A stretch of DNA of 44,232 bases from Promethearchaeota archaeon (GTDB taxonomy: Archaea; Asgardarchaeota; Lokiarchaeia; Sigyniarchaeales; SOKP01). The translations under genes and the position numbers were made by a program. The notes beneath the pieces are model-generated. The model was given only the letters and a program-made list of their open reading frames with translations, did not search any database and was not told where the DNA came from. The stretch lies in assembly GCA_016839765.1 (NCBI GenBank), contig JAEOTP010000029.1, forward strand, positions 1 to 44,232, in the 5' to 3' direction. Positions 1-44,232 of the stretch are shown piece by piece. Every line of letters begins with the position of its first letter. Positions within the stretch are counted from its first letter, which is position 1.

Positions 1-133
1 TAAAACTTTCTTGATGATTTTTTAAAAAGAAAAAATTTCTTTTTTTTGAAATCCCAATAACTGCCATTGATTTAATATTGTTAATAAATGAAATATCCTT
101 TACATTTAAGTCTGAACTCTCTTGTTGTTCCAT
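1..133 (-). CDS. CoA-binding Rossmann protein, N-terminal fragment
   Basis: The gene starts at an ATG at 133 on the minus strand and stays open to the left edge, giving 44 residues. Residues 22-33 read KSMAVIGISKKR, followed by FFFLKNH. This is the first strand and glycine loop of CoA-binding domains (CoA_binding / ADP-forming acyl-CoA synthetase alpha type), where an 'AVIG.S.' motif is followed by basic residues that contact CoA. No Shine-Dalgarno site is visible upstream. It is transcribed divergently from the ABC transporter at 407. Only the N-terminus is visible, so a stand-alone CoA-binding protein and a full ADP-forming acyl-CoA synthetase cannot be separated. Confidence 0.6.
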   Translation of the reverse strand, partial: MEQQESSDLNVKDISFINNIKSMAVIGISKKRNFFFLKNHQESF

Positions 134-406
134 CAATCTTATAAAATTAAAGATACGTTTAATAGTTTTTAAATCAAGAAATAGGATTTATTCATAATTT
201 TTTTATATTTATTTTGATCTAACTCTGCCATACAAAGAACTTCACAACACTTAAATACTTTGTTTGATATTATTATCTTAGAAGGATTATAAGAAAATCC
301 TTCTAAATAGGAAAACAATAATCAAATTCATAATATAGTAATTAGTTCAATTTAGGTTAAAATGTTAAAAAATTGTAAAAAAAAGTGTATTTAAGGAGGA
401 AAGAAA
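134..406. other. Divergent intergenic region, no gene seen
   Basis: About 270 nt of very A/T-rich sequence lie between the minus-strand CoA-binding gene and the plus-strand ABC ATPase. I see no open frame with recognisable protein similarity and no RNA structure. The right end carries the ATPase ribosome-binding site, GGAGG at 395-399. It presumably holds promoters for both directions. Confidence 0.5.
395..399 (+). promoter_or_regulatory. Shine-Dalgarno site of the ABC ATPase gene
   Basis: GGAGG lies 7 nt before the ATG at 407. It is a standard example of the strong SD class used in this genome and a useful reference for the near-cognate starts described elsewhere. Confidence 0.7.
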
Positions 407-1243
407 ATGGAAAGTTATGCTATAAGGACTCATGAACTTACTAAGAGTTTTGGTAGTGTTCTAGCAGTAAATAAATTAAATTTAAAAATTCCCTATGGTA
501 AAACTTATGGGTTATTAGGACCTAATGGAGCGGGCAAAACAACTACAGTAAGGATGCTAAACGGAATAATTTCAAGAACTTCAGGTGAAATCTATATCAC
601 AGACAAGGATATTAAATCTCATGAGAAATATGTGAAGATGATAAGCGGATTCTTACCAGAGAGTCCTGGATTATATCAAAAACTGAGTGCCAGAGAATTT
701 TTAATTTTTATTGGAGAATTATATTATTTACCTAAAAGCGTTATAATCTCCAGAGTTGAAGAACTTTTAGAATTATTTGGGCTATCTGAGAGAGCAAATG
801 ATCTGTTAGAAGGCTATTCTCGTGGTATGAAGCAAAAGGTATGTTTATGTGCCGCTCTCATTCAAGATCCACAAATTATATATCTTGACGAACCAACCTC
901 AAATCTCGATCCTGCGATTGCACGGATGGTCAAAGATTTAATAAAAGAGCTTGTTGTGAGGGCAGATAAGACCATTTTTATATGTACTCATCAATTAGAT
1001 GTTGCTGAAGAATTATGTGATCAAATTGGTATAATTAACAATGGGATTTTGAAAATTGAAGGGAGCCCAACAGAAATTATAGATAATATGGGAGCAAAAA
1101 ACTTAGAAGATGCTTATCTTAAAGTTATGGATGTAACCAAAATGGAAGATCTTTTAAGTTGGAGAGAAAGTGGCGAATTGAATAAGAAAATTGTAATATC
1201 AAGAAAAGGAAAAGTCAAAAAAGGAAAGAAAATGGTGGTATAA
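407..1243 (+). CDS. ABC transporter ATP-binding protein
   Basis: A 278-aa ATPase of an ABC-2 type exporter. Walker A is GPNGAGKTT (residues 38-46), the signature is SRGMKQK (138-144), Walker B is IIYLDEP (157-163) and the switch histidine is H195 in CTHQ. After residue 225 a basic tail ends in repeated K/G residues (KGKVKKGKK). The stop codon at 1241-1243 sits one base before the proposed ATT start of the permease, so the two genes are almost certainly co-translated parts of one transporter. The substrate cannot be told. In ABC-2 systems this subunit hydrolyses ATP on the cytoplasmic face to power the membrane subunit. Confidence 0.93.
   Translation: MESYAIRTHELTKSFGSVLAVNKLNLKIPYGKTYGLLGPNGAGKTTTVRMLNGIISRTSGEIYITDKDIKSHEKYVKMISGFLPESPGLYQKLSAREFLIFIGELYYLPKSVIISRVEELLELFGLSERANDLLEGYSRGMKQKVCLCAALIQDPQIIYLDEPTSNLDPAIARMVKDLIKELVVRADKTIFICTHQLDVAEELCDQIGIINNGILKIEGSPTEIIDNMGAKNLEDAYLKVMDVTKMEDLLSWRESGELNKKIVISRKGKVKKGKKMVV
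1234..1237 (+). promoter_or_regulatory. GGTG Shine-Dalgarno site for a near-cognate ATT start
   Basis: GGTG within the last codons of the ATPase gene lies exactly 7 nt before the in-frame ATT at 1245. No ATG, GTG or TTG exists in the permease frame between the upstream in-frame stop (1194-1196) and 1434. Confidence 0.55.
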
Positions 1244-1244
1244 A

Positions 1245-2876
1245 ATTCTTATCTTAGAACCTGAATATAATTATCAAGCAAACAAGCGAAAATTATGGCT
1301 AACAATAGCTAAAAATGAAATTAAGTTAAGAACTAGTTCTTTTCGAAATAATAGAAAACTGTTTTTTATTTTTTCATATTCAATATTAATACTATGGGCA
1401 TTCATTATAGCTCCACTCTTATTCGATTCATTCATGCCAACTATAGCAGCTCAAAATGCAGGTATATTTAAACCAGTTGTTGCTCTTTTAATTGAATCAT
1501 TCATGATGATACTATTTTTAATCATATTAATGCTTCCATTAAATAACGTCTATAACAAAGATGAAACAGGAATTAGAGAATCATTGGTGGCTTCTCCTGT
1601 TTTAGCACGCGACATCTTTCTTGGAGAATTTTTAGGGAAATTACCCCTCTATACTTTTGCAGTGTTGATTTTCGCGCCAATAGTAGTTGGAATGATAAAT
1701 CCTATTATAGATTTAACGGTAATTCAATATATCATTATATATACGTGTGCATTTGGCCTTGTTTATTTTGCTAATTTAATTGGTTCTATAATTTCTAGCT
1801 GGTTAGAGCATAAAATCTCAAAAAGTGAAAGTGCTCGAGATTGGGGAAAAGCATTAATCATGATTCTTACGATTGTTATGGTCATAATGATGTATGCGGT
1901 TATATTTTTTATCAACGAGATACTTATGAATCCGGAGTTAAAGAATTGGCTAAGTTTTTATCCATCAATTTGGTTTTCTAATATCATATTACATGCAATT
2001 GACCCCTTGCTACTTAATTCATACCTTCTAAATATTTGGTTTAGTATTGGTTTGACTCTCTGCATTCCTCTAATGGTATTATATATTTCATATAAAAAAG
2101 CCCATGTTTTTTACTCTTTAGAAGGTATAAGTGCAAATAGCACTTCAGGAACTAAACAAGATAGCATCTTCTATTCAATGTTAAACAAATTAGCAGGTCG
2201 TAAATTTGGAGGATTATTAATTGTTCAGATGAAACGATTCGTTAGAAAAAAGGCAAATCTCGCAAGAATAGCTTATGTAATCGGGTTAGTTGGATTTATG
2301 ACATGGTTTATATCTACAACTATGGAAGACTATGAAGGAATGATTTTCAGTTCCTCAATGCTAATTGCTATAGGAGGAGCTGTATCAAGTATGATGCTAG
2401 GACATCTTATATTCATCAATTCAAAAGATGTAATCTGGGTTTATAAGAAATCGCCAAGAGGGATTAAAGGATTGGTCTATTCTTATTTGTTGAATATGCT
2501 GATAATAAGTTTATTTATATCATTATTTATAACTATCCTGCACTCGTTTTTTGCCAATATTAAATTAGTTGATGCATTAATTTTCTTTTCATTATTTCTG
2601 GTGAATATGGAAATTTCTATGCTACAATCAGTGGGTTTACAATCTATGAATCCTGCATTTGGAGAGAAAGAGTCTAATATGAAATCTAATACTATAATAT
2701 CTATGCTTATAATGCAACCAGTATTCATGATGCCAGTTTTTTTATTGATCTTTATCAACCCACCCACACTATTAATGATGAGAATTGTCATGCTAGCGCC
2801 AGTGTTTATATTCAATATTGTGGTAGGAACAATACTACTATATATTGGGATGAAAAAATTAAATAAAATAGAATAA
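1245..2876 (+). CDS. ABC-2 type transporter permease
   Basis: Membrane subunit partnering the upstream ATPase. The first ATG (1434) would cut off obviously coding sequence: the frame is open from 1197 and encodes a basic amphipathic stretch (KRKLWLTIAKNE) and a first membrane helix (IFSYSILILWAFIIAPLL) before that ATG. I therefore place the start at ATT 1245, 7 nt after GGTG, giving 543 aa; starting at 1434 gives 480 aa. About a dozen hydrophobic segments are visible in two halves, each beginning with a cytoplasmic basic segment (the second has VQMKRFVRKKANLARIAY). An alternative is a +1 frameshift from the ATPase frame making a fused ATPase-permease. The function as an exporter is inferred from family and context. 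Confidence 0.82.
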   Translation: MLILEPEYNYQANKRKLWLTIAKNEIKLRTSSFRNNRKLFFIFSYSILILWAFIIAPLLFDSFMPTIAAQNAGIFKPVVALLIESFMMILFLIILMLPLNNVYNKDETGIRESLVASPVLARDIFLGEFLGKLPLYTFAVLIFAPIVVGMINPIIDLTVIQYIIIYTCAFGLVYFANLIGSIISSWLEHKISKSESARDWGKALIMILTIVMVIMMYAVIFFINEILMNPELKNWLSFYPSIWFSNIILHAIDPLLLNSYLLNIWFSIGLTLCIPLMVLYISYKKAHVFYSLEGISANSTSGTKQDSIFYSMLNKLAGRKFGGLLIVQMKRFVRKKANLARIAYVIGLVGFMTWFISTTMEDYEGMIFSSSMLIAIGGAVSSMMLGHLIFINSKDVIWVYKKSPRGIKGLVYSYLLNMLIISLFISLFITILHSFFANIKLVDALIFFSLFLVNMEISMLQSVGLQSMNPAFGEKESNMKSNTIISMLIMQPVFMMPVFLLIFINPPTLLMMRIVMLAPVFIFNIVVGTILLYIGMKKLNKIE

Positions 2877-2905
2877 AATAAAAAAAAACATGAGGTAGAA
2901 TAAAG

Positions 2906-3322
2906 TTGGCATGGATGATTCCAATTATCTCAGCGGGGGATAATAAAAAGAGAAAAGGAGTTAGTATAATATTAGCTTTATTAATATTAGCTGGAATGTT
3001 ATTTATGATGTTAGGTTTCTTTTATTCTTCAGAGCATTTTCAACTTGGCTCAATTCGAATATTGTTTACAATAATCGTTGCTTTAATTATTTTTGGAGTG
3101 TTTACTATTTTTATGATTATATTGATAAAAAGCAAAAATACGCGTCAAGAAACAATAAAAAAATATAGCCATGAACATGAAATACAATCCCAAGATTATG
3201 AATATCAAGTAAAACCTCAAGAAGGCTCTAAAAGATCACGTGAAATGTATTGCCCTTATTGTGGTGGCAATACAACTTTAGATGCAATTTTTTGTCCAAA
3301 CTGTGGAAATAAAATAGAATAA
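2906..3322 (+). CDS. Two-helix membrane protein with C-terminal zinc ribbon
   Basis: 138 aa starting at TTG 2906, preceded by GAGGT 9 nt upstream. Two hydrophobic helices (about residues 18-42 and 50-75) are followed by a charged linker and a C-terminal zinc ribbon with CPYCGG and CPNCGNK, i.e. two CxxC pairs spaced by 14 residues. This architecture is common in archaeal membrane proteins of unknown function, where the ribbon faces the cytoplasm. It sits 29 nt behind the permease on the same strand, so it probably belongs to the same operon. Confidence 0.75.
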   Translation: MAWMIPIISAGDNKKRKGVSIILALLILAGMLFMMLGFFYSSEHFQLGSIRILFTIIVALIIFGVFTIFMIILIKSKNTRQETIKKYSHEHEIQSQDYEYQVKPQEGSKRSREMYCPYCGGNTTLDAIFCPNCGNKIE

Positions 3323-3453
3323 GTTTAACATAATTGAGGGTTAAAATTAAAATCAAAATTTTTTCAATTATTAATTAAAAAATAAAAAAAGTTTATGAAA
3401 GGAGGAAAAAAGATATACATTATAAGTAATAAAAAGAGGGTTTAGTTTATTCT

Positions 3454-4104
3454 ATGGTTGAAGATATTGATTTAGAATCTATTCAAAAAAAGATTATAAA
3501 AACTGCTCACCAACATGGGCTTTTTGACATGTTATTCGGCTTTATTTATGCAGGAATGGCATTTGCTCCCTTTTTTCGTGAATCTTTACCTGAACCCTAT
3601 AGATATTTCTTATGGCCACTAATTCTTCTTTGTGTAGTTTATATAGTAACATTTATCGTTGTTAAATACGTCATCAGACCTAGGATGGGATTTGCAAAAC
3701 CTGGGCCGAAACTAAAATCTGTTAGAAAAAAATTAATTATTATTACCTTAATCCAAGTTATATTCACATTAACAATCTTTCTTTTGCCTATCATTGGAAT
3801 CACATCTGGAGTACAAGTAGAAGGCGTTCTATTTGTATTGATTATAGGTTTGGTTTTTATCATACCACCTTTCACGATTATAGCTTATTTATTAAAATAT
3901 CCAAGGTTATATGCAATAGGAGCACTTATTTGGATGGGTATTTTCATCAATGAAACATTAAACCGTTCAATAGATTATAGAATTAGATGGCTTTTCTCGT
4001 TTGGAATTATTGGAATTATTATTCTTTCAATGGGAATTATAATTTTTGTTCGATTCCTTAAAAATTATCCATTACCAAAAAAGGAGGATATTTCAAATGG
4101 TTGA
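3454..4104 (+). CDS. Integral membrane protein, first of a tandem paralogous pair
   Basis: 216 aa with about six hydrophobic segments. The N-terminus has a short soluble amphipathic stretch (VEDIDLESIQKKIIKTA) and a central basic loop (RPRMGFAKPGPKLKSVRKK). It is homologous along its full length to the next gene, which is also exactly 216 aa: both share the 'DIxSLEKK / GFxDI' start, the 'P.R.G..K.G.K...R.K' loop and the 'FIKFLKxYPLPKK' end. The two reading frames overlap by 8 nt. I do not recognise a characterised family. The ATG at 3454 has only a weak GAGGG upstream. Confidence 0.8.
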   Translation: MVEDIDLESIQKKIIKTAHQHGLFDMLFGFIYAGMAFAPFFRESLPEPYRYFLWPLILLCVVYIVTFIVVKYVIRPRMGFAKPGPKLKSVRKKLIIITLIQVIFTLTIFLLPIIGITSGVQVEGVLFVLIIGLVFIIPPFTIIAYLLKYPRLYAIGALIWMGIFINETLNRSIDYRIRWLFSFGIIGIIILSMGIIIFVRFLKNYPLPKKEDISNG

Positions 4105-4747
4105 TATTGATAATGATGTATTAGATATAAAATCTTTAGAAAAGAAAGTGTATAGATCTTTCTTTGAAGATGGTTTTTGGGATATTTTTATTGGTATGTT
4201 ATTGCTTGGTTTCGGTTTGGGTTGGACTCGAATAATTTTCGATATATTTGAGCCTTTGGACATTATGATAATTTCAATTATCTGGACCACTATAACCTTT
4301 TTAATATATTATCTGGGAAAGAAATTTATAACCCTTCCTCGAATTGGAATTGTTAAATTTGGACAAAAAAGAAAGGTTCGGCAAAAAAAATTAAAAATTT
4401 TCCTCTTAATTAATGTTTTATTTGGTTGTATTGTCTTTATTCTAACATTTTTTGGATTATTAGAATTTCTTGCTTTAGCGGGATCATTAACTCCTTTGCT
4501 TATTGGTTTGATTTCATATACCTTTCCTTTTACAATTGTTGCCTACTTCTTGGACTTTAATCGGCTTTATATTTATGCTCTTATGGGGGGTTTCAGCTTT
4601 TTCATCTCGGATATTATTTATTCTATTCTAGGAAGTCCATTAGATAGCATAATCGGATTTGGAGTCCCTGGAGGAATTATAGTGGTGGTTGGGTTAATAT
4701 TTTTCATAAAATTCTTACGTAAGTATCCTAAACCAAAAAAAGATTAA
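4097..4747 (+). CDS. Integral membrane protein, second of the tandem pair
   Basis: 216 aa with about six hydrophobic segments. An upstream in-frame TTG at 4046 exists, but the ATG at 4097 is preferred: AAGGAGG lies at 4081-4087, 9 nt upstream, and the resulting protein aligns end to end with the preceding 216-aa gene. The ATG falls inside the last codons of the upstream gene, implying translational coupling. The pair probably arose by tandem duplication and may form a heteromer. The gene is followed by a winged-helix regulator in the same direction. Function unknown. Confidence 0.8.
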   Translation: MVDIDNDVLDIKSLEKKVYRSFFEDGFWDIFIGMLLLGFGLGWTRIIFDIFEPLDIMIISIIWTTITFLIYYLGKKFITLPRIGIVKFGQKRKVRQKKLKIFLLINVLFGCIVFILTFFGLLEFLALAGSLTPLLIGLISYTFPFTIVAYFLDFNRLYIYALMGGFSFFISDIIYSILGSPLDSIIGFGVPGGIIVVVGLIFFIKFLRKYPKPKKD

Positions 4748-4757
4748 AAAATCCAAA

Positions 4758-4763
4758 AGGTTG
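4758..4763 (+). promoter_or_regulatory. AGGTTG Shine-Dalgarno-like site for a near-cognate ACG start
   Basis: AGGTTG ends 7 nt before the in-frame ACG at 4771. The TTG inside it is in another frame and meets a stop after one codon. It is weaker than the GGTG of the other cases because of the extra T. Confidence 0.4.
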
Positions 4764-4770
4764 ATTTAAG

Positions 4771-5097
4771 ACGAGCAAAGAAAAAAATAATATAGATAAA
4801 ATAACTTCGATTTCAGATATTGATAAATTAATTCATGAACCTGCTCGTCTTAGCATTATAGCTTATTTATATGTAGTAGAAAGCGCAGACATGGTATTTT
4901 TAAAAAATCAAACAGAGTTAACATGGGGAAATCTATCTTCACATATCAGTAAACTTGAAGAAGCTGGTTATGTAAATGTTGAGAAACGATTTAAAGGTAA
5001 GAAACCTCAAACATTACTCCATTTATCAGAGAAAGGACGAAATGCTTTTACTGAATATAGAAAAAAATTAACTCAGGTTTTGGGTAAAATATCTTAG
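4771..5097 (+). CDS. Winged-helix DNA-binding regulator (PF13601-like)
   Basis: Small ArsR/MarR-like regulator. The motifs are DKLIHEPARLSIIAYL (helix 1), LTWGNLSSHISKLEEAGYV (recognition helix) and a wing with KRFKGKKPQT, then LSEKGRNAF. This is the typical pattern of the 'winged helix DNA-binding domain' family, in which the HEPxRL motif opens the domain. The first ATG (4891) would remove that motif. The frame is open back to 4765 but has no ATG, GTG or TTG; ACG 4771, 7 nt after AGGTTG, gives 108 aa, the usual family length. It likely controls the adjacent membrane cassette, since such regulators commonly act on neighbouring membrane-protein genes. Confidence 0.8.
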   Translation, partial: TSKEKNNIDKITSISDIDKLIHEPARLSIIAYLYVVESADMVFLKNQTELTWGNLSSHISKLEEAGYVNVEKRFKGKKPQTLLHLSEKGRNAFTEYRKKLTQVLGKIS

Positions 5098-5220
5098 AGA
5101 AAAATTTAAGAAAACAAATTGATTACACTTAAACTTAATACTTTATAAAAAAAATAATTATATAGATTCTAAAATCTTATAAAATTAATTTATTGCATAA
5201 AATTTAAATTGAATTGAGTT

Positions 5221-5721
5221 ATGACTGAGATGGATAAAATAAAAGAACGGTCAGAAAGGATGATAAAATTATTTAATGCATTCAAAAACCAGGAATTAAA
5301 AGATTTCCCCGTACCTCCTTTTTCAAAATGGCTAAATGGTAAGATTATTAAAGCAGAATATGGAAAATTAGAGTTGGAATTTAAAGTTAGACCTGAGATG
5401 GCAAATCCTACCGGTTTATTACATGGTGGAATGCAATGTGGATTAATGGATGATGCTATAGGAATGACGACAGCAACTTTAGGGTATGAAGGATTCCCCA
5501 TTTCAATAGATTTTCATGTTGATTACTTAGGGAAAGTAAAAGTTGATGAAAAAGTAAAAGTTATTGGTAAGATAATCCGCGAAGGTCGAAATATAATCCA
5601 TGCCATTGCGGAAATTTATGACTTCAATGGAAATTTAATCTCTACTGGAAATTCTAATTTACTTAAAACCACCTATGTGCCTAATTATGTGAAAAATGCT
5701 GATAAACTAAAAAAGATATAA
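5221..5721 (+). CDS. PaaI-type hotdog-fold thioesterase
   Basis: 166 aa. The motif PTGLLHGGMQCGLMDDAIG (about residues 62-80) is the hotdog-fold thioesterase core, with HGG at the active-site helix and the acidic residue following in the DD pair. The remaining strands (ISIDFHVDYLGKV, VKVIGKIIREGRNIIHAIAEI) fit a single hotdog domain with about 35 extra N-terminal residues. The family hydrolyses acyl-CoA thioesters in the cytoplasm as tetramers. The substrate is unknown, though other acyl-CoA enzymes occur further along. It is convergent with the WD40-TIR gene. Confidence 0.8.
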   Translation: MTEMDKIKERSERMIKLFNAFKNQELKDFPVPPFSKWLNGKIIKAEYGKLELEFKVRPEMANPTGLLHGGMQCGLMDDAIGMTTATLGYEGFPISIDFHVDYLGKVKVDEKVKVIGKIIREGRNIIHAIAEIYDFNGNLISTGNSNLLKTTYVPNYVKNADKLKKI

Positions 5722-5832
5722 TAATTCTTCTTATCATAATAAGAAAATAATTACCTATCAACTGAATTTATATATGAATATTTTCAAAATTAAAGAAATT
5801 AAAAAAATGAGTTAATTATTAAATGAAACTAC

Positions 5833-8800
5833 TCATCTGAGAATTGACATTTTTTTAATAATGATATTATGAAGCTCTACGATATTTTTTTCCATATCCA
5901 TCAAATCGAATTCAAGTCCTAATCGTGATTTAAGAAGCGGAGGAATATATTCTGGTTTTAAAAACACAGGAATGATAGGTTTGTCAATCATATCAGCTGC
6001 AGTCCATTCTTTTTTGACAGGTATAGAATTTAGAGCATTTTCAGAACAAAATATTATTAGTACATGGCTCTTACCAAGATATTCATCCATATACTCCATA
6101 ATATTATCTGTTATGTGTTTTTCACAATAATAAACTTCTTTTATTTCGTCATATTCAGTTAATCTTTTCGCAATCTCTTCTATTTTAAATAGTTCTGCAT
6201 CTTTTATAGCATAACTCACAAACACTAAAAGATCTGTTAATTTTTCACTTGGCTTAAATTTTTCTTCTAGGAGAGGATAATTTCTGAATTTCTGAATAAA
6301 ACCCCCATCCTTTAAAAATTTACCAATTTTTTTTGCTGTTTTATAATCATATTCCAGCTTGACTACTAAATCATAAAGGGTGGGTTTAATGAATTCTCTT
6401 AAGATTTTTGTACTAAACGATTGTAATTCTTCAATTTCAGAAGTATTGTAAGTTATAGGATTTAATAAGATATTTTGATAATAATCAGTATCTGAAATTT
6501 CAATATTTAAATAAGAAACCATTTCTCCTTTTGTTATATCTCTCTGTTTCTCATACTCAAATTCTATAATCTTTTTAACAGCATTGTTGGTTTCTGTAGG
6601 ATCTCTCAGATTTTTTAACTTTTCAAAAGCAATAGATTGAATTTCCTCAAAATTAAATAAATCAGCGCTTTCTAAAATGTAGTTCAATTGTTCGATTGCT
6701 ACTGAATAATTATTTTCTGCAATTAACTCCTCCACATCGGATAATTTGCCTCGTAACTCTTTAACGAGTTGTTCTTTTTCTTCCATTAATAAATCCCATA
6801 TCAAGACATCGCCTGAACTATAACCTGCCATTATTTGCTTTTTATTTGGAATAAACCTTAACGAATTGACTTTTGATAAATAATAATAGGTTGTTTGATA
6901 TTTTTCAATAAAATCCCATATTCTAACAAAATTATCTTCTGTTCCACATGCTACAAATAATCCATCAGATGAGAACGCTACTGATGTTACTGGACTGTTT
7001 ATTTTTTCAAATGTATAATCAAGTTCACCTGTATTAAATTTCCATATTCTTACAGTTTGGTCTTTAGAACCACTAGCAATATATTCTCCATCAGGTGAAA
7101 TTGCAACTGCTGTTACTGGTTCAGTATGTCCTTGAAGTGTTCGAATTGGTTTCCCTCCTTTTAGTTCCCATATATTTATAGAATTATCTTCTGAACCAGT
7201 AATAATATAATCTCCATCAGGAGAAACATCAATACTAGTGATAGCTTTAGAATGCCCTTTTAATTTTTTTTTTAATTTACCCGTAGAATATTCCCAAATT
7301 ATTGCAGTTTTATCTTTAGAACCACTAACAATATATTTTTTATCCTTTGCTACTGCAACAGAAGTTATAGCATCTTCATGACTACTAAAGGTCCAAATAT
7401 CCTCCCCACTATCTACTTCCCATACTTTTAAAGTGTTATCATTGGAAGTACTAAACACAAAATTTCCATCAGGAGAGAAAGCTACAGAATTGATAATATC
7501 TGTATGACCTTCGAGGGTTTTAATTAATTCTCCGTTAGAAAGATCCCATATAATTAAAGATTTATTTGATAAACCACTTACTGCATATTTTCCATCAGAA
7601 GAAACTGCTACTGAATTTACATTATCAGAATGACCCTTTATGATTTTAAAAATACCACCGAAACTTAGAGACCAGGTTCTTACAGTTCCATCTAGGGAAC
7701 CACTAACCGCTAATTTACCATCTGGACTAATAGCTACGGTTGAGACTTCTTTTAAGTGGTCATCAAATGTTTGAATTAGTTGGTGTTTAGTCGTATCCCA
7801 TATTTTGACTGTAGTATCACTAGAACCGCTAATTAAATGTGGTCCTATAGGAGAACATGAAACACTCAATACCTCATCTGTATGGTCTTCAAGAGATTTA
7901 ATTAAATTAAATTCTGAATAGAAATCCCACATCTTTATTGAGTTATCATCTGAACCACTAAAAATGATTCCACCTTTAGGAGAAATTGAAATGGATAAAA
8001 CTTTACCTTTATGTTCACTAATGGTTTTAATTGCTTGTTTTGAAGAAAAATCCCATATTTTTATATTTTTATCTTCTGACCCAGTAACAAAATATTTCTC
8101 ATTAGGGGTAAAAGCTATAGATGTTATTGGTCCTTTATGTTCTTTTGTTTCCCATATGAAATCTTTTACGTCATAATCCCATATTTTTAAATAATTATTG
8201 TTTAAGCCCAACATTATTTGGTTACTTTTCGGGATAAAAATTGCTGAAAGCGCAACATTTGGCAATTTTTGAGATGTTAAGTTATTTTGTGTTTTAACAT
8301 CCCATAAAATTACACTTTTATCCCAAGATGCACTAATAAGATAATCTCCATCAGAAGAAAATGCAACTGAAGAAATCGGTTTTTTATGTCCTTTAAAAGT
8401 TCCTAGGAGTCTTTGTGTATTGATATCCCATATTTTTATTAAATTATCGTTTCCTCCTGTCGCTAAATAGACTCCATTTGGAGAAATTGTTATTACAATT
8501 ACACCATCAGAATGAGCTGCTATAGGACTAAAAAGTTTATCTTCTGCCAACTCCCATACCATTATATTATTATCAGAAGAACCTGCTATTAAGTATCTCC
8601 CATTAGGAGAAAAAGTTAAAGATCGTATTGAATCAGTATCTCCCTTCAATGTCCTAATAAGCTTACCTGTAGATAATTCCCAAAATTTAATAGTTTTGTC
8701 ATCAGATCCACTTATAAATAAATCTTCCTTGGGGGAAATTGCAATAGATTGCACACTCCCTTCATGATCTTTAAGTAAGTAAATAGGTCTTCCTTTAGAG

Positions 8801-9510
8801 AAATCCCAAACCTTAACATTATTGTCTTCTCCACCACTAACGATAAAGTCTCCATTAGGAGAAATTGCTAATGAATTCACACCACCAGAATGCCCTTTTA
8901 TTGTACGAATAAATTTTTGCTTCTCTAAATTCCATACTCTAATAGAACCTTCCTCAGTTCCTGATACTAAAGAATTACCATCTTGGGAAATGGCAATTGA
9001 AGAAACAGCATTTTTATGTTCTAATTTTTTTCCCACCTGTTTTCCTGTGAAAATATCCCATACAATTACATTGGTATCTTTAGAACTACTAATAAAATGT
9101 TTTCCATTAGGTGAAACTGTAACTGCTGTTATTGGTTCAGTATGTCCTTGAAGTGTTCGAATTGGTTTCCCTCTTTTTAATCCCCATACTTTAATCGTGT
9201 TATCCGAAGAGCCACTAATTATATAATTATCGTCCATAGACACAGCTACGGATAATATTGATTGATCGTGAGCTTCAATTGACTTTAGAAGATTTCCCGT
9301 TGAGAAATCCCAAATTTTAATTGTATTATCTTTTGAACCGCTAACTATATATTCTCCATTATGAGATATACTCACCGAGGTTACATCATTACTATGTCCA
9401 AAATTTTGCGTTAATTGAAATGCTTTCCCAAGACCTTTTTTTTCTGGAAATAAATGCTTTGGATATTCAAAACTGCCCTTTTTACCATTTTCTTCTAATT
9501 CATATTGCAG
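5833..9510 (-). CDS. Giant WD40 protein with 21 blades and a C-terminal TIR domain
   Basis: 1225 aa from a proposed CTG start at 9510. The first GTG (9375) would cut the first blade (HSNDVTSVSISHNGEY) in half. The frame is open to a TGA at 9517-9519, and CTG lies 7 nt after GGTG. I count 21 blade ends of the IKIWD/VRIWK type, so three seven-bladed propellers (residues about 35-900). A helical region with a winged-helix-like piece (TLYDLVVKLEYDYKTAKKIGKFL) follows. The end (about 1090-1225) is a TIR domain: LLVFVSYAIKD, then IPVKKEW, whose glutamate (about residue 1168) occupies the catalytic position of TIR NADases. There is no NTPase domain, so this is not a STAND protein. A sensor role for the propellers and NAD+ cleavage by the TIR domain are inferred. 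Confidence 0.88.
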   Translation of the reverse strand: MQYELEENGKKGSFEYPKHLFPEKKGLGKAFQLTQNFGHSNDVTSVSISHNGEYIVSGSKDNTIKIWDFSTGNLLKSIEAHDQSILSVAVSMDDNYIISGSSDNTIKVWGLKRGKPIRTLQGHTEPITAVTVSPNGKHFISSSKDTNVIVWDIFTGKQVGKKLEHKNAVSSIAISQDGNSLVSGTEEGSIRVWNLEKQKFIRTIKGHSGGVNSLAISPNGDFIVSGGEDNNVKVWDFSKGRPIYLLKDHEGSVQSIAISPKEDLFISGSDDKTIKFWELSTGKLIRTLKGDTDSIRSLTFSPNGRYLIAGSSDNNIMVWELAEDKLFSPIAAHSDGVIVITISPNGVYLATGGNDNLIKIWDINTQRLLGTFKGHKKPISSVAFSSDGDYLISASWDKSVILWDVKTQNNLTSQKLPNVALSAIFIPKSNQIMLGLNNNYLKIWDYDVKDFIWETKEHKGPITSIAFTPNEKYFVTGSEDKNIKIWDFSSKQAIKTISEHKGKVLSISISPKGGIIFSGSDDNSIKMWDFYSEFNLIKSLEDHTDEVLSVSCSPIGPHLISGSSDTTVKIWDTTKHQLIQTFDDHLKEVSTVAISPDGKLAVSGSLDGTVRTWSLSFGGIFKIIKGHSDNVNSVAVSSDGKYAVSGLSNKSLIIWDLSNGELIKTLEGHTDIINSVAFSPDGNFVFSTSNDNTLKVWEVDSGEDIWTFSSHEDAITSVAVAKDKKYIVSGSKDKTAIIWEYSTGKLKKKLKGHSKAITSIDVSPDGDYIITGSEDNSINIWELKGGKPIRTLQGHTEPVTAVAISPDGEYIASGSKDQTVRIWKFNTGELDYTFEKINSPVTSVAFSSDGLFVACGTEDNFVRIWDFIEKYQTTYYYLSKVNSLRFIPNKKQIMAGYSSGDVLIWDLLMEEKEQLVKELRGKLSDVEELIAENNYSVAIEQLNYILESADLFNFEEIQSIAFEKLKNLRDPTETNNAVKKIIEFEYEKQRDITKGEMVSYLNIEISDTDYYQNILLNPITYNTSEIEELQSFSTKILREFIKPTLYDLVVKLEYDYKTAKKIGKFLKDGGFIQKFRNYPLLEEKFKPSEKLTDLLVFVSYAIKDAELFKIEEIAKRLTEYDEIKEVYYCEKHITDNIMEYMDEYLGKSHVLIIFCSENALNSIPVKKEWTAADMIDKPIIPVFLKPEYIPPLLKSRLGLEFDLMDMEKNIVELHNIIIKKMSILR
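7105..7157 (-). repeat. Near-identical intragenic repeat, copy A (WD blades 18/19)
   Basis: 53 nt match the segment at 9121-9173 with a single mismatch (C versus T at the eleventh base). It encodes the protein segment around KPIRTLQGHTEP. The two copies are 2016 nt apart, exactly 16 units of 42 codons, so they are in register with the WD40 periodicity. Confidence 0.85.
9121..9173 (-). repeat. Near-identical intragenic repeat, copy B (WD blades 2/3)
   Basis: Partner of the copy at 7105-7157. Other blades of this gene are far more diverged at the nucleotide level, so this pair reflects recent duplication or gene conversion. Confidence 0.85.
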
Positions 9511-9515
9511 GAAAA

Positions 9516-9524
9516 ATCACCTTT
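9516..9524 (-). promoter_or_regulatory. AAAGGTGAT Shine-Dalgarno site for a near-cognate CTG start
   Basis: AAAGGTGAT is a long match to the archaeal 16S anti-SD core (AGGAGGTGAT on the mRNA side). Its GGTG lies 7 nt before CTG 9510, and the frame has no ATG, GTG or TTG before 9375. It overlaps the TGA that closes the frame upstream. Confidence 0.6.
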
Positions 9525-9717
9525 CTAAGTATTTTTGAATTTCAAAATAATATTTATATTACAGTTAAATATTGATCGCTTCTACGTTTAAATATTTTCA
9601 AATTTATATGAAATCGAGAAATTTAATAATTTAGTCTTAAAAAAATAAAGATTAAGGTTTGTTAATTGTTAACTTGAAATTTAAAACTTAAAAAGAAAAA
9701 AAAAGTAATTAATTATT

Positions 9718-10152
9718 TTAAGCGTATCTTTTCCTAGTGAAAAGTAACCATATAAATCCAATTAACCCAACAAGAAAAGCAATTATAGTAATATAATTCG
9801 GCCAAAATTCCACATCGAAGGACGCAGGATTTTGAATCCAACTAATTATTGGAGATATGCCAGTGATAACCATAATGCTTAAAACTACTAATGCTTGCCC
9901 CATAGCCCATTCCGCTTCCCTAAACATACCGATTCCGGCTACGATACACCAAAAACCTAAAGCTATAGATATTAAGCCTAGACTACCAAATATAGAAAGG
10001 GCTGAACCATCGGTAATAATCGCTTCAAAAACTGGGGGAACATATATTCCTGCCCAAGCTAATAATTCAAGAATTGATTTGAATATAAAAATCAATCCAA
10101 TGACAATCATTAAAGTATTTAAAATTCCACTCGATTCTTTTACTTTACTCAT
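9718..10152 (-). CDS. Four-helix small membrane protein, paralogue of 27804-28229
   Basis: 144 aa with four hydrophobic helices. It shares a strongly conserved core, GFWCIVAGIGMFREAEWAMG, and the ending FIWLLFTRKRY with the protein at 27804-28229, including similar length and topology. No characterised family is recognised. A possible TATA-like TTTATATGA lies about 60 nt upstream on the minus strand. The acidic/aromatic FREAEWAMG loop between helices 2 and 3 is the best candidate for a functional site. Confidence 0.75.
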   Translation of the reverse strand: MSKVKESSGILNTLMIVIGLIFIFKSILELLAWAGIYVPPVFEAIITDGSALSIFGSLGLISIALGFWCIVAGIGMFREAEWAMGQALVVLSIMVITGISPIISWIQNPASFDVEFWPNYITIIAFLVGLIGFIWLLFTRKRYA

Positions 10153-10316
10153 TAGAATTCTTCCACTCTTTTTTTTTTAAAAAATGAGATTATTATACAG
10201 AAAAATCAAAGTTATCATATAAAGTTAATTTAAGCAATTGAAAAATTTACAATCTAGTTATGCATAATTTTATTATAACTACAATTATACCTGTTGAAAA
10301 TATCCAATTAAAAAAA

Positions 10317-11252
10317 ATGAATAAATTGGTTAGTAAAGAAATTCGAAACCAAATTACGAATTTAAAAAAGAATAATAAATCGGGAGCTAATGAATTTATC
10401 AATAAAACTCTAGAGATAATAAATTGTCAATTGGAATTAGTTAAAGATCAGTATAAAGATATTAATCCTCTTATGTTCGAATTATCTAAAGAAGTTATCT
10501 CTTCACGTCCTAGCATGGCACCATTAATTAATACAATTGGTTTTTTAATCCATGGCTTGAAAATAGTAAATAAAAACTCGATTCTTTTAAGAATTAAACA
10601 AATTAAGGAAGAAAGAGAAAAAATATCTTCAATTCTAATGTCAAATTTTCTATCATTTCTTACTAAATTCAAAAAAACAACCCTGAAAATTATGTTAATA
10701 TCCTATAGTTCGACAATTATCGAGCTATTAACTCAATACGATAAGAATGACCTTATTATTTATGTGCTAGAATCTCGACCTCTTTTTGAAGGTCATCGAG
10801 TTTCTGAACTCTTATCAAATAAGTATGAGACTCATTTAATAATTGATGCTGCAATGGGAAAATATATAGATGATATTGATTTTGTTTTTATTGGTGTTGA
10901 CAGTGTATTAGAAGATGGTTCTATTATTAATAAGATCGGCACTTATCCTCTAGCTGTGCTAACAAAATCCACAAATGCGCAAGTCTATGCCATATGTGAT
11001 ACTTTTAAATATAATTTATTAAGCCATTATGGATATGAAGTTAAAATTGAAGAAAAACCTATAAAGGAAGTATATAATAAAAAAATCAAGCAGGATTTGC
11101 TTAAAGTACATAATTATTATTTTGATATAACTCCTCCCGAATATATTGATGGAGTAATTTCGGATTTGGGAATACTAACAATTAAAGAATTTATTGAAGA
11201 AGTTAAGAATAAACTCCCTATAGATTGGTTTGAAAAATTTATTAAATCATAA
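10317..11252 (+). CDS. eIF2B-family protein (IF-2B / ribose-1,5-bisphosphate isomerase fold)
   Basis: 311 aa from ATG 10317; an ATG at 10260 would add a hydrophobic stretch unlike the family. The C-terminal Rossmann-like half shows the family pattern: YVLESRPLFEGHRVSELL, IDAAMGKYIDDIDFVFIGVDSV, then KIGTYPLAVLTKS and VYAICDTFKYN. This matches eIF2B alpha/beta/delta and their archaeal relatives, which include regulatory initiation-factor homologues and sugar-phosphate isomerases (R15P isomerase, MtnA). The catalytic Cys and Asp of the isomerases are not obvious, so I call only the family. The next gene begins 14 nt downstream with its own GGTG site, suggesting an operon. Confidence 0.78.
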   Translation: MNKLVSKEIRNQITNLKKNNKSGANEFINKTLEIINCQLELVKDQYKDINPLMFELSKEVISSRPSMAPLINTIGFLIHGLKIVNKNSILLRIKQIKEEREKISSILMSNFLSFLTKFKKTTLKIMLISYSSTIIELLTQYDKNDLIIYVLESRPLFEGHRVSELLSNKYETHLIIDAAMGKYIDDIDFVFIGVDSVLEDGSIINKIGTYPLAVLTKSTNAQVYAICDTFKYNLLSHYGYEVKIEEKPIKEVYNKKIKQDLLKVHNYYFDITPPEYIDGVISDLGILTIKEFIEEVKNKLPIDWFEKFIKS

Positions 11253-11266
11253 AAGGTGGAAATTGT

Positions 11267-12241
11267 TTGGATGAATGGAAAAAGCAGATTAAATTTGATC
11301 CCATACCTCCTCTTATTTTAACAAAAAGTAAGGCATTATCGTATTTTATTCGGTATGATCTTCTAGAAGAGGATGTTGGCTCTCTAAAACAGCTATGGGA
11401 ATTAGATGGAGCCCAAAAAATACTGAAAAAACAACAGATGGACGGCTCGTGGAAATATCCTGGTGGAAAAAAAGATATGCGTTCTCAAGAAAATTATGAT
11501 CAATTAGAAACATATAGACAACTGGGATTTTTAGTAGAAATCTATGGATTCAATAATACACATGCTTCAATAAAAAATGCTGCCGAATTCCTATATTCTT
11601 TTCAAACAGATGAGGGTGATTTTCGAGGTATTTATGGAAATCAATACTCACCTAATTATTCTGCGGGCATTCTTGAACTCTTAATAAAAGCAGGCCATCA
11701 AAATGATATTCGTATTGAAAAGGGTCTCAAATGGCTTTTGTCTGTTCGACAAGATGATGGTGGATGGGCCGTTCCAATAAGAACTAATAATGCGAAATGG
11801 CAAGAAGTAATGAATTCCAAAGAACCTCTTCAACCAAATAGAGTAAAAACTTTCTCTTACATGATTACAGGTGTGGTTTTAAGAGCATTTGCAATACATC
11901 CTAAATATCAAAAAAGTCCTGAAATCAAATTAGCAGGCGAATTATTATTATCTAGATTTTTTGAGGATGATAAGTATCCTGATAGACGTGATAAGAGTTA
12001 TTGGACAAAATTCACCTTTCCTTTTTGGTTTACAGATCTTCTTTCTTCCTTAGACTCCCTTTATTTCATTGGTTTTACAAAAAAACATCCGAAAATAGAA
12101 AAGGCTATGGAATGGTTCAAATCAAAACAGGAAGATGATGGTACATGGAATTTAAAGTTATTAAAAGGCGCAAAAATTGAAGACTATAAACTCTGGATAA
12201 ACTATTTAATTTGTAAGACTTTTAAGAGATATTTTTTTTAA
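11267..12241 (+). CDS. Prenyltransferase/squalene-cyclase-like alpha-toroid protein
   Basis: 324 aa from TTG 11267, 8 nt after GGTG (11255-11258). Repeated QW-like motifs mark an alpha/alpha-toroid: KQQMDGSWKYPGG, FQTDEGDFRG, RQDDGGWAVP and KQEDDGTWN. The spacing and the [Q]xDGxW pattern match the prenyltransferase and squalene-oxidase repeats. The protein is about half the length of a true triterpene cyclase and I see no DxDD motif, so cyclase activity is doubtful; it may be a single-domain binding or cyclase-like protein. Its stop abuts the stop of the convergent MFS gene (12241/12242). Confidence 0.7.
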   Translation: MDEWKKQIKFDPIPPLILTKSKALSYFIRYDLLEEDVGSLKQLWELDGAQKILKKQQMDGSWKYPGGKKDMRSQENYDQLETYRQLGFLVEIYGFNNTHASIKNAAEFLYSFQTDEGDFRGIYGNQYSPNYSAGILELLIKAGHQNDIRIEKGLKWLLSVRQDDGGWAVPIRTNNAKWQEVMNSKEPLQPNRVKTFSYMITGVVLRAFAIHPKYQKSPEIKLAGELLLSRFFEDDKYPDRRDKSYWTKFTFPFWFTDLLSSLDSLYFIGFTKKHPKIEKAMEWFKSKQEDDGTWNLKLLKGAKIEDYKLWINYLICKTFKRYFF

Positions 12242-13555
12242 TCATTCTATTTTTTCAGCCATATATGGCTTTAATAAGCGAATAGCTATAATATAGAAAG
12301 GAATTATTAACAATTCGATAAATATTGAGATTAAGAAAGGTGCAAAGGATCCAAAAATAACATAAACGATTCCTCCAATAATAGGTCCTATTATTGCTCC
12401 AAGAATACTTATCCATTGTGAGATGCCAAATATCTTCCCTCGATGACTTTTAGATATACGACTTAATACATTTTGTAATATTAGCATTCCCCCCCACATA
12501 AAAGTGGAATCTAAAATTAAAATCAAACTGAATATCCAACCCATTGTTGAATTTATAATTAACCATGTGACTAAGGCTCCAAAGCTACTAATAACAATAA
12601 TTCCTAACATTGGATTAATTTTATCAGCTAATCTTCCCAATTTTGGTGCTATTAATAATGCTAAAACATGACTTGGAAACTGGATTAGCATAACAAGAGT
12701 AGGATCCACAACATTTAAATCATCAATTAAATAAGATTGCAGGAAAGGTTCAGCTATCATTTGATTCATATTAGTTGCTAAAAATGCAAACATTAAGACT
12801 GTAAATCCCAAAACAAACATGTAGTTTATTTTTGGTTTTAATTTTGTTTCTGAATTAGAATCATTTATTTGAGGTATGCTAAAAGAATCTTCTCTTATTA
12901 TTCCTAAATTAGTAAGATGATCATCAAATGTTAGGCTTTCATCAACATCACGATTAAAAATTATCCCAGCATACAAATTGGAGGCACCAAACAAAATTAG
13001 GGGGCTGTAGACTAAAAAAATATTCTCGGAAAAAAAATAATTTGTTAATCCAAAGATTAAAAAACTAATGATTGATCCAACTAAATTACCGATCCCCATC
13101 ATCCCTCCTCTTTTTCCAAATGCATAGGAGCGATTTCTTTTATGTGATTTTTCAGAAATCAAAGTATCTAAAGGACTCCAAAAAAATCCTACAAAAAATC
13201 CCAAAATAAATAATCCAATGGCGAAGATATAAAGTGAATAAAATATTATAGCAATATACATTACAAAATAACCAACTCCTCTGCCAAAACTTCCAATTAA
13301 TACTAATAATTTTTTTGATACTTTATCAGTTAAATATCCTACAAGAGGAGTGCTTAATAATGCACCAAATAATTGACTTGAATAGGCAAGTCCCAATTCT
13401 ATTTCTGAAAACCCTAGAAATCGCACAGTCACGTAAGGTACTAAAAATGAAAAGAAGAAAAACCCTAAACTATTCCAAAATATGATCTTAATCATGGGAT
13501 TAAAATCAGGCGTTACCTTTTCTTCACTTGTTTCAGATTTATTTTGCTTTGACAT
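12242..13555 (-). CDS. MFS transporter
   Basis: 437 aa with about 12 membrane helices in two halves separated by a hydrophilic loop around residues 200-245. The loop after helix 2 carries the MFS signature in the form GYLTDKVSKK, repeated in the second half as GRLADKINP. A conserved WSPLDTLISEKS segment after helix 4 and GKRGGMMGIGNLVGS in helix 5 fit drug/metabolite exporters of the family. Likely proton-linked transport in the cytoplasmic membrane; substrate unknown. The HTH-membrane protein just upstream on the same strand (87 nt) may regulate it. Confidence 0.85.
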   Translation of the reverse strand: MSKQNKSETSEEKVTPDFNPMIKIIFWNSLGFFFFSFLVPYVTVRFLGFSEIELGLAYSSQLFGALLSTPLVGYLTDKVSKKLLVLIGSFGRGVGYFVMYIAIIFYSLYIFAIGLFILGFFVGFFWSPLDTLISEKSHKRNRSYAFGKRGGMMGIGNLVGSIISFLIFGLTNYFFSENIFLVYSPLILFGASNLYAGIIFNRDVDESLTFDDHLTNLGIIREDSFSIPQINDSNSETKLKPKINYMFVLGFTVLMFAFLATNMNQMIAEPFLQSYLIDDLNVVDPTLVMLIQFPSHVLALLIAPKLGRLADKINPMLGIIVISSFGALVTWLIINSTMGWIFSLILILDSTFMWGGMLILQNVLSRISKSHRGKIFGISQWISILGAIIGPIIGGIVYVIFGSFAPFLISIFIELLIIPFYIIAIRLLKPYMAEKIE

Positions 13556-13641
13556 CTAAAAAATATAAAATCTGCTTATTAACTGATCAAACTTTAATAT
13601 CTGGAGAAAGGAAATAAATCAAAAAAATTTAATCAATTTTC

Positions 13642-14127
13642 TTAAAACAATTTTCTTAATTTCCAAATAATAACATAATTTATCGAAGAAATGATTGTAA
13701 TAATAATTTGAACTATTGGAATTAGGAATTCCAGGGGTCCATATAAATAAACAAGGGGAATAATGGTGCTAGCAGATATCCAGCAAATTACAGTTGTAAA
13801 GTACGCATCTAAAAACCTTTTCTTACCCTTTTGAATTCTCTCTGATTGATCTATTTTTTCAAGTAAATTAAAGGAAGCCTTCCCTATTTCTGATAAATGA
13901 TATTTACTTTCTTTTTGGATTATAAGAGTGTTTAAACTTTTTAGGTGATATGATAGAGTTGGACTGTCAATTGTCATAATATTATTTTTAATGTCGGTGA
14001 AGGTTGAATCTTTCTTATTTCCAATATATCTAATGATATCTCGACGTATTTCATGGCTCAATGATTTAAATACAGCATCTTCATTTGTATCTGAATTATC
14101 CTTTCCTACTTTTTCTTGAGAATTCAT
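13642..14127 (-). CDS. ArsR-like HTH protein with two C-terminal membrane helices
   Basis: 161 aa. The N-terminal winged helix starts DAVFKSLSHEIRRDIIRYI, and the recognition segment is SPTLSYHLKSLNTL, the ArsR/HTH_20 pattern used by many archaeal regulators. After LSEIGKASFNLLEKI the chain becomes basic and then forms two hydrophobic helices (about 108-152). This makes a membrane-tethered DNA-binding protein. It is in tandem with the MFS gene. No sensor domain is visible, so how a signal is received is unknown. Confidence 0.8.
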   Translation of the reverse strand: MNSQEKVGKDNSDTNEDAVFKSLSHEIRRDIIRYIGNKKDSTFTDIKNNIMTIDSPTLSYHLKSLNTLIIQKESKYHLSEIGKASFNLLEKIDQSERIQKGKKRFLDAYFTTVICWISASTIIPLVYLYGPLEFLIPIVQIIITIISSINYVIIWKLRKLF

Positions 14128-14335
14128 AATTAATAATATAGATTGATTGAATTTATTATAATTGGAATTAATTATAGATTTCTGATATTAACACTACTTA
14201 AACAAGTTCCTTTCATTTCAGAATTAAACTTTATGGAATAAATGGATAAAGCTTAATTTTTTAAGAATATTCTTCTTAGTGTTTATTTTATTGCAAAAAA
14301 TAATTAGAAAAAAAATATTAAAGATTCGAAAAAAA

Positions 14336-15337
14336 ATGTTAACTGCTGAACAATTAAAAGAAGTTTTAAAAGAGAATGTTATAAATCTGCGATTTCATGC
14401 GAGAGGCGGACAAGGTGGAGTAACAGCTTCAAACTTATGTGTAGAAGCCTTTTATGGTTATGGTGTTTGTCAACCTATGTTTGGAGCTGAGCGTATGGGT
14501 TCACCTACGGAAAGTTATGTAAGACTGAGTGCTAATGACGATTTAGTTAGAACAAATGAACAAGTATATGCTCCTCATGTTGTAGCGGTATTAGATCCTT
14601 CTCTTTTAGGAGAAATCGATGTAACTGCCGGATTAGCCAAGGGAGGTTGGTTGATTGTTAATACCGTTTTAAATCAAGAAGAAATTCAAGGTGTTGTTGG
14701 CAGAAAAGATATTAATGTTGGTACAATTGATGCGACTAGAATAGCTTTAGATGTATTGGGTAGAAATATAACCAATACCATTATTTTAGGTGGCATTATC
14801 CGTGTTATGCCAATATTTTCGACAGACGCTTTAGCAGATGCTATAATGAGGCGTTTTAAAGGAGAAGTGGCTGCTAAAAATATTGCTGCAATAAAACAAG
14901 CGATTGAAGAAACATGTGTTTACGATATTGGTTTGGATCCCGATTTTACCATTGATACAAAAGTACCTTGGCAACAAGTATTTCTTGGATTACCGGGATA
15001 TAAAGAAGTTGATAAAGCGGGAGTTTGGTACTGTGATGAAGATGTTATTGAAATTGGTAGTGGACAAGTAAATACAGGTTCTTGGGGAGAATATGATATG
15101 ATCTGGGACGAAGAAAAATGTACAGATTGTGCTCAATGTTGGTTTATATGCCCTGATTTTGCGATTATTAGGGAAAAAGGAGAGGATGGACTATGGCACA
15201 TGAAAGGAATTGATCAATTCCATTGTAAGTCTTGCCAGAATTGTCTTGAGGTTTGTCCCGTTGATGCAATAAGTAAAAAATTAAAACAAGGTCCGGCATC
15301 TTGTGCTGTTCCAGAAGATCAAGAAGGAGGTAGTTAA
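14336..15337 (+). CDS. porGD: 2-oxoacid:ferredoxin oxidoreductase, fused gamma-delta subunit
   Basis: 333 aa from ATG 14336; the GTG at 14279 would add only a lysine-rich stretch. Residues about 15-190 form the gamma domain (RFHARGGQGGVTAS and FGAERMGSPTESYVRLS, the CoA-binding-type POR gamma core). The C-terminal 80 residues are a two-cluster ferredoxin delta domain, with CTDCAQCWFICP and CKSCQNCLEVCP each binding one [4Fe-4S] cluster. Gamma-delta fusion is known in several archaeal and bacterial PORs. The alpha and beta genes follow with 2 and 0 nt spacing, forming one operon. The substrate (pyruvate versus another 2-oxoacid) is not settled by sequence alone. Confidence 0.92.
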   Translation: MLTAEQLKEVLKENVINLRFHARGGQGGVTASNLCVEAFYGYGVCQPMFGAERMGSPTESYVRLSANDDLVRTNEQVYAPHVVAVLDPSLLGEIDVTAGLAKGGWLIVNTVLNQEEIQGVVGRKDINVGTIDATRIALDVLGRNITNTIILGGIIRVMPIFSTDALADAIMRRFKGEVAAKNIAAIKQAIEETCVYDIGLDPDFTIDTKVPWQQVFLGLPGYKEVDKAGVWYCDEDVIEIGSGQVNTGSWGEYDMIWDEEKCTDCAQCWFICPDFAIIREKGEDGLWHMKGIDQFHCKSCQNCLEVCPVDAISKKLKQGPASCAVPEDQEGGS

Positions 15338-15339
15338 AA

Positions 15340-16569
15340 ATGTCAATAGAACCAATGAGAATATTTTTTAAAGAGATAAAAGAACCGATAACAACTACGA
15401 TGATTGGAAATTATGCTGTTGCAGGGGGAGTAACCCAGACAGATCCTGATGTAATTTGTGCATTTCCTATAACACCACAAACTCAATCTGTTGAGGGATT
15501 ATCTGATGTTGTCCATCAAGGAAGATTAAAAGCTGCCTTTGTCAATGTAGAATCTGAATTAGCTGCTATCAGTTTTTCAACGGCTGCTTGTGCAGCAGGT
15601 GCAAGATCATTTACTGCAACAGCGAGTCAAGGATATTTACTAATGACTGAAGCATTACCCATGGCAGTAGGATGGCGTCTACCATTAACTATGATGATTA
15701 GCGCAAGAGCCTTTAACAGTCCTAATTTAAGTATTTGGAATTCATGGGAGTTTACTGAAACAAATTCAGAAATGGGGTGGAATTGTATCGTATCTGAAAA
15801 TGTTCAAGAGACTTATGATGCTGCAATCCTCTCAGTAATGATTTCTGAAGACTCCTTATTCCCAACTATGTTTGTTCATGATGGTTTTATTATTTCACAT
15901 TCAGTTCAAAAATTAACTCTTATTCCAGATGAAGCTGTTAGACAAATGACTCCGAAGAAACCACGACATACAATTGACCCTTCAAAACCAGGGACTTGGG
16001 GAGGAATTGTAACCCCCTCTTATTTTATGGAAGGAAGAAAGAATCTAGATGAGGCTAAAAAACCTGTTTTGAATCAGATGAGAGAGGTTTTTTCAAGATT
16101 TAAAAAGTTTACTGGGAGAGAATACGATTTAATTGAAACCTATAATCTAGATAATTCTTCAAAAACAGCCTTTTGCACGATGGGATCAATGTGTGGAAAT
16201 ATTATCAGTTGGATGCTCAAAAATAAGGATATTGGGCTTATCAAAATACGTGCTTTTCGACCATTTCCTCATGAAGAATTACGAAAAATAATTGAAGAGC
16301 ATAATATTGAGAAATTAATAATTCTAGAGAAGTCTGATTCGCTTAATGGTATGCTACCACCATTTTCAATGTCTATTGCAACAGCATTATATCCTCTTGG
16401 AACATTATTTAGAAGTTTTATAGTAGGTTTAGGTGGTAGAGATGTAACTAGAGATGAATTCGATGTAGCTAAAAAGAAAATGGCATTAGTTTCAGATATG
16501 AATGGACGGCTTTATCAATATCTCGGTGTGAGAGAAACTAAAGGAAATATTTATGAGGTGGATTATTAA
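15340..16569 (+). CDS. porA: 2-oxoacid:ferredoxin oxidoreductase alpha subunit
   Basis: 409 aa, preceded by GGAGG 8-10 nt upstream. It contains the pyrimidine-binding domain features of PorA: GNYAVAGGVTQTDPDVICAFPITPQTQ at the start, VNVESELAAIS with the glutamate that activates ThDP, and ATASQGYLLMTEALP. The C-terminal transketolase-like half ends with RAFRPFPHEEL and LGGRDVT. Length and domain order are normal for the family. It works with the gamma-delta and beta subunits to convert a 2-oxoacid and CoA to acyl-CoA, CO2 and reduced ferredoxin. The normal architecture makes the rearranged beta subunit stand out. Confidence 0.93.
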   Translation: MSIEPMRIFFKEIKEPITTTMIGNYAVAGGVTQTDPDVICAFPITPQTQSVEGLSDVVHQGRLKAAFVNVESELAAISFSTAACAAGARSFTATASQGYLLMTEALPMAVGWRLPLTMMISARAFNSPNLSIWNSWEFTETNSEMGWNCIVSENVQETYDAAILSVMISEDSLFPTMFVHDGFIISHSVQKLTLIPDEAVRQMTPKKPRHTIDPSKPGTWGGIVTPSYFMEGRKNLDEAKKPVLNQMREVFSRFKKFTGREYDLIETYNLDNSSKTAFCTMGSMCGNIISWMLKNKDIGLIKIRAFRPFPHEELRKIIEEHNIEKLIILEKSDSLNGMLPPFSMSIATALYPLGTLFRSFIVGLGGRDVTRDEFDVAKKKMALVSDMNGRLYQYLGVRETKGNIYEVDY

Positions 16570-17658
16570 ATGTCAAAACCAGAGAGAAACGTAATTAATT
16601 TCGAAGATATATTAGCGAGAGATGGCAAATGTAATGTTTTATTCTTCAATTATGATAATGAAGCTTTTATGAATACTGGAATTCAAGAAAGTGGAGGAAC
16701 GCCCCCATATGCTTCTACCACCACGGGACCTGCAGGAGAAAAAATTCCTGGTAAAATTGGAGTTAAACAAGACTTGGTTACTCCCTTTGCTTTTTATGGA
16801 ACAAAAAAGCTGTTCTTAGCAACGGTTAATCCCGCTTATCCAGCAGATTTCATGGGAAAAGTAGCGGATGCTCTTAAATCAAATGGTTCTGCATTTATTC
16901 AAGCATATTCAGATTGTATGAGAGGTTGGAGACATGGAGCTTCTGCAGCTCTGGAAATATCAAAATTAGCTACAGATTGTGGTTATTGGCCTTTATACAC
17001 CATAAGAGTAGAGGATGGTATTCCTATATTTACCTATTATCGGGGATTGGATATTGATAAAGAGAAGTTTGTCGAATATTTAAAATCTATGGGAAGGTTT
17101 AGACATTTATTTAAACCTAAGTTTATGGAAAAAGAAATTGATGAAATTATCTATTTAACGGAACAACGAAATAAGAAACTTAAAGGACTTATTGAACAAT
17201 TTGGAGCAGAAAAACCAATAGATTTCTATCGAGTGAATCGTAAAAAACTAGAACCTCAAAAGCATCTTCAACCAGGCCATGGACTTTGCCCCGGTTGTGG
17301 TGCTGGTATGGTCCTTAATCAACTCGCCACTGCAGCTCAAGCTGTTTCGGGAAAGAATATTATATATATCAATAATACGAGTTGTTCTGAAGTCTCCACT
17401 TCAAAAGATAACGTAACATCTTGGAACGTGCCTTGGGTTCACCACTTATTCGAATCAGGAGCTACCGTTGCTGATGGGATCATAACAGCTAAAAAAATTA
17501 TGAAAGCAAAGGGTCTATATGATAAAGAAATACCCTGGGTTATCCATATTGGTGGTGATGGGTCAACATACGATATAGGATTCCAATTTCTAAAAGCTGC
17601 CCTTATTAGGACAAGTAGTTTCGTAGAAATGAATGAATACTTAGCAAATCAAAAATAA
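16570..17658 (+). CDS. porB: 2-oxoacid:ferredoxin oxidoreductase beta subunit, circularly permuted
   Basis: 362 aa starting at an ATG directly after the alpha stop, with GAGGTGG upstream. In ordinary PorB the order is LCPGCG, TGC, VPW.H, GGDG.TYDIG, YDNEAYMNTG, then a cysteine before a tryptophan and YWPLY. Here NYDNEAFMNTG (27-37), SDC116 and GYWPLY (138-143) come first, followed by GRFR and a linker (181-235). Only then come LCPGCG (239-244), SC272SE, VPWVHH (287-292) and GGDGSTYDIG (328-337) near the C-terminus. All four cluster cysteines (116, 240, 243, 272) and both halves of the ThDP motif are present, so activity is plausible. The break falls in the loop between the GDG helix and the next strand. 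Confidence 0.9.
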   Translation: MSKPERNVINFEDILARDGKCNVLFFNYDNEAFMNTGIQESGGTPPYASTTTGPAGEKIPGKIGVKQDLVTPFAFYGTKKLFLATVNPAYPADFMGKVADALKSNGSAFIQAYSDCMRGWRHGASAALEISKLATDCGYWPLYTIRVEDGIPIFTYYRGLDIDKEKFVEYLKSMGRFRHLFKPKFMEKEIDEIIYLTEQRNKKLKGLIEQFGAEKPIDFYRVNRKKLEPQKHLQPGHGLCPGCGAGMVLNQLATAAQAVSGKNIIYINNTSCSEVSTSKDNVTSWNVPWVHHLFESGATVADGIITAKKIMKAKGLYDKEIPWVIHIGGDGSTYDIGFQFLKAALIRTSSFVEMNEYLANQK

Positions 17659-17660
17659 AA

Positions 17661-17683
17661 TATTTTTTAGTCTTTTTTTTTTT
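17661..17683 (+). terminator. Poly-T terminator after the por operon
   Basis: Two T-rich stretches, including 11 consecutive T at 17673-17683, follow the beta-subunit stop. Oligo-T runs terminate archaeal transcription without a hairpin. Confidence 0.5.
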
Positions 17684-17722
17684 GAGAATAAATTTATTAT
17701 CTTTCTAATTCTAATTTTTTTC

Positions 17723-18484
17723 ATGACAATTTTAATTGAAAAGAAATATCCAGTTTATACAGTAATTATTGATAATCCTGAAGTGAAAAATGCTGTGGAT
17801 GGTCCGACAGCATTAGAGCTTACTAATGCATTCAGAGAATTTGAACAAGATAATAATGCACTTGTTGCTGTTTTATGGGGTGCGAATGGTGTGTTTTGTT
17901 CAGGCGCAAATCTTAAAGCTATTGCTGAAGAGCGGGGAAATAAAGTAGAAAGAGAGGGAGATGGTCCAATGGGCCCTACTAGAATGATGCTTTCTAAACC
18001 TATTATTGCTGCTGTAGCAGGTTATGCGGTTGCTGGCGGTCTAGAACTTGCATTATGGTGTGATTTACGAGTGGTTGAAGAGAGTGCTATTTTTGGAGTA
18101 TTTTGTCGCAGGTTTGGTGTACCGTTAATAGATGGAGGTACTATAAGGCTACCTAGATTAATAGGATTAAGTCGTGCTTTAGATATGATCCTTACTGGAC
18201 GACCAGTGTCCGCTCAAGAAGCTTTTGTATGGGGTTTAGCAAATAAAATTGTAAACGATGGAACATCACGAGAAGAAGCTGAAAAATTAGCTAGCAAGAT
18301 TGCTAAATTTCCCCAAATTTGTATGCAAAATGATAGGTTATCGACTTATGAACAATTTGGTATGAATTTAAAAGAAGGAATGAAAAATGAATTTGAATAT
18401 GGCTTAAAAACGTTAGAAAGTGGAGAATATCTTAAAGGCAGCGAGGAATTTACTTTTGGAAAGGGAAAACATGGAAAATTCTAA
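17723..18484 (+). CDS. Enoyl-CoA hydratase/isomerase family (crotonase) protein
   Basis: 253 aa with the crotonase fold. The first oxyanion-hole segment is FCSGANLKAIAEE and the second is AAVAGYAVAGGLELALWCDLRV. In the catalytic loop, FGVPLIDGGTIRLPRLIG, the residue equivalent to the second hydratase glutamate is Asp, so the exact reaction (hydratase, isomerase or hydrolase) is uncertain. The end FGKGKHGKF is also seen in EchA-like proteins. It lies 64 nt after the por operon, separated by a poly-T run, so it is probably a separate transcript. It acts on a CoA thioester in the cytoplasm. Confidence 0.85.
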   Translation: MTILIEKKYPVYTVIIDNPEVKNAVDGPTALELTNAFREFEQDNNALVAVLWGANGVFCSGANLKAIAEERGNKVEREGDGPMGPTRMMLSKPIIAAVAGYAVAGGLELALWCDLRVVEESAIFGVFCRRFGVPLIDGGTIRLPRLIGLSRALDMILTGRPVSAQEAFVWGLANKIVNDGTSREEAEKLASKIAKFPQICMQNDRLSTYEQFGMNLKEGMKNEFEYGLKTLESGEYLKGSEEFTFGKGKHGKF

Positions 18485-18495
18485 CAAAAAAATTA

Positions 18496-19122
18496 TCAAA
18501 CCTTTTTAAACAAATAATAACTGGCCGTTTTCTTGTAACCAATTCCTTTCATCTTTTTTTCTAAATATTCCATAGTAATTTCTCTTTCCTTTTTTGGAAC
18601 AAAAAATTTTTCTAAATTTTTCTGACTAAGATATAATTTCCTATTAGACCGATATATTACACCATATAAAATAAATTCTTTATCTAAATCTGCCATACTT
18701 GCATCACCATGTGAATTGTTGACCAACAATAGCCCCTCTTTTGTTAAATATTTTTTACAATATTTAGATACAAAACCAGCATATAGGGAAATTAATAAAT
18801 CGAAATTTTTATCCAATTCTTCAATTTTTTTTGTATAATCTCTGAAATAGAACTGTAAAATCGGTTCCCCCTCATATTTTTTATTTTTAAGTATTAAGCT
18901 CAATAGATTGCGCTTAGAAAAGAATTTATCTGTTTTCTTAAAATTATCGATGTACACTGTTTTACGGTAAAAAAAAGAGGGGGTAATGTCAATGTAGCTT
19001 CCGGGATATAATGCACTTTCAATATCAAATTTTTTTCCCAAAAGTTCAAATAATTCAGTTCTATCCCCTACTTTTTGCATGTAATTCTTATATAATTCAG
19101 CAGAACTAATGGTATTATGCAT
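18496..19122 (-). CDS. Uncharacterised protein, possibly a class I methyltransferase fold
   Basis: 208 aa, not assigned to a named family. An ALYPGSYIDITPSFF segment (about 37-51), then a strand ending in VYIDNFKK, and later DLLISLYAGFVSKYCKKYLTKEGLLLVNNSHGD, are arranged like the SAM-binding loop, acidic strand end and later strands of class I methyltransferases. The usual GxGxG is absent, so this is tentative. It is basic and lysine-rich at the C-terminus (KKMKGIGYKK). It diverges from the YjbQ gene with only 38 nt between the starts. Confidence 0.6.
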   Translation of the reverse strand: MHNTISSAELYKNYMQKVGDRTELFELLGKKFDIESALYPGSYIDITPSFFYRKTVYIDNFKKTDKFFSKRNLLSLILKNKKYEGEPILQFYFRDYTKKIEELDKNFDLLISLYAGFVSKYCKKYLTKEGLLLVNNSHGDASMADLDKEFILYGVIYRSNRKLYLSQKNLEKFFVPKKEREITMEYLEKKMKGIGYKKTASYYLFKKV

Positions 19123-19160
19123 AATTTAACATTAAAATAGTATCTTTTCCTATAAATCTT

Positions 19161-19565
19161 ATGATATTATTTAAAGATTTTAAGATAAAGACTCCAAAAA
19201 GGGAAGTATTGGTAAATATTACAAGTGAAGTGAGCAAAATTGTACGTGAATCTGGTGCAAAGGAAGGTGTGTGTCGAATATTTGTACCTCATACGACAGC
19301 AGGAATTACTATTAATGAAAATGCGGATCCCGCAGTAATGAGAGATATTATAAATTTTTTAGGAAGTTTGATTCCACAACGCGCCAGATTCGCTCATATG
19401 GAAGGAAATTCAGATGCTCATATAAAGTCGAGTTTAACAGGACCTTCCCTGGATGTAATAATACATAATAGAAGCTTAGTTCTGGGTACTTGGCAAGGAT
19501 TGATGTTTGCCGAATATGATGGACCTCGAAACCGAAGAGTTATTGTACAAATTCAAGGAGAATAG
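19161..19565 (+). CDS. yjbQ: YjbQ/UPF0047 family protein
   Basis: 134 aa, full family length. The diagnostic motifs are HTTAGITINENADPAVMRDI, HMEGNSDAHIKSSLTGPS and LGTWQGLMFAEYDGPRNRRV. This small beta-rich family has weak thiamine-phosphate synthase activity reported for E. coli YjbQ, and its conserved His and Asp/Glu residues bind metal. There is essentially no leader before the ATG and no SD, so it may be leaderless. The physiological role is not known with confidence. Confidence 0.9.
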   Translation: MILFKDFKIKTPKREVLVNITSEVSKIVRESGAKEGVCRIFVPHTTAGITINENADPAVMRDIINFLGSLIPQRARFAHMEGNSDAHIKSSLTGPSLDVIIHNRSLVLGTWQGLMFAEYDGPRNRRVIVQIQGE

Positions 19566-19596
19566 ATTAATTAATATAATTAAAAAAGGGGAGTAT

Positions 19597-20013
19597 TTAC
19601 TTTGGTCTACCTATAAAACAAATTACTCCCCCAATAGTAATAAGTAATGCTTCTATGGATATTCCTAAAAACAGGTTACTTTCAGGCCAACTAAGGCCCC
19701 AGAGAGTAAAATAGGAATATTGCCACGTCTCAAGAACAGCATAATTTGTACTCCAATAAATTATTCCTAATATGATGGATAATAACCCAGCAGCTAGAAG
19801 GATTGGTCCGCTTGGTTTTTTTGACAGGAATCCTAAGATACCCCCTACTATTGCAAGGATTGCAACCATTAAATTCCAAATCCATCCTGAAATATGAGCA
19901 AGGCTCCCCAAGCTTGGAGAAAATACTACTCGAGAATACCAAATCGCATAAAATAATATAAACACTCCCGCAACAAATCCAATAATTCCTCCAATAATTT
20001 TACCTAAACTCAA
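19597..20013 (-). CDS. Small four-helix membrane protein
   Basis: 138 aa from TTG 20013, which lies 6 nt after GGGTG; an ATG at 20070 would add a non-hydrophobic basic stretch that includes the SD itself. Four hydrophobic helices are visible (IIGGIIGFVAGVFILFYAI, WIWNLMVAILAIVGGILGFL, GPILLAAGLLSIILGIIYW, LFLGISIEALLITIGGVICF), with GFLSKKPSGP between helices 2 and 3. It resembles general DUF-type four-helix proteins; no function can be given. It is convergent with the YjbQ gene. Confidence 0.65.
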   Translation of the reverse strand: MSLGKIIGGIIGFVAGVFILFYAIWYSRVVFSPSLGSLAHISGWIWNLMVAILAIVGGILGFLSKKPSGPILLAAGLLSIILGIIYWSTNYAVLETWQYSYFTLWGLSWPESNLFLGISIEALLITIGGVICFIGRPK

Positions 20014-20114
20014 TTTTTTCACCCACTTAATAGATTTTAAAATAATCTTTAATGAAAATATGTGCTCCATCTATATAAAGGTATAAAAAATGAGGATCTC
20101 AATTTAGTCTATTT

Positions 20115-21509
20115 TTAGATTTTGTGAAAATAGTATCGATCAAAAGTAAAATGAACTTCCTGTATGGTCTCTTCTACAAAAAATTGAACTTTTATTTTTC
20201 TATTTGGATACACAATAGGTACATAAAATTTTAACTCATTAATATCTTCAGGAACAAGCGGTAATTTCATGGGTATAAAGAAGTCTAAAGATTCTTTAAT
20301 TTCAGCATAAAGAATGTCATTGTCGAATGAAATAATTATGTTCTCAAGGTTCTTGTAAGTTGAGTATTTCCCTGTCAATGACTTCAATTTCTTGTCTATT
20401 TTTAGAGCAGGAGTTGTTTTACTAATTTCTATTCCTAATAGGAATCCAAGAATTAGATGAGCTAAAGAACTTAATACAATTGATGCATTACAATTTGCTC
20501 CAAGTATAACTCCCATTTTTTCTTCTGGAAGTAGTGCTAAAAAGGCAGTAGAAGATCCTACATCTCCGCCATGATGAATTAATCTATGTCCGAAAAAATC
20601 CTTTTCTATTACCCAACCAAGACCATACCATGCATCTTTACCACCAAGAGTTTCTTCTGGTATTTTTATATAAGGAGTCCACATTTGCTCTAATAATGAT
20701 TGTTGAATAATCCTCGAGTTATTAAACAAACCCCCATTAATCAAGGTAATTATATAATTTTGCATTTCTCTTGCTGAGCTTACCAATCCTCCGGGAGCAT
20801 AAACAATCTTATCAAATGGATGAGAAGTTTCTTTATATAGTTTTTTTTCTTCAGAAGGAATATAACCTGTTAATACATCATTATCTTTTTCAAAATCCTC
20901 CTTTAAGTAAATAGATCTATCCATATTTAGAGGTTCAAGTATATTTTTTTTTATATATGCTTCAAATTTCATGTTCGTTAATTTTTCAATAATAAGACCA
21001 ACACAAGTAAACATATCATTATTATAGAAGAAATTTTTATCAGGTACATCAAAAACTTCTGTAATTGCATTATTAATATGGAGAAAGAAATCATTCCAGC
21101 TACTCATAGGAATGGTGACATCAAAATTTCCAAGTTGGCGTACTAGTGCCACCACATTAGCGCTTAATTCAGGAATACCTGAGGAATGTGATAATAAATG
21201 ACAAATTTTTATTGGATTTTTATTATCTCCTAACTTAAAATTAAGATATTTACTCACAGGATCTTGAAGGTTAATTTTCCCTTCTTGTATAAGTTGTAAT
21301 AAAGCTAGAGCGGTAAATGACTTCGATATAGAGCCAATTCCAAATAAAGTATTTTCTGTAAATGGAAGATTCTTTTCTACATTTCTTGCTCCAAATCCTT
21401 TAGCATATATGGGTTTTCCATGCTCAACAATTCCAATTGAAAGTCCGGGAATTTTAAATTCTCCCATTAGATCTACTACTTTCTGTTCAATTTCTTCAAA
21501 TCTTTCCAT
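20115..21509 (-). CDS. Serine hydrolase, beta-lactamase class C / PBP4* family
   Basis: 464 aa. The catalytic SxxK is S60-I-S-K63 in GIGSISKSFTALALLQLI, the YxN is Y162-N-N164, and the third motif is HHGG around residue 315. A C-terminal beta-barrel-like extension (about 375-464) follows, as in DUF3471-type members. No signal peptide is visible at the N-terminus (MERFEEIEQKVVDL), so it looks cytoplasmic. The family includes esterases and D-amino peptidases; in organisms without murein an esterase or peptidase role is more likely than beta-lactam resistance. The substrate is unknown. Confidence 0.88.
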   Translation of the reverse strand: MERFEEIEQKVVDLMGEFKIPGLSIGIVEHGKPIYAKGFGARNVEKNLPFTENTLFGIGSISKSFTALALLQLIQEGKINLQDPVSKYLNFKLGDNKNPIKICHLLSHSSGIPELSANVVALVRQLGNFDVTIPMSSWNDFFLHINNAITEVFDVPDKNFFYNNDMFTCVGLIIEKLTNMKFEAYIKKNILEPLNMDRSIYLKEDFEKDNDVLTGYIPSEEKKLYKETSHPFDKIVYAPGGLVSSAREMQNYIITLINGGLFNNSRIIQQSLLEQMWTPYIKIPEETLGGKDAWYGLGWVIEKDFFGHRLIHHGGDVGSSTAFLALLPEEKMGVILGANCNASIVLSSLAHLILGFLLGIEISKTTPALKIDKKLKSLTGKYSTYKNLENIIISFDNDILYAEIKESLDFFIPMKLPLVPEDINELKFYVPIVYPNRKIKVQFFVEETIQEVHFTFDRYYFHKI

Positions 21510-21666
21510 TTTCTTTTTAACCTTTTTTTCTTAAAAATAATTGGATTATGTAATCCTTTAAATAACATTTTCTTTTATACTTTATTTTCCAATGATATAA
21601 TGAATCTTTTTATCTGATTATACTAAATAATAATTACTATAAATTTCCTAAAAAGTTCATATAATA

Positions 21667-22578
21667 ATGCTCGATAAAGAATTATTAGAGTTTTTGGAGA
21701 GATTTTTTTCCACCAGTAATTTAAATAAACTCCATAAAACATATGGAGGAGGAAGAATTTTTTTATCTCCGATAGTAGGAGTTGCCAGTGGTAATGATCC
21801 GATATTCAAAAAATTTAAAGAAGTAGTTGGTCCTGAACATTTAACTCCGATTGAAATGTGGTTAGCTTCGGGACAAGATAGTATATCACCATCAAAATTG
21901 CGAATAGTATCTATAGTTCTTCCATTTAGTGATGAAATTCGAAAAGGAAGTAGAAATGCTATACAACTCTCACGGATAAAATTACCTGCTGAAATTTATT
22001 CGCTTGGTCGAAATTATGCGAATGCTTTTAAAGCTGAAACATTAAGACAATTAATAAAATTTTTTAAAAAAAGGGGATATAAAGCGGTTGCTGGAATGTT
22101 AAGTGAATCCTTTAGTATTATTGCAAAGGGGGGATTTCATTCAACATGGTCTGAACGACATATAGCGTTTGCCGCTGGATTGGGAACCTTTAGTTTACAT
22201 GAAGCATTGATAACTGATCTTGGCTGTAATATCCGACTTGCTTCAATTATAACAAATGCTCCTTTTAAGGTAAGTAGTAGAAAGACGGATGATCCATATA
22301 AAAATTGTCTGTTCTACGGTAAAGGAATTTGTAGAGAGTGCGAAAAAAGATGTCCAGGTAAAGCCATAGATAAGAATGGACATGATAAGTTGAAATGTTA
22401 TGAATACGGCCAAAAAATTGCAAGAAAAATGATTCAAAGAATTGGACCAATCTTAAAACCTCACAAAAGAAGAGTAAATGGAAAATTACGACCTGAAGTT
22501 TATCCTGTTGGTTGTGCTTTTTGCCAGTTTGATGTTCCTTGTATGGATAAAAATCCAATGGCTAATGAATACCAGTAG
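21667..22578 (+). CDS. QueG-like / reductive-dehalogenase-like 4Fe-4S protein
   Basis: 303 aa. The central segment WSERHIAFAAGLGTFSLHEALITDLGCNIRLASI matches the cobalamin-binding core shared by epoxyqueuosine reductase and reductive dehalogenases. It is followed by cysteine clusters CLFYGKGICRECEKRCPGKAI and, near the end, GCAFCQFDVPC, consistent with [4Fe-4S] binding. It is shorter than QueG and lacks the HEAT-like C-terminus. I cannot tell whether the substrate is epoxyqueuosine or something else. There is no clear SD; the ATG at 21667 follows an AT-rich leader. Confidence 0.78.
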   Translation: MLDKELLEFLERFFSTSNLNKLHKTYGGGRIFLSPIVGVASGNDPIFKKFKEVVGPEHLTPIEMWLASGQDSISPSKLRIVSIVLPFSDEIRKGSRNAIQLSRIKLPAEIYSLGRNYANAFKAETLRQLIKFFKKRGYKAVAGMLSESFSIIAKGGFHSTWSERHIAFAAGLGTFSLHEALITDLGCNIRLASIITNAPFKVSSRKTDDPYKNCLFYGKGICRECEKRCPGKAIDKNGHDKLKCYEYGQKIARKMIQRIGPILKPHKRRVNGKLRPEVYPVGCAFCQFDVPCMDKNPMANEYQ

Positions 22579-22629
22579 TAATTTTCTTAAACTATTTTAA
22601 ATAGTGTTTTATTAACAGTTAAAAAATTC

Positions 22630-22633
22630 GGTG
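22630..22633 (+). promoter_or_regulatory. GGTG Shine-Dalgarno site for a near-cognate ATA start
   Basis: GGTG lies exactly 7 nt before ATA 22641. The first in-frame ATG, at 22728, would delete the metal-binding HxH motif of the amidohydrolase. Confidence 0.55.
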
Positions 22634-22640
22634 TATTAAA

Positions 22641-23507
22641 ATAGAAGAGTTAAAATTTAAGATTTTTGATGCTCACATCCATACTTTTGGGACATTTTTA
22701 GATAAGAATGAAGATTTAATTAGTTATATGGATAAACACAATGTTGAAAAAGCTGTTTTGACAACAATAAACAGAGCAGTAAGTTCTAAAATCTATTCTA
22801 ATGAAAATGAAGAGGCGAGTAGAACGAATAATGAAGATAATAAATTGTCAAAAGCGTTTGAACGTATGAAAAATACTATGTCAAAAGATCAATTAGATCA
22901 TCAAGATGTTATAGATATTGCAAAAAGAGCCCCGAAAAGATTCTATAAATTCTTCTGGTTTAATCCTAATATGCCTCCCGAAGAGGAAGATAAGAGTTAT
23001 AAAATTTTAGAAACTCATTTTAAAAAAGGCTTCTGTGGAGTAAAAATTCACTCCGGCATTCATCTAATAAAAATTCCTAGGGATATATTAAAATTAGTGG
23101 ATTTTATGCAGAATTATAATCAAAACTTTCCCCTATTTATCCATTTCACTCCAAAGTTCGCCATTTTTAGCGGAATTAGTAGCAATGATATAGCAAAACT
23201 TGCATCAAAATATCCAAATCTTAAAATCATTGTTGGACATGCAGCTTTAGCAATGGAATTAGCTGTTGATTTATCATTAAGCTTGAAAAAATATAAAAAT
23301 ATTTTATTTGAGACTTCTTGTTCAATCCCGTATGGCATTCTAAATCTAATTAGAAATGTTGGGAGTAAAAGAATTCTTTTTGGCTCTGATGCTCCTGTAA
23401 CGAATCCATTACAACTCGAGATTTCTAAAATTTTATGCTTACCAATCAATGATGAAGAAAAACAAGATATTTTTTATAATAATGCTTTTTCATTATTTGG
23501 ACACTAA
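22641..23507 (+). CDS. Amidohydrolase family 2 metal-dependent hydrolase
   Basis: 288 aa from proposed ATA 22641. The first ATG (22728) gives 259 aa and loses KIFDAHIHTFG, where H12 and H14 are the signature metal ligands. The remaining sites of the family are present downstream: GVKIHSG, FIHFTPK, the metal histidine in IIVGHAALAMEL and the catalytic aspartate in LFGSDAPVTNP. This TIM-barrel family hydrolyses or decarboxylates small carbon rings and acids. It follows the QueG-like gene by 62 nt in the same direction. The substrate is unknown. Confidence 0.87.
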   Translation: MEELKFKIFDAHIHTFGTFLDKNEDLISYMDKHNVEKAVLTTINRAVSSKIYSNENEEASRTNNEDNKLSKAFERMKNTMSKDQLDHQDVIDIAKRAPKRFYKFFWFNPNMPPEEEDKSYKILETHFKKGFCGVKIHSGIHLIKIPRDILKLVDFMQNYNQNFPLFIHFTPKFAIFSGISSNDIAKLASKYPNLKIIVGHAALAMELAVDLSLSLKKYKNILFETSCSIPYGILNLIRNVGSKRILFGSDAPVTNPLQLEISKILCLPINDEEKQDIFYNNAFSLFGH

Positions 23508-23751
23508 GATTTTTTAAATCTAGATTATCATGATCCTCCTTGAATTTTTTTAAAATTAATCGTTTCTTACTCTAATTTTTCTTATAGATTAATGTATTAT
23601 TAAATGTAGAAATTCAAAAAATTTACAAATTAAAATTTTTTGTAAACTAGTTAATTATTTTCATTTTAATAATAAATTAATTAAATAAGATCACGTAAAT
23701 TTTAATATAATCAAGTTAAAAATTTTAATTAAAGATACAGTAGATTAATTA

Positions 23752-24291
23752 ATGGATAATAAAAATTACACGGAAGATAATAACTGGGATTTAATAGAAG
23801 TCTCAAAGGTTAACGACAAAATTATTAAAAAGCTTTTAAATTATCTTAAGTATGATATTTCGGAAAATTTTTTCATATCCTTTGAAAGTCTACTAAAATT
23901 AGGAAATAAAATTCCCGAATACACAATTGAAAGTATCATAAAAGAATTGGACCAAACCCATAATTTTAAAAAGGAATTATTTCAATTCATATTAAATTTT
24001 ACAAAAAATGGAATTATTGAGTATCATCTATTACCTCAATTGTATAATCCTGATTTTATTATACGTGCTCGTGCCGTTATGAAAATTAAAGAAAATAATG
24101 ATATTAAATACATTAAGTTTTTATTGCCCCTATTAGAAGATCCAGATGATTCAGTTCGTTGGAGTATAATAAGGTATCTCGCCAATTTTAGAGATAATCC
24201 TATTATTTTGAATGAATTAAAAAATCATTTAGATAAAGAGCTAAATCCAATTATTTATAAAAACTTAAAAGAAATTTATTTGGGAGAATAA
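23752..24291 (+). CDS. HEAT-repeat protein
   Basis: 179 aa, rich in Lys, Asn and Ile. Two to three alpha-helical HEAT-like units are visible at the C-terminus, best seen in LYNPDFIIRARAVMKIKEN and LLEDPDDSVRWSIIRYLANFRDNP, where the DxxxxVRW/R pattern of HEAT repeats is clear. The N-terminal 75 residues are helical without a known motif. It is probably a scaffold for protein contacts. It stands alone between two untranslated AT-rich gaps and shares the HEAT theme with the protein at 28491. Confidence 0.65.
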   Translation: MDNKNYTEDNNWDLIEVSKVNDKIIKKLLNYLKYDISENFFISFESLLKLGNKIPEYTIESIIKELDQTHNFKKELFQFILNFTKNGIIEYHLLPQLYNPDFIIRARAVMKIKENNDIKYIKFLLPLLEDPDDSVRWSIIRYLANFRDNPIILNELKNHLDKELNPIIYKNLKEIYLGE

Positions 24292-24537
24292 TCTCATTTT
24301 ACTTATTTCTTCTAATTTATTCAACTGGAAAGGTTTATTTTTTAGTAGTTGAGAATATCGCTAACTTATTATGAAAAGTAAAGAATTAAAAAAGACAATT
24401 TTAATTATAATAATAAGCTAATATCAAAGAATTATCAATAGATATATTAAGCACTATTTCAAAGACATAGCACAAATGAAGAATAAAGCACTAAAATCAA
24501 AAAGTTAATTTGGTTGAGGATATAAATCATTTTTAAA

Positions 24538-24543
24538 AAGGTG
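24538..24543 (+). promoter_or_regulatory. AAGGTG Shine-Dalgarno site for a near-cognate ATT start
   Basis: GGTG ends exactly 7 nt before ATT 24551. The only conventional in-frame start, TTG 24587, lies inside the first strand of the GTPase, just before the P-loop. Confidence 0.6.
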
Positions 24544-24550
24544 TTATAAT

Positions 24551-25078
24551 ATTCCAACATATGATTATACATTTAAAATTCTTTTATTGGGAGACGCATC
24601 TGTAGGGAAAACTTCATTTACTAAAAGGTATTGTTATAATATTTTCAACCCCTCAGAGCGATTAACAATTGGAGTTGATTTTCATGTTAGAACTATAGAA
24701 CTCCATGGAAAAAAAGTTAAATTGCAGATTTGGGATGTCGGTGGAGAGGAAAGGTTTAGATTTTTACTCCCAACATACTGTTTGGGAGCAAATGCTGCTT
24801 TTCTTCTCTATGATATCACTCGCCCTCCGACTTTAGATAATATACCCGAGTGGGTAAGTATAGTTAGGCAAAAAGCTGGCGGAATTCCTATAGTACTAGT
24901 TGGATCAAAGATAGATTTAAATACTCAACGTAAGATTGCAAGAGATTTTGGTATTCAAATATCTGAAAGAAATAATTTCTCTGGATTTGGAGAAATTTCA
25001 AGCAAAACTGGACAAAATGTCAATAAAACATTTGAAGTACTTACAGAATTGACGCTAGAAAAGATGGAAAATAGGTGA
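24551..25078 (+). CDS. Ras/Rab-type small GTPase
   Basis: 175 aa from proposed ATT 24551, giving an N-terminus PTYDYTFKILLLGDASVGKTS typical of small GTPases; TTG 24587 would remove strand 1. G1 is GDASVGKTS (14-22), the switch I threonine is T39 in RLTIGVD, G3 is WDVGGEERF (61-69), G4 is SKID (119-122, an N/TKxD variant) and G5 is SSKTG. The position of Ras Gln61 is Glu66. The C-terminus (TLEKMENR) has no cysteine, so prenyl anchoring is excluded. Its stop overlaps the SD of a TrmB-like gene, indicating a two-gene operon. Likely a cytoplasmic GTP switch; the partner is unknown. Confidence 0.9.
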   Translation: MPTYDYTFKILLLGDASVGKTSFTKRYCYNIFNPSERLTIGVDFHVRTIELHGKKVKLQIWDVGGEERFRFLLPTYCLGANAAFLLYDITRPPTLDNIPEWVSIVRQKAGGIPIVLVGSKIDLNTQRKIARDFGIQISERNNFSGFGEISSKTGQNVNKTFEVLTELTLEKMENR

Positions 25079-25082
25079 TCTT

Positions 25083-26045
25083 ATGGAAGGAAGCGAGCTT
25101 TTACCTCTCAGTTCTTTATTTGATGCTATTGGTGTTATCGAAAAAGGCATTGAGAAAATATATCATTATTTATTAAAAAATGTTAGAATCGATAATTTAA
25201 AAGATGTATCTTCTCATTTTGGTCTCACCTTAAAAAGAGGTTATAAAATTTGCTCAGTATTAAATGATTTAGAGCTTGTCCAAATATATGATCGCCCAAT
25301 GAAAATTCACTTGGCTACACCTGTAATTCCAATATGGCAAAAAATTATTAATAATCGAATAGAAGAATTATCGCAAGAATTTCAAGAAAAAAAGGAAAAA
25401 GCGGAATTTGCATTAGATGATTTTTTAAAATCGTATAAACTTACCGATCAAATTAGCCAAGAATTTGTAGAATTCATAAAGTATGATTTAAATAATATTT
25501 ATGAAACTTATTATGGCTTTACAGCTAGAAATGAATGTAGAATTGCAATTGGTATAAGATATGACAATGAATTAATGACTATGATTAAACAACAAGGACC
25601 AACTTACGTACCAGGAGATTTAAAAGATACGATGAAGAATGGAATGATCAAAATTAAAGATAATGTAAAAAACTTAGATATTAAAGTCATTTTTAATGCA
25701 GAATTAGTGAAAGACCTATTAATAAGCGAAGATTTCAAAGTTTTATCTAACCACCTTAATCAATATGATTTAGAATTTAAAAGTATTGATGTTCACGTTA
25801 CTTATGATGATTTTAGTAACTTTGGTCTTACTGATGATGAATTAGTTCAACCTAGTTTTGATCCTACAAATAAATTAATTGGGGCATATATCTCAAGGAA
25901 TAGTAGTATTTACAAGATTTTTCATGAAAAATTTAACGAATTGTATGAAAAAGGGATACCAGTTAATAACTTTATAAACGAAAATAAGGATTTAGGCATT
26001 GAACCAATTAACGCAATGCAATACTTTGTTTTGTGTCTTTTATAA
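25083..26045 (+). CDS. TrmB-like winged-helix protein with coiled coil and C-terminal sensor-like domain
   Basis: 320 aa, with GGTG 5 nt before the ATG. The N-terminal region IEKGIEKIYHYLLKNVRIDNLKDVSSHFGLTLKRGYKICSVLNDLELV is a winged helix of the TrmB type, in which helices and a short wing (IYDRPMKIHLATP) precede a helical, coiled-coil-like section (about residues 85-125). The rest (about 130-320) resembles the phospholipase-D-like effector domain that follows the helix in TrmB proteins, but no HKD motif is present. It sits directly behind the small GTPase, so the GTPase and a putative DNA-binding protein are probably made together. The ligand or target is unknown. Confidence 0.7.
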   Translation: MEGSELLPLSSLFDAIGVIEKGIEKIYHYLLKNVRIDNLKDVSSHFGLTLKRGYKICSVLNDLELVQIYDRPMKIHLATPVIPIWQKIINNRIEELSQEFQEKKEKAEFALDDFLKSYKLTDQISQEFVEFIKYDLNNIYETYYGFTARNECRIAIGIRYDNELMTMIKQQGPTYVPGDLKDTMKNGMIKIKDNVKNLDIKVIFNAELVKDLLISEDFKVLSNHLNQYDLEFKSIDVHVTYDDFSNFGLTDDELVQPSFDPTNKLIGAYISRNSSIYKIFHEKFNELYEKGIPVNNFINENKDLGIEPINAMQYFVLCLL

Positions 26046-26100
26046 AAAATTGGTTAATTAAAATAAAAAAAAGAATATAAAATAATTTAAATTAGCAGTT

Positions 26101-27633
26101 TTATTCTTGATTTCTCTTTCTTAACATTGCTTCTCTGAATTTTTCAAGTTGTTTTCTAGGGGTTACTGTAGGGCGTTCATACCGTTTTAGTTTTTTCTTT
26201 ATTCCAAATAGATATTTTGCTATATCTTTTAGTTTTTCTATGTCATAACGCATCATCATTGTTATTGTTTCCATTTGTGGTGATCCTCCTCCGTGTAACC
26301 CAGCTACCTGCATTACTCCTGCGAGATCTGATACTGCCATTCCCTCAATTCCTTTAAAACACCTCAATATATTCTCGGGTTTGACACGAGGATTTCTTTG
26401 TAAGTACTTCATAGCAAGCTCGCCAACTTCTTCGCTAAAAAAAGTTTCCTCGAAAGGCAATGTTGCAATTAATCCACCAGAAAGATCCGCTAATATTTTA
26501 TACTCCTCATAAATCATCTCTCCCGCAAGTCTTCTTCCAGCATTTGTTAAAATCTCATCTGGTACTTGGGTACCTGAGGGTGCCTTTTCGGAATGTTTTG
26601 CGCTTGATTCTCCAGCAGCAAACACGAGTTCAGCTGTACCTATAATATGAGATATTTTATCTCTTGCGTGAGAAGTGTTTTCAATGCCATTATATTCTGC
26701 CACTAATGCAGCAGCACTTGCAATTACTTCAGATACTGCTGGTTTGCAACCAGTATAGCTATGACGATGATAATGTGCAAACATAAGGGCTAAGAATCCA
26801 GCATAAGGAGTTTGCCTTGGATCACCATGACCATTCAAGAAAACTCGGTCATTTGGAACAAAAACGTCATCAAAAATAATAAATGTTTCACAATCTCCAA
26901 TTTCTAAAACAGGAGCTTCAGCAAATTTACTTTTTCTGAAATTTGCAGGGCGTGTAAGTAATTTTACGCCATCCCAATCTGTTGGTAAGGCGAAAGCTAC
27001 AGCATAATCTTTATCTTCTGGACCCATGTATCTACATGGAACAACAATCATCTCATCAGCGTAAGGAGTATTTGTAATATTAACCTTACATCCTCTAACT
27101 ACGATACCATGCTCTCGTGTTTCGATTACTCTCAAATATTGATCAGGATCCACTTGTTCATGTGGTCTTTTCAATCGATCTCCCTTAGCATCAGTTTGAG
27201 CACAACTTGCTACAAGGTCATTTTCTTGAAAATATTCCATATATTTATTAAATCTAATGTAGTGATCTGTTCCAAGTGCTTGGTCCATTTCGTATGTTAT
27301 TACTGAGAGTGCATTAAGTGAATCAATTCCCATGCATCTTTGGATACATCCACCACAGCGATGACAAAGTTGCCTGGTCATTAATTGTTTTTTTAATAAA
27401 TCATCTTCACTCTGATGGATATGACAAAATCGATTAATCTTCTTACCCGTTAAATGGCTTGTAGCAGTACAGATATCTTCCCACTCTGGTTCATGAGCTT
27501 TATCAAAAGTTTCTTTTATGATTCTCATTCCCCCTTTTAAACGAGGATCGTCGCGACCAACTTTTTCCTCACTGATGTAGACATTCGGTTTCATTTTATA
27601 TAATCTTTGGACATAATCTTCAAAAGTTTTCAT
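26101..27633 (-). CDS. Divergent 4-hydroxybutyryl-CoA dehydratase paralogue
   Basis: 510 aa, preceded by GAAGGA. It belongs to the flavin/[4Fe-4S] 4-hydroxybutyryl-CoA dehydratase family: C96 and C100 (CIQRC), H289 and C296 (HRHSYTGCK) match the four cluster ligands, K297 follows, and E249 (CETFIIFDDVF) matches the conserved glutamate E257 of Clostridium AbfD. The AbfD E455 in TESMHG is replaced by A444 in VAGLHG. Substrate-facing motifs also differ: DGAMTDPKGD is ASCAQTDAKGD, and AHQTGSINSHEHIIMP is VNITNTPYADEMIVVP. I therefore expect a related but different reaction, perhaps on another acyl-CoA. The canonical family member is at 41072. Confidence 0.85.
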   Translation of the reverse strand: MKTFEDYVQRLYKMKPNVYISEEKVGRDDPRLKGGMRIIKETFDKAHEPEWEDICTATSHLTGKKINRFCHIHQSEDDLLKKQLMTRQLCHRCGGCIQRCMGIDSLNALSVITYEMDQALGTDHYIRFNKYMEYFQENDLVASCAQTDAKGDRLKRPHEQVDPDQYLRVIETREHGIVVRGCKVNITNTPYADEMIVVPCRYMGPEDKDYAVAFALPTDWDGVKLLTRPANFRKSKFAEAPVLEIGDCETFIIFDDVFVPNDRVFLNGHGDPRQTPYAGFLALMFAHYHRHSYTGCKPAVSEVIASAAALVAEYNGIENTSHARDKISHIIGTAELVFAAGESSAKHSEKAPSGTQVPDEILTNAGRRLAGEMIYEEYKILADLSGGLIATLPFEETFFSEEVGELAMKYLQRNPRVKPENILRCFKGIEGMAVSDLAGVMQVAGLHGGGSPQMETITMMMRYDIEKLKDIAKYLFGIKKKLKRYERPTVTPRKQLEKFREAMLRKRNQE

Positions 27634-27803
27634 TTTAAAATCCTTCTAATTTATAAGTTTTGATAGGGATAATTTTTATCAATTAATAAATAAAACTCCT
27701 AATTTCTTTAACATTTGTTTTAGAAGTTATTTATTTAACTATTGAGTTAGGAAAAAAAAATAAAAAAATAATATATAATTAAATTTTGAATTTCTTATTG
27801 GGC

Positions 27804-28229
27804 CTAATCATATCTTTTATATGTAAAGAGTAACCAGATAAAGCCAGCCGTTCCGATTATAAATGCAACCAAGATTATATAATTGGGCCAAACTTCATAC
27901 CAATTAGTACCGGGCCATGATAGCATTACTGCTAGAGTTTGAACCGCCATAACACTTAAAACAACTAGACCCATTCCCATGGCATATTCCTCTTCACGAA
28001 ACATACCAATTCCAGAAACTATACACCAAAATCCTAGTATTGCTGAAACTAAGCCGGAAGGTCCAAAAATTGAAAGTGTTGCTACAACATAAGGATCTGA
28101 TAGATCAATTCCTAGACTAACTCCTGCCCATGCTAAGAGGTTGATCACACCCATCAAGACAAAAAGAGCACCGATGATTATCATTAAAATATTCAATAAC
28201 TCATTAGAATCTTTTTTTTTCTCGCTCAT
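27804..28229 (-). CDS. Four-helix small membrane protein, paralogue of 9718-10152
   Basis: 141 aa with four hydrophobic helices and the same GFWCIVSGIGMFREEEYAMG core and FIWLLFTYKRY ending as the gene at 9718-10152. A clear TATA-like element (TTTATATAA on the minus strand, about 28291-28306) sits about 65 nt upstream of the ATG. No Shine-Dalgarno site is visible. Its role is unknown. Confidence 0.75.
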   Translation of the reverse strand: MSEKKKDSNELLNILMIIIGALFVLMGVINLLAWAGVSLGIDLSDPYVVATLSIFGPSGLVSAILGFWCIVSGIGMFREEEYAMGMGLVVLSVMAVQTLAVMLSWPGTNWYEVWPNYIILVAFIIGTAGFIWLLFTYKRYD

Positions 28230-28290
28230 TTTTTTTCAACTTAGATACATTTAATTTTGTATTAAATGTTAATGAAAATAATAGAAACTC

Positions 28291-28306
28291 ACTTATATAA
28301 ATTTTT
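28291..28306 (-). promoter_or_regulatory. TATA-box-like promoter element
   Basis: Reading on the minus strand, AAAAATTTATATAAGT contains TTTATATA about 65 nt upstream of the ATG at 28229, a suitable distance for an archaeal TATA box with a short leader. Confidence 0.4.
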
Positions 28307-28490
28307 AATATTAAAATTATATATTTAGTAACTTCTAAAACTGTTCAATTAATACTTGGTTTTTAAAATATACTAATATGATTTTAACTCGCTTAATAAA
28401 AAATAACATAATTGTTATTTAATTAAATTATATAAATGAGGAAGTTAATATTGTGTTAGTTTACTGAATATTATAAGAATTAAAAAAAAC

Positions 28491-29477
28491 ATGAAAGATT
28501 CACTTATTCCAGAGGAAATTGTGTCAAATTATTTAAATGGAAGACTGAATTTTACATTAGCAGCAGATTTATTAATATCCATCATAGAAAAAAGTGATAA
28601 TCCTGAAATGCGAAAAAAGAGTATTCTTGCTTTAGAAAAATTAGAAGGTAGGAACGAAAAAATCTTTAATGTACTTGAGAATTGCCTACTTTCTGACGAA
28701 CATGATTTTGTCCGGAGTGCTGCAGCTAAATTAATAGGACATACTTATCTTAAATATGGATTAAAAACATTATTATGGGTAATACAGCACGATAAATCGC
28801 CAATTGTTATTCAATCAATAATTAATATGGCTGAAAATGAAACCAATTATCATTTTAAATCAATTACAAGAGCGATTTCTAATTGGATTGAAGATTTTTC
28901 CGCTCATATAGGTGTCGTCCCAAGAGAATCCAAATTTTTTTTAGATTTAGAAGTATTTTTTGCTCAAGATAAAAACGATTATCAAATTACTCCATTAACT
29001 TTTACTTATTACAAGAAGATAAGTTGCATAAAGGATGACAACCCTTGGCTTCTTATCTATAACCAACATGTCGAAACACTTTATTTTAATTATTTCAATT
29101 GGTATTTCTTAAAAATTAATCAAGATATAATAGATTCTTTTATCGAAATAAGAGACTTAGATACTTTTCTTGATTTGTATAAAAAGTTTGAATTGAGAAA
29201 ATTTAATGGTTCAACTATCCCTAAATCATTAATGTATCTAAACTCCCTAAAAAAGTTAATATTGAAGAGGAATAACCTTGGAAAATTCCCTGAATTTTTA
29301 ACACACATTGGTAGTCTTCAAGAATTAGATTTAAGTTATAATTTTATAAGAGAAATCCCCGATTCTCTCACGAATCTTAAGAATTTAAAGATTTTAAAAT
29401 TAAATAATAATAAAATTCAAAAAGTTTCTAAAAGAATGAAATCTTTCTTAAGTTCTTTACAAATTTTTGATAATTAA
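28491..29477 (+). CDS. HEAT-repeat and leucine-rich-repeat protein
   Basis: 328 aa. The N-terminal half has HEAT-type helices (MRKKSILALEKLEG, VRSAAAKLIGHTYLKYG, IVIQSIINMAENE). The C-terminus (about residues 245-315) holds three to four leucine-rich repeats, LKKLILKRNNLGKFPEFL, LQELDLSYNFIREIP and LKILKLNNNKIQKV, of the short bacterial/Asgard type. The combination in one chain suggests a protein-interaction scaffold. No enzymatic motif is visible. It is followed by 128 nt and the ThDP enzyme gene. Confidence 0.75.
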   Translation: MKDSLIPEEIVSNYLNGRLNFTLAADLLISIIEKSDNPEMRKKSILALEKLEGRNEKIFNVLENCLLSDEHDFVRSAAAKLIGHTYLKYGLKTLLWVIQHDKSPIVIQSIINMAENETNYHFKSITRAISNWIEDFSAHIGVVPRESKFFLDLEVFFAQDKNDYQITPLTFTYYKKISCIKDDNPWLLIYNQHVETLYFNYFNWYFLKINQDIIDSFIEIRDLDTFLDLYKKFELRKFNGSTIPKSLMYLNSLKKLILKRNNLGKFPEFLTHIGSLQELDLSYNFIREIPDSLTNLKNLKILKLNNNKIQKVSKRMKSFLSSLQIFDN

Positions 29478-29537
29478 TGACTAATTTGTTAAATTATTAA
29501 TTCTCCTTACTTAATTTTGTAGTTTGAATCTCAGATA

Positions 29538-29550
29538 ATTATATATAAAA
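29538..29550 (+). promoter_or_regulatory. TATA-box-like element upstream of the acyl-CoA block
   Basis: ATTATATATAAAA lies about 55 nt upstream of the ATG at 29606, the first gene of the 29606-37586 series. GGTG at 29596-29599, 6 nt before the ATG, is the SD. Confidence 0.4.
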
Positions 29551-29605
29551 TGAAAGATAAACCTATTATCAATTGAAAAAAGAATTCTATTCAATGGTGT
29601 AATTC

Positions 29606-31315
29606 ATGGAGGAAAAACCCAAAATTAATGGAGGAGATGTTTTGATAAAATGTCTCCTTGCAGAAAATGTTAAATATATGTTTGGTATTATCGGTGGACA
29701 ATTTTTAAACATGTTTGATGCAATTTATCGATGGGGTCGAGAACAAGGTATTGAAACTGTCATGTTTAGACATGAACAAGCTGCTGCTCATGCAGCAGAT
29801 GCATGGGCAAGATTAACTAATACTCCGGGTGTATGTTTTGGAACAGCTGGACCTGGAGCGACTGACCTTGTCCCTGGTGTAGCAGCTGCTTGGAGTGATA
29901 ATATACCACTAGTTGCTATAGTTAATCAGGTAAATAGTAAATTTGATGATTCATTTACTCTACAAGGAAATCTTGATCAAATAACAATGTTTAAACCAAT
30001 TACAAAATATCAGAGAAGCATTAGAGATGTGGAAAAGATCCCAGATGCTGTTCAGAAGGCATTTCGCGAAGCTATAGGAGGTAGATCTAGACCCGTTTTG
30101 CTAGAATTAGTTGAGGATGCTTTTCTTGGTGAAATAGCAGAAGATCAAGTTTCAATTAAACCCCCAATTAGTTATCGATCTCTCACTAAACCAGCTATCA
30201 GTAATGATTTGATTAATAAATCAATTGATTTATTGATGGAGGCAAAAAAGCCATTAATACTTTCTGGAGGAGGTGTTGCACGGGCAGAAGCATGGAATGA
30301 ATTGCAAGAATTTGCTGAATTTTTACAAATACCTGTAATAACAAGTATAATGGCAATAGGAACAATTTCTAATAAATCAAAATGTTTAGTTGATTCTTCA
30401 ATTCAAGGATTTGGTAAAGAAATCTCTTATCAAGCAGATGTAATTTTAGCTTTGGGTACTAAGTTTTCATTTACGTTAGGTCATGGTGATGAGCCCTTTT
30501 TTAAAGATTCCCAGAAAATGATACAAGTTGATATCGATCCCAGTATTATAGGAAGAGCTAAGCCGATTACTTTGGGTATTGAGGGTGATTGTAAGATATA
30601 TTTAAAGCAAATGCTTGAAGAAGTTAAAAAGATAGGAAAAGTGGAAAAAAGAGATTGGACAGAACAAGTTTTTGAAATGAAAAAGAAGTATATTGATGAT
30701 TTTATGAAAAAAGCATTAAAAGATAAAATTCCAATTATTCCACAGAGAATGGTGAAGGAAGTTTTAGAATTTATGGATGAAGATGCAACACTGGTTGTTG
30801 ATGGTGGAGATATTGCCTGTTTTACTATTGAACAAATAAATCTTCATAAACCACGACCACCACTTTCTACCTTAATATCAATAGGAATGGGGCATTTAGG
30901 TACATCTATTCCTTATGCTATTGGTGCTAAATTAGCTAAACCTGATAAACAAGTGATTGCTATAGTTGGAGATGGTAGTTTTCTTTTTAATATCCAAGGC
31001 TTAGAGACAGCCGTCCGATTAGGATTAAAAGATATAACTTTTGTAATAGCAAATAATCGTGCGTGGGGTATGATTAAATCTTGTCAAGGTAAATATATGA
31101 AGAAGCGATTTATTGATGTAGATTTACCAGATTTTGACTTTGCAAAATGCGCTGAAGGTTTTGATTGCTATGGAGAAACAATAACAGATCCAAGAAAAAT
31201 CAAACCCGCTCTCGAGCGAGCTAAAAATTCAAATAAGCCTGCTGTAATAGATATTAAAATTGCTCAAGCAATGTCAGATGGGACAAAATTGATGGCATCT
31301 ATGGGAATTTTATAA
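29606..31315 (+). CDS. ThDP-dependent enzyme, acetolactate synthase / 2-hydroxyacyl-CoA lyase group
   Basis: 569 aa with GGTG 6 nt before the ATG. The catalytic glutamate sits in FRHEQAAAHAADAWAR, GTAGPGATDLVPGVAAAW is the pyrimidine-side loop, and the ThDP motif is VGDGSFLFNIQGLETAVRLGLK...NNRAWG. The full three-domain layout is that of acetolactate synthase, oxalyl-CoA decarboxylase and 2-hydroxyacyl-CoA lyase. A small regulatory subunit gene is absent nearby. Its place beside acyl-CoA ligase and dehydrogenase genes favours a CoA-linked lyase or decarboxylase over branched-chain amino acid synthesis, but this is inference. Cytoplasmic. Confidence 0.85.
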   Translation: MEEKPKINGGDVLIKCLLAENVKYMFGIIGGQFLNMFDAIYRWGREQGIETVMFRHEQAAAHAADAWARLTNTPGVCFGTAGPGATDLVPGVAAAWSDNIPLVAIVNQVNSKFDDSFTLQGNLDQITMFKPITKYQRSIRDVEKIPDAVQKAFREAIGGRSRPVLLELVEDAFLGEIAEDQVSIKPPISYRSLTKPAISNDLINKSIDLLMEAKKPLILSGGGVARAEAWNELQEFAEFLQIPVITSIMAIGTISNKSKCLVDSSIQGFGKEISYQADVILALGTKFSFTLGHGDEPFFKDSQKMIQVDIDPSIIGRAKPITLGIEGDCKIYLKQMLEEVKKIGKVEKRDWTEQVFEMKKKYIDDFMKKALKDKIPIIPQRMVKEVLEFMDEDATLVVDGGDIACFTIEQINLHKPRPPLSTLISIGMGHLGTSIPYAIGAKLAKPDKQVIAIVGDGSFLFNIQGLETAVRLGLKDITFVIANNRAWGMIKSCQGKYMKKRFIDVDLPDFDFAKCAEGFDCYGETITDPRKIKPALERAKNSNKPAVIDIKIAQAMSDGTKLMASMGIL

Positions 31316-31376
31316 ATTATATTTAAACAAGTTTCAAATTTTTTCTCTATTGAATTATGAAAATGGTGTATATTTT

Positions 31377-32390
31377 TTGAAAGGAGTGTATTTTACTCGA
31401 GTAAATAAAGTAGAAGTAAGAAATGACTTACCAAAACCTCAAATTCAAGCTGATGAAGTATTAATTAGAGTAAAAATTTGTGGGATCTGCGGGTCAGATA
31501 TAGGATCTTTCTTAACTGGGGCCTTAGAATCACAGCAAATAATTTTAGGGCATGAATTTTCGGGAGAAATTGTTGAAATTGGTAATAAAGTTAAAAATCT
31601 AAAAGTTGGAGATAGAGTTACAGCAAATCCAAATGTTCCATGTCTAGAGTGTAGTTACTGTAGAGAGGGAAAAGAGATTTTATGTATTCACAATACAATA
31701 GGAATCACTCATAACGGAGCTTTAGCAGAATATGTAAAAATAAGAGCAGATAGAATCCATAAATTACCTGATTCAATTTCATTTGAAGAAGGAGCGATGA
31801 CAGAACCCTTAGCAAATGCAATTCAAGCGATTAAGGTTTCAGACTTTAAAATTGGTAATAATGCAGCAGTCTTTGGAACGGGTACTATTGGGTTATTAAC
31901 TATTCAAACACTCAAGATAGCAGGAGCAAGCAATATTTATGCGATAGAACCTGTTGAATCTAAACATAAATTAGCATTAGAATTAGGTGCTGAAAAAGTA
32001 TTTACTCCTGATAAATGGAGTAGGATTATTAAACTTACACAAAAAATTGGACCAGATTTTATTTTTGATTGTGTAGCATTACCAGAAACAATTATAACCT
32101 CACTTCAACTTATTAAAAGGGGCGGTTCAATAATAGTTATTGGGATACATTCAGAGCCTTTTGAAATGAAAGGAATACTGCAATTAATGTCTAAAAATAT
32201 TACTATAAAGGGAGTGTTTTTAGTTGATCAAGATTCCTTTAAGACTGCTTTAAGCTTATTAGAGCAAAATAGAGTAAACGTTAAACCGACTATAACTAAG
32301 AAAATAAAATTAGATCAAGTACCTGAAGCCTTTAATAAATTATCTAGCGGTTTGCATGACGATATTAAGATTCAAGTGGAAATTGATTGA
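31377..32390 (+). CDS. Zinc-dependent MDR alcohol/polyol dehydrogenase
   Basis: 337 aa. I place the start at TTG 31377, 8 nt after GGTG, giving KGVYFTRVNKVEVR, the typical MDR start. Catalytic zinc ligands lie in CGICGSDIG and GHEFSGEI; the structural zinc lobe is PCLECSYCREGKEILC. The NAD(P) loop is FGTGTIGLLTIQ, and acidic EPVE follows. The closest groups by pattern are threonine, sorbitol or 2,3-butanediol dehydrogenases. Given an upstream enzyme of the acetolactate synthase group, an acetoin/butanediol role is one possibility. The substrate is not identified. Confidence 0.87.
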   Translation: MKGVYFTRVNKVEVRNDLPKPQIQADEVLIRVKICGICGSDIGSFLTGALESQQIILGHEFSGEIVEIGNKVKNLKVGDRVTANPNVPCLECSYCREGKEILCIHNTIGITHNGALAEYVKIRADRIHKLPDSISFEEGAMTEPLANAIQAIKVSDFKIGNNAAVFGTGTIGLLTIQTLKIAGASNIYAIEPVESKHKLALELGAEKVFTPDKWSRIIKLTQKIGPDFIFDCVALPETIITSLQLIKRGGSIIVIGIHSEPFEMKGILQLMSKNITIKGVFLVDQDSFKTALSLLEQNRVNVKPTITKKIKLDQVPEAFNKLSSGLHDDIKIQVEID

Positions 32391-32403
32391 TCTCTAACTT
32401 AAA

Positions 32404-32427
32404 TTCTTTTTTACTTATTCTTTTTTA
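32404..32427 (+). terminator. T-rich terminator after the alcohol dehydrogenase gene
   Basis: Contains TTTTTTACTTATTCTTTTTT just downstream of the stop at 32390. The motif recurs after the acyl-CoA ligase gene at 34323. Confidence 0.4.
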
Positions 32428-32570
32428 CACTTATTTGATCGAAATGGTAAATAAAATCATATCTTTTTTGTAGGATTTCTTAAAAATTTTTAAAAATATT
32501 TATAAATTCTTCTATCAATACTAATGTTATTTACTAATTTTGTAAATAATTGATTTTAAATTATTGAATA

Positions 32571-32579
32571 AAAGGTGAT
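32571..32579 (+). promoter_or_regulatory. AAAGGTGAT Shine-Dalgarno site for a near-cognate ATA start
   Basis: AAAGGTGAT is a nearly full anti-SD match. The only conventional start, GTG 32575, lies inside this motif and has no SD of its own; the next in-frame candidate is ATA 32584, 6 nt after GGTG. Confidence 0.5.
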
Positions 32580-32583
32580 TTAT

Positions 32584-34311
32584 ATACAAACTCAACAAAG
32601 CCCCTATGATGCTAAAATTTGGCTAAAATCATATGATAAGCATGTTCCCCATACTTTAGAGTATCCCAAGGAGAATCTTGGAAAGTTATTCGATAAAGCA
32701 ATGAGTAGATTCCCAGACAGAGCAGCTTGTTATTTTATGAAAAAAGAGATTCCATTTAATGAACTAAGGGATTATGTTCATAGATTCGCTACATTTTTAC
32801 AAGAAAATGGGTTAGAAAAAGGAGATAGAGTCGCTATCAATTTACCAAATTGTCCTCAGTATATGGTAGCCCATTTTGGGACTCTATTGGCTGGAGGAGT
32901 AGCATCAGGATGTTCTCCACTTCTTAGTCCTACTGAGCTAGCTTACCAAATTAATGACAGTGAATCTAAATTTTTTGTCACTCTTGATGCGGTTTATGCC
33001 AAGGTTTTAATTAAAATCCTGGAAAAAGTTCCTAATTTAAATTGTGTTATTACTACCAATGTTTCTGACTATATGGGCCTCGGAAAACCAATTATCTTCC
33101 TTGGTAAATTAATTGGAAAGATCCCAAAAGGTAAGGTTATACCTTTTCCAGGAAAATTAGTTCTAGATTTTCAAGAGGTAATGAAAACAGCACCAGATGT
33201 TAAAGAAGTGAATATCGATATTGAAAATGACTTAGCTCTACTCCAATACACTGGCGGAACTACAGGATTACCTAAAGGTACAGAATTAACTCATAAAAAT
33301 ATTATTTCAAATATGACCCAAATTGTTACCTGGATTGATACAAAAGTAGCAAACGAGGGAGAAATAAATCTAAGCGCGTTCCCCATGTTCCATCTTGCTG
33401 GTTTGCAAATGAGCATGAGTACACTTTACATATCTGCCCCTCAAATTTTAATTGTTAATCCACGAGATACAAAACATATAATAGAAGAAGTAATTGATAA
33501 AAAACCAAAATTAATGGTAAATGTGCCTACTCTATACCTATCGATTAAAAACAATCCTATAATAAATAAAGTGCCAGATTCTGCTTTCGATCGACTTGAT
33601 GTCTACATATCTGGAGCGGCACCGTTTCCCGCTGAAGCAATTAGAGATTTTGAAAATGTCATGAAAGCAGAAAATAAAGTTATGGAAGTATATGGAATGA
33701 CGGAGACGTCACCTATTCTTACAGGCAATCCTTACTATGGAAAAAAGAAAATTGGAACCGTTGGTCTCCCAGTACCTGACACTGAAATTCGTCTAGTGGA
33801 TGTTGAAACTGGGGAACAAGTAGAGCTCGGCGAACCTGGTGAAATAATTTGCAAAGGACCTCATGTTACAAGAGGATATTACAAAAAACCAGAGGCTAAT
33901 GCAAAAACAATAATTGATGGATGGTTACATACTGGAGATGTAGGAGTAATGGATGAAGATGGATATATCACTATTGTAGATAGAACAAAAGACATGCTTA
34001 TTGTTTCTGGATATAAAGTTTATAGCGTTCACGCAGAGGATGTCTTGACAAAACATCCAGATATCGAGATGGTAGCAATTATTGGATTAAAAGATCCTGA
34101 TCGCCCTGGAAGTGAAATTGTTAAAGCAATAGTCCAACTTAAAGAAGGGGTTCAACCTACAGATTCTGTGAAAGATAATTTGAAAAAATATGCAACAGAA
34201 CATCTTTCAAAGTATGAAAATCCTAGGATTTGGGAATTTAGAGAATCTTTACCCTTAACTACTGTAGGAAAAGTTTTAAAACGTGCACTTAGAGAAGAAT
34301 CTAATAAATAA
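32584..34311 (+). CDS. Long-chain acyl-CoA synthetase (AMP-forming)
   Basis: 575 aa from proposed ATA 32584 (GTG 32575 gives 578). ANL-family motifs are complete: YTGGTTGLPKG (AMP-binding loop), YGMTETSP, WLHTGDVG, DRTKDMLIVSGYKVYS and the C-terminal catalytic lysine in TTVGKVLKRALR. The start KIWLKSYDKHVPHTLEYP is typical of FadD-like ligases. It activates a carboxylic acid to its CoA thioester using ATP, feeding the acyl-CoA dehydrogenase and hydratase downstream. Chain-length preference cannot be read from the sequence. Confidence 0.9.
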   Translation: MQTQQSPYDAKIWLKSYDKHVPHTLEYPKENLGKLFDKAMSRFPDRAACYFMKKEIPFNELRDYVHRFATFLQENGLEKGDRVAINLPNCPQYMVAHFGTLLAGGVASGCSPLLSPTELAYQINDSESKFFVTLDAVYAKVLIKILEKVPNLNCVITTNVSDYMGLGKPIIFLGKLIGKIPKGKVIPFPGKLVLDFQEVMKTAPDVKEVNIDIENDLALLQYTGGTTGLPKGTELTHKNIISNMTQIVTWIDTKVANEGEINLSAFPMFHLAGLQMSMSTLYISAPQILIVNPRDTKHIIEEVIDKKPKLMVNVPTLYLSIKNNPIINKVPDSAFDRLDVYISGAAPFPAEAIRDFENVMKAENKVMEVYGMTETSPILTGNPYYGKKKIGTVGLPVPDTEIRLVDVETGEQVELGEPGEIICKGPHVTRGYYKKPEANAKTIIDGWLHTGDVGVMDEDGYITIVDRTKDMLIVSGYKVYSVHAEDVLTKHPDIEMVAIIGLKDPDRPGSEIVKAIVQLKEGVQPTDSVKDNLKKYATEHLSKYENPRIWEFRESLPLTTVGKVLKRALREESNK

Positions 34312-34315
34312 GATT

Positions 34316-34353
34316 ATTTTTATTTTTACTTATTCTTTTTTTTCTTTTTTTTT
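34316..34353 (+). terminator. T-rich terminator after the acyl-CoA ligase gene
   Basis: Long pyrimidine tract with runs of 8-9 T. It shares a 19-nt motif TTTTTACTTATTCTTTTTT with the tract at 32404. Confidence 0.5.
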
Positions 34354-34442
34354 AAAATTAAGATTTAAAAAACTATATTAAGAAATCTATTGTATACTAT
34401 AAGCATAAGAATTTAGTTTTTAAAAGAAAGGAGTTGAATTAA

Positions 34443-35723
34443 TTGGAAAATAAAAAAGGAGATGTTCAATGCATTAATGATGAGATTTTAGAAAAGCTCT
34501 CATTAAAAAATAGATATAAATTTTTGAATTATAACCTCATGACCTATTTAAATAAGGAGCATTTTGATTTCCTCAAACAAACTCAAAAATTTTTCATTAA
34601 TTTTGAAAAAAAGCATAATATTACCCATAATGAAGATTTATATGACTGGATTCCTGAAATCGGTAAAGAAGGTTTAGTAACTCGTGTGCATAATTTTGAA
34701 AATTTGGGTTTGAATTATGAACCATATGGTCACACAACTGAATTTATGAGAGCTCTTGCTACTGACTTTTTTGATCCTCAACTTACAATGGGTATGGGAG
34801 CTAGTATTTTGGCTATAAGTCCCTTACTATTACATAATGAAGACGTTGAGATTCGACTAAAAGCATTAAAAGAATTGGCAATGGGGGAGAAAATAGGCTG
34901 TATATGCATTACCGAACCAGAAAGAGGTTCAGATGCGGTTCATATGCTTACTACTTGTGATGAGCAAGATGATGGGAGTTATTTAGTAAATGGTGAAAAA
35001 ATTTATCAAACTAATGGTTCTAAGGCAGATTGGGCTGTAATGTATGCTGTAACTGAAAAGAATAATGGTAATACTATGGCACAGTTCCTTGTTGATACGA
35101 CTTGGGAAGGTTGGAACGCAGAGAGAGTAAATATTCCATGGACTCCTAGGATACATATTGGAAAAGAAACCTTTACAAATTTAAGGATACCTGCTGATTG
35201 TGTTTTAGGTAAACCAGGGGATGGAAGATCTCATTTATTTGAAGGTTTAAATTTAGAACGATTAGGGATTGTTTGTCTTAATGTCGCACAAGCTTGGAAC
35301 GCAATTACTCACGCTTTTATCTATGTTAATATGAGAAAGCAATTTGATCAAGTAATTCTGAAATATCAAGGAGTGGGATTTCCTCTAGCGGATTTATGGG
35401 CTGAAACGATGAGTTTAACTCTTGCAGCTTTAAATATAACACAGATGATAGATAATAAGATGAAAGAACAGGGTACTCTTCCTAAAGAATTTAACTTAGC
35501 ACTTGGAGCTACAGCCGCTCAACTAAAGTGTGTCAGCGCTAAGCTATGTGAAAGAGTCGCTTATGAGTGTGCTAATCTTATGGGAGGTGCTGGTGTGTGT
35601 GATAATACATTAATGCAGGATTTATTAGGAATAACTAGAATTCAAGAAATAGGCGGAGGAACTCGCCAAGTTCAGCAATATATTATGAGTTACGCTCTCA
35701 GACAGCTATTTAAAGCAATATAA
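34443..35723 (+). CDS. Acyl-CoA dehydrogenase family protein
   Basis: 426 aa from TTG 34443 with GGAG upstream. The middle beta domain has CICITEPERGSDAVHMLTTC and VNGEKIYQTNGSKADWAVMYAV, the FAD/acyl-CoA binding strands, and the last domain has MRKQFDQVILKYQGVGFPLADLWAE. In most short- and medium-chain enzymes the catalytic glutamate is in the YEGT motif near the end; here that motif is IGGGTRQV. A glutamate in LNLERLGIV, on the helix used by isovaleryl- and long-chain enzymes, is the likely base instead. Electron acceptor genes (etfAB) are not in the window. Confidence 0.88.
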   Translation: MENKKGDVQCINDEILEKLSLKNRYKFLNYNLMTYLNKEHFDFLKQTQKFFINFEKKHNITHNEDLYDWIPEIGKEGLVTRVHNFENLGLNYEPYGHTTEFMRALATDFFDPQLTMGMGASILAISPLLLHNEDVEIRLKALKELAMGEKIGCICITEPERGSDAVHMLTTCDEQDDGSYLVNGEKIYQTNGSKADWAVMYAVTEKNNGNTMAQFLVDTTWEGWNAERVNIPWTPRIHIGKETFTNLRIPADCVLGKPGDGRSHLFEGLNLERLGIVCLNVAQAWNAITHAFIYVNMRKQFDQVILKYQGVGFPLADLWAETMSLTLAALNITQMIDNKMKEQGTLPKEFNLALGATAAQLKCVSAKLCERVAYECANLMGGAGVCDNTLMQDLLGITRIQEIGGGTRQVQQYIMSYALRQLFKAI

Positions 35724-35757
35724 TTTTATTTTCTTTCTCTTATTTTTTTTTAATTTT
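35724..35757 (+). terminator. T-rich terminator after the acyl-CoA dehydrogenase gene
   Basis: Pyrimidine-rich stretch with runs of 4, 3 and 9 T directly after the stop codon. Confidence 0.4.
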
Positions 35758-35795
35758 GATTAAATGATTAATTTTTTCATTCCTCTATGGTCTAG

Positions 35796-35810
35796 AAACA
35801 ATTATATATG
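35796..35810 (+). promoter_or_regulatory. TATA-box-like element before the SDR gene
   Basis: AAACAATTATATATG lies about 50 nt upstream of the ATG at 35859 and just after the preceding T-rich terminator-like tract, so the SDR and hydratase may have their own promoter. Confidence 0.4.
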
Positions 35811-35858
35811 AAAAAATTAAACTCTATATATTATATTCAATAACTATTCGGAAATGGA

Positions 35859-36758
35859 ATGATAGATTTAAAAAATAAAAATTGCCTTATAACTGGGGCT
35901 GCCAAAGGAATTGGTAGATCTTTTGCATTAGCATTAGCACAAGAAGGAATGAATTTATTTATCACTGATATTGATATGGAGAACCTCGAAAAGGTTAAAA
36001 ATGAAGTTGAAACTGCCGAAGCAAGGGTATATGCTGCTAAATGTGATGTCACGAAATTTGAAGACTTTCAAAATGTTGCTAAAGAATTTTACTCTGAACT
36101 AGGAAATGTTGATCTTTTAATCAATAATGCTGGAATCGTTATAGGTGGAAGCATTTTCGAAATTACCCTGGATGATTGGAGAGAATTATTAGATGTTAAT
36201 TTATGGAGTATCATCTATTCATTGAAGGTGTTTCTTCCAAAAATGGTGGAGAGCCGTGGGGGTCATATAGTTAATATGGCTTCAGGAGCAGGTGTGCTTG
36301 GAGCTACAGAGCCTCTCCCTTATATAGCTTCAAAATTTGCTGTTGTAGGTTTATCAGAAGCGCTTTTTGGGCAACTGAATAATTATGGAATAAATGTATC
36401 TGTTATTGTTCCAACATATGTTAGAACTGGTATCTTTCAAAAGTCCAAAGTTAAGTACTCTCAGAAGCTCATCGATGACGTTGGTGAAAAAAGATTAAGA
36501 GAAATTTCTCAATCACTATTAAAAGAAATGGGGAGTAAGGCAATGCTTCCTGATAGAGCTGTAAAGAAATATATTATGGGTATTAAAAATAATCAGCTCT
36601 ATATCTATGATAGTAAAGCGATATTAAGAGCCCTAACCTTAAAAGGGACCAATCAGCCACAATATGAAAAATTTTTGAAGGATTGGAATAAACAAAATGA
36701 AGAAAAAACTAGAATGCATTTTTTAAAATATGGAATAGATATTGATAAATACAAATAA
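35859..36758 (+). CDS. Short-chain dehydrogenase/reductase
   Basis: 299 aa. The cofactor loop is TGAAKGIGRSFALAL; CDVTKFED and INNAGIVIGG follow, and the active site has the serine in NMASGAGVLG and the catalytic pair in YIASKF (YxxxK). Classical SDR fold with a C-terminal extension of about 50 residues. An acidic residue (ITDIDMENL) at the end of strand 2 suggests NAD rather than NADP. Its stop is 12 nt before the hydratase start, so it could be the 3-hydroxyacyl-CoA dehydrogenase of the same pathway; this is inferred from position only. Confidence 0.88.
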   Translation: MIDLKNKNCLITGAAKGIGRSFALALAQEGMNLFITDIDMENLEKVKNEVETAEARVYAAKCDVTKFEDFQNVAKEFYSELGNVDLLINNAGIVIGGSIFEITLDDWRELLDVNLWSIIYSLKVFLPKMVESRGGHIVNMASGAGVLGATEPLPYIASKFAVVGLSEALFGQLNNYGINVSVIVPTYVRTGIFQKSKVKYSQKLIDDVGEKRLREISQSLLKEMGSKAMLPDRAVKKYIMGIKNNQLYIYDSKAILRALTLKGTNQPQYEKFLKDWNKQNEEKTRMHFLKYGIDIDKYK

Positions 36759-36770
36759 AGGGATTTAAAA

Positions 36771-37586
36771 ATGAATGTTGAAGACATTCAAGATGTCATA
36801 TATGAAAAGGAAGATAATGGAATATGTACGGTAGCATTGAATGTCCCAGAAAGAAAAAATGCGATGTCCTTTGTCACCTTTTTGGAATTGGTAACTATTC
36901 TTGATGATATGGAAGCAGATAAAAATGCAAGAGTTTTAATAATTACAGGAAAGGGAGATTCTTTTTCTTCAGGTGGGTATTTTAACATGAATTTACTCAC
37001 AAAAGTCCCTCACGAGATTATGAAAGATATCGATTTGCAGGATATTGCTCAAAAAAAATTATGTATGAGATTCTGGAATTTTTCAAAACCAGTTATAGCT
37101 GCCATTAATGGCTTAGCTGTGGGCGCCGGCTTCACAATGCCTTTAGCTGGTGCGGATTTGATTTATATGGCAGAGGATGCATATATTGGTTTTTATTTTG
37201 CAAGGCGAGCTGTTATGGCAGAGTTTGCAGCTCATTTTATCTTACCATTATATATAGGCTTTCAAAAAACAAAAGATTTGCTTTATTTTGGTAAAAAAAT
37301 TACGGCTCAGGAAGCTTTAGATCTTGGACTTATCAACAAAATCCTCCCAAAAGATGAACTGATCCCATTTGTTAGAGAACAGGCATTAAAATTAGTCCCT
37401 CCAAGCGGTCCAAGTTTATCAATTAAATTAATGAAAAAAACAATGCATAATTATTTCAAAGAAATCTTATCAAATACTTTAGATTTAGAAAATGAGGGTC
37501 TTAGAAATCTCTTAAAAACGCATGATTTTCGAGAATCATTAAAAGCCTTAGGTCAAAAGAGAGATCCTACTTTCAAAGGAAAATAA
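36771..37586 (+). CDS. Enoyl-CoA hydratase/isomerase family protein
   Basis: 271 aa with AAGGGAT just before the ATG. Oxyanion segments are FSSGGYFNMN and AAINGLAVGAGFTMPLAGADLIYM. The catalytic loop has a glutamate in RAVMAEFAAHFILPLYIG, aligned with the hydratase PEGG glutamate, and ITAQEALDLGLINKI follows as usual. Co-directional with the SDR and probably co-transcribed. It is more likely to hydrate or isomerise an enoyl-CoA than the copy at 17723, which has Asp at this place. Confidence 0.87.
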   Translation: MNVEDIQDVIYEKEDNGICTVALNVPERKNAMSFVTFLELVTILDDMEADKNARVLIITGKGDSFSSGGYFNMNLLTKVPHEIMKDIDLQDIAQKKLCMRFWNFSKPVIAAINGLAVGAGFTMPLAGADLIYMAEDAYIGFYFARRAVMAEFAAHFILPLYIGFQKTKDLLYFGKKITAQEALDLGLINKILPKDELIPFVREQALKLVPPSGPSLSIKLMKKTMHNYFKEILSNTLDLENEGLRNLLKTHDFRESLKALGQKRDPTFKGK

Positions 37587-37605
37587 TTTTAGTAACTTAG
37601 TTAGA

Positions 37606-39126
37606 ATGACTATTAATAAAATCGGTTTTGATAACGAGAAGTATTTAAAAGAACAATCTAAGAGTATCTTAGATCGAGCAGCTCAATTTGGAAATAAATT
37701 ATACCTTGAATTCGGAGGTAAACTGGTATGTGATTATCATGCTTCACGAGTTCTCCCAGGATTCGATCCCTATGTAAAAATGAAGCTTTTAAAGGTTCTT
37801 AAAGATAAAATTGAAGTGATAATTTGTATATATTCTGGAGATATAGAACGAAGGAAGATTCGTGCAGATTTTGGTATAACTTATGACACCAATGCATTGA
37901 AATTAATCGATGATCTTCGCGAAGGGGGAATTAATGTATGTGCAGTGGTGGTGACACGTTATAATAGACAGCAAATAGTGCAACAATTTATGAATAAACT
38001 GGAACGTCGCAATATTAGAGTATATACGCATAATCTTATTAGGGGATATCCCACAAATATTGATGTAATCATTAGTGATGAGGGTTACGGTACAAATCCT
38101 TATATCCAAACATCTAAACCTATAATCGTTGTTACTGCGCCTGGACCCGGTAGCGGGAAGCTAGCAACTTGTCTATCTCAAATATATCATGAGCATATAA
38201 GGGGGATCGAAGCAGGGTATGCAAAATTTGAAACTTTTCCAATTTGGAATTTACCATTAAAACACCCCGTAAATTTAGCATATGAATCAGCCACTGCTGA
38301 TCTTGGGGATTTTAATCAAGTAGATCCTTTTCATCTTGAAGCTTATAATATAACGGCAATAAATTATAACAGAGATATAGAGATTTTTCCGGTGGTTAAG
38401 AAAATTATGCAAAGGATTATGAACAGCAAATTAATATATAAATCACCTACAGATATGGGTGTAAATAAAGCGGGTTTTGCTATAATTAACGATGATCTAG
38501 TCCAACAAGCAGCAAAACAGGAGTTGATCAGAAGATATTTACGATATAGTTGTGAATATGTAATGGGGGTCTCAGATAAAAAAACTGTTCAGAGAGCGGA
38601 GTTGTTGATGAAAGAATTGAATCTCACAGTATTAGATCGAGAAGTGGTAAAAAAGGCCCGGCAAGCGTCCATAGATGCTAAAATGAAAGGTAAAGGCAAT
38701 GAAGGTGTATTTGCTGGAGCTGCTTTACAATTGAGGAATGGAAAAATAATAACTGGAAGTAATTCTCCACTAATGCATGCCGCTTCCAGTTTAATTTTAA
38801 ATACCATTAAAGAATTAGCTGAGATTCCTAAAAATATCCATCTTCTTTCTCCTAATATTTTACAATCCATAAGTTTTTTAAAATCTGAGATTTTCAGCTC
38901 TAAGCGATTAAGTCTTAATCTTGAAGAAACTCTTATCGCCTTAAGTATTAGTGCTGATTTCAATCATTCTGCCAAAGTTGCTATAGAAAAACTCAAGGAA
39001 CTTTACGGTTGCGAAATGCATTCAACACACATACCAACTCCAGGAGATGAAGCTGGTTTGAGAAGATTAGGACTTAATATAACCTCGGATCCAAATTTTT
39101 CATCAAAAAGTCTATTTATAACCTAA
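37606..39126 (+). CDS. DUF1846 family protein
   Basis: 506 aa, full family length. It starts IGFDNEKYLKEQSKSILDR and contains GNKLYLEFGGKLVCDYHASRVLPGFDPYVK, SGDIERRKIRADFGITYD, and VTAPGPGSGKLATCLSQIYHEH, a glycine-rich nucleotide-binding-like loop (P-loop-like GPGSGKLAT). This family is best known from Firmicutes and other anaerobes; it has a solved structure but no assigned reaction as far as I know. It begins 19 nt after the hydratase gene, probably in one transcript. Function not assigned. Confidence 0.85.
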   Translation: MTINKIGFDNEKYLKEQSKSILDRAAQFGNKLYLEFGGKLVCDYHASRVLPGFDPYVKMKLLKVLKDKIEVIICIYSGDIERRKIRADFGITYDTNALKLIDDLREGGINVCAVVVTRYNRQQIVQQFMNKLERRNIRVYTHNLIRGYPTNIDVIISDEGYGTNPYIQTSKPIIVVTAPGPGSGKLATCLSQIYHEHIRGIEAGYAKFETFPIWNLPLKHPVNLAYESATADLGDFNQVDPFHLEAYNITAINYNRDIEIFPVVKKIMQRIMNSKLIYKSPTDMGVNKAGFAIINDDLVQQAAKQELIRRYLRYSCEYVMGVSDKKTVQRAELLMKELNLTVLDREVVKKARQASIDAKMKGKGNEGVFAGAALQLRNGKIITGSNSPLMHAASSLILNTIKELAEIPKNIHLLSPNILQSISFLKSEIFSSKRLSLNLEETLIALSISADFNHSAKVAIEKLKELYGCEMHSTHIPTPGDEAGLRRLGLNITSDPNFSSKSLFIT

Positions 39127-39236
39127 TCTTATCATTTATTGGTTTTATTTTAATCTCGAAATTCTTATTAAATGTGTTTTATATTTAATATTTTTAATTT
39201 GAATTTTATGAATAATTAAAGTTTGGATTGATTTAG

Positions 39237-40946
39237 ATGAATAACAAAAATACAGAAAAATCATCATATATGGATGCTAAGATGGTATTCGTAACTGGAG
39301 GAGTCATGAGTGGAATTGGGAAAGGGGTAGTCACTGCTAGCATAGGAAAGGTCCTCCAATTTCGAGGATTTAAAGTCTCTGTTGTAAAAATAGACCCTTA
39401 TCTTAATGTAGATCCCGGAACTCTTAATCCTGTAGAACATGGTGAATGTTTTATTACAGAAGATGTATTGGACTTTAAACCTGTCCCTGATTCAGATGAA
39501 CGATCTTATAAAATTTCTGAAATTGACCAAGATTTTGGGACATACAGTAGATTTTTAGGTATAGAGATGCATCCTTCTCATAACATTACTTCAGGTCAAA
39601 TTTATCTTACAACGATTCTAAGTGAAAGGAAGGGTCGATTTTTGGGCAAAACTGTTCAATTGATTCCGCATGTAACTGATATAATTAAGCATAGATTAAT
39701 GGAAATAGCAGAAATTGAAGATTTGGATGTATTATTAATTGAATGTGGAGGAACTGTAGGGGATTTAGAATCTAGTATTTTTTTAGAAGCATTTCGTCAA
39801 ATGAAGTTGGAATTCCCAAAACATACTGCTTTTGTTCACGTGACATTAATTCCTTATTCTAGTGCTGTAGGACAACAAAAATCGAAACCAACTCAGCATT
39901 CTGTTAAAACGCTTCAGAGTATGGGACTACAACCAGACATTATAATTGGGAGAAGTGAAAAACCATTAGATTCAGATATTAGAAGAAAAATTTCTTTATA
40001 TTCTAATGTTCCAGGAAATGCGGTATTTTCTAATCCTGACCTAGAAATCGTTTATGAATTACCACTTCTATTTGAAAAGCAAGGATTAGGAGATATTATA
40101 TGTGAATTAATTGATTTGAAAGCAAAACTAGTCTCTTATAGTGAAGTAACAAATTACTCTGAATGGGTAAAAATGGTTGAGATGTATAAGAATGCTACTA
40201 AAAAAATAAAAATAGGAATGCCCGGGAAATATTTCAACATTTCTGATTCTTACATTTCTATAAATAATGCGTTAGAGCATGCTGCAGCTCATCAAGGATA
40301 CAAACCTGAATTAAAAATGATAAATATAACAGAGGAAACGGATATTGAAAAGGAATTGAGTGATTGTAATGGTATTTTACTTACTCCTGGTTTTGGAGAA
40401 AGGGCAGTGGAAGGAATGATTCATTCTGCTGAATATGCCATGGAAAAGAAAGTACCTTTTCTCGGAATATGCTTTGGAGCTCAGTTGTTTTATATTGCTT
40501 TTTGTAGAAAATATTTAGGATTAAAAGGAGCACATTCAACTGAAATAGATCCGAATACACCTTATCCAGTAGTAGATTTGCTAGAAAGTCAAAAGGAAGT
40601 GACTGAAAAAGGAGGGAGTATGAGATTAGGGGCTCAAAAAATTATCATAGAACCTGATACTAGACTTTTTAATACATATCAAAAAAAAGAGATATTTGAA
40701 CGATTCAGACATAGATTTCATATAAAAGAGAGGTTTATTACGGATGAAGCTAAGCAAAAAGGGATGGTTGTTTCAAGTAGAGATGAAACAGGAAAAATAA
40801 TTAATAGTATTGAGTTAAATCGGAAAGATCATTGGATGGTAGGTACACAATTTCACCCAGAGTTTAAATCGCGTCCATATAATCCTTCTCCCATTTATAC
40901 TGATTTTATAAAGGCATGTATTGCTATAAGAATGAGTAATAAGTAA
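39237..40946 (+). CDS. pyrG: CTP synthase
   Basis: 569 aa. The synthase domain has VTGGVMSGIGKG (18-30), KIDPYLNVDPGTLNPVEHGE and the pair IDQDFGTYSRF that corresponds to ETDLDLGHYERF. GSVVGQQKSKPTQHS-type residues (SSAVGQQKSKPTQHS) bind UTP. The glutaminase domain has the nucleophile in GICFGAQ and HPE in GTQFHPEF. It converts UTP to CTP with ATP and glutamine in the cytoplasm. Between the ITED motif and the IDQD acidic residues there is an extra stretch of about 16 residues (roughly 77-92) not found in common bacterial enzymes. Confidence 0.95.
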   Translation: MNNKNTEKSSYMDAKMVFVTGGVMSGIGKGVVTASIGKVLQFRGFKVSVVKIDPYLNVDPGTLNPVEHGECFITEDVLDFKPVPDSDERSYKISEIDQDFGTYSRFLGIEMHPSHNITSGQIYLTTILSERKGRFLGKTVQLIPHVTDIIKHRLMEIAEIEDLDVLLIECGGTVGDLESSIFLEAFRQMKLEFPKHTAFVHVTLIPYSSAVGQQKSKPTQHSVKTLQSMGLQPDIIIGRSEKPLDSDIRRKISLYSNVPGNAVFSNPDLEIVYELPLLFEKQGLGDIICELIDLKAKLVSYSEVTNYSEWVKMVEMYKNATKKIKIGMPGKYFNISDSYISINNALEHAAAHQGYKPELKMINITEETDIEKELSDCNGILLTPGFGERAVEGMIHSAEYAMEKKVPFLGICFGAQLFYIAFCRKYLGLKGAHSTEIDPNTPYPVVDLLESQKEVTEKGGSMRLGAQKIIIEPDTRLFNTYQKKEIFERFRHRFHIKERFITDEAKQKGMVVSSRDETGKIINSIELNRKDHWMVGTQFHPEFKSRPYNPSPIYTDFIKACIAIRMSNK

Positions 40947-41071
40947 ATTTAGAAAGTGTCAGAGAGATATTAATAAGCTATGAGGAAATAATTTACAATT
41001 ATTAGAGTTATTTTTAATAACTAAACGATTTTTTATTAAATAGTTAAAAATTAAAAATTTAGATTATAAAA

Positions 41072-42517
41072 ATGACATTAAAAACCCCTGAAGAGTATTT
41101 AGAAAGTATAAAACGTCCAGTAAACTTATATTTGTTTGGCGAAAAAGTTGAGGAATTTTGGAATCATCCTATTATAAAACCCTCAATTAATACTGTAATG
41201 AAAATTTATGAATTAGCTCAAATGGAAGAATATAAAGATTTAATGACGGCAAAATCACATTTAACAGGTGAAATAATTAATCGATTCACCCATATTCACC
41301 AATCCACAGAGGATTTGATTAAAAAAGTTAAGATGCAAAGATTATTGGGGCAATATACGGCCTGTTGTTTCCAACGATGTGTTGGTTTTGATACGGCAAA
41401 TGCTTTATACAGTGTAACTTATGAAATGGATAAAAAGTATGGTACTAATTACCATGAACGATTTAAAAAATATTGGATCGAAGTTCAACGGCAAGATCTT
41501 ATGGTAGATGGAGCAATGACAGATACAAAGGGAGACCGAAGTAAACGACCTAAAGATCAACCAGACCCTGATGCATATCTGCATATTGTTGACGAGAATG
41601 ATGATGGTATTATAGTACGGGGTGCAAAAGTTCATCAGACAGGATTTCTTAATTCTCATCGGGCGATAATTATGCCCACTCTCTCATTAAGGACCGGTGA
41701 AGAGGATTATGCTGTTAGTTTTGGAATTGATACAAACCAAAGAGGAATTACATTAATATATGGAAGGCAGTCCTGTGATACTCGAAAAATAGAAGAAGGT
41801 AAATTAGATATCGGAAATTTTAAGTATGGTGGACAAGAAATTTTCGTAGTGTTTGATAATGTCTTTGTACCTAAAGATAATATCTTTATGAAGGGTGAAA
41901 TCGAATTCTCTGGAGAATTAGTAAATCGGTTTGCCGGATTTCATCGACAATCTTATGGAGGATGTAAAGTAGGAGTTGGGGATGTGCTTATAGGAGCTAC
42001 AGCTCTAATTTCAGAATATAATGGAACTGAAAAAGCATCTCATGTAAGGGATAAGCTTGTTGAGATGACACATTTAAATGAAACCTTATACAGTTGTGGT
42101 GTAGCTTGTAGCTCATTAGGATTTCAAAGAGAAGCCGGAAATTATGAAATGGATATGTTATTGGCAAATGTCTGTAAACAAAATGTTACACGATTTCCTT
42201 ACGAAATAGGAAGGCTCGCTGAAGATCTAGCTGGAGGGATGATTTGTACAATGCCCTCTGAAGAGGACCTTAGATCGGAAGAAATTGGACCATTAATTGA
42301 AAAGTATTTGACTACATGTGAGGGAATTTGTGCTGAAGATAGATATAAAGTATTACGTTTTATTGAGAACTTAACCATGGGTGTTGCATCTGTGAGTTAT
42401 AGAACAGAATCAATGCATGGTGCGGGCTCACCTCAAGCTCAAAGAATTATGATATCTAGACAAGCGAATTTAGAAGAGAAAAAGAAGCTAGTAAAAAAGA
42501 TACTTGAAATTGAATGA
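41072..42517 (+). CDS. abfD: 4-hydroxybutyryl-CoA dehydratase
   Basis: 481 aa, very close in sequence pattern to Clostridium aminobutyricum AbfD throughout. Cluster ligands are C99 and C103 (CFQRC), H291 and C298 (HRQSYGGCK), with K299. E256 (GGQEIFVVFDNVF) and the glutamate of YRTESMHGAGSPQAQ are both kept. Conserved stretches include VDGAMTDTKGDRS, IVRGAKVHQTG and ANVCKQNVTRFPYE. The enzyme dehydrates 4-hydroxybutyryl-CoA to crotonyl-CoA, using FAD and [4Fe-4S], in 4-aminobutyrate fermentation and in the archaeal 4-hydroxybutyrate carbon cycles. Which pathway applies is not settled by this window. Confidence 0.94.
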   Translation: MTLKTPEEYLESIKRPVNLYLFGEKVEEFWNHPIIKPSINTVMKIYELAQMEEYKDLMTAKSHLTGEIINRFTHIHQSTEDLIKKVKMQRLLGQYTACCFQRCVGFDTANALYSVTYEMDKKYGTNYHERFKKYWIEVQRQDLMVDGAMTDTKGDRSKRPKDQPDPDAYLHIVDENDDGIIVRGAKVHQTGFLNSHRAIIMPTLSLRTGEEDYAVSFGIDTNQRGITLIYGRQSCDTRKIEEGKLDIGNFKYGGQEIFVVFDNVFVPKDNIFMKGEIEFSGELVNRFAGFHRQSYGGCKVGVGDVLIGATALISEYNGTEKASHVRDKLVEMTHLNETLYSCGVACSSLGFQREAGNYEMDMLLANVCKQNVTRFPYEIGRLAEDLAGGMICTMPSEEDLRSEEIGPLIEKYLTTCEGICAEDRYKVLRFIENLTMGVASVSYRTESMHGAGSPQAQRIMISRQANLEEKKKLVKKILEIE

Positions 42518-42654
42518 ATTTAATTTAAAGCATTTATTTTAAAATCCTTCATCAACTTCTATTAGATGGATATTTATTGAAATTAATTTTTACTAATTTT
42601 GGAATAAAATACTTATTAAGAACTATAACAAATTAAAATTATTATATTCAAGAT

Positions 42655-42686
42655 ACAAACAAACAAAACAAACAAACAAAAAAAAA
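42655..42686 (+). repeat. CAAA-rich simple repeat in the leader of the Fe-S protein gene
   Basis: Tandem (CAAA)-type units, broken by one extra A, run into a poly-A tract that ends about 20 nt before the ATG at 42705. It may be an unstructured leader; no SD is visible in it. Confidence 0.5.
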
Positions 42687-42704
42687 TTATTCTAGGTTTT
42701 AAAT

Positions 42705-43841
42705 ATGGCAAATGACTTTAAAGAAGAATACCGGAAAGCCGCTAATATAATAAATAAAGCAGGAGGATTTCCTTATCCAATTACAAAAACTATGCTTAAT
42801 ATTTTGAAGTTCAATATAAAAGAAGAAAACTTGGATCTCGTGATGGCATTCAAGGATAATATTTCACAGACAATGGAACAACTTAAAGAAAGCAGTGGAT
42901 TATCTGAGGAAGAAATTTTAAAAAAGGCTGATGCTCTTGCAAAGAAAGGTGTGTTATTCAATCAACCAAGTAGTAAAGGTATTATGGTTTATCGATTACT
43001 ACCAATTGCAAGACAATTTGAATATACTTTCATGAAAAAACTTGATAAAACTGGAGAAAATAATCAGTATGCAAAATTATTTCATAATTTTAATGAAGAA
43101 GTAAGAGATCTTGTTCAGTCAAATTACGAGAGATTTAAATCAACAATAAATGGTTTGCCGCCTACAGATAGAACTGTCCCAATCTTGGAGAACCAAGAAA
43201 CAGGTGAAGAACTTGAAATTATTGTAAATAAAGAATTAGAAGTTCCTATAGAAAAACTATTACCTACTCAAAGAATTAAAGAGTTAATTGAAAAATATGA
43301 TGATATAGCAGTAGGTTATTGTTATTGCAGGCAACATAATGAGTTTTTAGGTAAACCGTGCAAACTAATTGAACTTACGCCGAGTTGTTTTACTCTAGGC
43401 AAGTCTGCTAGACATACTTCAAACCATGGCTTCTCAACTTTAATATCCAAGGAGGAGGCATTAAAAGTATTGAAGAAGTGTGAAGAAGCTGGATTAGTTC
43501 ATAAAGCATATCATTTACATAGCGATACTAAAAAAGAGGAAGTAGCAATTTGTAATTGTTGTAGTTGTTGTTGTTTAAATGCTAGAGAGGGCTTAATTTT
43601 TCCCACAGCTAATGCAACCAATTACCTAGCCAGTATAGATCATAATTTATGCATAGGATGTGGCACATGTGTTAAGAAATGTTATAACAAAGCAATTGAA
43701 TTAAATGATGATAATAAAGCAGAAAGATTTGAAGAATTTTGTGTCGGATGTGGTGTTTGTGCATATTTCTGCCCCGAAAATGCGATATCTCTTATTGAAA
43801 GTCCAAGAATAGTAAGAATGCTCCCTCCAAAAATAAAATAA
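42705..43841 (+). CDS. Winged-helix and cysteine-rich dicluster ferredoxin protein
   Basis: 378 aa. Residues about 20-95 look like a winged helix (TMEQLKESSGLSEEEILKKADALAKKGVLF). A central cysteine-rich domain has GYCYCRQH, then CFTLGKSARHTSNHG, SKEEALKVLKKCEEAGLVH and an unusual ICNCCSCCC. The C-terminal ferredoxin has CIGCGTCVKKCYNKAI and CVGCGVCAYFCPENAI, two [4Fe-4S] clusters. This layout occurs in anaerobes as stand-alone Fe-S proteins linked to reductive metabolism; no reaction is established to my knowledge. It lies downstream of 4-hydroxybutyryl-CoA dehydratase on the same strand, separated by 187 nt. Confidence 0.8.
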   Translation: MANDFKEEYRKAANIINKAGGFPYPITKTMLNILKFNIKEENLDLVMAFKDNISQTMEQLKESSGLSEEEILKKADALAKKGVLFNQPSSKGIMVYRLLPIARQFEYTFMKKLDKTGENNQYAKLFHNFNEEVRDLVQSNYERFKSTINGLPPTDRTVPILENQETGEELEIIVNKELEVPIEKLLPTQRIKELIEKYDDIAVGYCYCRQHNEFLGKPCKLIELTPSCFTLGKSARHTSNHGFSTLISKEEALKVLKKCEEAGLVHKAYHLHSDTKKEEVAICNCCSCCCLNAREGLIFPTANATNYLASIDHNLCIGCGTCVKKCYNKAIELNDDNKAERFEEFCVGCGVCAYFCPENAISLIESPRIVRMLPPKIK

Positions 43842-43847
43842 AAAAAT

Positions 43848-43867
43848 TACTTTTTTCTTTTTATTTT
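43848..43867 (+). terminator. T-rich terminator between convergent genes
   Basis: TAC followed by T6, then C and T-rich bases, right after the Fe-S protein gene; the opposite-strand MaoC gene ends at 43897. Confidence 0.35.
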
Positions 43868-43896
43868 AAAATTAATCTACAAATGTTTATATGATA

Positions 43897-44232
43897 TTAT
43901 TCTACTAAAGCATAGGCATTTCCAAGAACTACTGCTCTTTCTGTTTTTACTTGAATTATATAGCGTTCATTATCTTTCCAACCTTCTATATTTAAAGTTT
44001 CTCCGGGATATACTTCACTTGTAAATCGCGCTTTGAATTCTTTTAAGCGCTCCACCTTTCCATTACAGGCACCATAAATTATAGCACGTGTTGCGAATCC
44101 ATACGTACATAGACCATGGAGAATTGGGCCCTTAAATTGCCCACTTCTACTGGCAAATTCAGGATCTATATGTAAAGGGTTTAAATCACCATTAAGCCTA
44201 TACAAAGCAGCTTGATTTTCGTTAGTTTTATA
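43897..44232 (-). CDS. MaoC-like (R)-enoyl-CoA hydratase, C-terminal part
   Basis: The frame is open to the right edge, so the N-terminal part lies outside. The visible 111 residues contain NQAALYRLNGDLNPLHIDP, the hotdog hydratase-2 motif (Asp and His catalytic pair in GDLNPLHID), followed by GPILHGLCTYGFATRAI. This arrangement is that of the second hotdog of eukaryotic-type MFE-2 hydratase and its prokaryotic relatives. The protein adds water to enoyl-CoA with R stereochemistry. It is convergent with the Fe-S gene. Confidence 0.85.
   Translation of the reverse strand, partial: YKTNENQAALYRLNGDLNPLHIDPEFASRSGQFKGPILHGLCTYGFATRAIIYGACNGKVERLKEFKARFTSEVYPGETLNIEGWKDNERYIIQVKTERAVVLGNAYALVE

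Follow-up and report, generated by a model that had tools for sequence, protein, structure and literature searches.

A triple-propeller WD40 protein with a C-terminal TIR domain and no STAND NTPase, carried by a mobile gene cassette of a Lokiarchaeian archaeon

The window is the whole stretch of DNA that was analysed (44,232 nucleotides). Its host is a Lokiarchaeian Asgard archaeon, and the named matches are all to Candidatus Lokiarchaeota/Lokiarchaeia assemblies. On the minus strand, a frame of 1,225 codons runs uninterrupted over positions 5836–9510, and the stop codon occupies 5833–5835. The encoded protein, here called WD40-TIR, consists of WD40 repeats, a helical linker and a TIR domain. 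A gene for a small membrane protein with four predicted helices (4TM) lies upstream of it. The features of the locus are as follows.

5722–10259, no strand: inserted segment with the WD40-TIR and 4TM genes (flanking genes 22–74 bp apart in three relatives)
9718–10152, minus strand: 4TM, 144 aa, upstream of and co-oriented with WD40-TIR (hydropathy)
9517–9524, minus strand: AAAGGTGA, likely ribosome-binding site of the WD40-TIR gene, a few bases before the CTG
5833–9510, minus strand: WD40-TIR, 21 WD40 blades, linker and TIR domain, 1,225 aa, CTG start (Pfam matches, orthologue alignment)
9403–9510, minus strand: N-terminal extension with the conserved FEYPxHLxPxxKGLxKAF (synonymous codon changes among orthologues)
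8548–9402, minus strand: propeller 1, blades 1–7, about residues 37–321 (blade motifs, full-length model)
7666–8529, minus strand: propeller 2, blades 8–14, about residues 328–615 (blade motifs, full-length model)
6787–7647, minus strand: propeller 3, blades 15–21, about residues 622–908 (blade motifs, full-length model)
6232–6786, minus strand: helical linker, residues 909–1093 (model; specific to WD40-TIR orthologues at the sequence level)
5845–6231, minus strand: TIR domain, residues 1094–1222 (PF13676, model, fold matches, TIR-1 profile match)
6007–6009, minus strand: codon of the catalytic-position residue E1168 in KKEW (family alignment, TIR-1 alignment)

The start codon of WD40-TIR is CTG at 9508–9510. 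The start given in the list of open reading frames, GTG at 9375, was rejected as too late, because the conserved coding motif of the N-terminal extension stands upstream of it. This motif was compared in 8–9 orthologues, and synonymous codon changes served as the evidence of coding. No ATG is present at the conserved start position of the orthologues; the codon is TTG in G020 and ATT or ATC in most others, and the G019 orthologue has no obvious start codon there. AAGGTG-like sites precede the non-ATG starts in most orthologues. Judged from the codons, such starts would fit a low expression of this costly protein.

A pattern scan of WD40-TIR found 20 occurrences of the blade-end motif at a spacing of 40–43 residues (about 42). 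One gap of 84 residues between blade ends contains an extra blade, AIIWE (residue 736), which the pattern missed, so that the number of blades is 21. The Pfam WD40 match has an E-value of 6.8e-216. The full-length model covers residues 27–1225 and was built from an alignment of only 7 sequences, with a mean pLDDT of 75.8. Its WD40 part is confident, and the confidence drops only near the model positions 296–301, 590–595 and 884–887. These breaks divide the WD40 part into three units of about 294 residues, which equals 7 × 42. According to the three units and the 21 blades, the count closes into three complete seven-bladed propellers, and the sequence-only reading, which had arrived at exactly three propellers from 21 blade endings, is confirmed by both the motifs and the model. 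In Foldseek, the WD40 part matches proteins with two propellers, such as 2ymu, and APAF-1.

At the DNA level, the window copy has 83% identity between blades 3 and 19, where two blades average 53%, and the pair has an exact tract of 41 bases in common. Six full-length orthologues were compared, and in them this pair has 56–62% identity. The window's blade 3 also diverges unusually strongly from blade 3 of the orthologues (46% identity vs 73% among the orthologues themselves). In the lineage of the window copy, a blade has been overwritten with the sequence of another one, as a single event.

Pfam assigns no family to the linker itself, which forms nine helices and zero strands in the predicted structure. 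In other TIR proteins of the family, the linker matches PCI (winged helix) weakly, with scores slightly below the Pfam cut-off; when the WD40-TIR linker was compared with these PCI-like linkers by hhalign, the probability was 4.6%. A PCI winged helix between the sensor and the TIR domain was thus not supported by Pfam, by the profile comparison or by the all-helical model, and the 'winged-helix-like' section proposed from the letters was not borne out. A PCI-like segment of helices occurs in another TIR protein of the same genome (contig C18, L003:1402–3066), which in addition has two N-terminal domains without assignment.

The C-terminal domain belongs to the TIR family by its fold and by the Pfam TIR_2 match (E=9.7e-13, 49.1 bits against a cut-off of 28). 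A model of the linker and TIR domain was made from 70 family sequences, and most of the TIR domain has a pLDDT above 90. The nearest solved folds in Foldseek are BtTir, BtpA/TcpB, PdTIR, AbTir and the SPARTA TIR-APAZ, with modest E-values of 9e-4 and weaker for a query that included the linker. A search of the PDB sequences with the single TIR gave no usable match, whereas the family profile gave NAD+ hydrolase TIR-1 as the best match (E=1.6e-6, whole chain). In this alignment, VkkEw of the family is placed on VHKEL of TIR-1, which is the catalytic Glu position. WD40-TIR has the catalytic Glu of TIR NADases, in the pattern S-x2-V/C-x2-E: E1168 occupies the SARM1-type catalytic position and is kept in 79 of the 82 aligned family TIRs, and S1162 is kept in all 82. 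The glutamate of KKEW, which had been pointed out as catalytic in position, is therefore upheld by the family and TIR-1 alignments, and the comparison with NADase-active TIRs is positive for the fold and for the catalytic Glu. According to the sequence and the model, the TIR domain probably destroys NAD+.

In Pfam, no NTPase family matches the C-terminal 317 aa of WD40-TIR, and the rest of the chain is WD40. The protein is not of the STAND/NLR type, whose chains include a P-loop NTPase, either NB-ARC or NACHT. Across the whole host genome, NB-ARC had no match and NACHT none above its cut-off, which makes a STAND partner in trans unlikely; this possibility was rejected. These results support the idea of a sensor and a NADase-like TIR without a nucleotide-driven module. 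The sequence-only reading had remarked that WD40 repeats plus TIR usually come with a STAND NTPase in immune proteins and that none is present here. The absence is real, but it is not anomalous, since WD40-TIR proteins without an NTPase recur in Lokiarchaeia. Three of the same class (L024, L061 and L065) have WD40 followed by a TIR of the same family, as in the window protein; they differ in having one propeller, a length of about 470 aa and no long helical linker. SARM1/TIR-1, ThsB, AbTir and the SPARTA TIRs likewise function without STAND domains. A leucine-rich-repeat protein of the host genome (contig C84, L006:1–1917) ends in a TIR domain and has no NTPase in the part read.

WD40-TIR orthologues are present in 10 of the 24 genomes of the genus, the host genome and nine others, and they are 61–64% identical across the whole chain. 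The distribution in the genus is patchy, and this holds for near-complete genomes as well. Among 148 genomes sampled from the phylum, strong matches to the TIR family are nearly all in one class. Very large TIR proteins of 1,400–3,600 aa are encoded at L047:5075–15940, L048:5089–10728 and L049:2–4216 and 4215–8480. Outside the membrane, these chains have solute-binding, beta-helix or Ig-like parts; they also have a membrane helix, and their TIR, again of the same family, is cytosolic. By this predicted domain order they are receptor-like TIR proteins in an Asgard archaeon. A genus relative has a Ras-family GTPase and a TIR domain in one chain of 443 aa (L056:2353–3681), and at L050 TPRs are fused to a TIR of the same family.

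At the window locus, the WD40-TIR and 4TM genes stand between a thioesterase gene (5221–5721) and an eIF2B-like gene (10260–11252). The spacing between the same two flanking genes is about 22 bp in G023, 63 bp in G020 and 74 bp in G019, and in G023 the gene order further around this empty site is also the same. G007 and G009 carry the genes of 4TM, WD40-TIR and a Nudix protein at a second locus, between flavoprotein and ferredoxin genes, which are only 25–60 bp apart in G010, G019, G000, G020 and G004. The empty sites of relatives at two loci show that the cassette is moved as one unit. No integrase, transposase or repeat was recognised at the insertion borders. The cassette has the properties of defence cassettes, being patchy and mobile with empty sites in relatives. 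No recognised defence genes adjoin WD40-TIR, and PADLOC gave one WD40 repeat match and one marginal match only; its HEAT-ARM_XIII match was rejected because it falls on the WD40 repeats. In relatives, other TIR genes lie near or beside both insertion loci (L130, L089, L071 and L073), and the two loci may be hotspots for TIR genes.

The 4TM gene is directly upstream of WD40-TIR in all eight loci, the window included, where the contig covers that side. It is not exclusive to the cassette, and most genomes of the genus have an unlinked paralogue; the window itself contains one at 27804–28229, with no TIR gene adjoining. A Nudix gene of about 575 aa adjoins the WD40-TIR/4TM pair in 7 of the 10 genomes, in G003 across a contig split. 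In the host genome, the Nudix gene is not beside the WD40-TIR of the window and adjoins a different TIR protein. Read from its sequence, the TIR-linked Nudix protein has a C-terminal Nudix domain with an intact REVREE core, and a hydrophobic two-helix region stands before the domain. The domain is closest to NMNAT/ADP-ribose-type Nudix models. The membrane-anchored Nudix protein at L041:4521–6242 and its orthologues have an N-terminal part of about 440 aa without a family match.

There are two subfamilies of membrane-anchored Nudix proteins, and only one is TIR-linked. In this subfamily (63–82% identity) a TIR gene adjoins in 10 of 10 genomes, and in the sister subfamily (47–51% identity) in none of the 11 loci checked; these counts come from related genomes and are not independent. 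The TIR neighbour is WD40-TIR in seven genomes; G000 and G023 have another, propeller-membrane-TIR protein at this place, and G011 has a TIR remnant. In G003, one Nudix copy of the sister subfamily adjoins the TIR-linked Nudix gene. In G011, a TIR remnant with several stops, a decayed copy, lies beside an intact Nudix gene (L123:6920–7333). It is conceivable, at roughly one chance in four by our estimate, that 4TM and Nudix are chance or historical neighbours and that WD40-TIR acts alone, as the Nudix gene elsewhere in the host genome and the unlinked 4TM paralogues might suggest. However, the TIR-Nudix-4TM linkage has persisted at several separate loci where the genes differ in order and orientation, and the sister Nudix genes lack a TIR neighbour, both of which argue against chance. 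Kaur et al. (2020; PMC7159879) had already listed Nudix domains among the components of conflict systems that may act on ADPr or NAD+.

Several known systems resemble WD40-TIR. SARM1 and C. elegans TIR-1 also have a C-terminal TIR with the catalytic Glu, no NTPase and a large repeat region in front. The repeats are ARM repeats there and WD40 propellers in the archaeal protein, and the linker-TIR part of WD40-TIR has no SAM or ARM match in Pfam. WD40-TIR resembles SARM1 in general plan, but it is not a member of the SARM1 family, in which SAM domains and ARM repeats precede the TIR. The STAND/NLR-type proteins with WD40 and TIR (APAF-1-like, bacterial TIR-NBD-WD40) likewise combine a WD40 sensor and a TIR effector in one chain, whereas the archaeal protein lacks NB-ARC/NACHT and has the reversed domain order, WD40 first and TIR last. 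Thoeris ThsB, AbTir, BtTir and PdTIR have the TIR fold and the catalytic Glu in common with WD40-TIR. The ThsB_TIR profile scored 20.4 bits, below its cut-off of 21.2, and no ThsA-like neighbour was recognised among the subset of neighbours scanned in the window and orthologue loci; WD40-TIR is not a Thoeris system with a ThsB-type TIR and a ThsA partner. The TEP1/NWD1-type DUF4062-NACHT-WD40 proteins also join a TIR-like NADase to WD40 repeats, but they contain NACHT and a DUF4062-type NADase and are eukaryotic (PMC13174449).

We consider it somewhat probable that WD40-TIR is the cytosolic sensor-NADase of a mobile defence or stress cassette, and that a partner Nudix protein reads or clears an ADP-ribose-type product. 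The three tandem propellers would be the ligand-binding and regulatory part, and the trigger that they bind would be either a protein of an invader or a host complex that has been damaged. On binding, the helical linker would release or cluster the C-terminal TIR domains, whose self-association would complete the active site. Then E1168 would drive the cleavage of NAD+ into nicotinamide and (cyclic) ADP-ribose. The two-helix membrane-anchored Nudix protein, present in most relatives, would read or clear this product, and 4TM would work with WD40-TIR in the small cassette. During infection or stress, this would raise an alarm or halt growth. TRPM2 is ADP-ribose-gated and offers a comparison for the membrane Nudix protein. 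The mobility of the cassette and its association with Nudix indirectly favour the immune or cell-death role suggested earlier for WD40-TIR. The non-ATG starts and the overwritten blade also count in favour of the sensor-NADase reading. Points that weigh against it are the loss of the BB-loop Trp in the window copy, the lack of recognised defence genes next to it, the position of the host's Nudix gene beside another TIR protein, the unlinked 4TM paralogues and the lack of a recognised integrase or transposase at the insertion.

The same NAD+-cleaving biochemistry might instead serve intracellular stress or metabolic signalling, in which WD40 senses a host complex and Nudix turns the signal off. 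The TIR family of Lokiarchaeia, fused to many sensors (WD40, LRR, TPR, Ras and extracellular receptor domains), looks like a general signalling output module, and the genes flanking the WD40-TIR locus are metabolic. Cassette movement, patchiness and empty sites are, however, commoner among defence modules than in core signalling, and we regard this explanation as rather unlikely. A TIR that acts as a non-catalytic interaction module like the TLR/MyD88 adaptors, a scaffold recruiting other TIR proteins such as the membrane TIRs of the genome, would agree with the seven PF13676 TIR frames of the host genome, with the fold matches to TLR and MyD88 TIRs and with C1129 of the window copy at the BB-loop position that is Trp in 63 of 82 relatives and in the aligned orthologues, but it is improbable in view of the nearly invariant catalytic Glu, the best profile match to a NAD+ hydrolase and the adjacency of an ADP-ribose-type Nudix subfamily, which fits catalysis.

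In the literature searched, no direct precedent came up for TIR-WD40 proteins of Asgard archaea or Lokiarchaeota, and none of the papers there combined Asgard, TIR domain and WD40. A published survey of Asgard defence systems says little on TIR proteins and contains the word TIR twice (PMC11291487). A further, tentative proposal, less probable than the sensor-NADase reading itself, is that the three genes form a previously undescribed Asgard immune system, in which WD40-TIR would signal without STAND, Nudix would sense or clear the product and 4TM would take part in the output, and that this system belongs to a repertoire of TIR receptors, spread across Lokiarchaeia, whose sensors are interchangeable. 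No closer relatives of eukaryotes are known than the Asgard archaea. A triple-propeller TIR sensor that moves with a membrane protein, and often with Nudix, suggests an immune or stress-alarm system in these archaea. The overwriting of blades is a way for recombination to alter the sensing or recognition surface. The pairing of TIR and Nudix, with the sister subfamily as a control within the family, gives a concrete biochemical prediction. The finding makes testable how repeat domains alone could switch TIRs without a nucleotide switch, and whether TIR-based alarm signalling belongs to the archaeal toolkit.
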